A stretch of DNA of 64,000 bases from Trichodelitschia bisporula. Its lineage: Eukaryota > Ascomycota > Dothideomycetes > Phaeotrichales > Phaeotrichaceae. The stretch lies in contig ML996704.1 of assembly GCA_010356995.1 (NCBI GenBank), forward strand, positions 702,461-766,460. Direction: 5' to 3'. The position numbers and the translations under genes are program-made. Positions 1 to 64,000 of this stretch are shown here, piece after piece; positions within the stretch are counted from its first letter, which is position 1; the number at the start of each line of letters is the position of its first letter. Under the pieces are notes generated by a model. It ran no database searches. It saw nothing but the letters and a program-made list of their open reading frames with translations, and was not told where the DNA came from.

Positions 1-336
1 GTGAAGTTTGAGGAGCGGTTTGCTACCCGCTGCTTTTGACTGACTGCCGCTTATGAGGCCACAGCCACCCCCACACGATGTTCGATATCGCCACGTTCTA
101 GCGTCATAGCTGGTGTGACAGAAGATCAGACGCTCTTGATGTCGGTGAGCAACTGACCCAGTTACCTACGTCGGCATCGCTTCGAACTTCCCGACACGTC
201 ATGAGGGGGAGTCATGGCACCACAGGAGAAGGTACCAAAAAAACACCACGCGCCCTCAATCAGCCCACCTAACAACACACCCTCCGCCAAAGAAAGTCTC
301 CCCTCCGCCTCACTTCGTTCACCAGGCAAAAGATGA
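1..336. other. intergenic, nothing recognised
   Basis: No open frame with a plausible start or recognisable domain is seen, and no repeat structure is evident. It is simply the left edge of the window up to the first tRNA. Confidence 0.6.
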
Positions 337-443
337 TGACAAGAGTGGGATTCGAACCCACGCCTATTACTAGACCAGCACGTTCAACTCCGCTAAGAAG
401 TCGAACCTGAAGCTGGCGCCTTAGACCGCTCGGCCATCTTGCC
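337..443 (-). tRNA. tRNA-Leu (CAG anticodon), with intron
   Basis: On the minus strand the acceptor GGCAAGA pairs with TCTTGTC (one G-T), followed by A-box-like TGGCCGAG and B box GGTTCGAATCC. The anticodon stem CCAGC/GCTGG encloses loop TTCAGG plus T, giving anticodon CAG. A 25-nt intron sits one base 3' of the anticodon, the canonical nuclear position. The 3' CCA is not encoded, as expected for a eukaryotic gene. The length of 107 nt fits a class II tRNA with an intron. Confidence 0.93.
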
Positions 444-1017
444 GCTTTGATGGTGAGAGAAGAGGTGAGCAGGTCTACGACACGGCGGGTCTGCGGCGCG
501 CCGGTCCGGACGACCGGACGCTGGTGACGGGTTTTCACAGGGCGGGCGGCACCCGCCGATCGTTGGTGAGGGGTTTCCACGAGGCGGACCTGGACCCGCT
601 GGGCCGGCACGCGATCACGCACTCACCCGCGTGGCTAGCGCGTGGAACGCGGCCAGGGCGGGGCGCGTGGATTTCCAGAAGCGTATGCAGGGTCGCACTC
701 GTACGCCTGATTGTGACTGGAGGGTGACGATGGGTTACGTCGGCGAGGGAGGTGACGTTTCTGGAAGCCGTATGGTTGTCTGCTTAGGTGATGCAAGAGG
801 GAAGATTGAGTTGTTCGTCTTACTTTGGATTGTTAAGGATGTGACGTCTCTGTCGGGATTGGTTGTTCTAGTCGTCTTGTGAAGGCGCAGGTCTGGTTGG
901 GATCTATGGCAAGTTGCGGGCCATGGGAGGCTGATGGACTCCTGAGTACCCTGTACCGCCCTGTTTTGCCCGCCAGGGTATCAGGAAACAAGTGTTAATT
1001 TTGTCATCGAATTATCT
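444..1017. other. intergenic between two tRNA-Leu genes
   Basis: Short overlapping frames occur but none has a domain, codon pattern or splice structure that I can support. Nothing else is recognised. Confidence 0.55.
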
Positions 1018-1116
1018 GGCAAGGTGGCCGAGTTGGTTAAGGCGTCAGGTTAAGGTCTACCTTAGCACAATATCCTGATTCAGAAATGAGCACGAGTTCG
1101 AATCTCGTCCTTGTCA
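1018..1116 (+). tRNA. tRNA-Leu (AAG anticodon), with intron
   Basis: Acceptor GGCAAGG pairs with CCTTGTC, then TGGCCGAGTTGG (A box) and AGTTCGAATCT (B box). The anticodon stem TCAGG/CCTGA encloses TTAAGG, giving anticodon AAG when aligned to eukaryotic tRNA-Leu. A 17-nt intron follows position 37. A shifted stem pairing would give TAA, also leucine, so the isotype is safe although the exact anticodon is slightly less certain. A near-identical copy lies at 24544-24642. Confidence 0.93.
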
Positions 1117-1489
1117 ACATCTTTTGCCAATTTCACATTGGTGATTCTTCCCTTTTGCCCAAAGAGTTGGGTTTTCTTAAAGCGGGAGCAAATTGCGGCA
1201 TCGACACAACACAGTATGAAGCGGCAGGGCTACGACAGCTTATCGATATGGCAGCTAATGTCACTTTTTGCATCCGCAATGCTCAGCATGATAACGCGTA
1301 GTTGACTTGGGAAAGGACCGACGTACTGTAAGCTTTATGCGAACAATAATGACCACAGGTTAAGTCCTTCGACAAGAAGCCTCATGCCCTGCCTTGGTCT
1401 TTGGCAGTATTAACGGCATGAAAGCTATACACATTAGGAAAGGATACCAACTGTCTCCCCTCCCTCAACCCATCCCCCAACCCAGCCCC
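1117..1489. other. intergenic, 3' flank of BTB gene
   Basis: No gene is supported. The right part is C-rich and belongs to the 3' side of the minus-strand BTB gene. Confidence 0.5.
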
Positions 1490-2450
1490 CTAGTACTCCG
1501 CAATAACAGTAACCTCCTCATCCTTCAACCCCATCTCCTCCCCCCTCCCATCCATAAATTCCTTCTGCACCTCCACCTTCCCCGCTGCCCCTCCACTCCC
1601 CTTCTCCATACCCCCATGAATAACCCCCCCAAGCCCCTCCCCAAAGTAATCCGGCACAGCCCTCCCATCCACCCCCCACCCCCTAATCGCCTCAAGCACC
1701 TCCACCGCCAACCCCCCATCTTTCCCCAACGCCCTCACCCAATGCCCCGGCAACCCCCCCTCCCCATCCTGCACATCCCCACCTACCACCAACCCGCGCG
1801 CCGCCCCGCCCACCGTCCACCGCCTAACCGCACTCCTCGGCCTCGCCTCCGAACACACGTACTGCACGCGCCGTAGGCACGGGTGCGTGCTCGTAGAGCG
1901 GTAATACGCAGCGAGTGCGCGGACAGCCGCGTGGGTCAGCTCAGGTGAGGACCATTTCTCGCCCATGAGAGCCAGGGCGTAGAGGGGGGTTAGGTCGTTT
2001 TCGCGCGAGCCAGGTGGGAGTACGGCGCTGTAGAGCCAGGAGACGAAGGCGGCGAAGGCGGCGGGGTCTTCGTCGGGGAGGCCGATGAGGTGGATTTTTT
2101 TCTGGTCTGGGCCGGCAGGGGCGGTTGAGGGGGAGCGGGCCTTGGGCGAGGCGGGCGGGGAGGGGGGGAGGGTGTTGGGCTTGGTGAGGGGGTGGGTTGG
2201 GTCGGTGGTTAGGGGGGGGGATTTCCCGGGCGGGGTGGGTGGGGTGGTGATGGGTGGTTGGGGTTGGAAGATGGAGGTGAAGAAGGGGGCTTTTGTGCAG
2301 AGGAGCTTTTCGTGGAGGACCCAGTGCGTGTTCTCTGAGCCGACGTATATATCCACGAGGTCGCGGGTCAGGAGTCTGCCGGGAAGGTCAGTAAGCAGAT
2401 AGACGATTAGGAGGGGAGGCGGACTCGTTAAGAGGCTGAGACGTGGACAT
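1490..2450 (-). CDS. BTB/POZ domain protein
   Basis: The predicted protein of about 297 aa opens with a BTB fold: LVDIYVGS, then HEKLLCTKAPFF, the usual 'chain after a hydrophobic strand, then LLxxxSPFF' signature, and IHLIGLPDEDPAAFAAFVSWLY, split here as two motifs IHLIGLPDED and FVSWLYSAVL. Such fungal BTB proteins are probable dimerisation or Cul3-adaptor modules; no other domain is visible in the C-terminal half. The long open frame has no ATG upstream of the BTB domain. The best model is an 8-nt first exon (2443-2450), an intron 2376-2442 with branch TACTGAC and acceptor CAG, and a second exon 1490-2375, which closes in frame. The donor (GTCTCA) is weak, so the start is the least certain part. 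Confidence 0.75.
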
Positions 2451-3174
2451 CTTGCCAACGGGATGGGATTGGGCGGCCTAGTGCGAATCTGATATCCAGC
2501 CCTCGACAACCGTAGAGCTCGAAGGTGTAAAGCCGAATCACCCGTTCTTAAGGCGGGACTCGCTACTTATGTCCCTCACACCACTGGGTCTGGGACCGTG
2601 ACGACACGCCGCACAGATCCGGGCACGTGCGTCGAGGCGTATATTGTATCACTCACGGTGCGGCTGGGGAATCGGGGATCTGACCGTTACATTCTAACGA
2701 TGCTGGGGCGTGCTGCAGCTCCGCGCTTCATGACAGAGCAACACTGCTGAGCTGGGCATATTTACGCGTCCAGACGATGTTGAAGATGCTGGTGAAGGAG
2801 TGCGGTCAGCGCTCCGCTGTTATCCGGGCCTTGTGGGGCGAGGATGGAGACGGATGGGGAAGGATGAGTTCTGGAGGGCGAACTGGGAATGATGTTAGCG
2901 AGGGGTCGTCGCTGGCCGGTGATGGGATTAGGATGTACCATTAGTGACTACGGAGGTATGAAGATCTGATCGCGGGCAAAGGCTCTCAACAAAAGTACAG
3001 TAATTCGCGGGGCAGCGGTCGATCGTGACATTGAAGCGATCGTGACATTGAAGTTGACGTCGCGCAGCTCCGACCCCCGACAAGCCGCAAGCCATCACAA
3101 GGCACCCCCAGGCATCAACCTCAAACTTCAACCGCACCTCACCTCCGCCCTCCGCAACCCACACCAACACCACA
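2451..3174. other. divergent intergenic region
   Basis: This lies between the minus-strand BTB gene and the plus-strand gene at 3175, so it holds both promoters. The only structure seen is a 17-bp tandem duplication at 3020-3053. Confidence 0.5.
3020..3053. repeat. 17-bp tandem duplication
   Basis: The unit CGATCGTGACATTGAAG occurs twice with no spacer and no mismatch, 120 bp upstream of the ATG at 3175. Function is unknown. Confidence 0.9.
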
Positions 3175-3902
3175 ATGTTCCGCTTCCCCGACTCTCAGGC
3201 GTAAGCTACCCACCCTCTCCCCTTATACCCACTAACTAGCCCAGCGTCGCGCGCACCGACCTCGACTCCTCCCCCACCCCGCCGCCCTCTCCCCCGCCCG
3301 CCCTGCTCTCCGCGCTCGAGGCCCGCGCGCCGCTTACATTCGCCCCGGCCCCCGAGCGCATATCTGAACAAGTACATGAGGATGAGACGGAGGTCGAGTT
3401 TAGGCTGTTTGCTACGGAGAAGCCGCGGGCTATTCGTGTGCGCTCGCCGACGCCGAATTTGAACCCGGGCTTCGTGGCCCCGCGGCCGGAGGGGTGGTAC
3501 CGCGCCCCCGGACCCGATGACCGGATGCACGCGGCTGCGGTTACAGGGAGGGATGTGGGAAGATGGGCGGGTGTGCGCTGGCCGGGGATGACGTACTCGT
3601 GGCGCGTGGTGCGGGTACGGGGGGAGGTTAAGGCGGGAGAGAGGGTAGAGGGGAAGATAGAGGGAGAGGAGCAGAGGGCGACGAAGAAGAAGAGGAAGGG
3701 GAAGAAAATGAGGATAGCGTTGAGGGAGAAGATTAAGATGGAGAAGGAGAAGGAGGTGCAGGAGAGGGCGAAGAAGGCGAGACGGAATCGGGAGAAGAAG
3801 TTTAAGAAGAGGGCGAGGGATAAGGTAAAGAGGGCTGCTGCGAGGGGGGAGGAGGGGGAGGGTGGGAGTGGGAGTGGGAGTGACGATGGGGGGAGCGAGT
3901 AG
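3175..3902 (+). CDS. basic fungal protein of unknown function (DUF2011-like)
   Basis: Exons 3175-3200 and 3245-3902 are joined across a 44-nt intron (GTAAGC donor, CTAAC branch, CAG acceptor) and give 227 aa. The central part has an acidic patch followed by EVEFRLFATEKP, then a region NLNPGFVAPRPEGWY and MTYSWRVVRVRGEV. The C-terminal third is a strongly basic, Lys/Arg/Glu-rich probable helix (about residues 150-220), typical of nuclear or nucleolar proteins. The FRLF motif plus basic tail recalls the fungal DUF2011 family from memory; this needs an HMM search. Biochemical function is not known. The first exon is only 26 nt, so simple ORF calling misses the start. Confidence 0.78.
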
Positions 3903-4283
3903 GGATGGCACGTTGTGGGCTTGAGCCTGTGAGAGGATTGAGGCTTTCCACGTCGGAGAATTGGAGGGATTGGTAAGGGCACATGGGGATTTTCCTTCGA
4001 AGCTAACGAGAGACAGTGACCACGGCGTGGAAAAGCGTTCTGCATCATAGTAGAAGCTTGAGAACTGGGGATACGCCTTCCGGATGCCACTGACCCGCCC
4101 AAGTGGCCCTATGGCTGTCACTCAGATCTGCCCCTTCGGTCCTGATAGAGCTCAACATCACGGCCGAGTAGATCACAGGCATCACAGGACACAATCGCGC
4201 CTCCAATCTAGCATTCAAGAAATACACAAAAGTGGGATATACAACGAACAGGATATACATCTCTCAACCCACAACCCACACCC
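3903..4283. other. convergent intergenic region
   Basis: The 3' ends of the basic protein gene and the aldo-keto reductase gene face each other here. Nothing else is recognised. Confidence 0.5.
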
Positions 4284-5463
4284 CTACCCCCTCCTCAACC
4301 CCAGCGTAATAGCCTCATTCCCCCCCCCCAACCCCAAATAACACGGCACGCCCCACGTACTCGGACACGGATCCCACATGCGATACACCACCTCCCGTTC
4401 AATAGCATTAACCCGATCCACATCCTCCCTCTGCAGCGGGCACCTAAACGCCTGCAGATTCTCCTTCTGGTGGTCCACCCTCTTCGCCCTAGGGTGCACG
4501 ATTACTCCCCTTGCCATGTTCCAGGCGAGGGATACCTGCGCAGGCGTGCAGCCCCGCGCGGCACCGATGCTGAGGAGCGTGGGGTGCGTGAGGAGGGGTT
4601 GTGGGAGGTGCGCGGAGGAGGCGCTGGTGTAGCGCCCGCCGCTCATGCCGCCGGGCCGGTAGGCGGGGTTTGTGTCGCCTAGCGGGGCGTAGGCGGTTAC
4701 GGTTATGTTGTGGGTGCGGTGCAGGGCGAGGAAGGGGGTTTGTTGGAGGTAGGGGTGGAGCTCGAATTGGTGCACCTGGGGCGGTTAGTTCTCAGCATTC
4801 CAAAGAAGGGGGGCGCAAACGCACCTTGGGCTTTATGCTCGCGGCCTTGAGTAAATCCTCCAGCTGCGTGACGTTGAAGTTGGAAATCCCGATGAAGCGC
4901 GTTTTGCCCGCCTCGGGGGCGTTTTTGGCAGAGACGATCTTCTCCATCTCCTTCCACGTTGGGATGATGTCGTACTCGCTCTTGTTCCCGTTCGTGGTGC
5001 CGACGGGGAAGTGCATGAGGGTCAAATCGAGATACTCGAGCCCGAGTTGCTTGAGGTTGAGCGCGAGTCCGCTCGGGACGAGCGCGCCATGTCTGTCTTC
5101 ATCAGCCCCACCCTCCACATTTCCCAGCTCCCCTCTTTCCCCAACATACCTGGTACTCCAAAGCTTACTCGTAACCCACAAATCCTCCCTCCTCAACCCC
5201 GTCCGTCTCAACCCCTCCGCTATCCCCTTCCCAACCGCCTCTTGGTTCTGATATGCCGTCGCGCAGTCAATGTGCCTATACCCGAGCTCGATGGCCGATG
5301 CGACGGCCTCGGTGGCGTTGGCGGGCTCGTCCAACATCCAGGTGCCGAAGCCGAGTTTGGGGGGGTCGGTGTGGGGCCCGGAGGGGGGCGATATAAGGCT
5401 CCAGGGGGTGTGGAATTGGGCTGAGCCCAGTGAGGCCAGGGCGAGGAGAATGGGAGGATGCAT
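4284..5463 (-). CDS. aldo-keto reductase with N-terminal signal peptide
   Basis: Three exons (5150-5463, 4825-5092, 4284-4775) separated by 57- and 49-nt introns encode 357 aa. AKR landmarks are in order: LGFGTWMLD, GYRHIDCATAYQNQ (catalytic Asp and Tyr), VTSKLW (catalytic Lys), LMHFPVG (His), GISNFNV, and the NADPH-binding end region with VIVHPRAKRVDHQKENLQAF. The catalytic tetrad is therefore complete and the enzyme should reduce carbonyls with NADPH. Unusually the protein starts with MHPPILLALASLGSAQF, a good secretory signal, although most AKRs are cytosolic. The first intron uses acceptor ACAG just after a competing AAG; only ACAG keeps the frame. Substrate is unknown. Confidence 0.9.
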
Positions 5464-6758
5464 GACGGTGGTTGTGGGGTGGAGGGTGAGGGTGGGGTGC
5501 GGGGCGAGCGCGGTGATAAGGTTTATGGGCATTCGATTCCGTGGACGGATGTAATTAATTCATTCGTGCAGCACCCGGCCGGCGCGGCTAGACTCCGGCC
5601 GCTACGAGCTGGAGAATCGGGATGCTGCTACCGTCGGACGGGCAGCAAGAGCGCGATTTGGTGCGTATAGTTGGCGGTATATAGATCGTATATAGACCGT
5701 TGACCGGGGGGTGATGGGTGGGTAGGCAATTTGCGCAACGTGCCGGTGAGGTGTGGGGGCACATGACGTTCACAATGGTTGCACGGATGGAATGCTATGG
5801 TTCAGTGTTAGAATATGGCGGAGGAGGGAGTGGGCGGCTGGGAATGCTGGTGCTCGTACGCTGGGTTGGGGCCGTATGGGGCCCGGGTGCGGGAGATAAG
5901 CTTGAGAAAGCGGTTGACCGCTGGGCGGGATATTGGGCCAAGATGACGTTGCTGGTTCGGATGCAATTTTGAACGGTGCCTGGCTTACTGTGCTCATTGA
6001 GTGAGTGGGACTGTCGCGATTTCAGATCGGGGATGGGTGGTTATAGGGCTTGAGGCGGACCTCGGCTGTACCTGACTGGGCCTACACACCATCGCGACGA
6101 CCACCGTCAATGGCATTGTGGAGGAAGCGCGCGAGAGGAAGAGTTTGGGCTAATGGAAATTCACACACCCACGTGCCATCCTGATGGTGTGGGGGCTAAA
6201 TGGGACAGATTGGGATGACGACAACGCTCAACGCTCAATCCGATAAACGCCGATGTTGGGAACAGAGGGAAACTGGGTATATGATCCACCGTTAAAAGGA
6301 AATGAGAACGCCACGCTAATTGGGACATGAGGAACAAAGACGCCACGCTAAGCCGGACATGAGAGACAAATCATATGCACGTTGTTCCACCGGGAGCGTC
6401 GTATTTGTGTTTGTGCAGTGGGGTGTGCTCGGAACGGGCTCCGAGGCCGTAGGCGGGGGTGTTAGGCGAGTGGGTGTAGTGATAAAGGGCCGGAGTGGAA
6501 TGGAGTAGCGGAGGATGAGATGAGTGGTAATTAGGCAGTGAGGGCGATGGTCAGAGGGTGTTGGACTTGTTTGGGTGCAACTCTGCGCCAAAATTCAAGG
6601 GCCATCAGACGGAAATCGACCGCGGGGCGTATTTCGGCATGCGATCCGCTACCACCATCATCAGACGGCAAGTGGCACTCGATGCTTAAGCGGAACGAAA
6701 ATCCTCGTCCTCGTCGGCGGCGCCGTCGTCGTAACCGAAGCCCTGGACCTGCAACGCA
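5464..6758. other. intergenic, about 1.3 kb
   Basis: It holds the promoter of the aldo-keto reductase gene (right side) and the 3' flank of the small BTB gene. A 24-bp imperfect direct repeat occurs at 6308-6363. No coding sequence is supported. Confidence 0.5.
6308..6363. repeat. imperfect direct repeat, 24 bp x 2
   Basis: Two copies of ACGCCACGCTAAnnnGGACATGAG start at 6308 and 6340, 32 bp apart, differing only in the three central bases. They could be regulator half-sites or a small duplication. Confidence 0.75.
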
Positions 6759-7243
6759 TTAACCACTTGCAGCAACCCGCTCCCTCACGACTGACTGCAC
6801 ATTGAGCACGCTCTGCGCCCAGTTCGGATGCAGCGTCTCCAGCGTAACATCCACCACCGCACGCATAAAGTCCTGATCCCCCAGCTGCTGGCCCAGCTGA
6901 TACGTCTTGCCCAGCAGACTCGTGCAGTCCGTAGTGTATTGCCTAACGGACTTGATGCCGCGCGCGCCTAGGTACAGTCGGTTGGAGTACACCCAGTGGG
7001 CGTAGGCGTTGAAGACGTTGGGGGCGACGTTGGGGAGGCGGATGATGGTGGTGCCTGTACCGCCTTTGCTTTGGAAGAAGGGGGAGTGGGAGGTGAGGAG
7101 GCGGGCGTGGAGGGTGAAGTCGCGGGTGCCTTCGACGGTGGATTCACCGGTGCGGATGATGAGGAAGTCGAGGCCGTGGCTGGGGGGGGGGAGTTGGCTT
7201 ACTCGGGGGCGTCTTCGAAGTGGCGGAGTGTGTTGACGGCCAT
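6759..7243 (-). CDS. small BTB domain protein
   Basis: The protein of about 153 aa is little more than a BTB fold: DFLIIRTGES, then FTLHARLLTSHSPFF, IIRLPNVAPNVFNAYAHWVY, shown here as IIRLPNVAPNVF and YAHWVYSNRLYL, followed by helices with LGKTYQLGQQLGDQDF. It resembles fungal BTB proteins but is unrelated in detail to the one at 1490-2450. The only ATG that leads into the domain (7241-7243) is followed after 41 nt by an in-frame stop unless a 23-nt GT-AG segment (7180-7202) is removed. That segment has GTAAGC and a run of ten C before AG. It is far shorter than the other introns here, so it may reflect an assembly error in the homopolymer, a lesion, or an exceptional intron. Confidence 0.65.
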
Positions 7244-7590
7244 TTTGATATGGGGAGTTTGCTTTGAGGGTGTTCGGATAGGTTAGAGAGCAAGTGCTTC
7301 AAACGAGTGACAGCCTCTGAGGATAACAGAAAGAAGAGGTGATAAGACAGATGAAGAATCAGAAGATAACAGAAGAGCAAAGGCCAAAAAAAAGAAGTTG
7401 GTGATACAGCAGCTATGCGGGGTAGCTGTCGGAGGTGTTGTCACTCCAGACGCGCTATCACGTGTGTCAAGGAGGGGTGATTTGAAGAGCTGTTTCGTCA
7501 TCCCAAGAAAAAGCTTCGTCAAAACATCACCACACGAACTCTTCATCAGAGGAAAGTAAACTGGCGGATCGCCTTCAAACTCAGCAGACA
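7244..7590. promoter_or_regulatory. divergent promoter, BTB / WD40 genes
   Basis: The 347 bp separate the ATG codons of the small BTB gene (minus) and the WD40 gene (plus). The sequence must serve both, but I identify no specific element. Confidence 0.5.
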
Positions 7591-8992
7591 ATGTCCATCT
7601 CAACCGACGCCGGCCACTTTTTCCAAACAACGTGAGTTCCAACGCCCTCATATCCAACCCACCCCTCACCACGCCAGCTCCTCCCTCGACGAATCCCGCC
7701 GCCGCGCCACCAAACGCACCAACACCGCCGGCTCCCCCATCCCTCTATCCTCCAAGATCCTCGCCCTCGCCCCCGATCCCTACGCCCCAGATACCGCCGT
7801 CTACGTCTGCGAAGCCGCGGGCTGCGTGCGGCGCGTCTCGCTCGAAGTGTGTAAGCTCTCCCCGCGCCAATTGCGTGCCGCTGCGTGGCCACCCCGCCCA
7901 CACCCACGCAGGGCGTTGACATTCTGCGGAAACGAACTCCCCGTGCTAACTCGCCCCCAGCCGCCATGCGTGTCGCACGTCTTCCGCCCCGACGCAGCGC
8001 CCGATGCCCCGCTCACCTGTCTCGCGCTGCTGCCCGGCCCGCGCAGCGGTGGGACGCTGTTCGCCGGGAGCTGGGACAAGAACATATACGCCTGGCCCCT
8101 GCCAGCCGCCGCAGCTGGCTCCACCGATGATACACCCGGAGCGTCCTCCGAAGCTAAAGTCAAGGCCGTGAAGCGCACGGCCCGGCTCGTCGGCCATACC
8201 GATTTTGTGAAAGCCCTCTTGGTTGCGCCGTTGCCGGCGCCACTGCTTATTTCAGCGTCTGCGGACGCGACGATCGCGGTTTGGGATCCGGTTACTGGCG
8301 CGCGGTTGCATGGCCTCGTGGGCCACGCGCGCGGCGTGCAGGCGCTTGCGCTGGAGGATGTGGGCACCACTGGCGCGGGCGAGAGCTACGCAACGATTTT
8401 TAGCGCGGATAGTACGAGGGAGATTCGGCGGTGGTTTGTGTCTGCTTCGCGCGCATTTGAGCTATCTACGGATCCTGGCACGGATGTGGAATCCGCCGCT
8501 GCGCCGGATGAGCCGCTGGCCCCGCTGGTAACGCACGAGACGAGCGTGTATGCGCTGCGGGTGGACGGGGATGGGGACTTGTGGACTGCGAGTGCGGATA
8601 AGAGCGCTAGATGCTTAGTGCGGGAGCGCGGGTGGAAGGCGGATACAATTCTAAAGCATCCGGATTTTGTAAGGGATGTGATTGTTGATGAACGGAGGGG
8701 GTTGGTGGTGACGGCGTGTCGGGATGAGGGCGTGCGGGTTTGGGATCGGGGGACGGGGAAGTGTGTTGCTGAGCTTGAGGGCCATTGGGAGGAGGTTACG
8801 GGGTTGGCGCTGGTAGGGAAGGGGGTTGTGAGTGTGGGGATTGATGGGACGGTGAGGTGGTGGCCGCTTGATAGGACGGAGTTGGAGAGGTTGGCGAGGC
8901 GTCCGGAGGAGGAGGAGGGGGGGAAGAGTAAGGTGGTCCTGACGGCGGAGGAGGAGGCGGAGTTGGCAGAGTTGTTGGATGATAGCGACTAG
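7591..8992 (+). CDS. WD40 repeat protein
   Basis: Three exons (7591-7631, 7678-7846, 7961-8992) encode 413 aa. The second intron uses donor GTGTGT and a GCTAAC branch; this choice keeps the frame and removes a 114-nt segment. WD-type blades are visible as GSWDKNIYAW, GHTDFVKALL then SASADATIAVWD, GHARGVQALAL then ADSTREIRRWF, SVYALRVDGDGDLWTASADK, FVRDVIVDERRG then CRDEGVRVWD, and GHWEEVTGLAL then GIDGTVRWWPL. Six or more blades imply a complete beta-propeller scaffold. The C-terminus is an acidic tail ending EEEAELAELLDDSD. The partner and pathway cannot be told from sequence alone. Confidence 0.88.
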
Positions 8993-9415
8993 CTGCATCG
9001 TCTGCATTGGGGACTCGAACCACTAATTGCTCCTCGCTGAGCCGCAACTTGTGCGTGTCGTTCTCCGCGTCTACTGAGCCACTGACCCGGTTCTTCTACA
9101 ATAGCAAGGCTAATCTTACGCCACATGTCGATATGAAGCCCTCTATCCTGGCTAGCCCATGCTGTCGAGCTGTCGATCAGCCCCATGTCCACACCTCTAC
9201 CCGTGCTTAGGTTCTCTGCTTCCCCGGTTCCTGCACGCGAGGTGTGCATTGGACATTGGACTTTCCGGTGAGGTCTGAATATGCCATTGCGCCTCGCGCT
9301 TCACACAAGCTCACGCCACTCTCAGCATTTCAACTCCGAAGTTATACATTTCATCACCTCCTCCCCACCCTCTTTATATACATTTCCCTCCCTCCCTTCC
9401 TATATGTTCATATGT
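8993..9415. other. convergent intergenic region with tRNA-like relic
   Basis: Around 9010-9090 the minus strand has a sequence resembling an A box (TGGCTCAGTAGAC) and a perfect B box (GGTTCGAGTCC), but acceptor and T stems do not pair, so it is not called as a tRNA. Nothing else is seen. Confidence 0.5.
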
Positions 9416-9821
9416 TTATGCGCCGACGCACGCACAAACATCCGCAACAGCAGGCTGAACCTTGAGCGTATCCGCCGCCGGGCACCCCTTCACCACGCAC
9501 GCGGCCGCCTTGGGCTCGATGGCGCTGCGCTTGGCGCAGATGCATTTTAGGTCTGTGGGGCCGGTGCAGCCGGCGGCGGTGATTTCGGGGTCGATGCAGG
9601 TGCGCTGCGAGCGAGCGTCAGCGAGCGAGCTAGAACTAGAGCGGGGGGGGGGAGAGCTTGAGGGAGTGGGAAAGNNNNNNNNNNNNNNNNNNNNNNNNNN
9701 NNNNNNNNNNNNGGGAAGCCAGGGAACTCACCCCGCAAGCCGGGATGGCAGCCACCTTAGCCGCGCAGTCCTGCGCTGCGGCGGCGGTGATGAGGACGGC
9801 GAGGATGGTGAGGAACTTCAT
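9416..9821 (-). CDS. small secreted CFEM domain protein
   Basis: Exons 9732-9821 and 9416-9604 encode 92 aa. The first 17 residues (MKFLTILAVLITAAAAQ) are a signal peptide. The mature part has the eight-cysteine CFEM pattern: DC, IPAC, TC, AAGC, LKCIC, AAAC and KGC, followed by a short tail with a CAC. CFEM proteins are fungal-specific surface or secreted proteins; some bind haem, others act at the host interface. Here there is no obvious GPI signal, so it is probably freely secreted. The intron (9605-9731) contains the 38-N assembly gap, so its length is uncertain but both splice sites (GTGAGT, GCAG) are outside the gap and the exons join in frame. Confidence 0.88.
9675..9712. other. assembly gap (38 N)
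   Basis: A run of N lies wholly inside the intron of the CFEM gene, so the coding exons are unaffected. Confidence 0.99.
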
Positions 9822-10728
9822 TATTGCTGTAAGGAGCGTTGGGTGGTATGGTACACTTGGAAGGACTGATGGCGTGATGGTGATGATGTGATGCTGGGGC
9901 TGGATGGTGAAAGGGGATGGGGAGGGTATTTATACGCCCTCTTCGCCCCAGCTCGCCCCAGCTCGCTCAGGGAATCCGAAGTTGGGGGCTGGGCTCATCA
10001 GTGTGGGGATGGAGCTTGTGGAGGAGATTGCGCCGTTGGGATCTCGGCTGCGTTACGCGCGCACAGCGGGTAGATGACGGGGCGCTCGGCGCTCATGATC
10101 GCCGCAATTAGCTACGCGGGGCGCGGGCGGCGGATAGAGGCGCCAAGTGCGGTTACGCGGGGAAGCGAAGAGTAGGTGATTACTTGAGTACGCCTGGATG
10201 AGAATCTATTGCTAACTAGCGTACCGTAGCGCTCATCAGAACCGAGGACCGGGTATCAAGAGACGAGAGGGCAATTCGACTGCGCCGACGGGTCCAGAAC
10301 ATGTGAAGAGATTCATTCGCGACGCAGCATACAAGCGGAGATGGCGTAATGACAGCGATATCGATGCGCGACCCTCGCCCCGTGTTAGGCACGCCGATAT
10401 GAGGCGCGACTCAGGTACAATGCGCCCTTCATTCTCAAACACGGGCCGGACAGTTCCCGTGGATACTTTATCGCAAACATGCATCGCCCAACCCCACCAT
10501 TGAGGGAATGACAGACGGCTCGTCTCGAGCGAGGACAGCTGGGACTGGAGTGACGTCCATTAAATGTCGCATGTGATCCAGGTGGTTGGAGTGACGTCGT
10601 GAAACTTCCCGCGCCACGTTTTCAGCCTCGCAAGGCTGTCCGTTGTGCCAAGCCGGGTCGGATGTCACCACGCGGCCAACGTGCGACTACCCGACCTCTC
10701 TCCTCACCTCATCCGCATCCAGCACAGC
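9822..10728. other. intergenic; CFEM promoter and LPLAT 3' flank
   Basis: The left side is the promoter of the CFEM gene, with a TATA box. The rest, up to the acyltransferase stop at 10729, shows nothing recognisable. Confidence 0.5.
9927..9934 (-). promoter_or_regulatory. TATA box of the CFEM gene
   Basis: The minus strand reads TATAAATA about 105 bp upstream of the CFEM start codon, at a plausible core promoter distance. Strong TATA boxes fit highly regulated secreted-protein genes. Confidence 0.6.
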
Positions 10729-12731
10729 CTACATCCCCTTCTTCATCTTCGCCAAAACACTAGGATCCACACTCACCGGCTTCTTCTCCCCACTCTTCCC
10801 CTTCATCCGGGCCAACATCTCGGGATCGATATCCACCGGCTTCGGCGTCTTGCCCTTCATTTGGGACAATACCGCGGGATCGATATTCACCGGCTTCGCC
10901 CCCGCGCCCGCCTGACTGGTTCCCTTGGCCACTTTCGGCGCACCCTTCCATGCCCCCGTTGTGACTGGCCGTGCGGGCGGAATGGTGTATTTCTGCCGGC
11001 CTACCCGGCCCGTCCCCGCGGGGCGCGGGGCTTCTGACGCTGCCCGCGGGGCGGGTGGGCGGGATGCTTTTTGAGCTACGGGGGCGGAGATGACGGAGGC
11101 GGCTTTGGGGGGTGCCCGGGATGAGGCGGGAGGTGGTTTGCGGGCAGGTTGGGTGGGTGGTTTGGCCTTTGCGGGAGCGGAGGGTGCGCCGGTGGGTTTC
11201 CCTGCGGCGGCGCCTGTAGGTTTGCCTACGGCTGGGCCGCCGGACATGCCGGGCATGCCGTCGAGCATCGGGCGCAGCGCGGCGAGGTACTCCTGGAGCA
11301 TGTCGCGCTGAGCAGGGGCGGGCGTTTTATTCGCGTCTTTTGCGGGGGCCGTTGCCTTGGATGCAGGGCGTTTCTCAAGCTTTGATGGCTGGGCCGAGTT
11401 GTCGTCGCGGGTACCCGTAAGTGCGCCCTTCCCCTTCGCCGCATCCTGTAGCATCTCCGCCAGGGCCTTCGGATCTGCGCCCCCACCCGCCATGCCCAGC
11501 ACCGCGCCCACCGCCGTCAGCGGCGCAAAAATCGCCAGAAACTCCTCCATGCGGTTCGGGCGGATATCCGTCTCTATAACGCGGGCCGGACACGGCTTTG
11601 GATTGGGTTTGGTGAGCCACAAAGAGTCGGAGGGGAATTTGTTGTGCCGCGCAAAGTGCTCGAGCATGTAGTCTTTCTCGCGCCAGCGGTTGCGCAGCCA
11701 GAGTGCGAAGGCGTCGTCGTTATCGATGGGGATGGAGGAGATGCGGAAGCGCCGGAAGTGCATGTTTACGGATTTTGGGGGGCGGCCTTCGAACATGCTG
11801 CTGCGAAGGGTGAAGATGTCTTGCCCGTATTGGCCTTCCCTGTCGGGGGGTTAGCTTTTGGGGGGACGGGGGAGATGGGGGGCGTACGGGATGCCTTCGT
11901 AGCCGATTGTCACGTCGTACAGCCACTCGGTACTCCTTCGCAGATTCTGCAGGCTGAATTGCAACCCCTTACTCCGGGGCAAGAGGACGTGTTTCATGTC
12001 CTGCAGGCCCTGCTTGTCGGCCCAACGCTTACTCGCCGCTCTCGTCTCCTTCGCGAGATTCGTGCCCTCGGGGAATATAACCAGCCACATCGGATCATCA
12101 TTATCGAGCGCCTGAAGCGCGTCGCGGAACCGCGCTTGGTCTTTCTCCCAGTCCCTGGCCAGGAAAATGAAGTTATACATCTGGGCGCCCCAGCCGACGA
12201 AAGGCACGTTTCGGAGTGCTTCCTTAAGCACAATGTAAATCGCTCCGTGCATGTTGTTCGTGTACGCCACCCACCAGAGATACAACCAGTCGGTGTACAG
12301 CTGATGATTCGCCATCAACACAATCCGATCCGGAAACCGGCACTGCAGCGTCCCATCGGCGCTGCGCGCCAATTGCTTCGGTATACTCTCATCCCCACTG
12401 ACGCGCACGACGGTCGGCGACCACCATGCTGTCATGGTAGTAATGAGCACGCCGAACGATTGCTTCGTGAACGCCATGTATGCCTGGTAGAACTTAGGGT
12501 CGATGACCTTAAGCGGCGCGCCGAGGAACTGCGTCGCATTGATTCTGCACTCGTTAGTCCGGTCCGCAGCGGGACGTGGGACACGCACGCGAGGATGCCA
12601 GATATGAACGTCGAGGCCGCGGTGAATGCGCGCTCGGCTTGTCCAACCGGGCCGACGGCGGCGCCGCCCGGTGGGGCTTTGCTGCTTAGGCCGGCGCCGA
12701 GGTCTGCGAGGGGTTTTGCGGGCGTAGTCAT
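10729..12731 (-). CDS. LPLAT-family acyltransferase with repeat tail
   Basis: Exons 12589-12731, 11888-12544 and 10729-11839 encode 636 aa. The acyltransferase core has the NHxxxxD motif (NHQLYTDW, His about 128, Asp about 133), VPFVGWGAQMY and FPEGTN (about 204-209). Then comes the C-terminal acyltransferase module with GIPEGQYGQDIFTL and GRPPKSVNMHFRRF. This matches the lysocardiolipin/lysophosphatidylinositol acyltransferase branch (yeast Cst26-like), membrane enzymes that remodel phospholipid acyl chains. Introns are 44 and 48 nt. Odd feature: about 270 extra residues of Pro/Ala/Lys-rich sequence follow, ending in three copies of a KPVxxDPxxLxxMK motif. Family members usually end near residue 400. 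Confidence 0.9.
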
Positions 12732-13088
12732 TGTGTATAGAGCATTTCTGATAAAAGAGAAGTTGAGATGCGATGGTGTTTCGACTCTCGGGGCGTGGCG
12801 GAGGACGCGGGCGTCATCGACTAGGAAGCGAAGTGTGGCACGGCAGACAAGGCTGGCCCCAGACCATCGGGCGCCGGCCATTGGCCCGCCGCCCCCGATC
12901 CGCGTCCTGTTTTCGCGGCTGACGTCAGGGCTGTGGCGGGGGCAGGGAGTGCCAATCTCTGTTCGGGGGGGATACAAACACTGCTCGCTATCTCGACCGC
13001 ACCGCCTCAGTTCTACATCTCGCATTGCTAGTCGAATTGCAAGTCTACCTATTTTACCTCTTGTCAAAGAAATTGAGCACAGCACACA
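12732..13088. promoter_or_regulatory. divergent promoter, acyltransferase / unknown gene
   Basis: The 357 bp between the two start codons must contain both promoters. No defined element is recognised. Confidence 0.5.
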
Positions 13089-13646
13089 ATGCCTGGATCC
13101 GTACAATCCCCGCGCAGCACCGTCTCGCGCACCAAGCCCTCCGGCCAACTCAACGGCGCCGTCAAGCACGCACCCAACGGAGCAAGCCATGGGCCCTTCG
13201 AAATCATGGCCGCGCGGATTGCGAACCGTGTCGCCGAGATGGCGGAGAACATGACTTTTGTCGAGCGGTACGTCCCCCCTTCCCATTATCCTCCCATCAC
13301 CCTAAAGCAATTACCCGTCACTTCCAGCCTTGCTAACACGCCCAGTTCAATGCCCTCGCCCGCCCCCCAACAGAACACCAGCCAACCCGCAAAGAAACCG
13401 CCCCGCAAGCTCGAGATCCGCCTACCAGGCCAAGGGACAGAGCACATCCGCTTCTCGGCCCCCTTTCTCGACAACACGTTGGGCAAGATGTTAGCTTTGC
13501 AGAACCGGATGTTGAAGACGGGGTCCGAGTTAGCGGCGGAGGAGAGTGTGAGCGATCAGGTGAAGCGGGAGCAGTTTGAGCAGAGTGCGGAGTTGGCGCG
13601 GATTATTGCGCTGATTTGTGCGGAGAAGGCGAGGCAGGGGGCTTAG
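13089..13646 (+). CDS. small protein of unknown function
   Basis: Spliced exons 13089-13267 and 13346-13646 give 159 aa; the 78-nt intron has donor GTACGT, branch GCTAAC and acceptor CCAG. The N-terminus is Ser/Pro-rich, followed by a helix IMAARIANRVAEMAENMTF. The C-terminal half has KLEIRLPGQGTEHIRF and a long amphipathic region EQFEQSAELARIIALICAEK. I do not recognise the family. The intron length is a multiple of three and has no stop, so the unspliced frame is open too (185 aa); the branch point and strong donor make splicing more likely. The gene shares a divergent promoter with the acyltransferase gene. Confidence 0.75.
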   Translation: MPGSVQSPRSTVSRTKPSGQLNGAVKHAPNGASHGPFEIMAARIANRVAEMAENMTFVERYVPPSHYPPITLKQLPVTSSLANTPSSMPSPAPQQNTSQPAKKPPRKLEIRLPGQGTEHIRFSAPFLDNTLGKMLALQNRMLKTGSELAAEESVSDQVKREQFEQSAELARIIALICAEKARQGA

Positions 13647-14095
13647 GGGGGGGAAGATGTGGTTTTGGGAGGAGTTGACGGCGTTGAGGGGGCTGCTGCG
13701 TTGGATTCTGCTATGTAACGAGTATCAATATCTGAATATCAACATCTGAACATCGCGATCGCGTGCCCATCTGCTTGATTCTCGCTATGCCGGTACCTCC
13801 AGCATGTACCTCCAGCATGTACCCCACGTGATATACGTCACACCCAACACAATCAGGTTTCGCCCCCTCCCCCCCGCCCACCAGCCTCACACGCAAGGCC
13901 GGCCGTCGCATTCGCCACCTCCATCCAATCTCGATCCGCCTCCACAGTCACTCCCCTAATCGAACAGTCCTCCGTCACTCAACCACTCCCTCTCAATCCC
14001 AATCTAAACCACTTCAATCCAAACCTACTCTCCCTCTCTTCCACCTCTACTCTTCCCTCTCAATTCCTTCCAAATCACTTCCCCAAAACACCATA
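13647..14095. other. intergenic, promoter of gene at 14096
   Basis: A short duplication (CCAGCATGTACCT twice, near 13799-13824) is seen, followed by a long pyrimidine-rich stretch typical of fungal promoters and 5' leaders. Confidence 0.55.
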
Positions 14096-15256
14096 ATGGC
14101 CGGAATAGTAACCAACATAATAACCAACTCCCTCTCCGGCCTCGCCGCCGGCGCCATCACTACGGCGGGCGGGTACGCAGGCGACGCCGTCAATGCAGTG
14201 GGCGATGCAATCGAAGCGAAGGGACGAGCTTACGGCGATGGTACCATCCTCAAACCCGTCCCCCACTCCCTCCAAACCCGCTAACCCCTCCCCCCCCCAG
14301 CCGTCGACCACGGCATCTCCAGCTACGCCAGCTACGTCTCCTCCTACGGCGAAGCCGTCAAGAGCGCAACCGCCCCGAACCCCGGCACCTTCTCATCACC
14401 AACACAGTACCGCATCACGGGCCCCAAGGAGCGACTCGCGCTCCCCGCGCCGAAGCAGCAGAAACTCCTCATGCCGCCACCACCCAAATCCAGCACTTCC
14501 ACTTCAACCGTCAAACCCAAAACCGCGGCCAAAACCACCGTCAGCACCGCAAAAGCCTCCAGCAAGCATCCTATCAAACCATTCACCCCCCCAAAACCAG
14601 GTACCACAGCCCTAACAGCAGCAAACCTCTCCCGCGTCCCGAACAAACCCAAACCCTTCCCCACGCAAGCCGCCCTCCCCTCCACCATCGCCCCCTCAAG
14701 CTCCATCTCCACCCGCCCTCGCCCTGCGAATACGAAACCCGCGGCTGCGACCCCCTACTCCCGCGACACGCCCTACGCTCCCCCCGTAAAGAACGCCTCC
14801 GGGAAGGTAGTCCCCGCATCTGTGGCGCTGTCCCCGCATGCCAGGATGGTGCGGGACGTGCGCTCCGGAAAGGGACGCGGCAAGGCGGATTCCACCGTTG
14901 CCCGGGGCGTGCGCGAAGGTGGCGGGCACATCCCACTCGGAAGTTTGGCTGGCGTTGGACAGAAGGGTGGGGCGGGGGCGCCGAAGAAGGCGACTAGTGT
15001 GGTGAATAAGACGGCGGGGAGTACCGTGGGGAAGAAGGATGCGTATCCCGGGCCTCGGCGCGAGGGCGGCAAAGTCGATTTTCTGGGCGTCGGGTTCGGG
15101 GATCAGAAGAGTGTTGTTGGTAAGGCTGGTCCCGCCGGGAAGGCGCCCAGCGTGGTCGCTAAGGCTGGCGCTCCCGCCCGGAAGGCTGGCAGCGTGGTCG
15201 GTGGGAAGGCAGGGAGCGTGGCGAAGAGCGCGGGGGGCGGGGTGAACTTCTTCTAG
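14096..15256 (+). CDS. low-complexity protein with Gly/Ala-rich N-terminus and repeat tail
   Basis: Exons 14096-14240 and 14301-15256 encode 366 aa across a 60-nt intron (GTACCA donor, CTAAC branch). The first about 50 residues (GLAAGAITTAGGYAGDAVNA and on) resemble small fungal proteins with repeated GN/AG amphipathic helices. The middle is Ser/Thr/Pro/Lys-rich and disordered. The tail consists of repeats on the theme SVVGKAGPAGKAP / SVVAKAGAPARKAG / SVVGGKAG, ending in GGGVNFF. No enzymatic motif is visible and function is unknown. The 3' end of the gene is duplicated immediately downstream (15382-15597). Confidence 0.75.
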
Positions 15257-15381
15257 ACGTGTTATTGCTGTTATATTCGGCGTTTGGCAGGCGTAGTGTA
15301 TGTTAGGTCTCAAGGCCAGCCCGTTCAATCACTTCATCCCATCACGCACGTAGTGTCAACCCCCTCCATTCCCCTAACCCG

Positions 15382-15597
15382 CACCGAGGGCGGAAAGTCG
15401 GCGTGGGGTTCGGGGATCAGAAGAGTCTGGTCGGTGGTAAGGGGCCGAGCGTGGTAGGAAAGGCTGCCGCTCCCATCGGTAAGGCGGGGAGCGTGGTCGG
15501 CCGCACAGCCGGTCCCGCCGGGAAGGCCCCGAGCATCGTCGGCGGCAAGGCCGGTAGCGTGGCGAAGAGTGCGAGAGGTGGCGTGAATTTCTTCTAG
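15382..15597 (+). pseudogene. tandem duplicate of the 3' end of the preceding gene
   Basis: The frame ending at 15597 reads VGFGDQKSLVGG and then SVVGKAAAPIGKAGSVVG, ending KSARGGVNFF, which mirrors the last about 60 codons of the gene at 14096-15256. It has no ATG, and its left junction is frameshifted relative to the parent. Similarity continues past the stop into the 3' flank (tcaatcc-like and ggcgtt-like stretches in both). It looks like a segmental tandem duplication; a role as an alternative terminal exon is possible but not shown. Confidence 0.75.
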
Positions 15598-15758
15598 GCT
15601 CGATCTGTTAGTTCTAGTCGGCGTTCGGGGGCGTACTTAGGTCGCAATGCCAGTCCCATTCAATCCATTCAATCCCATTGCAACGTACAATAGGAACCCG
15701 CCTCCGCCTCCCCCCCCCCCCCGCTCCCCAAGCACGCATGATGGAGGCATGTCCTTAG

Positions 15759-15905
15759 ACGTGCATTCAAATAGCGTACATCCGTAAAGTGAGGGGTTTG
15801 ATGGAAGATGGAGTAAGAGAGAAGAGAGAAGAGGCTCGTGGACTGAATGTACGATGTGGCGATAGCTTCCTTTGTTACCTTCCTTACTCTGGTGAGCACG
15901 TCACC
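15759..15905 (+). repeat. dispersed repeat, copy A
   Basis: A stretch with AGAAGAGGCT, ACGATG and CTTCCTTTG followed by CCTTCCTTA matches a second copy at about 19619-19770 in the same order and orientation, at roughly 70 percent by eye. The pair flanks the Gyp7-like gene. Confidence 0.5.
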
Positions 15906-16318
15906 GTCGGCACTCCCATTCCTAGTAAGTACAGTACGTCACCGTGTTCCATCTACCATGACCCTCGGTCCTTCCTACGAGTAGAATGCTCCTTGCAGCG
16001 GTATATATGTAGTTGCAGGTACGTCTGCCTGAATGCCTGGTTTTCATCGTGTCCACATCTGATGTAGACATATATATTCAATTTAACCTCCAGTGCGGTT
16101 CCCGAAGGTCCATGCAGAGGGCAGCAATGAGCTAGCCAGCTAAGCTAGATATAACGATTGTATTTAACTCTCGAGAGTCTCTTCCTCGCTACAACTCTGT
16201 CTTTACCTCAATTTTCAGTACTATAGTTGCATTCGTATCGCTGTGAGCCTTTGCTCCCATCAACATCAACCCACCCCAACGCCATCCGTCCAAAATCCAA
16301 CCCACCCTCTTAAACACA

Positions 16319-19095
16319 CTACCTCACCCTCCCCCCATGCTTCTGCACATCCCCCTTCTCCAGCTTCACCACCTTCCGACTCAACAAGCCCCTCAACTCC
16401 GGACTAACCACCTTAACCCTCTTCCCCTCCTCCTCCTTCCCATCCCCAGCCTCATTCCCAGCACCAACCTTGCCCTTGCCCTTCGCCGGTCCGGCCTCTA
16501 CGCCACTCGATGCCCCTCCGGCCCGAGAGGCAATGGAGCCTGCTTTCGCGGCCTTGAGCGCGGCGTTGGACTTCCCGTCGTCGCTGGATTTAGGTGAAGT
16601 AGGGGCGGGCAGGCGGCGTCGGGCCGTAGAGGGTGGAGGGAGCGGATTCTTCTGATCCAGCGCGGCGACGGTGCGTTGGAAGCGGTTGAAGAGGGCTTCG
16701 GCGCGGGAAAGGGTGGAAGGGAGGTCGATTGTGTTTGACAACTCATTGACTGTAGGCAAGGGGTGTTAGCGGGGACATTCAGAACGCGACAAGGAAACAT
16801 ATAGACGCGAAAGGAAAAGAGGCCCAGCATACCATATTTCAGCACCTCATCAAAATGCTGCAAATGCTGCATAATGACATCGCGATGCTTCTCGAGAATG
16901 GCAAGCGCGACGAAGAGATGGAAGTTGGCGCTCAGATAGTCGGTCCAGAGGACTTCCCACAGCCTCAGCACGTCGGGCCACTCGAACTCGCGCTTGTACC
17001 ACACGAGCAGCATGCGGAAGAAGAAGAAGAAATTCGTGGAATCGGCTTTTTGCAGGTGGAGATAGAGCGCCGGGTCGAGGAGTTGGACTAGGTGATCCAG
17101 CGTCAGCAACTGGAGGCGCATGCCGGACTGGTCGCGGAGAAAATTGCGTTCCTGTTTATGTTAGAGAAGATGGGATAGGAGGGGAGGCGGAGACGCACCA
17201 TACGCTCCATGAACCCAACGAAGCCCCAAAAGGCAACGGCATCGTCCTGCACGATGGCGTAGATGGGCGCGAGCAGGTCGCTCATACCCTGCACGTAGCC
17301 GAGCTCCTTGTTATACTCGTTGTACGTCAGGAGCATATCTTTCATCTGCTCGAGATGCACATTCGTGCCCGCGTCCACGAAGGGCGAGTCCGGGTCCGGG
17401 TGCGGGATGTCTTCCCCCGCGAAGAGGGGGATGTGTCTGTCTGTGCGATGGACGTCCTTTTCTACCGCGCGGACCCCGACGAATGGGACACGTCAGTCTA
17501 GGTTCTTCTTCATGAGAGATACTGGAGAGAGGCTTACCGATGCGATTCTTCTGTTCGCGCCACCATTCCATCTCCTCCTCCGGCCCAGCACCCTCAATCA
17601 TCCTCTCCCACCACGCCCCCTTAAGCCGTATGTACTCGTCGCGCTTACTATTCATAACCGCAGTCCTCTCCTCCCGCGAACTATCCCACTCATACACGCC
17701 CAGCAAGAAAAGCCACGCCTCTTTCCTCACCCCGTCATCCGCATCCAGTCCCCCATGGAAAACCCTCTCCTTGACCTCATCCGGCGTGACCTGCAACCTG
17801 CCCTCTGTGTCAAACCACGCCTCCCACTCCCCCATATCAACCGACTTCCGCCGCTCCGTCCCTTTGCTGGTGCTCACGTCCAGCAGTTCGAACTCGCCGA
17901 CACCTGTATCCTCCATCTCGAGCACATCCCTCGCCGTCCAGATCCTTGCATCCCGCTCCCGCTCACTCTGCTCCGCCATCCCCATCGCCCAGCGCGCGAG
18001 ATAAATCCTTGCACTGTCAAACTCCTCCGACAGCGTCTGCACCTCCGGCGTAGCAATCAGCCGGCGCACCTGGGGGGGCAGTTTCGGGTTCTCGGCCACG
18101 GCCTGTGCGGTCCGGCGTGTAAACGTCGTGACTTGCGACAGCTTCTCAAGGATGTTCCAGCGTGTCTCCTTGACGAACTTGGTGAACGGGTCCATGGCGC
18201 CGTCCTGGGGCCCGCTCGCTCCCCCGGCTCCACCCTTCGGTGCCTCCGTAACTGACCCCTTGCGGTTCTTATCCACGCCATCCACGGCCGAAAAACCCCG
18301 GCGATCACCCTCCGTCGGCTCGATGAGGTACGTATTCGGATCCGCGCCCGCGCGCTCAACGCGCACATACCGCTTCAACCAGCGCAGCACCTCATCTCCA
18401 CCCCAAAACATGCCGCTCTCGCCCTGGAACGGGTCGAAGCTCTCCCGCATAAGCCGGCGCCTTTGTAGAATCGTGCTCTGGCATTCCGAATCGTGGAAAA
18501 AGAGTGCGGGGAACGAATCACCAGCGCGTGTATTAATGACTACGCTCCCGAACCACCACCCGATACTCGGCGGCCGCACGAGCAGGCTGTACACCTGAGA
18601 GACGGGGATGGCGAAGGCGTAGGTGCCGTGGCCTGTTGCGGGGGAGGACACGGTGATGGGCGGGGCGGGGACGAGGTAGGTTTGTTTTGGGGGGGAGGAC
18701 GTGTCGCTGAGGTCGACTTTGACGTATGTGTCGTAGGCATCACCTAAACACGACTCGGGGACCCAGGCTAGGAGGAGATCGGAGGGTGCGGACGCTGTAG
18801 GAGCGGAAGAGGAAGATGTGGGACGCGAGCCTGGTGCGGATTTTTGTTGGATGAGGGCGATGAAGCCGGGGATGTTATCTTTGGCGGAGGGGGAGGGGTG
18901 GATGTAGACCTAGACTGTTAGGAGACGAATGGAGACGAATGGAGACGAGAGATGGCGTACTTTGCTCTTCGTGTACAGTAGCTTGACGCCCCGGCCCGTC
19001 TTCGTGTGGCGGATGGTGTTGTACTCGCCCTCATCATCGTCAGACATAGCGTAGAAGGAAGCCGTTGGTGACGGCGGTGATTCGGCGTTGGTCAT
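16319..19095 (-). CDS. Gyp7-like TBC domain Rab GTPase-activating protein
   Basis: Five exons (18961-19095, 17538-18909, 17199-17461, 16833-17151, 16319-16749) encode 839 aa; introns are 51, 76, 47 and 83 nt and every junction keeps frame. The N-terminal part (about 20-200) has a domain-like region with GVKLLYTKSKV and later IGWWFGSVVINTRAG, as in Gyp7 relatives. The TBC domain starts near 415 with RKEAWLFLLGVYEW; the arginine finger is in IEKDVHRTDR (Arg about 508) and the glutamine finger in YVQG (Gln about 560). Both catalytic residues are present, so it should stimulate GTP hydrolysis by a Rab, by family analogy Ypt7 at the vacuole. The C-terminus is a basic, low-complexity tail. Confidence 0.92.
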
Positions 19096-20055
19096 TCTTC
19101 GTGCTAACAGAAAACGAGAAGCAGAAGGAGATCAAGTGTTGATGTTGAGAGCAGAAGCTGAGCTCATGACCTGAGCAAGAGGGTGGTTGTAAGACAATGG
19201 CCAAACGGGTGACCAAAGCCTGGTGGGCGATGACGCTGGTCACGCCTCCTCTCGTCTGTCCGAAGCGCGGGGGGGCGGGGCTGAGCGATGGTGGGGGGGC
19301 AAGACGCGCGGCGTTCGGGTAGGCAGCCACTTTAACGGGATGGCGATTGGGTTCGAACGGCGGGGGTGGTGCAGGAGGACGTCGATGAGCAATCGGTGGT
19401 ACAGTATCGTGTGTTTATTTCGTGATAATTGCTTAGATGGATTAAAATGGGGACAATGGCTTACCGGCGCTTTAGGCCTCGGCGTGGTGAGTGTGCTCAG
19501 AGTGACGGAATCCTTTGTGCATACTCCTGAGATAGGCGCTTCGTCCCCCTCATCTAGAACTACGCTGTAAACAAGTTGGGTCTGGCCCGTCAAGCTGATG
19601 GGAGAAGAGCTCTAGTTCTAGCACGTGCAATGGCATCTGTGTAAACTCAAGATTATAGTAGAAGACAAAGAGAGAGATAGAAGAAGAAGAAGAGAGGAAG
19701 AGGCTCTCGAGACTTAAATACACGATGCCAAGTATCCTCCTTTGCTCCCTTCCTTCTATCATGCGCTCATTACGGATGTACATCATGTCCCTTGGTATGT
19801 ACCTTCCTGACATAACAATGCTCCCTCAATGTCCACCCCACGAGCCATAGCACACGAAGAACGAGAACGCTCGAGTAAAGCAGAGCTCATATTATCGCTC
19901 CATAGACGCAATCAAAGCGGCAAGCGTAATCATGTACCATCGTGGCCCCGCATGCCCAGCGCCCCAAGGCCACAGAAACTCCGGCGCTCAACTCCCAATC
20001 GCCCAAACTCCATGCTCCCCAGTGACATTCAGGCTCAAACGACAACTCCAATCCC
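19096..20055. other. intergenic with repeat copy B
   Basis: This is the promoter side of the Gyp7-like gene and the 3' side of the Mso1-like gene. It contains repeat copy B; no gene is supported. Confidence 0.5.
19619..19770 (+). repeat. dispersed repeat, copy B
   Basis: Collinear with the copy at 15759-15905: GGAAGAGGCT, ACGATG, CTCCTTTG and CCCTTCCTT occur in the same order. Homology is judged by eye only. Confidence 0.5.
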
Positions 20056-20919
20056 TCATCTCATCGGCTTCGGCCCGCTCGGCAACCCCATGCGTCCACT
20101 AGTCGGCCTCACCCCTCCCTGCTGTCCCGCATCATACCCGCCCTGCGCCCCTGCCCGACCAGCATATCCCCCTCCACTCCCATACTCCTGCCCCCCTCCC
20201 CACTGCGCCCCCCCCACCGGCGTCCCACCCTGTCTAGCAGGCGGCGCAAACCTCCCCCCTCCCTCAAACCCTCCACCCGCCGCACTCCCCACACTCGCCT
20301 GACTAGGCGTCGGGCTCGTCGTCCTCCCGGCGCCCCACAACCGCGCCTTAAGTCTATCCTTATTACTCCCGGTCCCGGAACTAGTCGGCGGGCTCGGGTC
20401 CTCGCTGAACCGACTAGACACCGACGTCTGGCTTTGGTAACTGCCCGCGCGCTGGCTTGGCAGCAACCTCGCACTCAGACCTCCCTCCGAGCCGCCCTGC
20501 GCCGCTTGCGCGCGCAGCCCGCCGGGACGCAGGGACGCAGGGACGGAGGGCTGGGCGGGCGGTGTAGGTACTGGCTTGGGCGAGTCCCAGAGATCGGACA
20601 GACCGCCGGCGCGGCCGGAGCCCCAGCGTGCGGGGGGCTGCGCGGGCTGTTGCTGCGCATACTGGGGCGCTTGCTGCTGGAGAGCCGGATTCGAGGAGAC
20701 CATTTGGATTGGGGCGGGGGCCTTGGGGTCCGGTGGCAGCCAGTCCGGGAACGGCCGGCCCTTTTCGGTGTAGTAGGCGCGGAGGACGCGGGAGATATGC
20801 GAGTCGTCTTCGGTGTCGCCGTCGGCTTCGGAGGAGATGAGCTGCCGGCGGAGATTGTTGTATTTGGAGGAGGTTTGGGTGAGGAGGGAGGAGAAGAAGG
20901 AGGAGGAGTTGAGGTTCAT
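20056..20919 (-). CDS. Mso1-like Sec1-binding protein
   Basis: A single exon encodes 287 aa. The N-terminal 70 residues contain SSLLTQTSSKYNNLRRQL, DGDTEDDSHISRVLRAYY and KGRPFPDWLPPDPKAP, the signature of the Mso1 Sec1-binding domain. In yeast Mso1 binds the SM protein Sec1 at exocytic sites and promotes vesicle docking and SNARE assembly. The rest is disordered, rich in Gln, Pro, Ser and Gly, with a C-terminal Gly-rich part, as is usual for fungal members. No membrane segment is visible. Confidence 0.88.
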   Translation of the reverse strand: MNLNSSSFFSSLLTQTSSKYNNLRRQLISSEADGDTEDDSHISRVLRAYYTEKGRPFPDWLPPDPKAPAPIQMVSSNPALQQQAPQYAQQQPAQPPARWGSGRAGGLSDLWDSPKPVPTPPAQPSVPASLRPGGLRAQAAQGGSEGGLSARLLPSQRAGSYQSQTSVSSRFSEDPSPPTSSGTGSNKDRLKARLWGAGRTTSPTPSQASVGSAAGGGFEGGGRFAPPARQGGTPVGGAQWGGGQEYGSGGGYAGRAGAQGGYDAGQQGGVRPTSGRMGLPSGPKPMR

Positions 20920-21733
20920 GGTTGGGGGGTGGGGGGCGATGGGTGTGCTTCAGTGCGAGGGAAAGGGTAGGCCGTGGCACAGGCGTGAGGGTTTGGTTGA
21001 GTACAGGTACGAGTTGTGTGTAGCGGGTTGCTGTAGAGGTGGTGAAGAAGTTGACTTGTGAGTTGGTACAAGTGCTGCAGTGTGTTGTGACCTTGGTTCC
21101 GTCGCCCCGCAAAACGCTACCAAGCTCGCTAGTCCGCTTTTGGGCGGACACCTGAGGCATCCGGAGATACCAGCGCCACTCGACCTCATCATATAACTCA
21201 ACCTCTGCCATCCAATACTGAAGTCACTGCACCTCAAACCCGAAATTCTCTAACATCTCATTCATATAAAAACCATCGACTGGAGACAAGGCTCCCTTTG
21301 CAACGCAGGAACGAGGCCAGCAACAATCCATCCATCAATGGGAAGGATTTTAGTGGACGGGCACGCGTGGGAGGCTGTCCACTCTGAAGCCTATTCGTCC
21401 TGTCTTCGCCGCGCAGCCTTGCAGCTCTCTCCGGGCGTAAAGTGCGGCTGTGAGGGTGGGGCATGCAGGTTGTATCACAATGCCATCGCCTCGAAGTCGC
21501 AGAGAGACTCAACGAAGCAGGATGACGTCCTTTCGTAGCTCCTCCGCCGTCAACAGGCGTTTTACCGCCATGAAGCCGATATCCCATCTCATACAGCACG
21601 TTCACTTCAAGTCATCCCATTATTAATATCACCTCTTCATCGCCCCTCCCACCAGCGCTCCACGTTCTCGCGCCGGCAGCCCACGGTTCCTCATTCTTCA
21701 TTATACAACCCACCCCCCCCACCCCCCCTCCCA
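20920..21733. other. intergenic, nothing recognised
   Basis: It holds the Mso1-like gene promoter at its left and the 3' flank of the MFS gene at its right. I see no gene or repeat. Confidence 0.5.
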
Positions 21734-23481
21734 TCACACACTCTCCTTCTCATCAATCCCCGTCTTCATCCCCGCCAACCCCGCCGCGGCAACACTACTC
21801 TGCCTCCTCTTCATATTCTTCGCCCGCGTCTCATCCAAACTAAGTGCAAACTTGCTCTTCGCGCGAATCTGCGGGCCCTTTTTGTAGAAGATGTAGATCG
21901 GGGCCGTTACCAATATCGCTAGACATGCCAAAATGGTTGATGCGTATTCGAGGGGCCGGCCCGGGATGTTGGTGTACACTGTCTCGTTAGTAAAGTAGTG
22001 GGGAAGGGGGAGGAGAGGGGCGTACTAGGTGTGGAGTATAATGCCGCTATGCCAGCGAGGAAATCGCGCGCGAGATCGTTCCCGCCCGTCGCGCTCGCGG
22101 CGTACGGCCCATATGCCGCGGTCATGTAATCGATCGAAGACTGGTAGATAGCGTAATTGGCGATCCCGACCAGCGACGAGAAGATCATGGGCGCGATCCA
22201 CGGTATGCCATGACTGGGGCCTAGACTAGTCCACGCGAACCCGAACAGCCCGATAGCCTCCAGCGGCGCGAGGTACAGGAGCCACCAGAGTCTGGCTTCG
22301 GGTTGTAGGGCGCCTGGGTCTTTGCGTCGTATGCCGCGGAAACGGTGGATGGAGGGGAGGTAGGAGAGGTAGGAGAGGAAGTATCCGATCAACAGCCTAA
22401 ACCATCAGCCTCACCCCAACCCCAAGGACATACTCACGGCAAAAACGCCAACCCAACCTGCACAGTACTAAACCCCCACTGCTTATACACCAGCGCAAAA
22501 CTCTCCAAAAACGAAAAAATCAACGCATCACTAAACCCACTCAAAAGACTCAACCAAAGCACAATCGGCTCCGTAAAAAACATATAGAAAGGGCGATACC
22601 AAATCGTCCACACCTCCCTGAACGTCAACTTATGCAACTCATTTGGGCCGTACACATTCGTCTCCCCCGCCTTGCGCCTCCGCTTAGCCTCCCTATCCAG
22701 CAGAATCGTAGCCCGCGTCTCGGGGTTGAAGAAGAAATGCACGGCTTGTACGAAGCCGCCGAAGATGAGCTGGATCCAGAAGACCCAGGGTAGGGAGAGA
22801 TATGCTTCGACGAAGGAGCCGACGATGGCACCGACGACGGAGCCGCCTACGGAGGAGAGGACGAGGAATGCGACGGCGTACTCTTGGTCGTTGGGCTCCC
22901 ACATATCGGCCAGAACACCGAGAGTTACCGAGCCGCCTTCTCGCGTTAGCGAAGTTATGAAGAGTGGAAAGGGACGTACCAGCCGTGCTCAACCCCCCCA
23001 ACGCCCGACAAACAACATACGTCGCATAATTCGGTGCCAACGCACACGGAATCTGCCAAATATTCACCAAAAACAAACTCATCTGCTGAATCGGCCACCG
23101 CCCCAGCTCCTCACTCCACGGCGCCCAAAGCTCGCACCCAAACGCATACGCGACTAAAAACGTCATCTGCGGCACCCGGGCGGCCTGCTTGCTCACGCCG
23201 AACTTCTCGACGATGCCCCCGACGGCGTTGGCGTACATGCTGGCGTTGAGGTTCATACTGATTTGTATGAAGAAGACGACGATGAGGATTTGCCATTTGC
23301 GCCATGTGGGGAAGGAGTAGCCTAGCACGTCCCAGGCGTCGCCTTCGGTGAGTTCCCATTTTCCGTCCTCGCGCTTCTTGCTGGTGGGATCGCCTTTCAG
23401 TTCGGATTCCTGCTCGACCTGCCCCGCGTCGCCGTAGAACCCCGGGTCGGCCTCGTGCTGGTCGGGGGCTGAGGTCGCCAT
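21734..23481 (-). CDS. MFS transporter, DHA1 polyamine/multidrug type
   Basis: Four exons (22980-23481, 22438-22936, 22026-22396, 21734-21978) encode 538 aa; introns are 43, 41 and 47 nt. After a charged N-terminus the first helix region reads WRKWQILIVVFFIQISMN. GGLSTAGGSVTLGVLADMW, VLSSVGGSVVGAIVG and the central loop LDREAKRRRKAGETN followed by FREVWTIWYRPF are typical of fungal DHA1 drug:H+ antiporters of the Tpo1-like branch. About twelve hydrophobic segments are visible. It probably exports polyamines, drugs or metabolites at the plasma membrane; the substrate cannot be told. The ATG at 23479-23481 is used; an upstream in-frame GTG is ignored. Confidence 0.9.
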
Positions 23482-24543
23482 GTCCACCTCTTATCCTGAA
23501 TCAAATGCGGGGGAAGTGGAGTAGGGGTATCTAGCGAAATAGCCAACGCGAACGGCAAGCGGAAATGCCTCCACCTCCTCCCCCCCTCCCCGCCCTCGAC
23601 ATTTTATTCAACCCGAAGCTTTGTGTCAAGCAAGCTTTCCCCCGGCGCGGCGCGGAGCCTTGCACGGCTTGGCTTTCGTATGTGGCTGCGGGCTGCGAAA
23701 AGCGGGGTGCACGTGAGGCTTTGCGGGGGAGGCCTGGCGATGGTTTGGGGGGGGATCGGCGGGGTAGATGCTGGGGAAGGGGATTGGGGTGCATGGCGGG
23801 GGGATGAGGTTGGTTGGGGGGGGGGTGGTAGGGAGGATTGGGTGGATGTTGGGTTGGTATTCTGACGGAGCGGTTGAGTCTGCATATTCTTGCGTGCGTG
23901 ATATGCCAAAACAGCGTCGTGTGCTCTCTCTCATCCTCCCCACACTCCAAACTCCACACGCTGGAACCCCGAGGGCGATGCAGAATCAGCCCAGTCCCGC
24001 GGGGAATACCTGCCTGCATCAAGTTTCGCCGGCATCAGCGCCGCAAACCTCAAACCCCAGAAGCGGTCAAATTCCAGCCCTAGACGAGCCTCATTCCCAT
24101 CGTGACGTCACCCCAACAACCCCAACTCCTTCACACAATCCCTCACACATCTCCTTCATGCACACGCCGCAGTAGCCCGTGCTCAGCAGCCACAAACAGC
24201 TAGCATCACTCCTTTGCCTTACCCGTAGTGCCAGCTTCGCACGCCTTCATCGCAGTAGAGTACCGTAAGCACCAACCCAGCCTTGCCCACATGACGCTTT
24301 CGGCGCTATGTCAGCGCGAAGGATCGTACATCCCCGAATCCTTACCTTCAGCATCTCTCTGATCCATGCCGTCTGACGGCAATCAGCACCGGGCCCCGTC
24401 TGCACGCGCGGCCGAACAACCACCAGCCCCAAGCTCCCATCTCATGCCCGCCTCTCCGCCCTCCATCCCCGCACCTCCATCCCCCATTCTTTTTCTTACA
24501 CTGTCAAGACCTTATCGCTGGTAAACAACCCCATCAATCCCCA
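23482..24543. other. intergenic, MFS promoter to tRNA-Leu
   Basis: Low-complexity G/C-rich stretches produce many overlapping frames but none is supported. Nothing else is recognised. Confidence 0.5.
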
Positions 24544-24642
24544 GGCAAGGTGGCCGAGTTGGTTAAGGCGTCAGGTTAAGGTCTCCCTTAGCGCAATATC
24601 CTGATTCAGAAATGAGCACGAGTTCGAATCTCGTCCTTGTCA
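24544..24642 (+). tRNA. tRNA-Leu (AAG anticodon), with intron, second copy
   Basis: The mature sequence is the same as the gene at 1018-1116: acceptor GGCAAGG/CCTTGTC, TGGCCGAGTTGG, loop TTAAGG, B box AGTTCGAATCT. The differences fall in the 17-nt intron (ctaccttagcac versus ctcccttagcgc), showing selection on the mature tRNA and drift in the intron. Confidence 0.94.
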
Positions 24643-25568
24643 ATATTCTTTTAGTTCCGTCCCCGCTTCCCATCATGCTAGAACTCGGGCCGATGACACT
24701 GTTTTTGGCTCCCGGGGGGGGCAAGGATGGGGCTGGGCGGTGGAAGGTGGAGGTCTGGACCGCTTCGTAACGCGTAACGACCGCCTGGTATAGAAGGAGA
24801 GAGCGACGCGAGCTTCACACCACGACATAGCAAGTGAGGCATCACACACTATATTCCTCCACTACATACCCTGATCTGATCTATGTTCATATTCCGCCGG
24901 TCATCCCCATCACAAGAAACACCATAATCAACCCAATAAACCTAACCCATATCATGCATTTCCTCCCAACCACCAAGGGAAAGCCTCATCCCATCTCACC
25001 CCAACCCCGCCTCCAGTAGCGATTCTAAGTATATTTACGACGAAACCTGAGCTCATTACCCATAGCGCACACTTTTCCCCCAAAACACCAACGATAATTC
25101 TCATGATCATGATCGGGGTATGTTCATACTGCCTGTCCCCGCCCCCGCCCCCAGGCCTCCCAAACCGCCTCATCGACACAACTCGGGTAAACGAAAAATG
25201 AACAAATCCATCATGTCCAGCGACCGGAGTCCGTAAATACGCACCGTGACCCATTTCTCCATCCCATCCAGGCCTCTCCCTTCCCCATTCACATCTCCAT
25301 AACGCCGTTCCATCCAGTCCAGTCCATCCTCAGGTCATAGCCGTGGTCGTCGGGTCGTGCAATCCTCGTTGTGCGCCGTCGCTTTTCCCCATCCAGTTTC
25401 CTAGCCGGCCCCTCCATCCGATTTCTCCATCCGATGCGTCTATCAGCATGCAGCATTACCCACCCCCCTCCACTAGGAGATGGCAATTAGGCATCACGCC
25501 CCCCCCTCCCCCCCCAACAAAAGAATAACACAGGGAATGAAATGAACCCCCATCCTCTCGTCCCCAGC
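24643..25568. other. intergenic, nothing recognised
   Basis: AT-richer DNA between the tRNA-Leu gene and the 3' end of the Pumilio gene. No gene, repeat or RNA is supported. Confidence 0.5.
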
Positions 25569-28500
25569 CTACGACGCACCTCCGAAGGCGTGGCCATTCA
25601 CACCGTTTGTCGCAGGCGGCGACTGTGTCCTCTCCTGTCCATCCGCAGCCGCCGACGCACCAGCACCCGCCGAACCCCCCCTCGGCAACGGCGACCGTGC
25701 CGGCTGCCCAGCTCCAGCCCCGGGCCCAGCCGGCGCAACCCCCCCAAAAGAACCACGATACGCGGGCCCACTCGGCACGCCAAACGGCTGGGCCTGCGGA
25801 TTAATCCCATTCCGGTGCCCACTTCCCCTAACCGGTGTTCTCACATCCCTCGCGCGCCCCGGCGGTCCGTTCGCACGCTTATCCGGATCACCCGTAAACC
25901 CGCGCTCAAACGTCTCAATATCGCATCGATTATGCATCTTAAGCTCCATGGCCGCGAGTTGTTTAGCGCCGACGGATTTCCTTGCCCTATCCATCTCGGG
26001 CTGGAGGCGGGCGACGAAGAGCGCGTGGTCTGCGTCCGGCAGCGTGCCGAGTATCTTGGATACGACGTAGTTGCCGTAGTTGTCGCGGATGAGTTGTTGC
26101 AGGGCGCAGTTGTGTTCGCGGGCGTGGCCGTTGGCGGGGCCGGTGGGGGCGGAGAGGGTGCACAGATCGAGGACGGCGCACATGATGTACCGGCGTACAT
26201 CGTCGCCTTTGTACACGAGGACGCGCTCGACGACGTTGCTTGCGAACTTGTGTTTGCTGTACTGGAACCAGTTTTTCTTGACGTATTCGACCATTTTGGA
26301 GCTTTCTTTTTCCGGGCCCTTGATTATGATGTGTTGGGCGACGTAGTTGCCGTATGTGTCCGTGATCAGTTTTTCGCCTTGCGGGACCAGCTCATCGAGC
26401 ATCGCGGCCTGGAGCGATGCGTCGCAGTAGTCGAGCATGCGCTGCACAACCCGGCACCCGTACTGGTTCTGGCTCATCTCGGCCAGGTGGCCACGGCTCT
26501 CGTTGACGATAAATTGCCAGTGTTCCGGCGGCACGCGTTCAATGACCCGCTGGATCACGTGGTTTCCCTGCTGGTCCATGACGCACTTGTACACATCGCC
26601 CCGCAGCTCTTGAGCCAGCTCGACTTGCTGGTCAGTGAGCACGAACTCGAAGGCCTAGACACGTTAGCTCGTTCTTCTATCCCACTGTAAATTCATACCT
26701 TCTGCAACACGCGGCAGCCGAACATCGACGTCGCAAGGTCTCCGACATGCGTGCGCATCTTGTCGGCCATCATCTTCTTCTGATTCTGGTCGCCGTGTTC
26801 AAAGAGCTTCTGAATGACGTAGTTGCCAAAAACGTCTTTCATCAGCTGCAGGAGGTTGTCGTACAGCTCGGCAAAGACTATCGCGCGCTCATCGCTGTTG
26901 GCCGTCTCAATCTTCTTCTGGATGAATCGCGAGCCCGCCTGGTCACCACAAAACTCAACCATGTGCTGCTTGACGTCCATCAGCTCCCACTTCCTGCTCG
27001 GCCTGTCTGGCGACTTGATCGCTTGGTCGGCGGCAAACTGGGCCAGCAGCGCGCTTTGCACTGGAAGCACCTGGTCCTTCGGTCCCTTGGGCGCGTCGTA
27101 GATTGTAATTCCGGGGATGCTCATGCCGGGGAAGCTGCTGAGACCGGTCATGGGATATTGCATGGCGGCGCCGCGGTAGAACTGAGGATTAAAGTACAGC
27201 GGATTCATCTGGGGTGGTAGGTGGTGCTGTTGCGCGACACCATGCTGATTATGCAAAGACTGTTCTTGCTGCACGCTGCGCAGCCTCTGATCCAACAAAG
27301 GCAAGGGCAGGCGCCGCTCAGCGGTGCGGTCCGAATACGGCATCTCGATCCCTGCGATGTGGTATGAGTCTTGCCGGTGGCCGTTGACGTTGCCATTCGT
27401 GTGGCCGTTGGTGGTGGCATTTACAGTCCGCTCAAGTACAGCTACTGGCGGGCGGAAAGTTGAGAGAGCCGTTCCATCCTGGGTGAAGCTGCTGAGGAGA
27501 GCCAGGTCATCGTAGCTGATATCGCTCATCCCCTGCGGCATCGTGGCGTGGTGGCTGTTTTGGCCATTAGGCTGACCGTTCAGGTGTCCGTTGATATGAC
27601 CATTCATGTGTCCGTTGACATGACCATTCAGATGCCCGTTGACGTGGCCGTTGAGATGGCTGCCGTGGTGACCGTTCCGCTGCGGCACCGAATCGCCGGA
27701 ATCAAGACTCAAGCGACTAAAGCTGGACAGAATGTCGCTATGCTGCGAGTTCTGGCGCTCTGGCTGAACACGACCGTTGGAGTGGGAAGAAAATGTGGGC
27801 ATATGACCGCGCGACGCAGGAGCAGCACCAGCACCAGCTTGCCTAAAGTCCGTCACCTGCGAATATGTCACCGGCTCGTTGCCATGTCGCGACGGCGGTA
27901 GGCTCCCGTTCCGGGACGGGACACCACTATCAAAGTAGTCGGAGTTAGACAGGCTGCGGCGGTCGTCTGTTGGCGACTGGACGGACTGCGTGTCTGGCCA
28001 TCTACCCGCTGGGTCGTATGGCCGCAGGCTCTCATCCGAAGACCGCGGGTAGTGACCTAGGGGATTCGCTGGCGTAGTGGAGGACGTATCGAAACGAGAC
28101 CCAGCGAGGAGTGACGGAATTGTGCTCTCCACATGCAGCGACCCCAAAGCAAACTGGCTGCTCGGCTGGCGCTGAGGTGATGCGGATGACCGCATGGCCG
28201 CAGTACCGGTTGTTCCACTGTGAGACCAGCCAGAGCGATGATACGGCCAAGGAGTATCGGCCTCAGACGACTGTACGAGAGACCCGGATCCTGTTATGGC
28301 GTCGCGTTCGGTGGGGAGTGCGAAGCGGGAAGAGTCTGTGGATGTCGTCAACGACTGATGCATGGCTGACAGCTTGCGCGCCTCACCTCGCGACCGCGGA
28401 GTGGCGAAGCCTCCCCACGGATTTGGATTCCAACCGCGCCCGCCATTGCTGATGCCTTGGCCGAGGCCAGTGATATGTTGCGCAGGCTCCTGGCGACCGA

Positions 28501-28652
28501 GAGCGGGGAAGTCTCGACCAGACGGCACCGGTGTCGGGATTATGGATGGAGCGGCAGACTACTCATCAGTATACGAGAGGAGAGAGGGCCGACAAATGTA
28601 CCTTGGAGCCCTTTTTGGGCTGATCTTTATTTGCAACCATATTTTTGGACAT
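25569..28652 (-). CDS. Pumilio-family RNA-binding protein (Puf3 type)
   Basis: Exons 28602-28652, 26699-28558 and 25569-26654 encode 998 aa across introns of 43 and 44 nt. The first exon (MSKNMVANKDQPKKGSK) was inferred because the long frame has no ATG of its own. The N-terminal 600 residues are disordered, with a run of Asn-Gly-His repeats. Eight PUF repeats fill about residues 590-860, with recognition cores SRFIQ, NYVIQ, CRVLQ, NHVIQ, CRVVQ, NYVAQ, SNVVE and NYVVS. By the PUF code these read roughly UGUAUAUA, the Pumilio/Puf3 element. It should bind 3' UTRs and repress or localise mRNAs, many mitochondrial if it is a true Puf3. The C-terminus is Ala/Gly/Pro-rich. Confidence 0.92.
27560..27665 (-). 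repeat. Asn-Gly-His coding repeat in the Pumilio gene
   Basis: About ten 12-bp units encode NGHx (HLNGHVNGHLNGHVNGHMNG and on). The DNA units are imperfect, suggesting protein-level selection or an old expansion. Confidence 0.8.
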
Positions 28653-31600
28653 GATATTGAGCGTGAAATGTGGTGCGAGGTGAGGGGCTCAAAGAATGGA
28701 GGCGGCCGCAGCGAGGCTCGCTTGGTGGTGGCTATATAGGGCTGAAAAGGACCCGCAGCTGAGAGGGAGGGAAACCTAGGCGTCAGCGCCAGAACGACAC
28801 CGGCCTACAAGCAACTTTTGCAGCCTGATGGCGTATGCGGGGTGAGGAAAGAGGGGCTCGCGCTGCAGTACTCACCAATCAGACCGAAGCCGCTGCTGCT
28901 GCTAGATTTTATGCTTGAGAGAAGGCAGAATCTCTGTGTGCATGTACAGGTGAGCGGTTTGTGGTGAGGATGTTATGTAGAGGGAGAGGAGTGCGCGAGG
29001 ACGAGCGCGAAAGAAGATATGTGGACGCAGGAAGGCGCGGCGTGGAACAAAAGAGCTTTCCTGTGTCAGATCGGATCCAACACTAGACACCCAAAGTATT
29101 CGTTGGCCGAAGTTGTCAGGCGAGGGAAGGCGTGTTCGGGAAAGGGCAGAAGACGGGTGGGTAGGAGGGGAGGTGGTGGTCTATAGAAGTCGGGAACGGA
29201 TGGCGAGCGCAACCCTTCAGAACCCCTTGAAAGAGTGTAATTTCGAGGTCGAGACGCGATCGAAGGGGATCATGTCGAGTTGCGAAGCAAGGGATGGAAG
29301 CGGCGCGGAATGACGGGGTAGAGGTGACGCGCGCGGCGGAAGGGTTGAGGCCGTGAGCGGGATAGGATACGTAGCGAACACGAGGAGGGGAGCAGACAAG
29401 ACGCGATGTTGTATGCGTATGGCGTGGAGGATGGAGAGGCGGTGATGTTGGGGAGGAGGATCTGTTGGTTGGGGTGTTTGTTGTCTCTTGGGAGAGATGA
29501 GTGTGTGCTGTTGTTATGTGGGAGGTGGGAGGTGAAGGTGGGAGGTGAAGGTGGGAGTGTTGGAGTGGACGGAGATGACAGGGTAGAGGTGGTTCGGGGA
29601 GAAAAAAAAGTTGTGATGGGTTGGAGGAAAATGTGTGTGAAGCAGTGTGTGGACAGATGCGGCTTGACTGGGGGGGGGGGGGGGGGGTGGGAGTTTTGTG
29701 GAGGGATGGCGATGGGTCTGGAGCAGAAGTCCCAGACTAGAACTAGAACTAGGGTGGTGGTGATCGATGGGCTGAAGTCTGGGCGTCTGCCAGAGATGCG
29801 TTGTATGATGACTGACAAGCGGAGAGTCGGCGAGAAGAGAAACGTGGTGAGATGTCAGACTTGAAGATGTAGGAGACGGAGAAGTGAACCGGGACCGAAG
29901 ACTGAGAAAGAGCCTGAACCATCAGAGAGCCTCAAGCCCGCCTATTTTGCGGGGGGAGATGAGTGGGGAGGAGGGGTGCAAAGTGTGGATGTGGATATGG
30001 AAGTGGGTAGGACAGAAAGGATGCGCCCGCCATCCACTCTCCGCTCTCTCTTTTTACTGGCGATCTTTTTTTTGCTACGAGGTTTTAGGGTACCAGGAGA
30101 TGTTGGTGATCGCTCATAGTCGCAAAGCGTGAGAGAGATACCGTAGAGGTCGCCTTGTGCCACTGGCGCCAGTCGGGCGTCTGTACTGTTAGACGATCCG
30201 CTTGTTACTGAAGTACGGGGTCAACTGGGGGGGGTGGAGTGCCGCTTTGGAGGGGTTGATGGCGGGGGTAGCCCCTAGTTTCGGAAGCTACCTTAGTTTC
30301 GCCCCCCCACCACCCCCCCTTCCCTAACCCCCGGCCCCACTAACGCCAAAATCGACGCCGACCCGCTCGTTGGGCTGAACTGTTCCCACGTAAGCATCTT
30401 CTTGACACCTCAAAGCTTGTTCGACTTCCATCAGTGCACCGCGATACTTCGAAAAGACCGACGAGAAATGCTGGGAGATAAGGATAAAACGAGGACAGCA
30501 ACGCCCCCTACTGTGCCCCCTCTTGTCCTATCCTACCGTTTCAACTGTCCACGCTCCCTCGTCTCGCTGTGCTAACCGTGCCAGGATAGCTTCCGTAGCA
30601 CCTCTTCGCTCTCAACGTTTCACAGCAGTCCGCACAAGCCCGTCAAGCACCCGTCAGGCCTGCTACCTCGAGCTGCAGCGGGCCACAAAATCATCTCATC
30701 CTTTCTCGCCCACGAAAATGCTATTAAATCTGATCACCACTCACCTTTCAGCCAGCCCACTATTCAACGAACCCGAAAGGCAAGCCGTCCACTCTACCTC
30801 CCACCGCCCGTCTCTCTTCTCCCACTCTTTTAAAGTGCTGCAGTCCAGCTTACCACACCCCGTATCTACCCCGCCTGCTCCCCAACCCAGCACTTGCAAA
30901 CCTTTGAACAGCTTCCCGCGCGCCCGGGCCCTCACGCCCCACCCACGCCATCAACCTGCGGCCGACCAAGGGAGAAAGGGAACGGAGCCAGCCCCCCCAC
31001 CCTCGCCCTCGCGACAAAGACCCGCACCCAACGGCGCGCCTCAAACCGCACAGCCATCCCACTGCCACCTGCCAACGAGCCCATAGCCAAACCCCAAACC
31101 CTCACTGCAAGAAAAGCTTGCAACTCTCCACAGTACAGTACGCACTTTGTATCCCACCCTGTCCACCCGCAAGCGTGCGCGGTTTGCTCCCCTCCCTGCA
31201 GCGTGCCAGCCCGCAGACCTAGGGCCTGGCCTGGCCTGGTCACGCCGGGGCCCCGCCAGGCACGCCCCGCGCTCCCTCCCGTCCCCGCTGTCGCGTTGCG
31301 CCGCCGCCAAGACCGCAGGGTGGAAGCTTGCAGGCGGCGGCGGATCGCCCGGCGCGGCGATCAACTTGATCCCGATTTGAGCGGTAGGAAGGGAGTGCCC
31401 CTTGTATGTGCGCGATGTCGTGTGTGAGGTGAGTTGATTGTTGGGGTTTGGGAGGAGGTGTCAGGTGAGTGGGTGCGCTGTGCACTTGTGGCTTTTAGGA
31501 GTGGCCGACGTGGACTGGACGGGTTGCCGAAAGGCGCTGTGAAGGTGCCGAATGGGTTCGGCTCCGATGTGAAAGCGGCGCTCGATCTGAAATTTCATCG

Positions 31601-33836
31601 TACTTGCGCTCTGGTTACATGCCGTTAGGGGACCGGCGCCGTTCTCCGTCTAGTCGGGTGACGTCACCACTTGCGACGCGCTCGTTAATCTCCGGTCCAT
31701 GGCGCAACGACGCACCTGCTTGGACCACAATGCAGTCTAGTCGTCCAGTCGCATAAATTGGACGCTCGGTATCGACCGACCACCTCGATGAGCCGGCGAC
31801 TTGAATTCTGATAAGGCTGCTTTTGCGTTTGATGCACCAAGGGAGCAGTCCACATAGGTGGACTCTCTGTAACGGCAACCAGTCGGCTTCGAGGGCTAAG
31901 GATATTACAGTTCGCGACCTCAACTCCTGCTGTCTGGTCATTATTTGACGACCGTAGCTGCCTCTGCTGATTCAGCATGTGAAAGGTGGAAGTGAGGATC
32001 ATGATGAGCTGTGCTCATCCCGTGGAGTGCTTGAGGCTGCGAGGACTATCATCCTCCCAGTCTTGTCAAAACACCGAGATGCGTCTCGCGAGCCACTTTG
32101 AATTCCATGGGCCTGGATCGTGAAGGTGACAGACCACATGAATTAGCCTCCGGCTGAGCCTCTGGCCAACTCAAACGAAGCGGTCTTCGCAGAAAGGTTC
32201 ATATGCAAGTTACCCGCTAAAAATTGGGAGTGGTCGCTGACCATCTTTAGCTCGATTCTCCATCATCCCATCTACAAACAAGAAGCCAGTACCTCGCCAA
32301 CCATGGCGCCCCTCAGTCGTGCCTGCGAGAATCTGTCGGCTCCATCGGGAATTTCGGACTGCTAAGCCATTCGCCCCAGTGGATGCCATTTAGGGATTTA
32401 CTGGAAAGGCCAGCTAATGGAAGCGCCACCACGGCACGTGTGTGAGCAACGAGTGCATGGTTCAAAGTGATGAAAGACGGGGAACAGGAAAGGCGCTCGA
32501 CAGGGCGGCTCATGCCTACATGTAATGCTTGCCATGTGTCCTCCTGAGCTCACCCAGGGCTCCTTCCAGTCTTGCCATATGTTATCTCCTCAGGTAAGAA
32601 TGTTCCTTCCCGGAATCCCAATGCTCCTTCCCTAGCTCAAATCAGCAGCCATCGGTGGAAGCAGCAACTGGAATCATGGTCTCTCATTCCAGGAAAAAGC
32701 AAGATTGTTGAACCGCTTCACGCCTAGAGCCGCCAGTCCAACCACACGGACGCAATACCGCTCGGAGGGAATATCACTTTTATGGCCGCTGTCGGAAGGC
32801 AGAAGGAATGGGCTAGCTTGAACTTCCAGGAAGCCATGCAGAGCTCACCCCAAGTACAGACTCGAGATGCTCAGAGACTCAACTCTTACTGATGGAGACA
32901 GATGCGGTCCAACATCTCAGGGAATGACTGACGTTCCGAGAGTTCGCGGCTCGCAGGTTGCACCTCGCAACTTGAGTTCACTCCCTGTGCAACTCTCCGA
33001 CCTGGAAGTTTTACGAGCTTCGAAATGTGTCCTGACCTTGAGGGTATCACGTCTGCATTGTCAGCCACGCAGTCAGAATGCCGGATCCAACTTGCTCTTC
33101 GACTTCCAGTGAGGATCCATCCATCCAAATGCAGATACCTTTGGATGATTATCACTGCCGTCTTCCCCAAAAACCCGAATTGACCATGGTTGGTCACGCT
33201 AGCGTGGGATTGGGGGCCTCGGACGTCGCTTCATACTCCCGGTCAGCCAAACGGTTGATCACTATCGTCCTCGGCTCTCCGAGGTGAACCACCACAACTG
33301 TGGCTTGAGGCTTGCTGAGCACCTTGAAATCCGGCAAAAACCTTCTCCTGCGATGTTCATGGGACCCAGCTCTTTCTATAATAACCTGTCGCAAGTGATG
33401 CATCAGATGCCTTGGGCCTAGAACTAGTCGTCTGATAACGCTGGCAGGGTCTCACCGATGGCGTGTTGATCCACTTTCCCCTCCACCAAGGCACTAGAAT
33501 TACCAAGGCTCTTGTTGGTCTCTAGGCTTACATGTCCAAAATCCCCGCCATCACCTCGACTTCCCGCATCGGTAACGGCGCGGGCGCGGCACGCTCCGCC
33601 TATTGGCCCACTCGGGCTGAGGTACCGATCTAATGCGGCGGTACCGATTTAAATGTGGGGGCCTCTAGGAGTGGCGGTGTTGTATGCATGAACTAAGCAT
33701 GCACCCCTGGGTCGGCACGGCGGTGTGTCGTGATATATGTAAGCCTTGCGTTCGCTCCTCAGTTCGTGTGCTTGGATTCCTCCGATCTTTCTCTTTCGCC
33801 TCCGATTCCTTCTCTCCCTCGCAATACACGGGCATC
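28653..33836. other. 5.2-kb gene-free stretch
   Basis: The left end is the Pumilio promoter and probable long leader. An 18-G homopolymer lies at about 29670-29687. Open frames here (for example 30523-31086 and 30894-31427 on the plus strand) overlap each other, are Pro/Arg/Ala-biased and show no domain or splice structure. From about 31.6 to 33.6 kb the base composition is more even, as in old non-coding or decayed DNA, but I find no transposase-like or reverse-transcriptase-like frame. Confidence 0.45.
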
Positions 33837-34661
33837 ATGACTTTTGGCTCAGGCTCGGACCCGAATGTCTGGACTAAGCCCCAGACCGTGGTGTTCAAGT
33901 TTCTGCAAAAGCAGTTTGATCGCACCGGGGAGGTACAGGATGATCGGGGACGTGTGCTTTACAAGCTCAATGATATTGGGGAGAAGCACACCTTTGGGTT
34001 CATCAAGACCTATGTATGTGGATTCTGGATTCCGGCCTGTGGTGTTTGGGCGGTGCTAATACCGTCTGACAGCCCCTCGAGATCGTCCGCGTAAGCGATG
34101 GAAGGATCGTCGGCATCATCCACTGGAAGGACAGTCCCACCAAAGCAAAGGTCGAGAAACTTCCCGGACGAGAGGACGAGGTGCGCATTTCAGAGGGCCT
34201 GTTCGACGAGCTGTATGTGCAACCAATCTTCCCGAGCGCGACTGACACGGCAAAGCTTGTGCTGGAAGATGGCCGATGGCGCCAAGTTCGAGTGGGACGG
34301 GGCATTCGGCGGCATTTGGGCGAGTGTCTCGACAGTGCGGAGATGGACCCAGGCTTACGGGAACAGAAAGTGTTTGACCATCGGCTCGCGTCGCCGTGTA
34401 GCCTGACTCCCGGCTGCGTTGCGATGCAGACGCCGCGGAAGGGGAAGACGGGCGCAACGACGCTCGAGGTGGTGACGGAGGTATTGAATAGCACTCCGGA
34501 TTTGTTGGAGTATCTCATTGTTGGGTGAGTGGTCTGGTGCGAGATATGCGGTGGGGCTAATGGTGAGCAGGAGCATTTGGCTGGAGTTTAGTGCGTCCAT
34601 GGCTAAGAGCGAGGCGGCTAGCAGTCCGGTGCCGGAGGTCATCATTATTGCGACCACCTAG
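33837..34661 (+). CDS. protein of unknown function, possible tubby/LURP-like fold
   Basis: Three exons (33837-34013, 34073-34524, 34571-34661) encode 239 aa, with introns of 59 and 46 nt and in-frame junctions. The body has alternating beta-like segments: RGRVLYKLNDIG, HTFGFIKTYPLEIVRVSDG, IVGIIHWKDS, YVQPIFPSATDTAKLVLEDG and LLEYLIVGSIWLEFSAS. The pattern 'glyc. LY.... then W... and basic-GR' recalls LURP-one/tubby-like beta-barrel proteins with a short C-terminal helix (for example DUF6593), but this is a weak structural guess. No signal peptide or catalytic motif is visible. It stands alone in the gene-poor island, 5 kb from its left neighbour, which suggests an accessory gene. Confidence 0.72.
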
Positions 34662-35742
34662 TGATGCAATGCGAGAGACCGTGGCTTGCGTGGTTTCCCG
34701 TCTCCTGCATCCCGAATGGGTGGGGTCTGATCAATCAGACTACGATTTCGTAGTTGTTGAACTCCGTCCTTCGTGTTACACATCCCATGTGCTAACTTAC
34801 TGACTATGTTGATATCTCCTAATGCTTACACTCCAGCGCTGGCCCTCTTCTGCCCCCCAATTCCCGGCCGCCCCGATCCGAAGATAGCAACGCGCGAGGC
34901 GCACGCCGAAGCGCTCAAGCCCTCACAACTCGCACCGTCCCACCCCGGCTTGGGAGGACTAATCAACATGCCGAATTCCAGGCACGAACGCCGATCCGAT
35001 AAATCACCACTGCTGATGCCTTCAGGCCCTCCACTGGCGACTTCTGCTCCGGCATCGGAGAACAAACACGATGGACTCTCGCCTTCGGTTTATTTGTGAA
35101 CAGGTTGTTACCTCAACTCGTGATACTGTAATCTCTGCTAGGGCCGGCATGTCTTCCGATTCCGCTTTATGAACTGCGAGGCGTTCTCACTCGCTCCGAA
35201 TATCGACGGCGTCCCTGGACTCGCACCTCCTTGTTTGCATGCCGCCGTTCTCACATTCGTCACTTGTCATTGTGCAGCGCGATATGGAACCTATTCAGAA
35301 CTGAAGGAGGCCAGGGGAGAGTCCTTAGAGAAAGACTTGCTCTTAACTTGGCTGATGTCTCTCAATGGGTGGCAGTCCAGTCCGTTCCATTGGATGACAT
35401 GTCACTCTCTTGCAATACAATGCAGAAGGTTTCCAGCAAGAATAGAGCAGTGCACATATTCCTCCGCACTTGAAATCTGCCTCGCGCGCAAGGGCAAAGA
35501 TCATATTGTGGTATATAGCGATATGAACTACGGAAGGCAGTACGGACGTATACCTATCTGCACACAACCCATTCCAACAATTTTCATATTGCCTGAAGCC
35601 CCTCAAGTCTTCAGCCTTACATCTGCAACTCCCAAAAACCGTCCCAATCCACATACTCCTCGCCTGTTCCAGCTCACAGTTTTACATGTTTGCATAAGGA
35701 TATCATTTTTGCAAAACTTCTTATCCAATGGATCCCAATCAG
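34662..35742. other. intergenic, nothing recognised
   Basis: A 195-codon open frame (35169-35756) runs into the tRNA-Gly gene and has no recognisable domain; I treat it as chance. No other feature is seen. Confidence 0.5.
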
Positions 35743-35833
35743 CGTTGGTGGTTTAGTGGTAAAATCCGTCGTTGCCATCTCTGCCTCAAGAGGACGATTC
35801 GACGGGCCCCGGGTTCGATTCCCGGCCGACGCA
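35743..35833 (+). tRNA. tRNA-Gly (GCC anticodon), with intron
   Basis: Acceptor GCGTTGG pairs with CCGACGC; D arm GTTTAGTGGTAAAAT, B box GGTTCGATTCC. Stem CGTCG/CGACG encloses loop TTGCCA plus T, anticodon GCC, with a 21-nt intron one base 3' of the anticodon. The discriminator is A. Confidence 0.94.
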
Positions 35834-36292
35834 TCCTTTTTCCCCTCCTATCCCATACCTCATCAACCTTTTTATCCTAACCTTGCCTATATCTGCGGTT
35901 TTTTTTTGGGCGCTCGTGGGCTTGCGAAGCTGCATTCCTCGCGTCTAAGTGTATGATGCCGGCAAAACTTGCCCCCTGCTGATCCATCGATAGCTTAATT
36001 TGACCGCACTCGACTCGCCCGCCGCAGAGATGGGCGAAATGTGCTGAACTTTCAGCCGCTCAACGAAGATCATGTTTTATAGAGCACAAATGGATGGGTG
36101 TAGCAGGCATAGGTTCACGAGCTCAGTACACCACGCGCAAAGTCAGCAAACGCACCGAAGCGGATTATTCCAGCGAAGGAGGTATCTCATGCAGTATCCA
36201 AAGCCATGCCGTATCCAAAGAAAAAGCTGATATAGCCGTCCATCAACCCACACCTTGCGCCCCCAACCTTGTTGCCCCCACCCATCGACCCC
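35834..36292. other. intergenic plus ambiguous P450 3' side
   Basis: The P450 frame would run through the N gap to a stop at 36187, but the residues after the gap do not look like a P450 end. The true stop may lie in the gap. Nothing else is seen. Confidence 0.5.
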
Positions 36293-36347
36293 NNNNNNNN
36301 NNNNNNNNNNNNNNNNNNNNNNNNNNNNNNNNNNNNNNNNNNNNNNN
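36293..36347. other. assembly gap (55 N)
   Basis: A run of N interrupts the 3' end of the cytochrome P450 gene. The flanks are C-rich and probably low-complexity. Confidence 0.99.
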
Positions 36348-38082
36348 CAACACTAACCCCCTGCCCCAACGCAACATCCACAACCCCCGTCCCCGTTCTC
36401 CTCCGCCGGCGCACAATTCCCACCCTCCCCCCCATCTCTGGCTCAACCCGCACAGGCTCAACCACCGGCTCCGTGTCCTCCCCCGTACCTGGCCGGCGTC
36501 GGATGTGAAGCGTGGCCCAAATGGGCGGACCGATCGTGTTATTAAGCCACGGGTTGGGGGGCCGGGTGGGGATGGGGGCGATGTCGTATTTGAGCAGGAT
36601 GTGCGCGAGGAGCAGTTTTAGTTGGTTGGCGGCGAAGAAGCGGCCTGGACAGGCGTGGCGCCCGTGGCTGAAGGGCATAAATGCGGGGCTGCTTGTTACC
36701 ATGCTTAGGCGCTTGTCAGCGAAGCGGAAGGGTTGGTAGGCGTATGGGGAGGGGTAGAGCGAGGGGTCGTGGTGCAGGGCCCAGGCCATTATGCCGATTT
36801 TGGAGCCCTGGGGAAGGTGCTCGCCGGTTGGGAGACGGATTCCCTCCGCGGGGAGGACGGCTTTGGAGACCCCGCGGGCGATGAAGCCCCAGAGGCGCAT
36901 GGACTCGCGGAGCGCGGAGTCGAGGGCGTGCATGCCTGCTAAGTGCTTCCGGCTCCACTGCTGGGCCGGCGGAAGGGCGGCAGTGGTGGCCGTGACTTCG
37001 GCGCGCAGGGCGGCTTGGATGTCCAGCGAGTCCGGGTGTGACGCAATATCGAAAAGCGCGTTCGTGATGGTAATCACGCTGGACTGGATTGCAGCGAAGG
37101 AGAGTACTGCTAGGCGCTTGGTTATCATCTCGGCCGTGCGTTCCGCGGGGTCGGCGTGGCTGAATGCGTCGTGCAGGGCCCATTGGACGTAGTCGTTATG
37201 TGCACTGTAATCTGGGGACTTGTAGTCCATGCCGGGTTTGAAGGAGGAGACCCGCGCTGCGACGATGGGGTAGATGTGTGCTGCGAGGCGGCGGTATTGC
37301 AGCGTGTCGTAGGCTGTGAATAGGGGGGCGAGGAGGGGGCGCAGGAAGGGGGGGAGAAGATTGATGGCTCCCGCGGTGAGGACGACGTTGCGCGCGAAGG
37401 TCGCGCTGGCTTTGAGATAGGCGGGGTCGCGGCATAGGGGCAGACCGACGAGTACCCGGTTTGATATCGCGGCTACGACGCGGAGGAGGGATTCATACGC
37501 CGGAACATCCGTCCAGTCCCTCGCGTTGCGGCCCCAGGTCCCGCTCAGCGCTTCCTCGATTTCGTCGACTATGGCCGCGGCGTAGGAATCTAGGTTCTTG
37601 GTCAGTTCGCGGCGGATGACGTGCCCATGCACTGTGTCGCGGATGATGTGCGGGTGTAGCATGGTGTGGTCTGCGGCGAGGAAGGCGGTGTTTACGGCGT
37701 TTTGGTTTAGGATAGCGTCGGGCTGGTCGAGGAGCCATTTTAGATCCCTGGGGGGGAGGATGATTTCGGGCCCGGTGGCGAGGTTGGGGAGGATGAAGGG
37801 GAGGTTATGCTTTGAGTACTGCGGCTGCGTTAGCTGGTTGATGTGGGGTGGGAGTGATGGGCATACTGTGTTGTATCCCTCCTCGATTAGAGCTCGGAGC
37901 CCGAAGAGACTACGCCGTGAGGAGCGGCCGCGGGCAAGCAAACTGTGCCCCGCGCTGGCCCAGGGGATACTGGACGGCAGGCCGTGGAGGGAGTAGAAGC
38001 GGTCCCATATGTATGCCAGCGCGGAGGCGAGCCCGGCGGCGGCCAGGAACCAGCCCAGCACGTCAGCGGGAGGGTAAGGCAT
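36348..38082 (-). CDS. cytochrome P450 monooxygenase (3' end in gap)
   Basis: One long exon of about 578 codons begins at ATG 38080-38082 and runs into the N gap. The N-terminus has a membrane anchor (DVLGWFLAAAGLASALAYIW). P450 landmarks: I-helix region SFAAIQSSVITITNALFD (no classic AGxDT), ExxR as RESMRLWG (about 395), PxRF-like AYQPFRFADKR, and the haem loop FSHGRHACPG with the Cys ligand near residue 477. This architecture resembles the ascomycete ent-kaurene oxidase-like P450 group that oxidises terpenoids and other secondary metabolites in the ER. No prenyltransferase, cyclase or PKS is nearby, so there is no cluster context. The C-terminal 50 residues are Arg/Gly-rich. Confidence 0.88.
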
Positions 38083-39719
38083 GGTGGCTTGGAGGGGAAG
38101 GGGATCGGCGGTAGAAAGACAGCATGAAGATTGCGGGCCAGAGGGCACGGCATTAATGGCTTAAGTGAACGTGTATGCGGCAATGGTTGTGCCCATGTGA
38201 GCTAGAACTAAATGTTCGTATTCTCGGGTGGGGGAAGGGCGGTAATGACGGGGTGAGTTGACTAGCAGGGGAAAGACAGATGGTGGTAAAAGAAGGACGG
38301 ATAGTGGATGGAGAGAGGTTCAAAACATCGAGGCGGACAAATGCGGATGGAACGACATCGTCCCTAGTCCGACTGTGGCATAGAAGATGTGATGAGGATT
38401 CAGACGTTATCGGGACCCCGGGGAGTGAAGCGGGGGAGGGTGGTGAGGAAAGGGAGGACAGGAAACTACCAAGATACAGCCCCACGCAGTGAGCTCCGAA
38501 GGTGTGGACGGCGTCAGACATCGCCACCACCATCATCTCGACTTGGGCAATGCCCGTGGAGCATCCAGGGCAGCCAGTCGTCTGCCCGGTTGGCCTGTTA
38601 GCGGGGAACGGCAGAGTATCAGTCATCACGATTGGGACGCCATCGTCGAAACCAAGCGACAGTCGGCCAAACTCCCGCCGAGGGGGGGAACGGCGCGGGA
38701 ACGCCTGCGGAGGGCTTTTTCCAGGTTACCTCCACAGGGCTGAAAATGGCTGGCGGACTGTTGAAGTAAAGACAAAAAAGCAGGCAGGACATCTAGGCCC
38801 GTGGTCCAGGAGCTAGAGCGTAGAGTTGCCGTCACCAACATGCGTGTTTGACAGCAATGGCTTATGCAGTCCCACAATGCTGATCTTTGTCAATTGAAGC
38901 CCGGCGGGCAGGAGTTGGCGACACGGAGGGCTGGTGGAGACAAGACGCGATTCTGCAGAAGCAGCACAGAGATGCCGTCGCCTCGCGGAGGGCGTCCGGG
39001 CCTATCGGCTGCGTTGCTGGGGTCTGGGCAGGTTCGTGTCTGGCACGCCGTGGCTTGGACACCATCGGGGAGATCGGCATTGTCTGCTACGGATTGAGAT
39101 ACACGGTAGCGGGTGACCAATCGGCTTGCCAGGTTTGAAGGGCACCAGCCAGTTGGAGGCGGCAGAGAGATGACGGCGTTGTGAGGATCTGGATATTAAA
39201 CTTTCGCATTGCGGCATGCCGTTGTTTAGGGGTGATGAGATGGATAGCGCCCGGTAGTGCTCGCAGTGTGCAGTAGCGAAAGAGCATAAATCAATGACAT
39301 CAGACCGTGGATACACGAAAGAGGAAGGTATTTATTGGAACTCTCACATAATCACTTCTGCCGACCAAACGGCGTTCCTCCCGTACTCCAATACAGACAC
39401 CTCTGCAACATATCCCAGTACGATGTATGTACCCCTCAGATAGGCAATGCGGAGAAGAGGTAAAACGACGGGGAGCTTGTTGGCGATGGTGGTGGAGCAT
39501 GTTTATTTTGAGTGCGAAGTCTAGCGTAGTCAAAAGCCATGCAAAAGGGCTTGTCCCAGCCCCTGGCCGGCATCGGATCCGTGCTGAAACTTGGCAAGCA
39601 TATCAAAAAGCACGACCCCGGCATCCCCCTTTTCGAGTTGCACAAGTCAGCCTCGTTCGCGACGCCATCCTCGCATTGGCTGACGACGTCAGAGACATCG
39701 CAGAACACACGGGCGTAAC
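38083..39719. other. intergenic, 1.6 kb
   Basis: P450 promoter at the left, then DNA without supported gene up to the left end of the TIR element. Open frames on both strands are short and mutually overlapping. Confidence 0.5.
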
Positions 39720-39917
39720 CCCTACGGTACATTTTTACTGTAATTCGGGAAATTTTAAACTGCAATACAGACGCTGTGTTGTATGTGTCATATCCTTCAC
39801 TTAGAACTGCCTTTTTTCAACTGCAATACGGACGCTCGTATATCACGTATTGCAGCTCAAAACATGCCCGATTGCAGTTCAAAATTTGCACGATTGCAGT
39901 TCGAAAGTTGGGGACCT

Positions 39918-39932
39918 ACTAGAAAAACAGGT
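39918..39932 (+). repeat. internal inverted repeat, left arm anchor
   Basis: ACTAGAAAAACAGGT here is exactly complementary to 40668-40682. Further matching blocks (ACGTTT, TTACATC, GATCAGC, ATGTCAAAAGATG) continue inward in both arms, giving a fold-back of about 350 bp per arm. Confidence 0.8.
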
Positions 39933-40667
39933 CAACGTTTATTACATCAACAGCCCGCAGATCAGCCAATCACGCGATAGAAACGCACGTTAACGTCAAA
40001 AACGCAAAGGCAATCAGAAAGTCTACTCCCATCAAAAAGTCATCAAAAGAGTTATTCGAAAGGCGCCGAGACCAATGTCAAAAGATGTGACTCATCAGGA
40101 CGATGCGATAGCCAAATTATCGCAATTTTGTATTAAGGTTTGGTGCGTGCATCCCGTGTTGAAGTTTTGACCTCAGATTTTGGTGGGGTAAGAGCGCCAA
40201 GATTTCCCTGCACGCCACAGCCACGCTAAAGCCACGCGCAGGGATATAATCATCATCCTAACCCTAATCAGCTAATGCCAACCCTAATTTAGCCTTAACG
40301 TACTAAACTAACCCTAACTTTAACTGGATGCAGCAACTCAGACCTCGGCGCCAAGCAGCTGGCTTGTGACGTGCGGATAGCCTTGGCGCCAATACAGCCA
40401 CACGAGCCGCACGTGCAGCCACGCCAAACTTCAAAACGCGATGCACGCCTCAAGAGTAATCAAAAACACTCGTTCTTAATGAAAATCGACTTGCCTTGAT
40501 GAGCTGCATCTTTTGACATCAATCTTGGTGCTTTTTGGATGATTCTTTTGGCACCAAATTTTGATGAGGCGTGGCTGATGCGACAACCTTGCGATTGGCT
40601 CAAAAGTCTTGACTTCCTTGCGTGTCATTAGCTGATCACAGCCCGCCTGTCGATGTAACAAACGTCT

Positions 40668-40682
40668 ACCTGTTTTTCTAGT
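40668..40682 (-). repeat. internal inverted repeat, right arm anchor
   Basis: Reverse complement of 39918-39932. It marks the right arm of the fold-back core of the TIR element. Confidence 0.8.
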
Positions 40683-40833
40683 AACTCCCGAAAGTTGCAC
40701 TCAAAACATGCGCAATTGCAGTTCAAAAGTTGCTCAAATGCAGTAATCCGCGTCCCTATACGCTTTCTGTAACCGTATTAGCATGGGCTCGCGTGAGTAG
40801 ATAGGATAAGGGATAGGAGACTTACCGGAGACG

Positions 40834-40983
40834 CGACGAGAGGCGAGACGAGACAAGAGAGACGAGACGAGACGAGACGAGACGAGACGAGACAAGAGAG
40901 ACGAGATGAGACGGGACGAGACAAGAGAGACGAGAGAGACGAGAGAGACGAGAGAGACGAGAGAGACGAGACGAGAGAGAGAA
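40834..40983. repeat. GACGAG/GAGAGAC microsatellite
   Basis: Tandem GACGA pentamers and GAGAGAC-type units cover about 150 bp inside the TIR element. Confidence 0.95.
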
Positions 40984-41606
40984 GAAATTTATCAACTTTC
41001 GCGTTCCGAGGAGAAAAAGTGGTTGCCGGGATTTTTGGTTAATTTGGCGTGCATAGCGGCAACGAGTTATTTTGGTATGCCGAGCCACACCTTGGTGTGG
41101 CTAGGCATGTAAACAACAAACAGCTTCAGACGCGCGCTGTGAGATGATTGCGTAGTTGCAGTAGAAAAAGTTACTGATTACACAAGTTTTTGATGCGCAT
41201 TGTTGTATATTCATGATTGCAGTAGAAAACGGGCGGGATTGCAGTAATCCCTACGTAAAAAGTGTCAGATGACGGTTAGGTTTGGATTGCAGTGTGGAAA
41301 TTACATGATTGCGTGGGGGTTTTGGCGTGATTACAGTAAGCACTAACAAAAACCGTCGGATTGCAGTAAAAATGTCCCGTAGGGAACTCAGCACGCTCAG
41401 CACGCCCTCCGACACGCCTTCAACAGACAATGGGGATGCTGCAAAGCGTGGCTTGCCTGTGTAACCGAACGATCATCGTTTAACATGTCCTCCCCGAAGC
41501 CGCGCCCGCCGTGATTCTGTGATATCAGTCCCTCGCTATCTCCATCTCTCCCACGTCATTCATTCTTGCCCAGTATCCAGACCAACATCCCCATACCGCC
41601 GCCAAA

Positions 41607-42078
41607 ATGCGCTTCGCAACACTCCTCGCCCTCCCCATCCTCGCCTTCGCGGCCCCCCAACCACTCACCGAAATCGCCCGCACACCCGAATCCTTCTCCT
41701 CTCTCGAAACGCGTTCCCTCGAAGAGCGCGCAACCTACGACTGCGGAGTCAACGGCGGAACGCCGTACTGCTGCCAAGCGACATTCGCGGGCGACCTGCC
41801 GCCCATTATCTCGCTCGCGCATCTAACCGGCTTCCCGCTGAACCCGAATGATGTGAACTGCTTGCTGCGTAAGTGAGGTTCGTTGTTGAGAGGAGCACGT
41901 GCTGACTGAGAAGCTACGGCAGCGGATCCGTCGGCGCCGACATGTCCGGGCAGTGTTATGTGCTGCCAGGTTGCTGGTGTGGTGAGTTGCGCTCAGTATG
42001 AGCAGTAGAGAGATGCTAATGGTGACTGTACAGCCGTTGGTCGCGGCCCTGTACTGCCAGGCGCCGAAGTTCGCGTAG
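41607..42078 (+). CDS. class I-type hydrophobin
   Basis: Exons 41607-41868, 41923-41981 and 42034-42078 encode 121 aa; introns are 54 and 52 nt. A signal peptide (MRFATLLALPILAFAAPQP) is followed by a spacer with an LETRSLEER dibasic-like stretch. The eight cysteines follow the hydrophobin order C-CC-C-C-CC-C with gaps of 7, 28, 9, 5 and 12 residues, inside class I ranges. Such proteins are secreted and self-assemble at air-water interfaces to coat hyphae and spores. The gene lies 222 bp from the right end of the TIR element, which may influence its promoter. The last exon is only 15 codons. Confidence 0.9.
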
Positions 42079-43180
42079 AGAGGGGTATTCGCAGGTCGTT
42101 GGCATATTGAGGGTCAAAGTTCGCGGGGGAAAAGGCTGATACCATCATTATCCATTCCATTCCATAATCATAATCGTCAATCAATCAATCCATCAATGAA
42201 TGAAAGCACGTTCTTCCCACGAACTCCCCCCGTCGCACAACATCTTTCCCCGCCCCGCTGCACGTACGGGTACCCGCTCCCGCGCCGCACAGCATCTGCA
42301 TGTCCACAAAGACTCTCAGACTCGCAGTATCCGCAGTCCAGATCGTTCCATCCCGCCCATAACGCCTGCGGCAAATCCCATATTCAGCAAAGATCGACGA
42401 TGCAGCAAGAGCGCAAGAAGCACGCACTTCAGCCTTGCGGGTAGATCCGCCTCCGCAAATGACGGCTCTGATCACTAATATCGTCCATGTTTCAACAACG
42501 ACTTCGTGAGTGTGTTGCTAGGATCGGATTCGTTCGCCATGCGCGCTCGGTATGTCCTGACTCGTGAACATCCGAACCAGCTACATGCAGACTTCAACCT
42601 TCAAGAATATCAAGCCTTTTCGTAAATCACGCATCCATCAGCGCCTCCCTCACAGAGAGGCCATACGATGTCCACATCCGCGCGTCCAAACCATTCCCCC
42701 CACCAATCACCTCAGCCCGTTAATCGCGCCGCCAATCTCCGCAACCCAGATCTCAGGAATTATAATCCGGAGATACTGCGCCGTCCATTAGTTCGAAGTT
42801 GAAGTCCCAATAGGATTCGAACCCTGGCCACCGATCCAGGATCACATTCGGCAGGATTGCGGGAGGATCGGGACTATCAACCCCGGTCCGCAGGCCATGG
42901 GTTCATGGGAAACCGACATGCGGCGCGGATTCACATACAACCACATAAACGTGCGCCAAATGAGGCAATATCACTTTGCGAAGAGCACGCACTTATACCA
43001 ATACCTTGAAGAAAAAAGCATAGCCGTAGCCGCTCGCTTAGGATTCTCAGAATTGCGCGCCTAACACCTTGCCGAAATATATCATTTGCCCGCCATATCG
43101 GCCACATACCGCATACAGTCGCACATACATGTCTTCCCTCAATATCCCGGTGCTTAACACCCCCCTCCCCGCGTCAATCA
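42079..43180. other. intergenic with possible tRNA relic
   Basis: Around 42811-42878 the minus strand has acceptor-like ends (AGTCCCG / TGGGACT) and a B box (GGTTCGAATCC) but no D arm or good T stem, so it is at most a decayed tRNA. Nothing else is supported. Confidence 0.5.
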
Positions 43181-44677
43181 TCACGACTCCACCCCCGGCC
43201 CAACCTGCGCATCAAGCTCCGCCTCCGCCTCCGCAATCGCCATGGCCATGGCCTCAAACGCGCGGGGCCCATTAAACTGCGCCCCCTCCTCATTCCCATC
43301 CTCTGCATCCCAAAGATGTCCCTGACAGGGCAAATCCTCCCTACTAAAGTGCTTATACGGATCGCCAGGGTCGAGCCACATGCTGCACAGGTAGCAGAAA
43401 TGCGTTTCGCACTGAGGGCATATCATGTGGTTGCAGCCGTATGTCTTTTGAGCCGGGACGCTGCAGGTAGGGCACGGGGAGGTGTGCAGCAGGACGAAGT
43501 CGTAGGAGGCTTTGTCTTCGGCGCTGAGCTCGGCGGCAGAGCGCGGGAGGCAGTAGAGGTATTCGCCGTGCCAGGAGGCTTTGCAGACGCGGCAGAAGGC
43601 GAGTTGGCATTTGGAGCAGATGGCGAGGCGGTCGTCGGGGGCTTTGTTCGGCTTGGGCGGCTCCTTCGCTGTAGTCGTTGTTGCGGGTTCCGCGGGGACA
43701 GGAGCGGGTTGAACCGGAGCTTCAGCCAGAGGTTCAGCCTCGCCCTCATCGCCTGTATCCGAGGCGTAGCTGATATCCTCCAGGATCGGCTGTGGGGGAT
43801 ACTTGGCCGATTTTATAGGCGCCTGGCACCACTCGCGCGGACAATACACCATGTTCTTGTCGGCCTCCAGCTTGCGCTTGCGCTTGAGGTCTACGTACCG
43901 CTGCACAGCCTCGCGGTCCAGTCCAATGGCTAGCAGCTCGGCGGGATCAATCGTGCGCTTCGTGCGGCGTGTGCGTTTCGGACCGATCTTCCGCAGACCG
44001 CATGTGGAGTCCGGGCAGAGCACATTAGCGACCTCGCCTTTGGTGATGGCATCTCCATAGAAATCCTTCAGGCAGGCGCGGCAGAAGACGTGCCCGCAGC
44101 CGTTGAAGCGATGACTCAAACGTCCGGGTTTCGGTTCCAGGCAAATGCCGCAGTCGTGCGTTTCACCGTCGAAGATGCGCTGGGCACTGGAAGCGTTGAA
44201 GGCGATAAGGGTGATGCCGAGATCGTGGGTTGGGAGGGCCCAGGTTGGGGTGGTGGGAACGTCGAAAGCGGTTTCTGCGCCTTGTTGCAGACTGTCCAGA
44301 TATGTGAAGATGATCATGGAATGACCATAGTCTTCCCAAAGTGCTGTCGCGAGTTCTTCCAGTTCCTTAAGCTTGCTGGCCGGGATCCAGGCACTGGGAT
44401 CGGACAGCTTGACCGTGGGTGGATTTGACTCCGGGTATCCTTCTGGCAGCGTCATGTCAACTTTGATCGGTGGGAGATGGTGCAGGATTGCACTTGCACG
44501 ATCATTCTCATCATCTAGATCCGTCCCAGATGACCCGGGATAGGAGATTGTGGCGGGGTTGATAGGCGACACTGCAATATCGAGGAAAAATCGAAACTGG
44601 TCCTTCTCGTCGATTTGCAGTTCTGGGTAAATTGCAACGATGGTCTCGAGCTCTTCAGCCCGCTCGTCGTCGGCCAT
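43181..44677 (-). CDS. RWD-RBR E3 ubiquitin ligase (Itt1/RNF14 type)
   Basis: A single exon of 498 aa starts at ATG 44675-44677. RWD domain about 5-130 (LETIVAIYPELQIDEKD; YPESNPPTVKLS). RING1 starts at Cys 176 (CGICLE...HVFCRACLKDFY), IBR about 275-376 with the Cys pairs CPREWC and CSKC/CRVCKASWH, and RING2 from Cys 402 (CPTCSVPAQKTYGCNHMICP). Cys 415 in GCNHM is in the position of the catalytic Cys that receives ubiquitin from E2 in RBR ligases. The domain order matches RNF14/Itt1, linked to translation-associated quality control and termination. A 50-residue acidic, Pro/Ala/Thr-rich insert splits the IBR, and the tail is acidic. It is divergent from the dolichyldiphosphatase gene. Confidence 0.92.
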   Translation of the reverse strand: MADDERAEELETIVAIYPELQIDEKDQFRFFLDIAVSPINPATISYPGSSGTDLDDENDRASAILHHLPPIKVDMTLPEGYPESNPPTVKLSDPSAWIPASKLKELEELATALWEDYGHSMIIFTYLDSLQQGAETAFDVPTTPTWALPTHDLGITLIAFNASSAQRIFDGETHDCGICLEPKPGRLSHRFNGCGHVFCRACLKDFYGDAITKGEVANVLCPDSTCGLRKIGPKRTRRTKRTIDPAELLAIGLDREAVQRYVDLKRKRKLEADKNMVYCPREWCQAPIKSAKYPPQPILEDISYASDTGDEGEAEPLAEAPVQPAPVPAEPATTTTAKEPPKPNKAPDDRLAICSKCQLAFCRVCKASWHGEYLYCLPRSAAELSAEDKASYDFVLLHTSPCPTCSVPAQKTYGCNHMICPQCETHFCYLCSMWLDPGDPYKHFSREDLPCQGHLWDAEDGNEEGAQFNGPRAFEAMAMAIAEAEAELDAQVGPGVES

Positions 44678-45079
44678 GATGTTTGCGTGTGGCAAATTAC
44701 CCTTTGAACAGATGGTATAGATGTGATCCGGAACGACACTGGTAAAAAGAGCGCGGCGACGCTTAAATTCCGAGGCCGAAAGTAGCTCCGAATATCGTGA
44801 TAAGACAGACGATGGTAGGGTCGTAGAAGCAGATTGTAAAGAAGAGACAGGTAAACAGAGAATTTATATGGAAGATGTGGAAGTGTTCGTCATGAGCGCA
44901 TATCACAAATGGTTGTCGGTCCTCAAGTCACAGCCCCACCATCCAATTAAATTTAAATCCTGCTGCACCGCCACACGCCACACTTCCATACCACCTGCCG
45001 GGAGGGGATACCGCATCCCCGTCCAACTTTGTGACATCGCCTCACCGATGCCGGCAGCCCCGACTCTCCACCAGTCACT
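44678..45079. promoter_or_regulatory. divergent promoter, RBR ligase / dolichyldiphosphatase
   Basis: The 402 bp between the two start codons must serve both genes. No specific box is identified. Confidence 0.5.
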
Positions 45080-45878
45080 ATGTCGACCGCGCCTCTAGCC
45101 TCGCTCTCCCTCACCCACGTCCACTATGTGAGTCCAGTCACCACAATGCATCCTGCAGCTAGAACTAACCGTTCAGGATCCAACAGACAGACTCTCCTAC
45201 CTATGCGCCTTTCTCGCCCTAGTACCACAAGGCCTGTGTGTAGCATACGCAACCCTGGTATGGAGCTCGCGTGAGGCAGAAGTACTCCTCATGTTCGCGG
45301 GGCAAATGGGGTGCGAGGCAGTAAATTGGGTGCTGAAGCGGTATATCAAGGAAGAGCGACCAAGTCGTACGTCCCTTCTCCCTACACCCCACGCCGTTCC
45401 CGCGCACTTCCCCTGACCCGAGCTAACTACGTCAGAAATGCACGGCAAAGGCTACGGCATGCCCTCATCCCACGCACAATTCGTCGCCTTCTTCAGCATA
45501 TACCTAACCCTCTTCCTCCTCGGGCGACACACGCCCCACCCCTCGCAGACGCACACTCCGCTCTTGCTGCCCGAACGCCTGGGCGTATCGGTCCTCGCGC
45601 TTGGAAGCGCCGCGGCTGTTGCGCAGAGCCGTATATACCTCAACTACCACACGCCGCGGCAGGTGCTGGTCGGCTGTGCGGCGGGGGCCGTGTGTGCGGT
45701 TGGTTGGTTTGTGGTGACGGAGTGGTTGCGGCGCGAGGGGTGGGTGGAGTGGGCGCTTGAGACCAGGGTGTCGCGTGGGTTGAGGGTTAGGGATTTGGTG
45801 GTTACGGAAGATCTAGTGGATGCCGGGTGGGCAAGGTGGGAGGAGCGGAGACGCAGGAAGTTGGTGAAGAGGACATAG
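45080..45878 (+). CDS. CAX4: dolichyldiphosphatase (Cax4/Cwh8 type)
   Basis: Exons 45080-45127, 45177-45366 and 45436-45878 encode 226 aa. The PAP2-type phosphatase triad is complete: KRYIKEERPS (K-x6-RP), GMPSSHAQF (PSGH-like, catalytic His) and SRIYLNYHTPRQVLVG (SRxxxxxHxxxD-like, with Q for the usual D). The short starting segment SLTHVHYDPTDRLSYLCA and hydrophobic stretches fit the four-helix ER enzyme that hydrolyses dolichyl diphosphate released by N-glycosylation, recycling the lipid carrier. Introns are 49 and 69 nt with GCTAAC branch points. The symbol is by family analogy. Confidence 0.9.
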
Positions 45879-48276
<2,398 letters not shown>

Positions 48277-48954
48277 CGTGAAATGTGCGGTGGAGGTACG
48301 TGAAGGGGTGGAGGAGACTGGTGGAGAGAATTGAGGACAGAGCTTGGAGGAGTTGAGCTTTCGTCGTCGGCAAAGGCCCGGCTCGGAAAGGGCCTTGGCA
48401 AATGCTCCGTGCGACAAGTGTGGGACACAGCAACACCCAGCAGAGCGGAGCAGATCCCCAGCAACGCCCGCAATCGCAATTGAAATTGCGTGAAAATATT
48501 CGAACGTGCACTTCAATGCGTCCTCCACTCAATTGGTCACTTGCCGCTCGATTTTGCGAGAGTTTATCTACAATGTCAAAACATCACGTGATAAGACCGC
48601 GCAAATTTTGGCTCCCGTTTCCATCCGGCCCGCAAAATGTGTGCTGTACATCCGTACACGGACTATGTATACCGAAGCGACATTGTACATGCAAATATCT
48701 CGCCCGAATGCATTCCCCGCTTTAACGCTGCAAGCGGAATTTTAGTTCCCTAAATCAAGCCGATCAGCCAGCTGCGCTTCTTCGAGTTCCGTATTCTTCA
48801 ACATGTGCACTCGCAGCTACTTCTTGCTCACCAGGACTTTCTCCATCGCCGTCATCCACCTGAAGCATTGAACGAAACTCGGCAATCTGCGCGCGTGTGA
48901 AATACATCGGCGCAATTTTCCGTTGAGCCACGGCCTTGTTGACCAGGACGTGTT
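48277..48954. other. intergenic, ATP2 promoter / ClpX 3' flank
   Basis: Both neighbours are on the minus strand; this contains the ATP2 promoter and the end of the ClpX transcript. No element is recognised. Confidence 0.5.
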
Positions 48955-50638
48955 TTATCGACGAGCCTGATCAGCGGTTAGGAGTACGGACTTGCGGACT
49001 TGCGGATCACTTGGCTTACCAGGCACTTCGAACATGGTCTCTCCCAGCAGCTTTTCCATGATCGTGCGCAGACCACGAGCACCAGTGCCCATGTCCATGG
49101 CTGACTTCGCCACTTCTCGCATCGCGGCGGGAGTGAAGCGCAGCTCCAGGCCGCTGAGATGGAAGAGCTGTTCGTACTGACGCAAGAGGGCATTGCGCGG
49201 CTCGGTGAGGACTCTTACCAATGCATCCTCATCGAGAGACGAGAGAGCGCAATGGACCTGAATCCTCCCCATAAGCTCCGGAATCATGCCGAATTTCTGC
49301 AAGTCTGATGGTTCAACCAGATCCAGGGTATTGAACTCTGTTTCTGAAGATGCTGCTGCTGGCACAAAATATGGCAGATGTTTCTTGAACAGCAGCGCAG
49401 CCCCTTTAACAGTGGTACTGTGTGATGAAGTATTTGGGACAGCTCGGACACTCGCCCCAAAGCCGATGCTGCCCTTAGATGCTCGCTCGAGGACAATCTT
49501 GTTCAGGCCGATAAATGCCCCTGTGCATATGAACAAGATGTTGTCCGTTCGGACATGAAACGTCTCCCCCTTGCTCGCGGTACCTTGCTGCGAACTTACA
49601 CCACTGGCGCTGAGAGGACTTGATGGTGGCCAACTGGTGGGCGTATGGGGTCGGTTAGGCGTGCTGCGATCGGGTGGCCTTCCTGGCACTTGCACAGTAG
49701 TGCCCTCTACGATCTTGAGCAGCGACTGTTGGACGCTCTCTCCACCGACATCTTTGCCGCTTGAAACCTTCGCCGAGGCAAGTTTATCAATTTCATCCAA
49801 GCAGATGATGCCATGCTCTGCGCGCTCCACATCATAGTTTGCCGCAACGAGCAGTCGTTGGACCACGACTTCGACATCTTCTCCCACGTATCCCGATGCT
49901 GTGAGCGGGGTGCAGTCGGATATGCTGAAGGGGACGTCGAGAACTCGCGAGAGCGTCTTGACCATGAGGGTCTTGCCAACACCAGACGGACCTAGCAATA
50001 GGATGTTCGTCTTGTCGATTGTGAGCGGCGTATCGTCGTCGAGTGTGTTCGAAGGCGGTGGCGCAGGCGCAGGCGCAGGCGCAGGCGCAGGTGCTTGTGA
50101 GCCAGGAGGGTAGTACGTGACCGTAGTCTGCTGTCCGGGGAATTCTCCTAGATGCTGTGAGTATCAATCCACCGTAGTATGGTACATGCGAACTAGACTC
50201 ACCTTCTATCGGATGGCGGTGGCTCATTTCCCGCCTCGCGGCCTGCAGCCGTAGCGATTCTTGCTCCTGCCTCTGGCGCTCGAGCTCCTGGATGCGTTGA
50301 TAGTGATTGTAGACAGCAGTACTCAGGACCTTCTTGGCCCTGTCTTGTCCGACAACGAAGCGGTCCAGGTGGTCTTTGAGCATTTTAGGCGTAATGCGCG
50401 GGACACCCACGCTGCTGGTGGCGCCTAAAGGCCCATTGACCGGCTGGCCGGTCTCGTATATTCCCGTAAAAGGTCTATGGTCGAAATCTGTGCGATTGAT
50501 GGCGGACAGGCGACGCGCGATATTCATCGGCACGCCCTTGGGTACGGGTACGGGTATGTGACACAAGGCAGCAGGTCTCGAAGCACGAAAGGACAAAGCT
50601 CTCCGGAAGGGAGCCATTTGCTTTGTGGACAGCATCAT
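48955..50638 (-). CDS. MCX1: mitochondrial ClpX-like AAA+ unfoldase
   Basis: Exons 50203-50638 and 48955-50147 (55-nt intron) encode 542 aa. The start [20 protein letters not shown] is a matrix-targeting presequence. ClpX features follow: [20 protein letters not shown], Walker [25 protein letters not shown], Walker [25 protein letters not shown], sensor-like [24 protein letters not shown] and [12 protein letters not shown]. As in yeast Mcx1 there is no N-terminal zinc finger. Fungal Mcx1 works without ClpP, for example in heme synthesis enzyme activation. A variable linker has six Ala-Pro pairs from a GGCGCA repeat, and a second poorly conserved insert ([15 protein letters not shown]) lies after Walker B. 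The symbol is by analogy. Confidence 0.93.
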
Positions 50639-51373
50639 GACAGGTATTCTCGTATGCGCGCGACTAGGCTGAAGTTGTCGCAGACCGCCGGCCGTTGACC
50701 CGCGGCCGCATTCACACGACGGCAATGCGGGGGTTTGATGGAACGGACCGAGCTACCGCAAACGAAACGTCGATACACTGCGGTGCTCGTAAGCCAGCGA
50801 AATTCGCAATGCTGCCTCCCCGTACCTGAACACGCGCGGAGGATGAGAGCCTCACTAGGCGGGCATGCGGAATGCGGAGGATCTGCTAGGGGTGAGGGGA
50901 GCGCTGGTGGGCAGCTCACAGGCTCACAGCTGCTCTCTCGGCGATGTATCCGAAGTCTGGTTCGGGCTCGGTGGGTACAAGCGGGGGCGCACTTGGCAAT
51001 GGCCAGGGTACCACGGCAGCTAATGCTGATTAGGGTGGGGCGGCGTTGATTGTGACGTTTGTGCTGCAGGAGCTGGCGCCGTTGGGTGTTGAAAGCGTTG
51101 AGGGGGGCGAAGATGCGAAGAAAGTTTGCCCATTGAGATTGGGAGAGATAACGCCTGTGCAAACCTGAATATCGTCACTTTCAGTCGCAAAGTATTTGTT
51201 TGAAGCGCTCCTCCCTCATTCCAGTGGGAACCCTCCCAAATCTCGTGGTAAACATTAAACCAGGGTCCGCTCTCAGCTGGATAGTCTGCTTCTGATAGCT
51301 CCCGCATCCCGCAATCCTGCTCTGAAAGTATCTCCTCACATCATCCCTACTATCTCCAAGCAAAAACTTCACC
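50639..51373. promoter_or_regulatory. divergent promoter, ClpX / branching enzyme
   Basis: The 735 bp separate the two start codons. It should hold both promoters; no defined element is seen and open frames are short. Confidence 0.5.
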
Positions 51374-53713
51374 ATGGAGCTCAACAACGCCTCACATAAC
51401 TCTGTGCTCGGTGACACAGCTGGTTCTGTGCCAAACGACGGTACCGGTAAGCTACTTCCCTTCCGTGCTGCCCCTCGACCAGCTGCTCACATCAGTCATG
51501 TACAAGGCGTCTGTCAGCTCGACCCGTGGCTTTCGCCCTTCAAGGACGCCCTGCGGCACCGGTTCAGCCTTGCTCAGAAGTGGATCAAGACAATAGACGA
51601 GACTGAGGGTGGTCTGGAGAAGTTCAGCAGAGTCAGTTTTCGAGAGTTCAGGGTCTGCAATCACATGCTAATACCCGCAGGGCTACGAGAAGTTTGGCTT
51701 CATCGTCCTCCCGAACAATGACGTTGTATATCGAGAGTGGGCGCCGAATGCCTTGAGGGCATATTTGATTGGAGACTTCAGTAGGACCAGACCAAACGAA
51801 ATCGCAAATGCTGATGCGCGTAGATGGCTGGAACCGCAACTCGCATCAGATGAAAAAAGACAACTATGGCGTTTTTGAAATCACCGTGCCAGCTGTCAAT
51901 GGCCAGTGTGCAATCCCGCACGATTCCAAGATTAAGGTTAGTATCTTGTGGCAGTCTCGAATTAGTCTAAGTTCAGCAGATTTCGTTGGTAACCCCCAAC
52001 TCCGGTCATCGGCAAGAAAAGCTTCCGGCCTGGATTAAGCGCGTCACGCAAGACCTCTCTGTATCACCGGTATACGACGCCCGGTTTTGGAACCCGCCAC
52101 AGAACGAGCGGTATGTCTTCAAGCATACGCCGCCTCCCAAGCCGGCGAGCCTCCGGATATACGAAGCACACGTGGGCATCTCCTCGCCCGAGGGGCGTGT
52201 CGCGACGTACAAGGAGTTTACTCGCAATGTCTTGCCGCGCATCCAGAAGCTCGGGTATAACGCGATCCAGCTAATGGCCATCATGGAGCATGCGTACTAT
52301 GCCAGCTTCGGGTACCAGGTGAACAACTTCTTCGCAGCGAGCAGTCGCTACGGCCTCCCCGACGACCTGAAGGAGTTGATTGACACCGCCCACAGCCTCG
52401 GTCTTACCGTACTGCTGGACGTGGTACACAGCCACGCGTCGAAGAACGTGCTTGACGGGCTGAACGAGTTTGATGGTAGCGACCACCAATACTTCCATGA
52501 GGGAGTTAAAGGTCGACACGAGTTGTGGGACAGCCGGCTTTTCAACTACGGGAACCATGAGGTGCTCCGCTTCCTTCTCAGCAACTTGCGCTTCTGGATG
52601 GAGGAGTACCAGTTCGATGGCTTCAGGTTCGATGGCGTCACCAGCATGATGTACACGCACCATGGCATCGGAACTGGCTTCTCCGGTGGGTACCACGAGT
52701 ACTTTGGCCCGAATGTCGACGAAGAGGGCGTCGTCTACCTGATGATTGCCAATCAGCTGCTCCACAACCTCTACCCTAGGGTCATCACCGTTGCAGAGGA
52801 TGTTTCTGGGATGCCGGCTCTTTGCGTCGCGCTCAGCCTCGGAGGCGTCGGCTTCGATTACCGCCTCGCCATGGCGATCCCTGACCTGTACATCAAATGG
52901 CTGAAGGAGAAGCAGGACATTGACTGGGACATGGGGCAGCTCTGCTTCACGCTGGAGAACCGCCGCGACGGAGAAAAGACGATTGCTTACGCGGAGTCCC
53001 ACGATCAGGCGCTCGTCGGCGACAAGACACTGATGATGTGGCTGTGCGACGCTGAGCTCTATACCCACATGTCCGTCCTATCTGAAATGACGCCTGTCAT
53101 CAACCGCGGCCTGTCACTCCACAAGATGATACGGCTCATCACACACGGCCTTGGAGGCGAGGGCTACCTAAACTTCGAGGGCAACGAGTTTGGTCACCCC
53201 GAGTGGCTCGACTTTCCGCGTGAGGGCAACGGGAACAGCTTCCACTACGCGCGGCGCCAGTTCAACCTCGTCGACGACGAGCTGCTGCGCTATAAGTTCC
53301 TGGCCAATTTTGACGGCAGCATGCAGGCGAAGGAGGCGAAGTATGGCTGGCTGCATTCCCCGAAGGCATACGTCAGCCTGAAGCATGAGGGCGACAAGGT
53401 CATCGTTTTCGAGCGCGCTGGCCTGCTGTGGATCTTCAACTTCCATCCCAGCCAGAGCTACACTGACTACCGCGTTGGAGTCGAGGATGCGGGCACGTAT
53501 CGTATCGTGCTTAGCACTGACAACAAGAACTTCGGCGGGCATGGTGATATCGACGAGTCAACGAGATTCTTTACGACGGCATTTGGTTGGAATGGCAGGA
53601 AGAACTTCCTGCAGGTCTACATCCCGACGCGGACCGCAATAGTATGCGCCCTTACCCACACATGATTCAAGTGCTGACGTCTGAAGGTTCTTGCGCTTGA
53701 GCACACGCTCTGA
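51374..53713 (+). CDS. GLC3: 1,4-alpha-glucan (glycogen) branching enzyme
   Basis: Six exons (51374-51446, 51507-51631, 51681-51780, 51824-51936, 51980-53641, 53687-53713) encode 699 aa, the usual length. An N-terminal segment [15 protein letters not shown] is followed by the CBM48 module ([37 protein letters not shown]). The GH13 barrel has [31 protein letters not shown] (nucleophile Asp about 355), VAEDVSGMP (acid/base Glu about 410) and ESHDQAL (Asp about 479). It transfers chain ends to form alpha-1,6 branches in glycogen in the cytosol. The last exon is 27 nt (VLALEHTL); without it the frame runs on to a false end. Introns are 43-60 nt. Confidence 0.96.
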
Positions 53714-53983
53714 GCTTGACTCGTTTCATGAATGGCGTTGTAGGATAGACAAGACTGTAGTACGATTTCCCTCTATTGATACAGGTTGCGAGTTTATCGA
53801 CTCAAATTTTGCGACCAGCGTGAAGAATTTCCGTAGAATGTAGACAAACGTCTTAAAGACGTGCGAAGAAATGAGGCCGTGACTTCTAGTGATTCTCATG
53901 CCGTACGTCAACCGTCGACTCGTACCACATGCCGAAGGACAGTAACCCTCCAGGCGCGCCCCAAATTGTGTGAGAGGAATGCT
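53714..53983. other. short convergent intergenic region
   Basis: The 3' flanks of the branching enzyme and I9 inhibitor genes; nothing recognised. Confidence 0.5.
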
Positions 53984-54340
53984 TTAAGTCTGCACGTTGA
54001 TGGAAGCAACACCGTCCACTTCGATGGTCGGGTGGTACTGTGAGCTCTGGATACTGACAGTACTCATCGCACTAGCTGGTGCCTGTGCTGCAAAGCCCCT
54101 ATTTTTCGTTAATACCCCGTTGACGTAGGGGATGGGTTGCCTGTCATGACGCAGCGCTTACTTGATGATGGTGTATTCATGAGTGATCTTGCCTCCAGCG
54201 TCCAAGATGGCCTGCTTCGCGTCCTTGACCACGGAGTCAGGCGTGTCTTTGGGGAACGAAACGATGTAGGCCTGGAGCTGTGCGGCGGCTCCAGTGATGA
54301 GGGCAAAGAGCAGGACGATGAAAGAGCCGAAGAACTTCAT
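53984..54340 (-). CDS. secreted I9-type peptidase inhibitor (Pbi2-like)
   Basis: Exons 54162-54340 and 53984-54098 encode 97 aa. A signal peptide (MKFFGSFIVLLFALITGAAA) is followed by an inhibitor I9 / subtilisin-propeptide fold: AYIVSFPKDTPDSVVKDAKQ, ITHEYTIIKGFAAQAP and PTIEVDGVASI. The family inhibits or chaperones subtilisin-like proteases; yeast Pbi2 (proteinase B inhibitor) has no signal peptide, so this form is probably secreted or vacuolar. The acceptor AATAG at 54099-54100 gives IIKGFAAQAP and preserves the fold; a second AG eleven bases on would cause a premature stop. No protease gene is adjacent. Confidence 0.88.
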
Positions 54341-55260
54341 GGTTGCAAGAGTGCGGTACAGTTAACGGGAGCCTGAGGGTTGTTGTGAGTTGGAATTCTT
54401 CGAAGGTGATGGAAGATCTTGTGGATGAAGGTCAGTAGATGGTGAAATGCTTGTTCGTTTATCTTTCATTCACAGGGTGTTGCGCGTGTATATTGCCCCC
54501 ATATATGGAACTAGAGCTGGTGACCTGACATCTGCAGGAGTGACCTGGGGGCGAACTGGGGTCGACGGATCCAGATGGATGAATGCAAGGGACACGACGT
54601 AATGACCTTCGGAACAAAGGCGCCGTGGCCTCCGAGCGGATGCAGCCACTTATGTCTTGGCACTGCCGCTTGCCCACCGAGCCTCCTCCACTTGACCAAG
54701 ACCTGTGCCGACACCTCCTCGCCGCCTTTCACCTCAACAACGCGACGAAGACTCCCCAGCACTCTACAACAACGCTTTTAATTCGCACCTCATCGCCGCC
54801 TTCAGATTACTCGGTATTCCTTCAAAACATACACAACGTTTGAACGCCGACACCTCCCTTTCTACATCCCACGTCTCACTCGAAAGCCGCACCATCCGGG
54901 CTCCATTGTGCAACGCTCTCCACCAGCCCACGCTTCTTTACCATCAGCCAGCCAGGTATATTATGGTCACAAGTGACAGGTAGTTGAAGGGTTGTAAACG
55001 GCGGCGGCCTGAGGTGGTAGTGTTGACTGGCGGGTCCAAGGCCTCCGCTGCTTTTCTGTTTCTCTCTCGAAAACAGCGCTTTCCTCATCACATAGCTAGC
55101 AACAAACGTCAGTTTTGCTTTCTGTCTTGACGAGGGGATATACATCTTCTGCGCCTCGGCGCGGTCATTCACTAGCCACTTTCGCGTTCCACGCAAGTGG
55201 CATATCCTGCAAATCTACGCCGCTCCCCCCTGACATTGCGCATCACTTCGACTGCCCATA
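54341..55260. other. divergent intergenic region
   Basis: Promoters of the I9 inhibitor (left) and of Pcf11 (right). TATA-like CATATATGG lies near 54498 on the inhibitor side. No gene is supported. Confidence 0.5.
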
Positions 55261-57462
55261 ATGTCTGACCTGCAACATGCCGATGACGTGCCGGAGGTGG
55301 CTCTGGCGTTTAGAGAAGCCCTCGAGGATCTGAAGAGCCGCAGTCAGTATGAGATAGACAACCTAACGGTGATAGCCAAGGAGAGCACCGAGCATGCGCA
55401 GGCCATCAGTCAGGAGCTGGAGAATCACATCAGAAATGTGGGTTCCTGATGATCCTTTGACATTTGCTAATACTGTATAGACACGGCCAGAGTTCAAGCT
55501 GCCGGCCCTCTACCTTCTCGACTCTCTGGTGAAGCATGTCGGAACGCCGTACACTGTCTACCTCAGCAGGAATCTCTTCGATATGTTCTTTGCCGCTTTC
55601 ACCGTTGTCGACCCGCACACGCGCAAGTACATGGAGGAACTTTTCAAGAGTTGGAAGCAGCCGGTTCCGGAGTCGCGTGACCCGCGTCCAGTGTTCCCCG
55701 TCGATGTAACGCGGCCTATCGACGCGGCGCTCATAAAGTTCCGGTCTGTGGCCTTGAAGGCGAAGCAGGAGCAGGAACAGGCGCGCCTGCAATTAGAGAG
55801 GGGCCGGATTCCATCTCGCGGTCCGCAGTCCGTCCCGCCTAGAGAGAATCCCACCCCTCCGATGGCCGGCCATTCATTTCAGTCGCAGTGGAAGGATCAC
55901 CCAAGTGAAGCCCACCCACGGACGTCTACCCCCAACAATCTTAATCAACATCTGGGGTCGCTTTCAGCACTCCCTTCGCCTGTGCGCCAGGGCACCTTGA
56001 CCCTCAACCAGCCGTACTCGCGCGGCGGCACTCCCGTCCAGTATGCCGGCCGCCCGGAGCAGACGGATGACTTTTCCCACCAGCGGCGTGTCGATGGGCT
56101 GAAGACGGAGATTGTGCGGTTGATCGAGGCGACGAAGATTTACACTCAACAGAACCCGCACGACCAGAACAAGCTCGCGCTACTGAAGAATCTTATAGAC
56201 CTCAAGCGTGCCGTTGAGCATGGTAACCTCACACCGCAAGCCATCGAAGGTGCAGAAGGCGTCCTGCGCAGTCTTGCCAATGGTTTGCAAGCCGTGAATA
56301 CTCACCCGCCACCGCAAGCTCCGCCACCCGCACCTGTGATGCCGCCCGCGCTGCAGTACAACCACTCGCCTATGCCGGCCATGCCCGCGTTCCAGCCTGC
56401 CCCTGCTGCGCAGCCGAACCTGCCCCCGATCAACGTTGCGCAGATCATGTCACTTCTCGCGCCGATTGCGCAGCCGCCGCAGCCCGCTCCCGTCCTTCCG
56501 AGCCGGGCACCACCGGTTCCTCCGCCGCCCGCACTTCCGCCGGCTTCGCTGATGGAGCAACTTCGTGCGGCGCCGATGTCCATGCCGGGTTCCGTATCCG
56601 GTACGCCTGCACCGCCTTCGTCTTTGCTGGATGCGCTTCGCTCGGCAGGGCTCCTTGGTGCCGGTGGTCCCCCGATGCCTGCTGCGCCTGTTCGGCCTGC
56701 CCCACCGCCGATGATGGATAAAGGCCCCCCTCTGCCGGCGGATCTCAGACTCGATACTGCATCGATGAAAATGTTGGTTTTGTCCGCTTTTCGTTACTTT
56801 GATACTAATCCTCCTAGCCCGCGCCTGCAGCTCATCGCTCGCCTGTACGGTGACAAGCCGGATCAATGTCGGCAGTGCGGTATGCGGTTTGAGGCTACAC
56901 CTGAAGGGAAGCGCCTTAAGGGTGCACATCTTGATCGGCACTTTTATGTGAATACGCGTGTGGCTGATAACGCGAAAAATGTGATTAATCGTAGTTGGTA
57001 CATTGACGAGCGGGTAAGTTTTGCTCTCTCTATACTGATCATGCTAACGCAATGCAGGAATGGATTCACTATCGTGAGGAAAAAGATGCTGGCTCGTGTG
57101 ATGCGGGCGATATCGCAGCTGGAATGGCAGGTACGCGTCTCAAGGGTCCGAAGGAGCAGTACGTACCTGTGCCCACAGACGTGAGGCAGGCGAACCAGCC
57201 CTGCTCCATCTGTCAAGAGAAGTTTGAGGTGGAGTGGCACAAGGAGGAGGAGCAACCGGTGTGGAAGGACGCGGTCAAGGTCGGGAACAAGTACTATCAT
57301 GCTAGCTGCTACACCGAGGTGTCTAAGGGGCATGGGCAGAACGGGTCAGGTACGCTGGGCGGACTGCTTGCGCAGCGCAAGGTTCCATCGGCGAGGAGTA
57401 CGCCGGATCGTGTGCTGGGCAAGCGCACGCATGAGGAATACAAGATGGATGCCGGGATGTGA
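55261..57462 (+). CDS. PCF11: mRNA 3'-end processing/termination factor Pcf11
   Basis: Four exons (55261-55437, 55481-56772, 56818-57013, 57058-57462) encode 689 aa. The N-terminal CID (about 10-140) reads FREALEDLKSRSQYEIDNL, ENHIRNTRPEFKLPALYLLD and KHVGTPYTVYLSRNLF, and would bind the phosphorylated Pol II C-terminal domain. A Pro/Ala-rich linker with a long helix (VDGLKTEIVRLIEATKIY) follows. Near residue 490 MKIPRLQLIARLYGDKPDQC begins the Clp1-interacting region and zinc finger 1 (QCRQCGMRF), and finger 2 is CSICQEKFEVEW. Pcf11 works in cleavage factor IA. Intron 56773-56817 is 45 nt and stop-free, so its retention would insert 15 residues within the first C-terminal motif. Confidence 0.93.
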
Positions 57463-58442
57463 TGTGACTGATAATGCTGCGTTGGAGCGCTGCATGCTGA
57501 GGTTGTGTGTGGCCGACGTGGGGCTGACCTGATGCATTGTGCCTTTGACTCGCTTATGAGGTGGTGGGATACCGCATTGCATACTGCGGAGTCATGATGG
57601 TGTTCAGAGTGTTATTCATGGGCGGTTTGATGGGAAACTGTAGCTGCACGTTTTCGTGTGGGCAGCAGACTAGCCAAAAATGGACTTGACAGATATTATG
57701 ACGTGGTGTGCTTGCGGACTTCAAGATTTGAGCGGGATGGGGCTTCGTGATCTCGTCACTCTTTTTGTCTCGTCTTACAGTGATGTTTGAGTAGATGGAG
57801 CCTTTTTACAACTGGGCAGTACCATCTCGGGCAGCATTATGGTCGAGTGAGCATTTCTGAAGATATTGCAGCTGCAAGGTGCACGGACGCGACATTTTGT
57901 AGCTTTGCCTGCGGCTCTGTGCCGGAGCGGACATGAGTAGCAATTGAAGCCAACTGTCATCAAACGAGGGCATTATGTAGAGTGCAATAACTGCGGTAGA
58001 GCGAGAGCAACATTCCAGCGTCGGTTAGGACGCCATAATTCATCAGGAGAGCGAAGTTCGGAGGAACGGAGTGGTTGTATTGCAGTTGAACAGTGGTGAG
58101 GCCCGTGCACCTGCTCTCCACGCGCGCCGCTCTTCGGCTGTCGCTCAACCTTCTTCCGTGCTCTCCCTTCCAGCTTTCCCTTTCCCTTCCTCTCCCGAGG
58201 TCAGATCCGTGCTACGAAAATCCCCACCACCATCGCCTCTCCCCATCTCCAGTCCGTCTGTCCGCCGGCGCCACCACAGACCACAGGCCCTTATACCCTC
58301 AATTCCCCCTCCCCCGCCTTCCCTTCTTATCCCAGCTCTACCCCGCCATCTACCTGTCCGCAATTTACCGCTCACGTCCTGCGCCAATTCAACCACCACC
58401 ATATAACGTAGCTTCTCATCCGATCTCACGCTAGTTTACACA
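57463..58442. other. intergenic, adenylate kinase promoter
   Basis: The right half is pyrimidine-rich, ending in a CTCACGC leader before the adenylate kinase ATG. No gene is supported. Confidence 0.55.
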
Positions 58443-59426
<984 letters not shown>

Positions 59427-60720
59427 GCGTGTCAAGGGGGATGCTGCGGTTACCCATGGCCGGAGTTTGATGGTGGTTCGCTCTCGCTCTTCTGCTGCAT
59501 TTCGTTTTTGATAGCGGCGGGTGGAGTAGGGCTGCTGCGATGACTCTGGCTGTGTTTTCGAGCAAAAATGTGTGGGACTTCTCGTTGCAAGCAATGGGTA
59601 TGCACATAGGTGTTGTGGACGGGATCGAGGATCGATCTGCTCAGCAGGGTTTGTGATATTGTACCATATTTGCGGGCTACTGAGCTGAAACACGAGTCGC
59701 ATGTGGAGCTGCCGTAGAGGTAACCGTTCTAGGCAAAATGAGTGGATGATGATGGTTATGGCCATGGTTTGGCATAGTCGGCGGTGCATTTGTTGTCATG
59801 GTGTGTGATGCTGCAGTTTATGGTCTACGTGAGGAGCGGCTCTTCCCGAGCCTCTCTTACGGCGGGGAGTCAACAGCGGGGATGGCCCGCTGCGACTGCT
59901 TCGCGACTTCTTTGGCTACATGGGTGGGTGCTCCGTTCCTTCCCAAGTTGAGAACTGCACGATGACCGAGTTTCAGCGATGAAATTTCGCAACCACCATC
60001 CCTCACAACATCCACCTCGATACTGTACGCTGCATACCTGGGATCCGGTTACCGACCATCTTCTCTCCTTCAAATTGGATTTCCGTGGTTGATTACGCTG
60101 GTTCGGCGTTTTGTGGCTCCCATACATCCTCGTCAACGGGCTCACCGCATCTCGAAACACCTATTACAAGTTGCTCTCTCCACTTGCTCCGACAAGCCTC
60201 GTCTTGCTTGCTTCTACTCCTATCGATCGAAGTGTTTTCGTTGTGGGTTCCTTGCCATCGGCTTCCACTTTCGAGCCTTTGTCGGCTCGGTAGCTGAGCC
60301 GACTTCTTGACCAGCTCAGAGCTCGGAAAATCTCGTCTACCTTCTACACGCCTCGGTTGATTACTTTCACCAACTCCTCCGTTGCCATTGGCCTCAACAG
60401 TCGATTGCTGGCCGATTCGACATCAGCTGCGTGCTGGCACATCGACTCCTAGCAGCAACTGCTCTGGCTCGGGATATCTCGTTGACACCTATAAGCGCCT
60501 CTCTCCGCAGGCTTCGAACGACCTCGACCTGGGGTCTTTGGGTATACGCCCCTGAGTCTATTGTGCTTTCTGTCTCGGTTCACCGTCTGAGTTCGAACAT
60601 CAGTTAGTTACCGGCTCAACACCAGCCGCGCTAAATACGCCAGTCACCTCGACAGCTCACGAGTTTCAATTCTATAAACACACTCCTCACTAGTAGCTCT
60701 CAAGACAAGCTCTGAGCATC
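59427..60720. other. intergenic, 1.3 kb
   Basis: Left: adenylate kinase 3' flank. Right: leader and promoter of the gene at 60721. No gene or repeat is recognised. Confidence 0.5.
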
Positions 60721-61461
60721 ATGAAATTTCCCGTCGTAAGGCCTCCCGTATCTCCACTCGACAACCCTGATACCCCATAGTTCCGTAGCTCCCCCAGCAA
60801 AGACGCTGTTCCGACCACCATCCGTGTCGTCACTCCCGAGCCCCCGCTGGCCAGCCCAACACGGTCCAACCCCGACCTCCCTCAGCTCTCCGCCCACCAG
60901 CGCCTCTCCCCAATCACCTCACCCGACTTCCTAAACACGTCGGGTGGCTTCCCCTTCACTTCCTCGGCTTCGATGAGGCATAGCCAGACACCTTCTCCTA
61001 GGCTCGATGCCTCCCCGCGCGTCGAAACCTCGCCAAAACCCTCCCGCTCGCAACACAGCCTCACGAGTCTCTCTTCTTTCCTCCCCGGCCGGCGCACCGC
61101 CCCGCCACGCGTCCCTGAGTGCTGGGGCCCGCAGCACGACCGCGTGGTTTGCATGCTTGAGATCGCGGGCGTGCCGCTCGGCGCCATGATCTACCGCCTC
61201 AAGAAGGAGTTTCCGGAGTTGAGAGGCTCGGCGCTGACGGAGGAGACGGTGGATACGAGGTTGCAGATTCTAGATCGTACGGTTGAGTGTGATTATTTTA
61301 AGGAGGGGTTGCTTGTGCTGGATGTTAGGCTCAAGCTGCCGAAGGGGGATGTTGCGCTTAAGACGGCTAGGTCTTGGGCGGAGTTGGGGAGGGAGAGATT
61401 TGCGGCTGGGGAGAGTGCGGCAGGGAGGATAGGGAGTCCTGGACCGGTGGTTATGGAGTAG
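60721..61461 (+). CDS. protein of unknown function
   Basis: Exon 1 is 15 nt (MKFPV, 60721-60735), intron 60736-60780 (45 nt), exon 2 60781-61461; total 231 aa. The N-terminal 115 residues are Ser/Pro/Thr-rich with many SP sites (SPSKD, SPRLD, SPRVE), suggesting regulated phosphorylation. The C-terminal part is compact: PECWGPQHDRVVCMLEIAGV, GAMIYRLKKEFPELRGSALT and LQILDRTVECDYF, ending with a helix. The mix of a disordered front and a short conserved-looking domain is typical of fungal-specific regulatory proteins. I do not recognise the family. Confidence 0.75.
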
Positions 61462-61796
61462 GTGTAGGGAGGATGTAATGAGTGCTGGGCCCGATCATGA
61501 GGCTTTGGGAAGGAGAGGGAGTGGATAATGCTTATGACCTTACTTGTGGACACCTTAGGATAGGGAGCAGTGCTATATGCCTCTGTTGGATGGAATATCT
61601 AGACGTTATATCCCTAGATGAACGAAGTGCGAACTGTTCCGTGTCCATCATAATCACACCGACACACCCCGTATACGGCATCGACGTCACGATATATGCT
61701 TCTCCTTCATACCATGAGAGCATAGATGTTGAGATAGGGGAGTCAGGAATTTAGCCTCGGCATGGGCGAGGCAAGGGCAGGCAAAAAAATCGCATC
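61462..61796. other. intergenic, nothing recognised
   Basis: The 3' flank of the unknown gene up to the tRNA-Thr gene. Confidence 0.5.
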
Positions 61797-61883
61797 TGCC
61801 CTCACGCCGATTTGAACGACGGACCTTCGCATGTACTGTAATCGAGGTACGAGTGCGACGCTCTACCCCTGAGCCATGAGGGC
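61797..61883 (-). tRNA. tRNA-Thr (CGT anticodon), with intron
   Basis: Acceptor GCCCTCA pairs with TGAGGGC (discriminator A); D arm GCTCAGGGGTAGAGC; stem TCGCA/TGCGA around CTCGTA plus A, anticodon CGT; T arm CGTCGTTCAAATCGGCG. A 15-nt intron sits one base 3' of the anticodon. Confidence 0.94.
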
Positions 61884-63713
61884 TTGCTGATGGGTGGGAA
61901 TGGGAGTTTGTGTCGGGCCACAAGGGATGATAGGACGGTGTTTGCAAGCCGCGCGGTTGGGGCGGCGTGTGCTGCGCGAATACCGAGTCCATGAGTTCTG
62001 CTGGGAAGGAGATCTTCGAAAGATGGGATGTAGAGTCCGCGTTTGCTACGCCGGACGACTCGCCGATGATCCTACCGGCGTGCTTCGTCTGGAAGCCGAA
62101 TGTATGGGCCTACGGTGCGGCTTCGGTAAAGGGGCCCAGCCTTTCTGGTAGTGTACCTTGGAGCTCAAGGCTTGAATATGGTCCATAATTTGCTCCGGGA
62201 TGGCTATATAAGCTCTTCATATTCAAAATTTGTCTCCAACTCTCACTGAAAGTCCCTTTCATGTAGCATATGTGTGATGAGGAGCCTGTCCCACGGCTGC
62301 GTGAATGTCAAAAAACACTTACACGGCTGCGGTCCTTAGTGCAATTCGGATCGATGGTCGGCAAAAAAGAAGGAGCAAAAACATACAGCAGTTGGGAGTA
62401 GCTGCTGGTCACCCACGCAACTACTAGTCAACCGGTTCGGAGCTTAACTTCAGTGAGCAGACGGGGCCTGGTGCATTCTCTGATCTATGGCCGCGTTCCG
62501 CATTAGGAAGTCCGGATTAGGGCACCGCCCTCGGCAGCACTTTAATACGGGTTACCTCATCATATTATCCGCGCAAAAATACTGTGCTATGCTTGGCCGC
62601 CTAGATTTGAATTCGAAAACGTCTTATCTCTGACGTGTGTCCGTATCCTTAGCTCAATGAGGAAAGTGCTCAATCTAGACTAGCCTATGCATTGTCATTC
62701 TTGCTAGCCAATATTACCTCCGTCTTGCCGCTAAATCCAGCCCCAGATTTCCTTCAATTGGAAGTTACTGACGCGCTAAGTGATTTTAGATGGGCAGTAA
62801 CATGTGCTCGTCCTGCCTCCGCATTGAACCACAACGCCTCCCTTAAATCGCCCCGTCTTCGGCCCTGTCGCCGGCTCCCCTCTCCAGAACCGGCCCGGTT
62901 GGACCTGCAAGCGAAGTATCATGAGTATCGGAAGGGTCATATCTCAATTAAGCGGGGGCGCCCGTTAGGACCCCTATTCCGTCTTCGCAGTGTCAGCTCT
63001 GCCTCAACGTGACTCAGGCAACCCTACCCCGCACTCCGATTCTCCGAGTGGGGTGGCTAGGGGGCTAAGTGTGGAGTTGTACCGTGGTGAGGGAAGGGAA
63101 GACGAGCCGAGGCAGTGACGCAGGTGGCGAGTGGGTTGGTGGCACGGGTGAAGTTGGTGGCGCGGGTGAAGTTGGTGGCGCGGATGGAGATGGTGGCGCG
63201 GGCGGAGGTGGCGCTCCAGAATCGGGCTCTCTGTAGGGTCTCAGATGACAAAGATAGGATTATCCGCCTAGCATCCTAACGCAATTTCACGTCTTTATCA
63301 ATGGAGGTTAATGAGAGGACATGCTGTATGTGACCGTCTCCCTTTTCCGGCTTGGACCAGGTTGAGCTAGGGCCTGGGCCCGTCTTCGTCAACGCTTTGC
63401 TAGACACAAGAAGCTGGGAGTGGCAAACTTTCAACAAAGCCACCACATTCCATCATATCTTTCTCTGCGTTGTGAAGGAATGGTTAATTCCAGATACTTC
63501 CAGATCCACAATGTATTGAAGCTATTACATCACTGATGGTGATATTTTCATCCGCCATTGCTACTATTTGTAATTACTATTTGTAATTTGAGGATTCGAT
63601 CTCAAAGCTGTCCCATTTCAATACGTAATTCATTGCCACTTCCGCTCTAAAAAAAAGGTATAAGAAGACAACGGGCGCAACGGAGGTGGGTGGGGAGGAG
63701 GTTAAGAGACACT
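61884..63713. other. intergenic, 1.8 kb
   Basis: It includes a 65-codon frame from ATG 61991 to 62188 with normal amino-acid composition but no recognisable domain, an 18-bp tandem repeat at about 63135-63214, and otherwise AT-richer DNA with short overlapping frames. Confidence 0.5.
63135..63214. repeat. 18-bp tandem repeat, about four imperfect units
   Basis: Units of GTTGGTGGCGCGGGTGAA with substitutions run head to tail. No coding role is evident. Confidence 0.8.
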
Positions 63714-64000
63714 TCAGCAAATGAATTCCATGCACAGCACTCGACCAGACAAATATCCCAAGCCAATCTTATCCCCGCGAATGGCGACGGCCCTTGGACT
63801 GCGATAGTCGACTGGAAGCCAAAGACGTCTTTCCGCGCCTATGGTTATCCATTCCTCGATAATTCTGAGACGTGGAGGATCCGATCCGGAACCTGGCGAC
63901 TGCTTGCCGTCCAGCCAGAAGGCCACGGCGCTGATATCCGACTGGCCCTCGAGCGTCTGCAGCGCCTTTCCCGAGCCGGCGTCCCACAGCCTGACCGTCC
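63714..64000 (-). CDS. C-terminal end of a HET-E-like WD40 (NLR-type) protein
   Basis: The frame is open to the right edge of the window, so this is the 3' end of a longer minus-strand gene. It ends the last WD40 unit (TVRLWDAGSGKALQTLEGQS, SAVAFWLDGKQ), then EEWITIGAERRLWLPVDYRS and KIGLGYLSGRVLCMEF, the usual closing module of NACHT-WD40 proteins such as HET-E, fungal NLR-like receptors for non-self recognition. Only the last about 94 residues are here; the NACHT and N-terminal effector domains must lie beyond the window. Whether the gene is intact cannot be judged. Confidence 0.8.
   Translation of the reverse strand, partial: TVRLWDAGSGKALQTLEGQSDISAVAFWLDGKQSPGSGSDPPRLRIIEEWITIGAERRLWLPVDYRSPRAVAIRGDKIGLGYLSGRVLCMEFIC

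Follow-up and report, generated by a model that had tools for sequence, protein, structure and literature searches.

Introduction

Subterminal repeats serve as protein-binding sites in DNA transposons of the CACTA type. In PMC2613891, the soybean CACTA element Tgmt* is described with 13-bp terminal inverted repeats (TIRs), a 3-bp target duplication and asymmetric subterminal repeats; the subterminal repeats of CACTA elements are bound by a protein of the element, and those of Spm/En are recognised by TNPA. Fungal EnSpm elements end in CAC..GTG and make 3-bp target duplications, most of the wider clade ending in CA..TG, whereas the IS3EU elements of rust fungi have TAYGG..CCRTA termini, TIRs longer than 30 bp and 6-bp target duplications, according to PMC12730594. 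Styx of Zymoseptoria, which is active in a fungus, has a 36-bp TIR and a 6-bp target duplication, and its transposase is said to share its origin with that of IS3EU (PMC10853768). For the PIF/Harbinger (PHIS) groups with 3-bp duplications, PMC4482050 gives TWA, ANT, CWG or TNA as targets, and A or G as the usual first base of PIF TIRs. PMC10045372 assigns a 4-bp duplication and CC..GG termini to piggyBac and, as a rule, 6-bp duplications to IS3EU, and states that Zator also makes 3-bp duplications.

Here we describe a TIR element, E1, in the fungus Trichodelitschia bisporula, together with a shorter sister copy, E2, on another contig. The two fully follow none of the reported superfamily rules compared (EnSpm, IS3EU and PHIS). 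E1 lies in a stretch of 64,000 nucleotides (C18:702461-766460, hereafter the window), ~23 kb from the end of contig C18, in a genome assembly of 25.65 Mb and 30 contigs.

Anatomy of E1 and its nested insert

The features of the locus are listed below by their positions in the window.

39717-39719, no strand: AAC to the left of E1, one half of a putative 3-bp target duplication, read directly from the sequence
39720-41384, no strand: outer TIR element E1, delimited by TIRs, AAC flanks and octamers; 1665 bp with the nested insert, ~900 bp without it
39720-39747, forward strand: left TIR of E1, tip CCCTACGG, 25/28 against the right end
39737-39827, reverse strand: left octamers ACTGYAAT, starting at 39737 (one mismatch, in the TIR), 39759 (22 bp on) and 39820
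39849-39914, forward strand: 22-bp tandem units ATTGCAGYTCRAAA..., starting at 39849, 39871 and 39893
39917-39918, no strand: TA, left side of the insert, flank sequence
39919-40681, no strand: nested 763-bp insert, ends CTAGAAAAACAGGT / ACCTGTTTTTCTAG mirrored, with foldback arms
40682-40683, no strand: TA, right side of the insert, flank sequence
40693-40758, forward strand: 22-bp units beyond the insert, starting at 40693 (degenerate), 40715 and 40737
40830-40990, no strand: GAGAC/GAGAGAGAC minisatellite within the outer element, bounds approximate
41155-41367, forward strand: right octamers with at most one mismatch, at 41155, 41216, 41238, 41286, 41330 and 41360 (the last in the right TIR)
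41357-41384, reverse strand: right TIR of E1, 25/28 against the left end
41385-41387, no strand: AAC to the right of E1, other half of that putative 3-bp target duplication, read directly from the sequence

The two ends of E1 (39720-39747 and 41357-41384) pair without gaps at 25 of 28 positions. The inverted repeats noticed in a first-pass annotation of this DNA are real, but its count of 26 of 29 is not, position 29 being mismatched. When this stretch was simulated 2000 times with a first-order model, the top end-box match was 19/28. Between 30001 and 50000, only two distinct inverted pairs of at least 25/28 at distances of 100-3000 bp appeared (six overlapping windows), namely the TIRs of E1 and one pair of the nested insert. 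The direct AAC reported to abut the ends is present on both sides, with GTAAC as the left and AACTC as the right outer flank, and no more than these 3 bp are repeated directly at the border. This repeat agrees with the poor fit to Tc1 (TA) and hAT (8-bp) elements remarked on earlier, and hAT was rejected for want of an 8-bp duplication.

The interval 39720-41384 had been annotated as one TIR element; it does hold a TIR element, but not a single unit, as an outer element of ~900 bp encloses the TA-flanked insert. The insert accounts for 46% of the interval and interrupts the 22-bp array of E1. Both a TA duplication and inverted ends, as expected of Tc1/mariner elements, were found in it, and no domain was recognised among those of its frames that were scanned. 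Its interior aligns with C15:195900-196256 at 68-75% identity in both orientations, and with a region of C5 at 71-74%, where the relative is 831 bp long (C5:465284-466114) and has CTAG ends adjoining TA. No exact octamer occurs in either relative. Because of the TA on both sides and of relatives lying in stretches that lack an exact octamer, we read the insert, as the best interpretation, as belonging to a Tc1/mariner-type family of its own, separate from the outer element. The C15 relative of the insert core is bounded by inverted repeats of 207-213 bp that are 95-96% identical (C15:195181-196878) and look younger than the insert's own arms. Mid-insert, at 40258-40317, there are three AACCCTAA-like telomere-type motifs, with similar runs in the C15 relative.

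The outer element has a G+C content of 0.46 (window, 0.57). In E1, the TpA/ApT ratio is 0.92 (window, 0.65) and that of CpA+TpG over ApC+GpT is 0.95 (window, 1.21), so that the composition of the outer element leans towards RIP-like decay, albeit the octamers confound these ratios. A short hairpin lies within E1 at 41077-41108, with 15-nt arms that are 93% complementary and a 2-nt loop. A body-search match at C2:1325064 spans the GAGAC minisatellite only and was discarded as a relative. Outside the element, a small frame ~220 bp past E1 (41607-41876) has a signal-like start and cysteines, and had no Pfam match at E 0.1; we take it to resemble a hydrophobin. At ~36300, a short masked stretch (X) falls within a long frame, presumably that of a cytochrome P450.

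Subterminal octamers

The octamer ATTGCAGT occurs nine times exactly in E1 against twice elsewhere in the window, which bears out the earlier observation that such octamers recur subterminally at both ends. When one mismatch was allowed, 14 of the 49 occurrences in the window fell in E1. Simulated E1 sequences contained the octamer 0.08 times on average and twice at most. Each TIR of E1 carries one octamer, 17 bases from the tip, the left one with one mismatch; with respect to their ends, the two are oriented alike. Taking exact and one-mismatch octamers together, five neighbouring pairs are spaced by 22 bp (39737-39759, 39849-39871, 39871-39893, 40715-40737 and 41216-41238), and two pairs in E1 by 61 bp. 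The string ATTGCAGTNNAAAA was found five times genome-wide, always within E1; since its reversed control was also found three times, it is the clustering in E1 that matters, not the number. Two internal octamer-pair modules (40737-40762 and 41238-41255) continue into CCCTA..CG-like letters and resemble repeated pseudo-ends in E1.

A sister copy on C20

Two copies of TTGCAGT within 35 bp of each other occur at 22 places genome-wide (reversed control, 13). Only five of these pairs are spaced by 20-22 bp; E1 holds two of them, and the other three lie at C20:547292-547360. It was through these octamer pairs alone that we discovered E2, a 218-bp element at C20:547199-547416 with four exact octamers (simulated mean, 0.006) at a spacing of 20-21 bp. 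With ends and octamer iterations like those of E1, E2 is a second copy of the kind that the first-pass annotation had proposed to look for elsewhere in the genome. The left end of E2 reads CCCTACGGGAAGTTTTAGCTGTGAT, with the tip CCCTACGG 92 bp before the first octamer; the right end is a mirror image of it at 19/25. The right edge matches the left end of E1, the query of this comparison, at 21/25. Of the four ends that the two elements have, three begin with CCCTACGG and the remaining one, the right tip of E2, with CGATACGG; 16 of 28 columns are invariant over the four. The alignment of the two copies comprises the ends and the octamer units, not a common body.

An end pattern with 16 fixed letters had 12 matches genome-wide, four without mismatch, which are the four ends, and then eight at two mismatches (reversed control, 7). 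As the pattern was made from those four ends, the four perfect matches are not independent evidence, whereas the discovery of E2 by octamer pairs is. The flanks of E2 are TAC on the left and AAC on the right, a duplication of two letters out of three, against the perfect AAC/AAC of E1; the length of the duplication thus rests mainly on E1. E1 and E2 both have AAC as their right flank and a left flank that ends in AC. Judged from these letters, the flanks would fit a preferred target AAC with one base changed in E2, albeit two copies are not proof. A tandem array of diverged ~0.7-kb repeats adjoins E2 on C20, with 66-78% identity in the longer alignments.

Searches for further copies, empty sites and a transposase

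All counts from the DNA searches are lower bounds. The E1-based end pattern gave three matches genome-wide with up to three mismatches, and four when C/T and G/A were tolerated; a pattern with 15 fixed letters gave 20 at two mismatches (control, 47). The body of E1 and the E1-based ends missed E2, and the body of E2 missed E1, whereas the 15- and 16-letter patterns used letters from both. As the body searches missed each other's copy, copies equally diverged would be missed as well. Matches outside E1 and E2 fall at 26 distinct places (1, 2, 16 and 8, with one repeat). None of these places has a convincing mirrored end within ~1.5 kb on either side, by a partner test that is weak for reverse-strand matches and for partners more than 1.5 kb away, misses the pair of E1 itself and scores the right end of E2 at only 16. 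TTGCAGT was never found more than once within the same ~1.5 kb on each side.

There are no further close end matches in the assembly, and genome-wide searches by ends, octamers and bodies, which could miss strongly diverged copies, yielded neither a third copy nor a partner with these ends. Two candidates were rejected. A further end at C4:1495844 agrees with the left end of E1 at 20/25, which is about chance in 51 Mb of both strands (estimate, 0.6), and a site at C10:155501, which has another weak end at a distance of 1.2 kb, scored 16 and 17 of 25, the two ends pairing at only 12/28.

The first-pass annotation had also proposed a search for empty sites, and flank queries found none in the genome for E1 or E2. 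The joined flanks of E1 returned only its own flanks; those of E2 returned its own flanks and, for the right flank, a single tandem paralogue. A local comparison with E2's tandem paralogues gave no clean empty site, one of the three comparisons being of the query with itself.

In other collections, the exact end pattern had no match in viral contigs and three in genome contigs, all from Flavobacterium, as CCCTACGGNACATTTTTACTG within TAGTCCCTACGGGAC (positions 7132-7152, 5973-5993 and 6024-6044 of 8-kb loci). By eye, this stretch looks like a bacterial palindromic repeat, and the loci contain 0, 1 and 0 octamers per 8 kb, so that we set these matches aside as probably coincidental. The ends of E1, searched as text in the literature, returned no transposon paper by title. 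Searches on families with a 3-bp duplication and subterminal motifs found nothing, from which we claim no absence from print.

Nine of the 25 frames of at least 45 aa that overlap the E1 interval were scanned against Pfam and none reached the cut-off, in line with the earlier statement that no transposase frame is present. Weak matches below the cut-off in two of the nine (three families, E 0.012-0.096) were taken as chance. Genome-wide, DDE_Tnp_4 (PF13359) had no match at E 0.001 in six frames with introns ignored, while one of 14 control genomes was positive; Plavaka PF18759 had none, and likewise none in the control genomes, which makes this negative uninformative. A full-length autonomous partner elsewhere, which the element had been supposed to need, did not emerge from the end-pattern searches of the genome. 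With no partner detected and no transposase linked to the family, the two elements have the look of orphaned relics.

Discussion

E1 is probably an old non-autonomous cut-and-paste DNA transposon whose family has few copies, E2 being its one, shorter sister, and which later received a nested Tc1/mariner-type insertion. As a find, it is an ordinary orphan relic, a two-copy non-autonomous TIR element of which one copy was broken by a Tc1-type insert. We infer that the octamers are transposase sites, that the target duplication is 3 bp long, that movement was by cut and paste, and that the partner was lost. A transposase supplied by another element would bind the ATTGCAGT octamers, one in each TIR and the others in subterminal iterations that often have a 22-bp step. 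This transposase would then pair both ends and cut at the CCCTACGG tips, and the excised DNA would insert at a 3-bp target, AAC in the case of E1. The assignment of the tip as cleavage site and of the octamers as binding sites is suggested by analogy with CACTA elements. A Tc1/mariner-type foldback element probably entered a TA in E1 later, splitting the 22-bp array.

If this reading is correct, a compact genome gains a small two-copy TIR family, and CNNTACGGNANNTTTTNNCTGNNAT combined with ATTGCAGT at ~22-bp steps becomes the search key for an autonomous parent in other fungi. If the 3-bp duplication is genuine, an empty E1 allele would read ...GGGCGTAAC|TCAGCACG..., with one AAC. Taken alone, E1 is a relic, and old transposons nested in one another are to be expected in the genomes of fungi. 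It is unlikely that E1 and E2 stand for an undescribed lineage, which would be characterised by CCC..GGG termini, a preference for AAC, iterated binding units of 20-22 bp and an autonomous member surviving in other fungi.

Comparison with known families

We assign E1 and E2 to no superfamily, a CACTA/EnSpm-like layout being our best single guess. E1 could possibly be a deletion derivative of an element of the CACTA/EnSpm lineage (CMC), a proposal that we make tentatively and that would entail a 3-bp duplication, a short TIR tip and subterminal motifs bound by a separate protein. Like the non-autonomous elements of this lineage, E1 has a short TIR tip and would have a 3-bp duplication (AAC), and iterated subterminal motifs are present in both E1 and E2. 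Nevertheless, its termini are CCC..GGG, not CAC..GTG or CA..TG, and its TIRs measure 28 bp against 13 bp.

We regard it as improbable that E1 is instead an IS3EU-type relic whose true ends, TACGG..CCGTA, lie inside CCC/GGG, the AAC matching by chance. TACGG sits 3 bases inside the mirrored end in all four ends, its letters T4-A5-C6-G7-G8 being invariant while letters 2-3 vary in one of them, and E1 is alike to IS3EU and Styx in this core near the end and in a TIR of ~30 bp. However, the six bases outside TACGG and CCGTA are AACCCC and GGGAAC in E1, and TACCCC and TCGAAC in E2; no 6-bp repeat lies outside TACGG/CCGTA or CCC/GGG in either copy, and the CCC of E1, outside TACGG, is itself mirrored by GGG.

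The idea that E1 is a PIF/Harbinger (PHIS) miniature element is very unlikely. The putative 3-bp duplication of E1, its small non-autonomous size and its apparently non-coding nature recall PIF/Harbinger MITEs, but its target AAC is none of TWA, ANT, CWG and TNA, its first base is C, and the genome has no DDE_Tnp_4 match. That E1 is no transposon at all but a unique inverted duplication abutting AAC by chance is barely credible, as the existence of E2 on another contig, with similar ends and octamer iterations and with flanks that do not match the E1 locus, argues against it, even though only two copies and no empty site were found in the genome.

The target duplication of piggyBac is TTAA; E1 shares with piggyBac the CC..GG termini but is flanked by AAC, and this family was rejected. 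The non-autonomous transposon with one sister copy that we favour for E1 has its nearest, if partial, counterpart in the CACTA/EnSpm layout, and Tc1/mariner foldback MITEs compare with the nested insert only, which is alike to them in its TA flanks, its CTAG.. inverted ends and its foldback.
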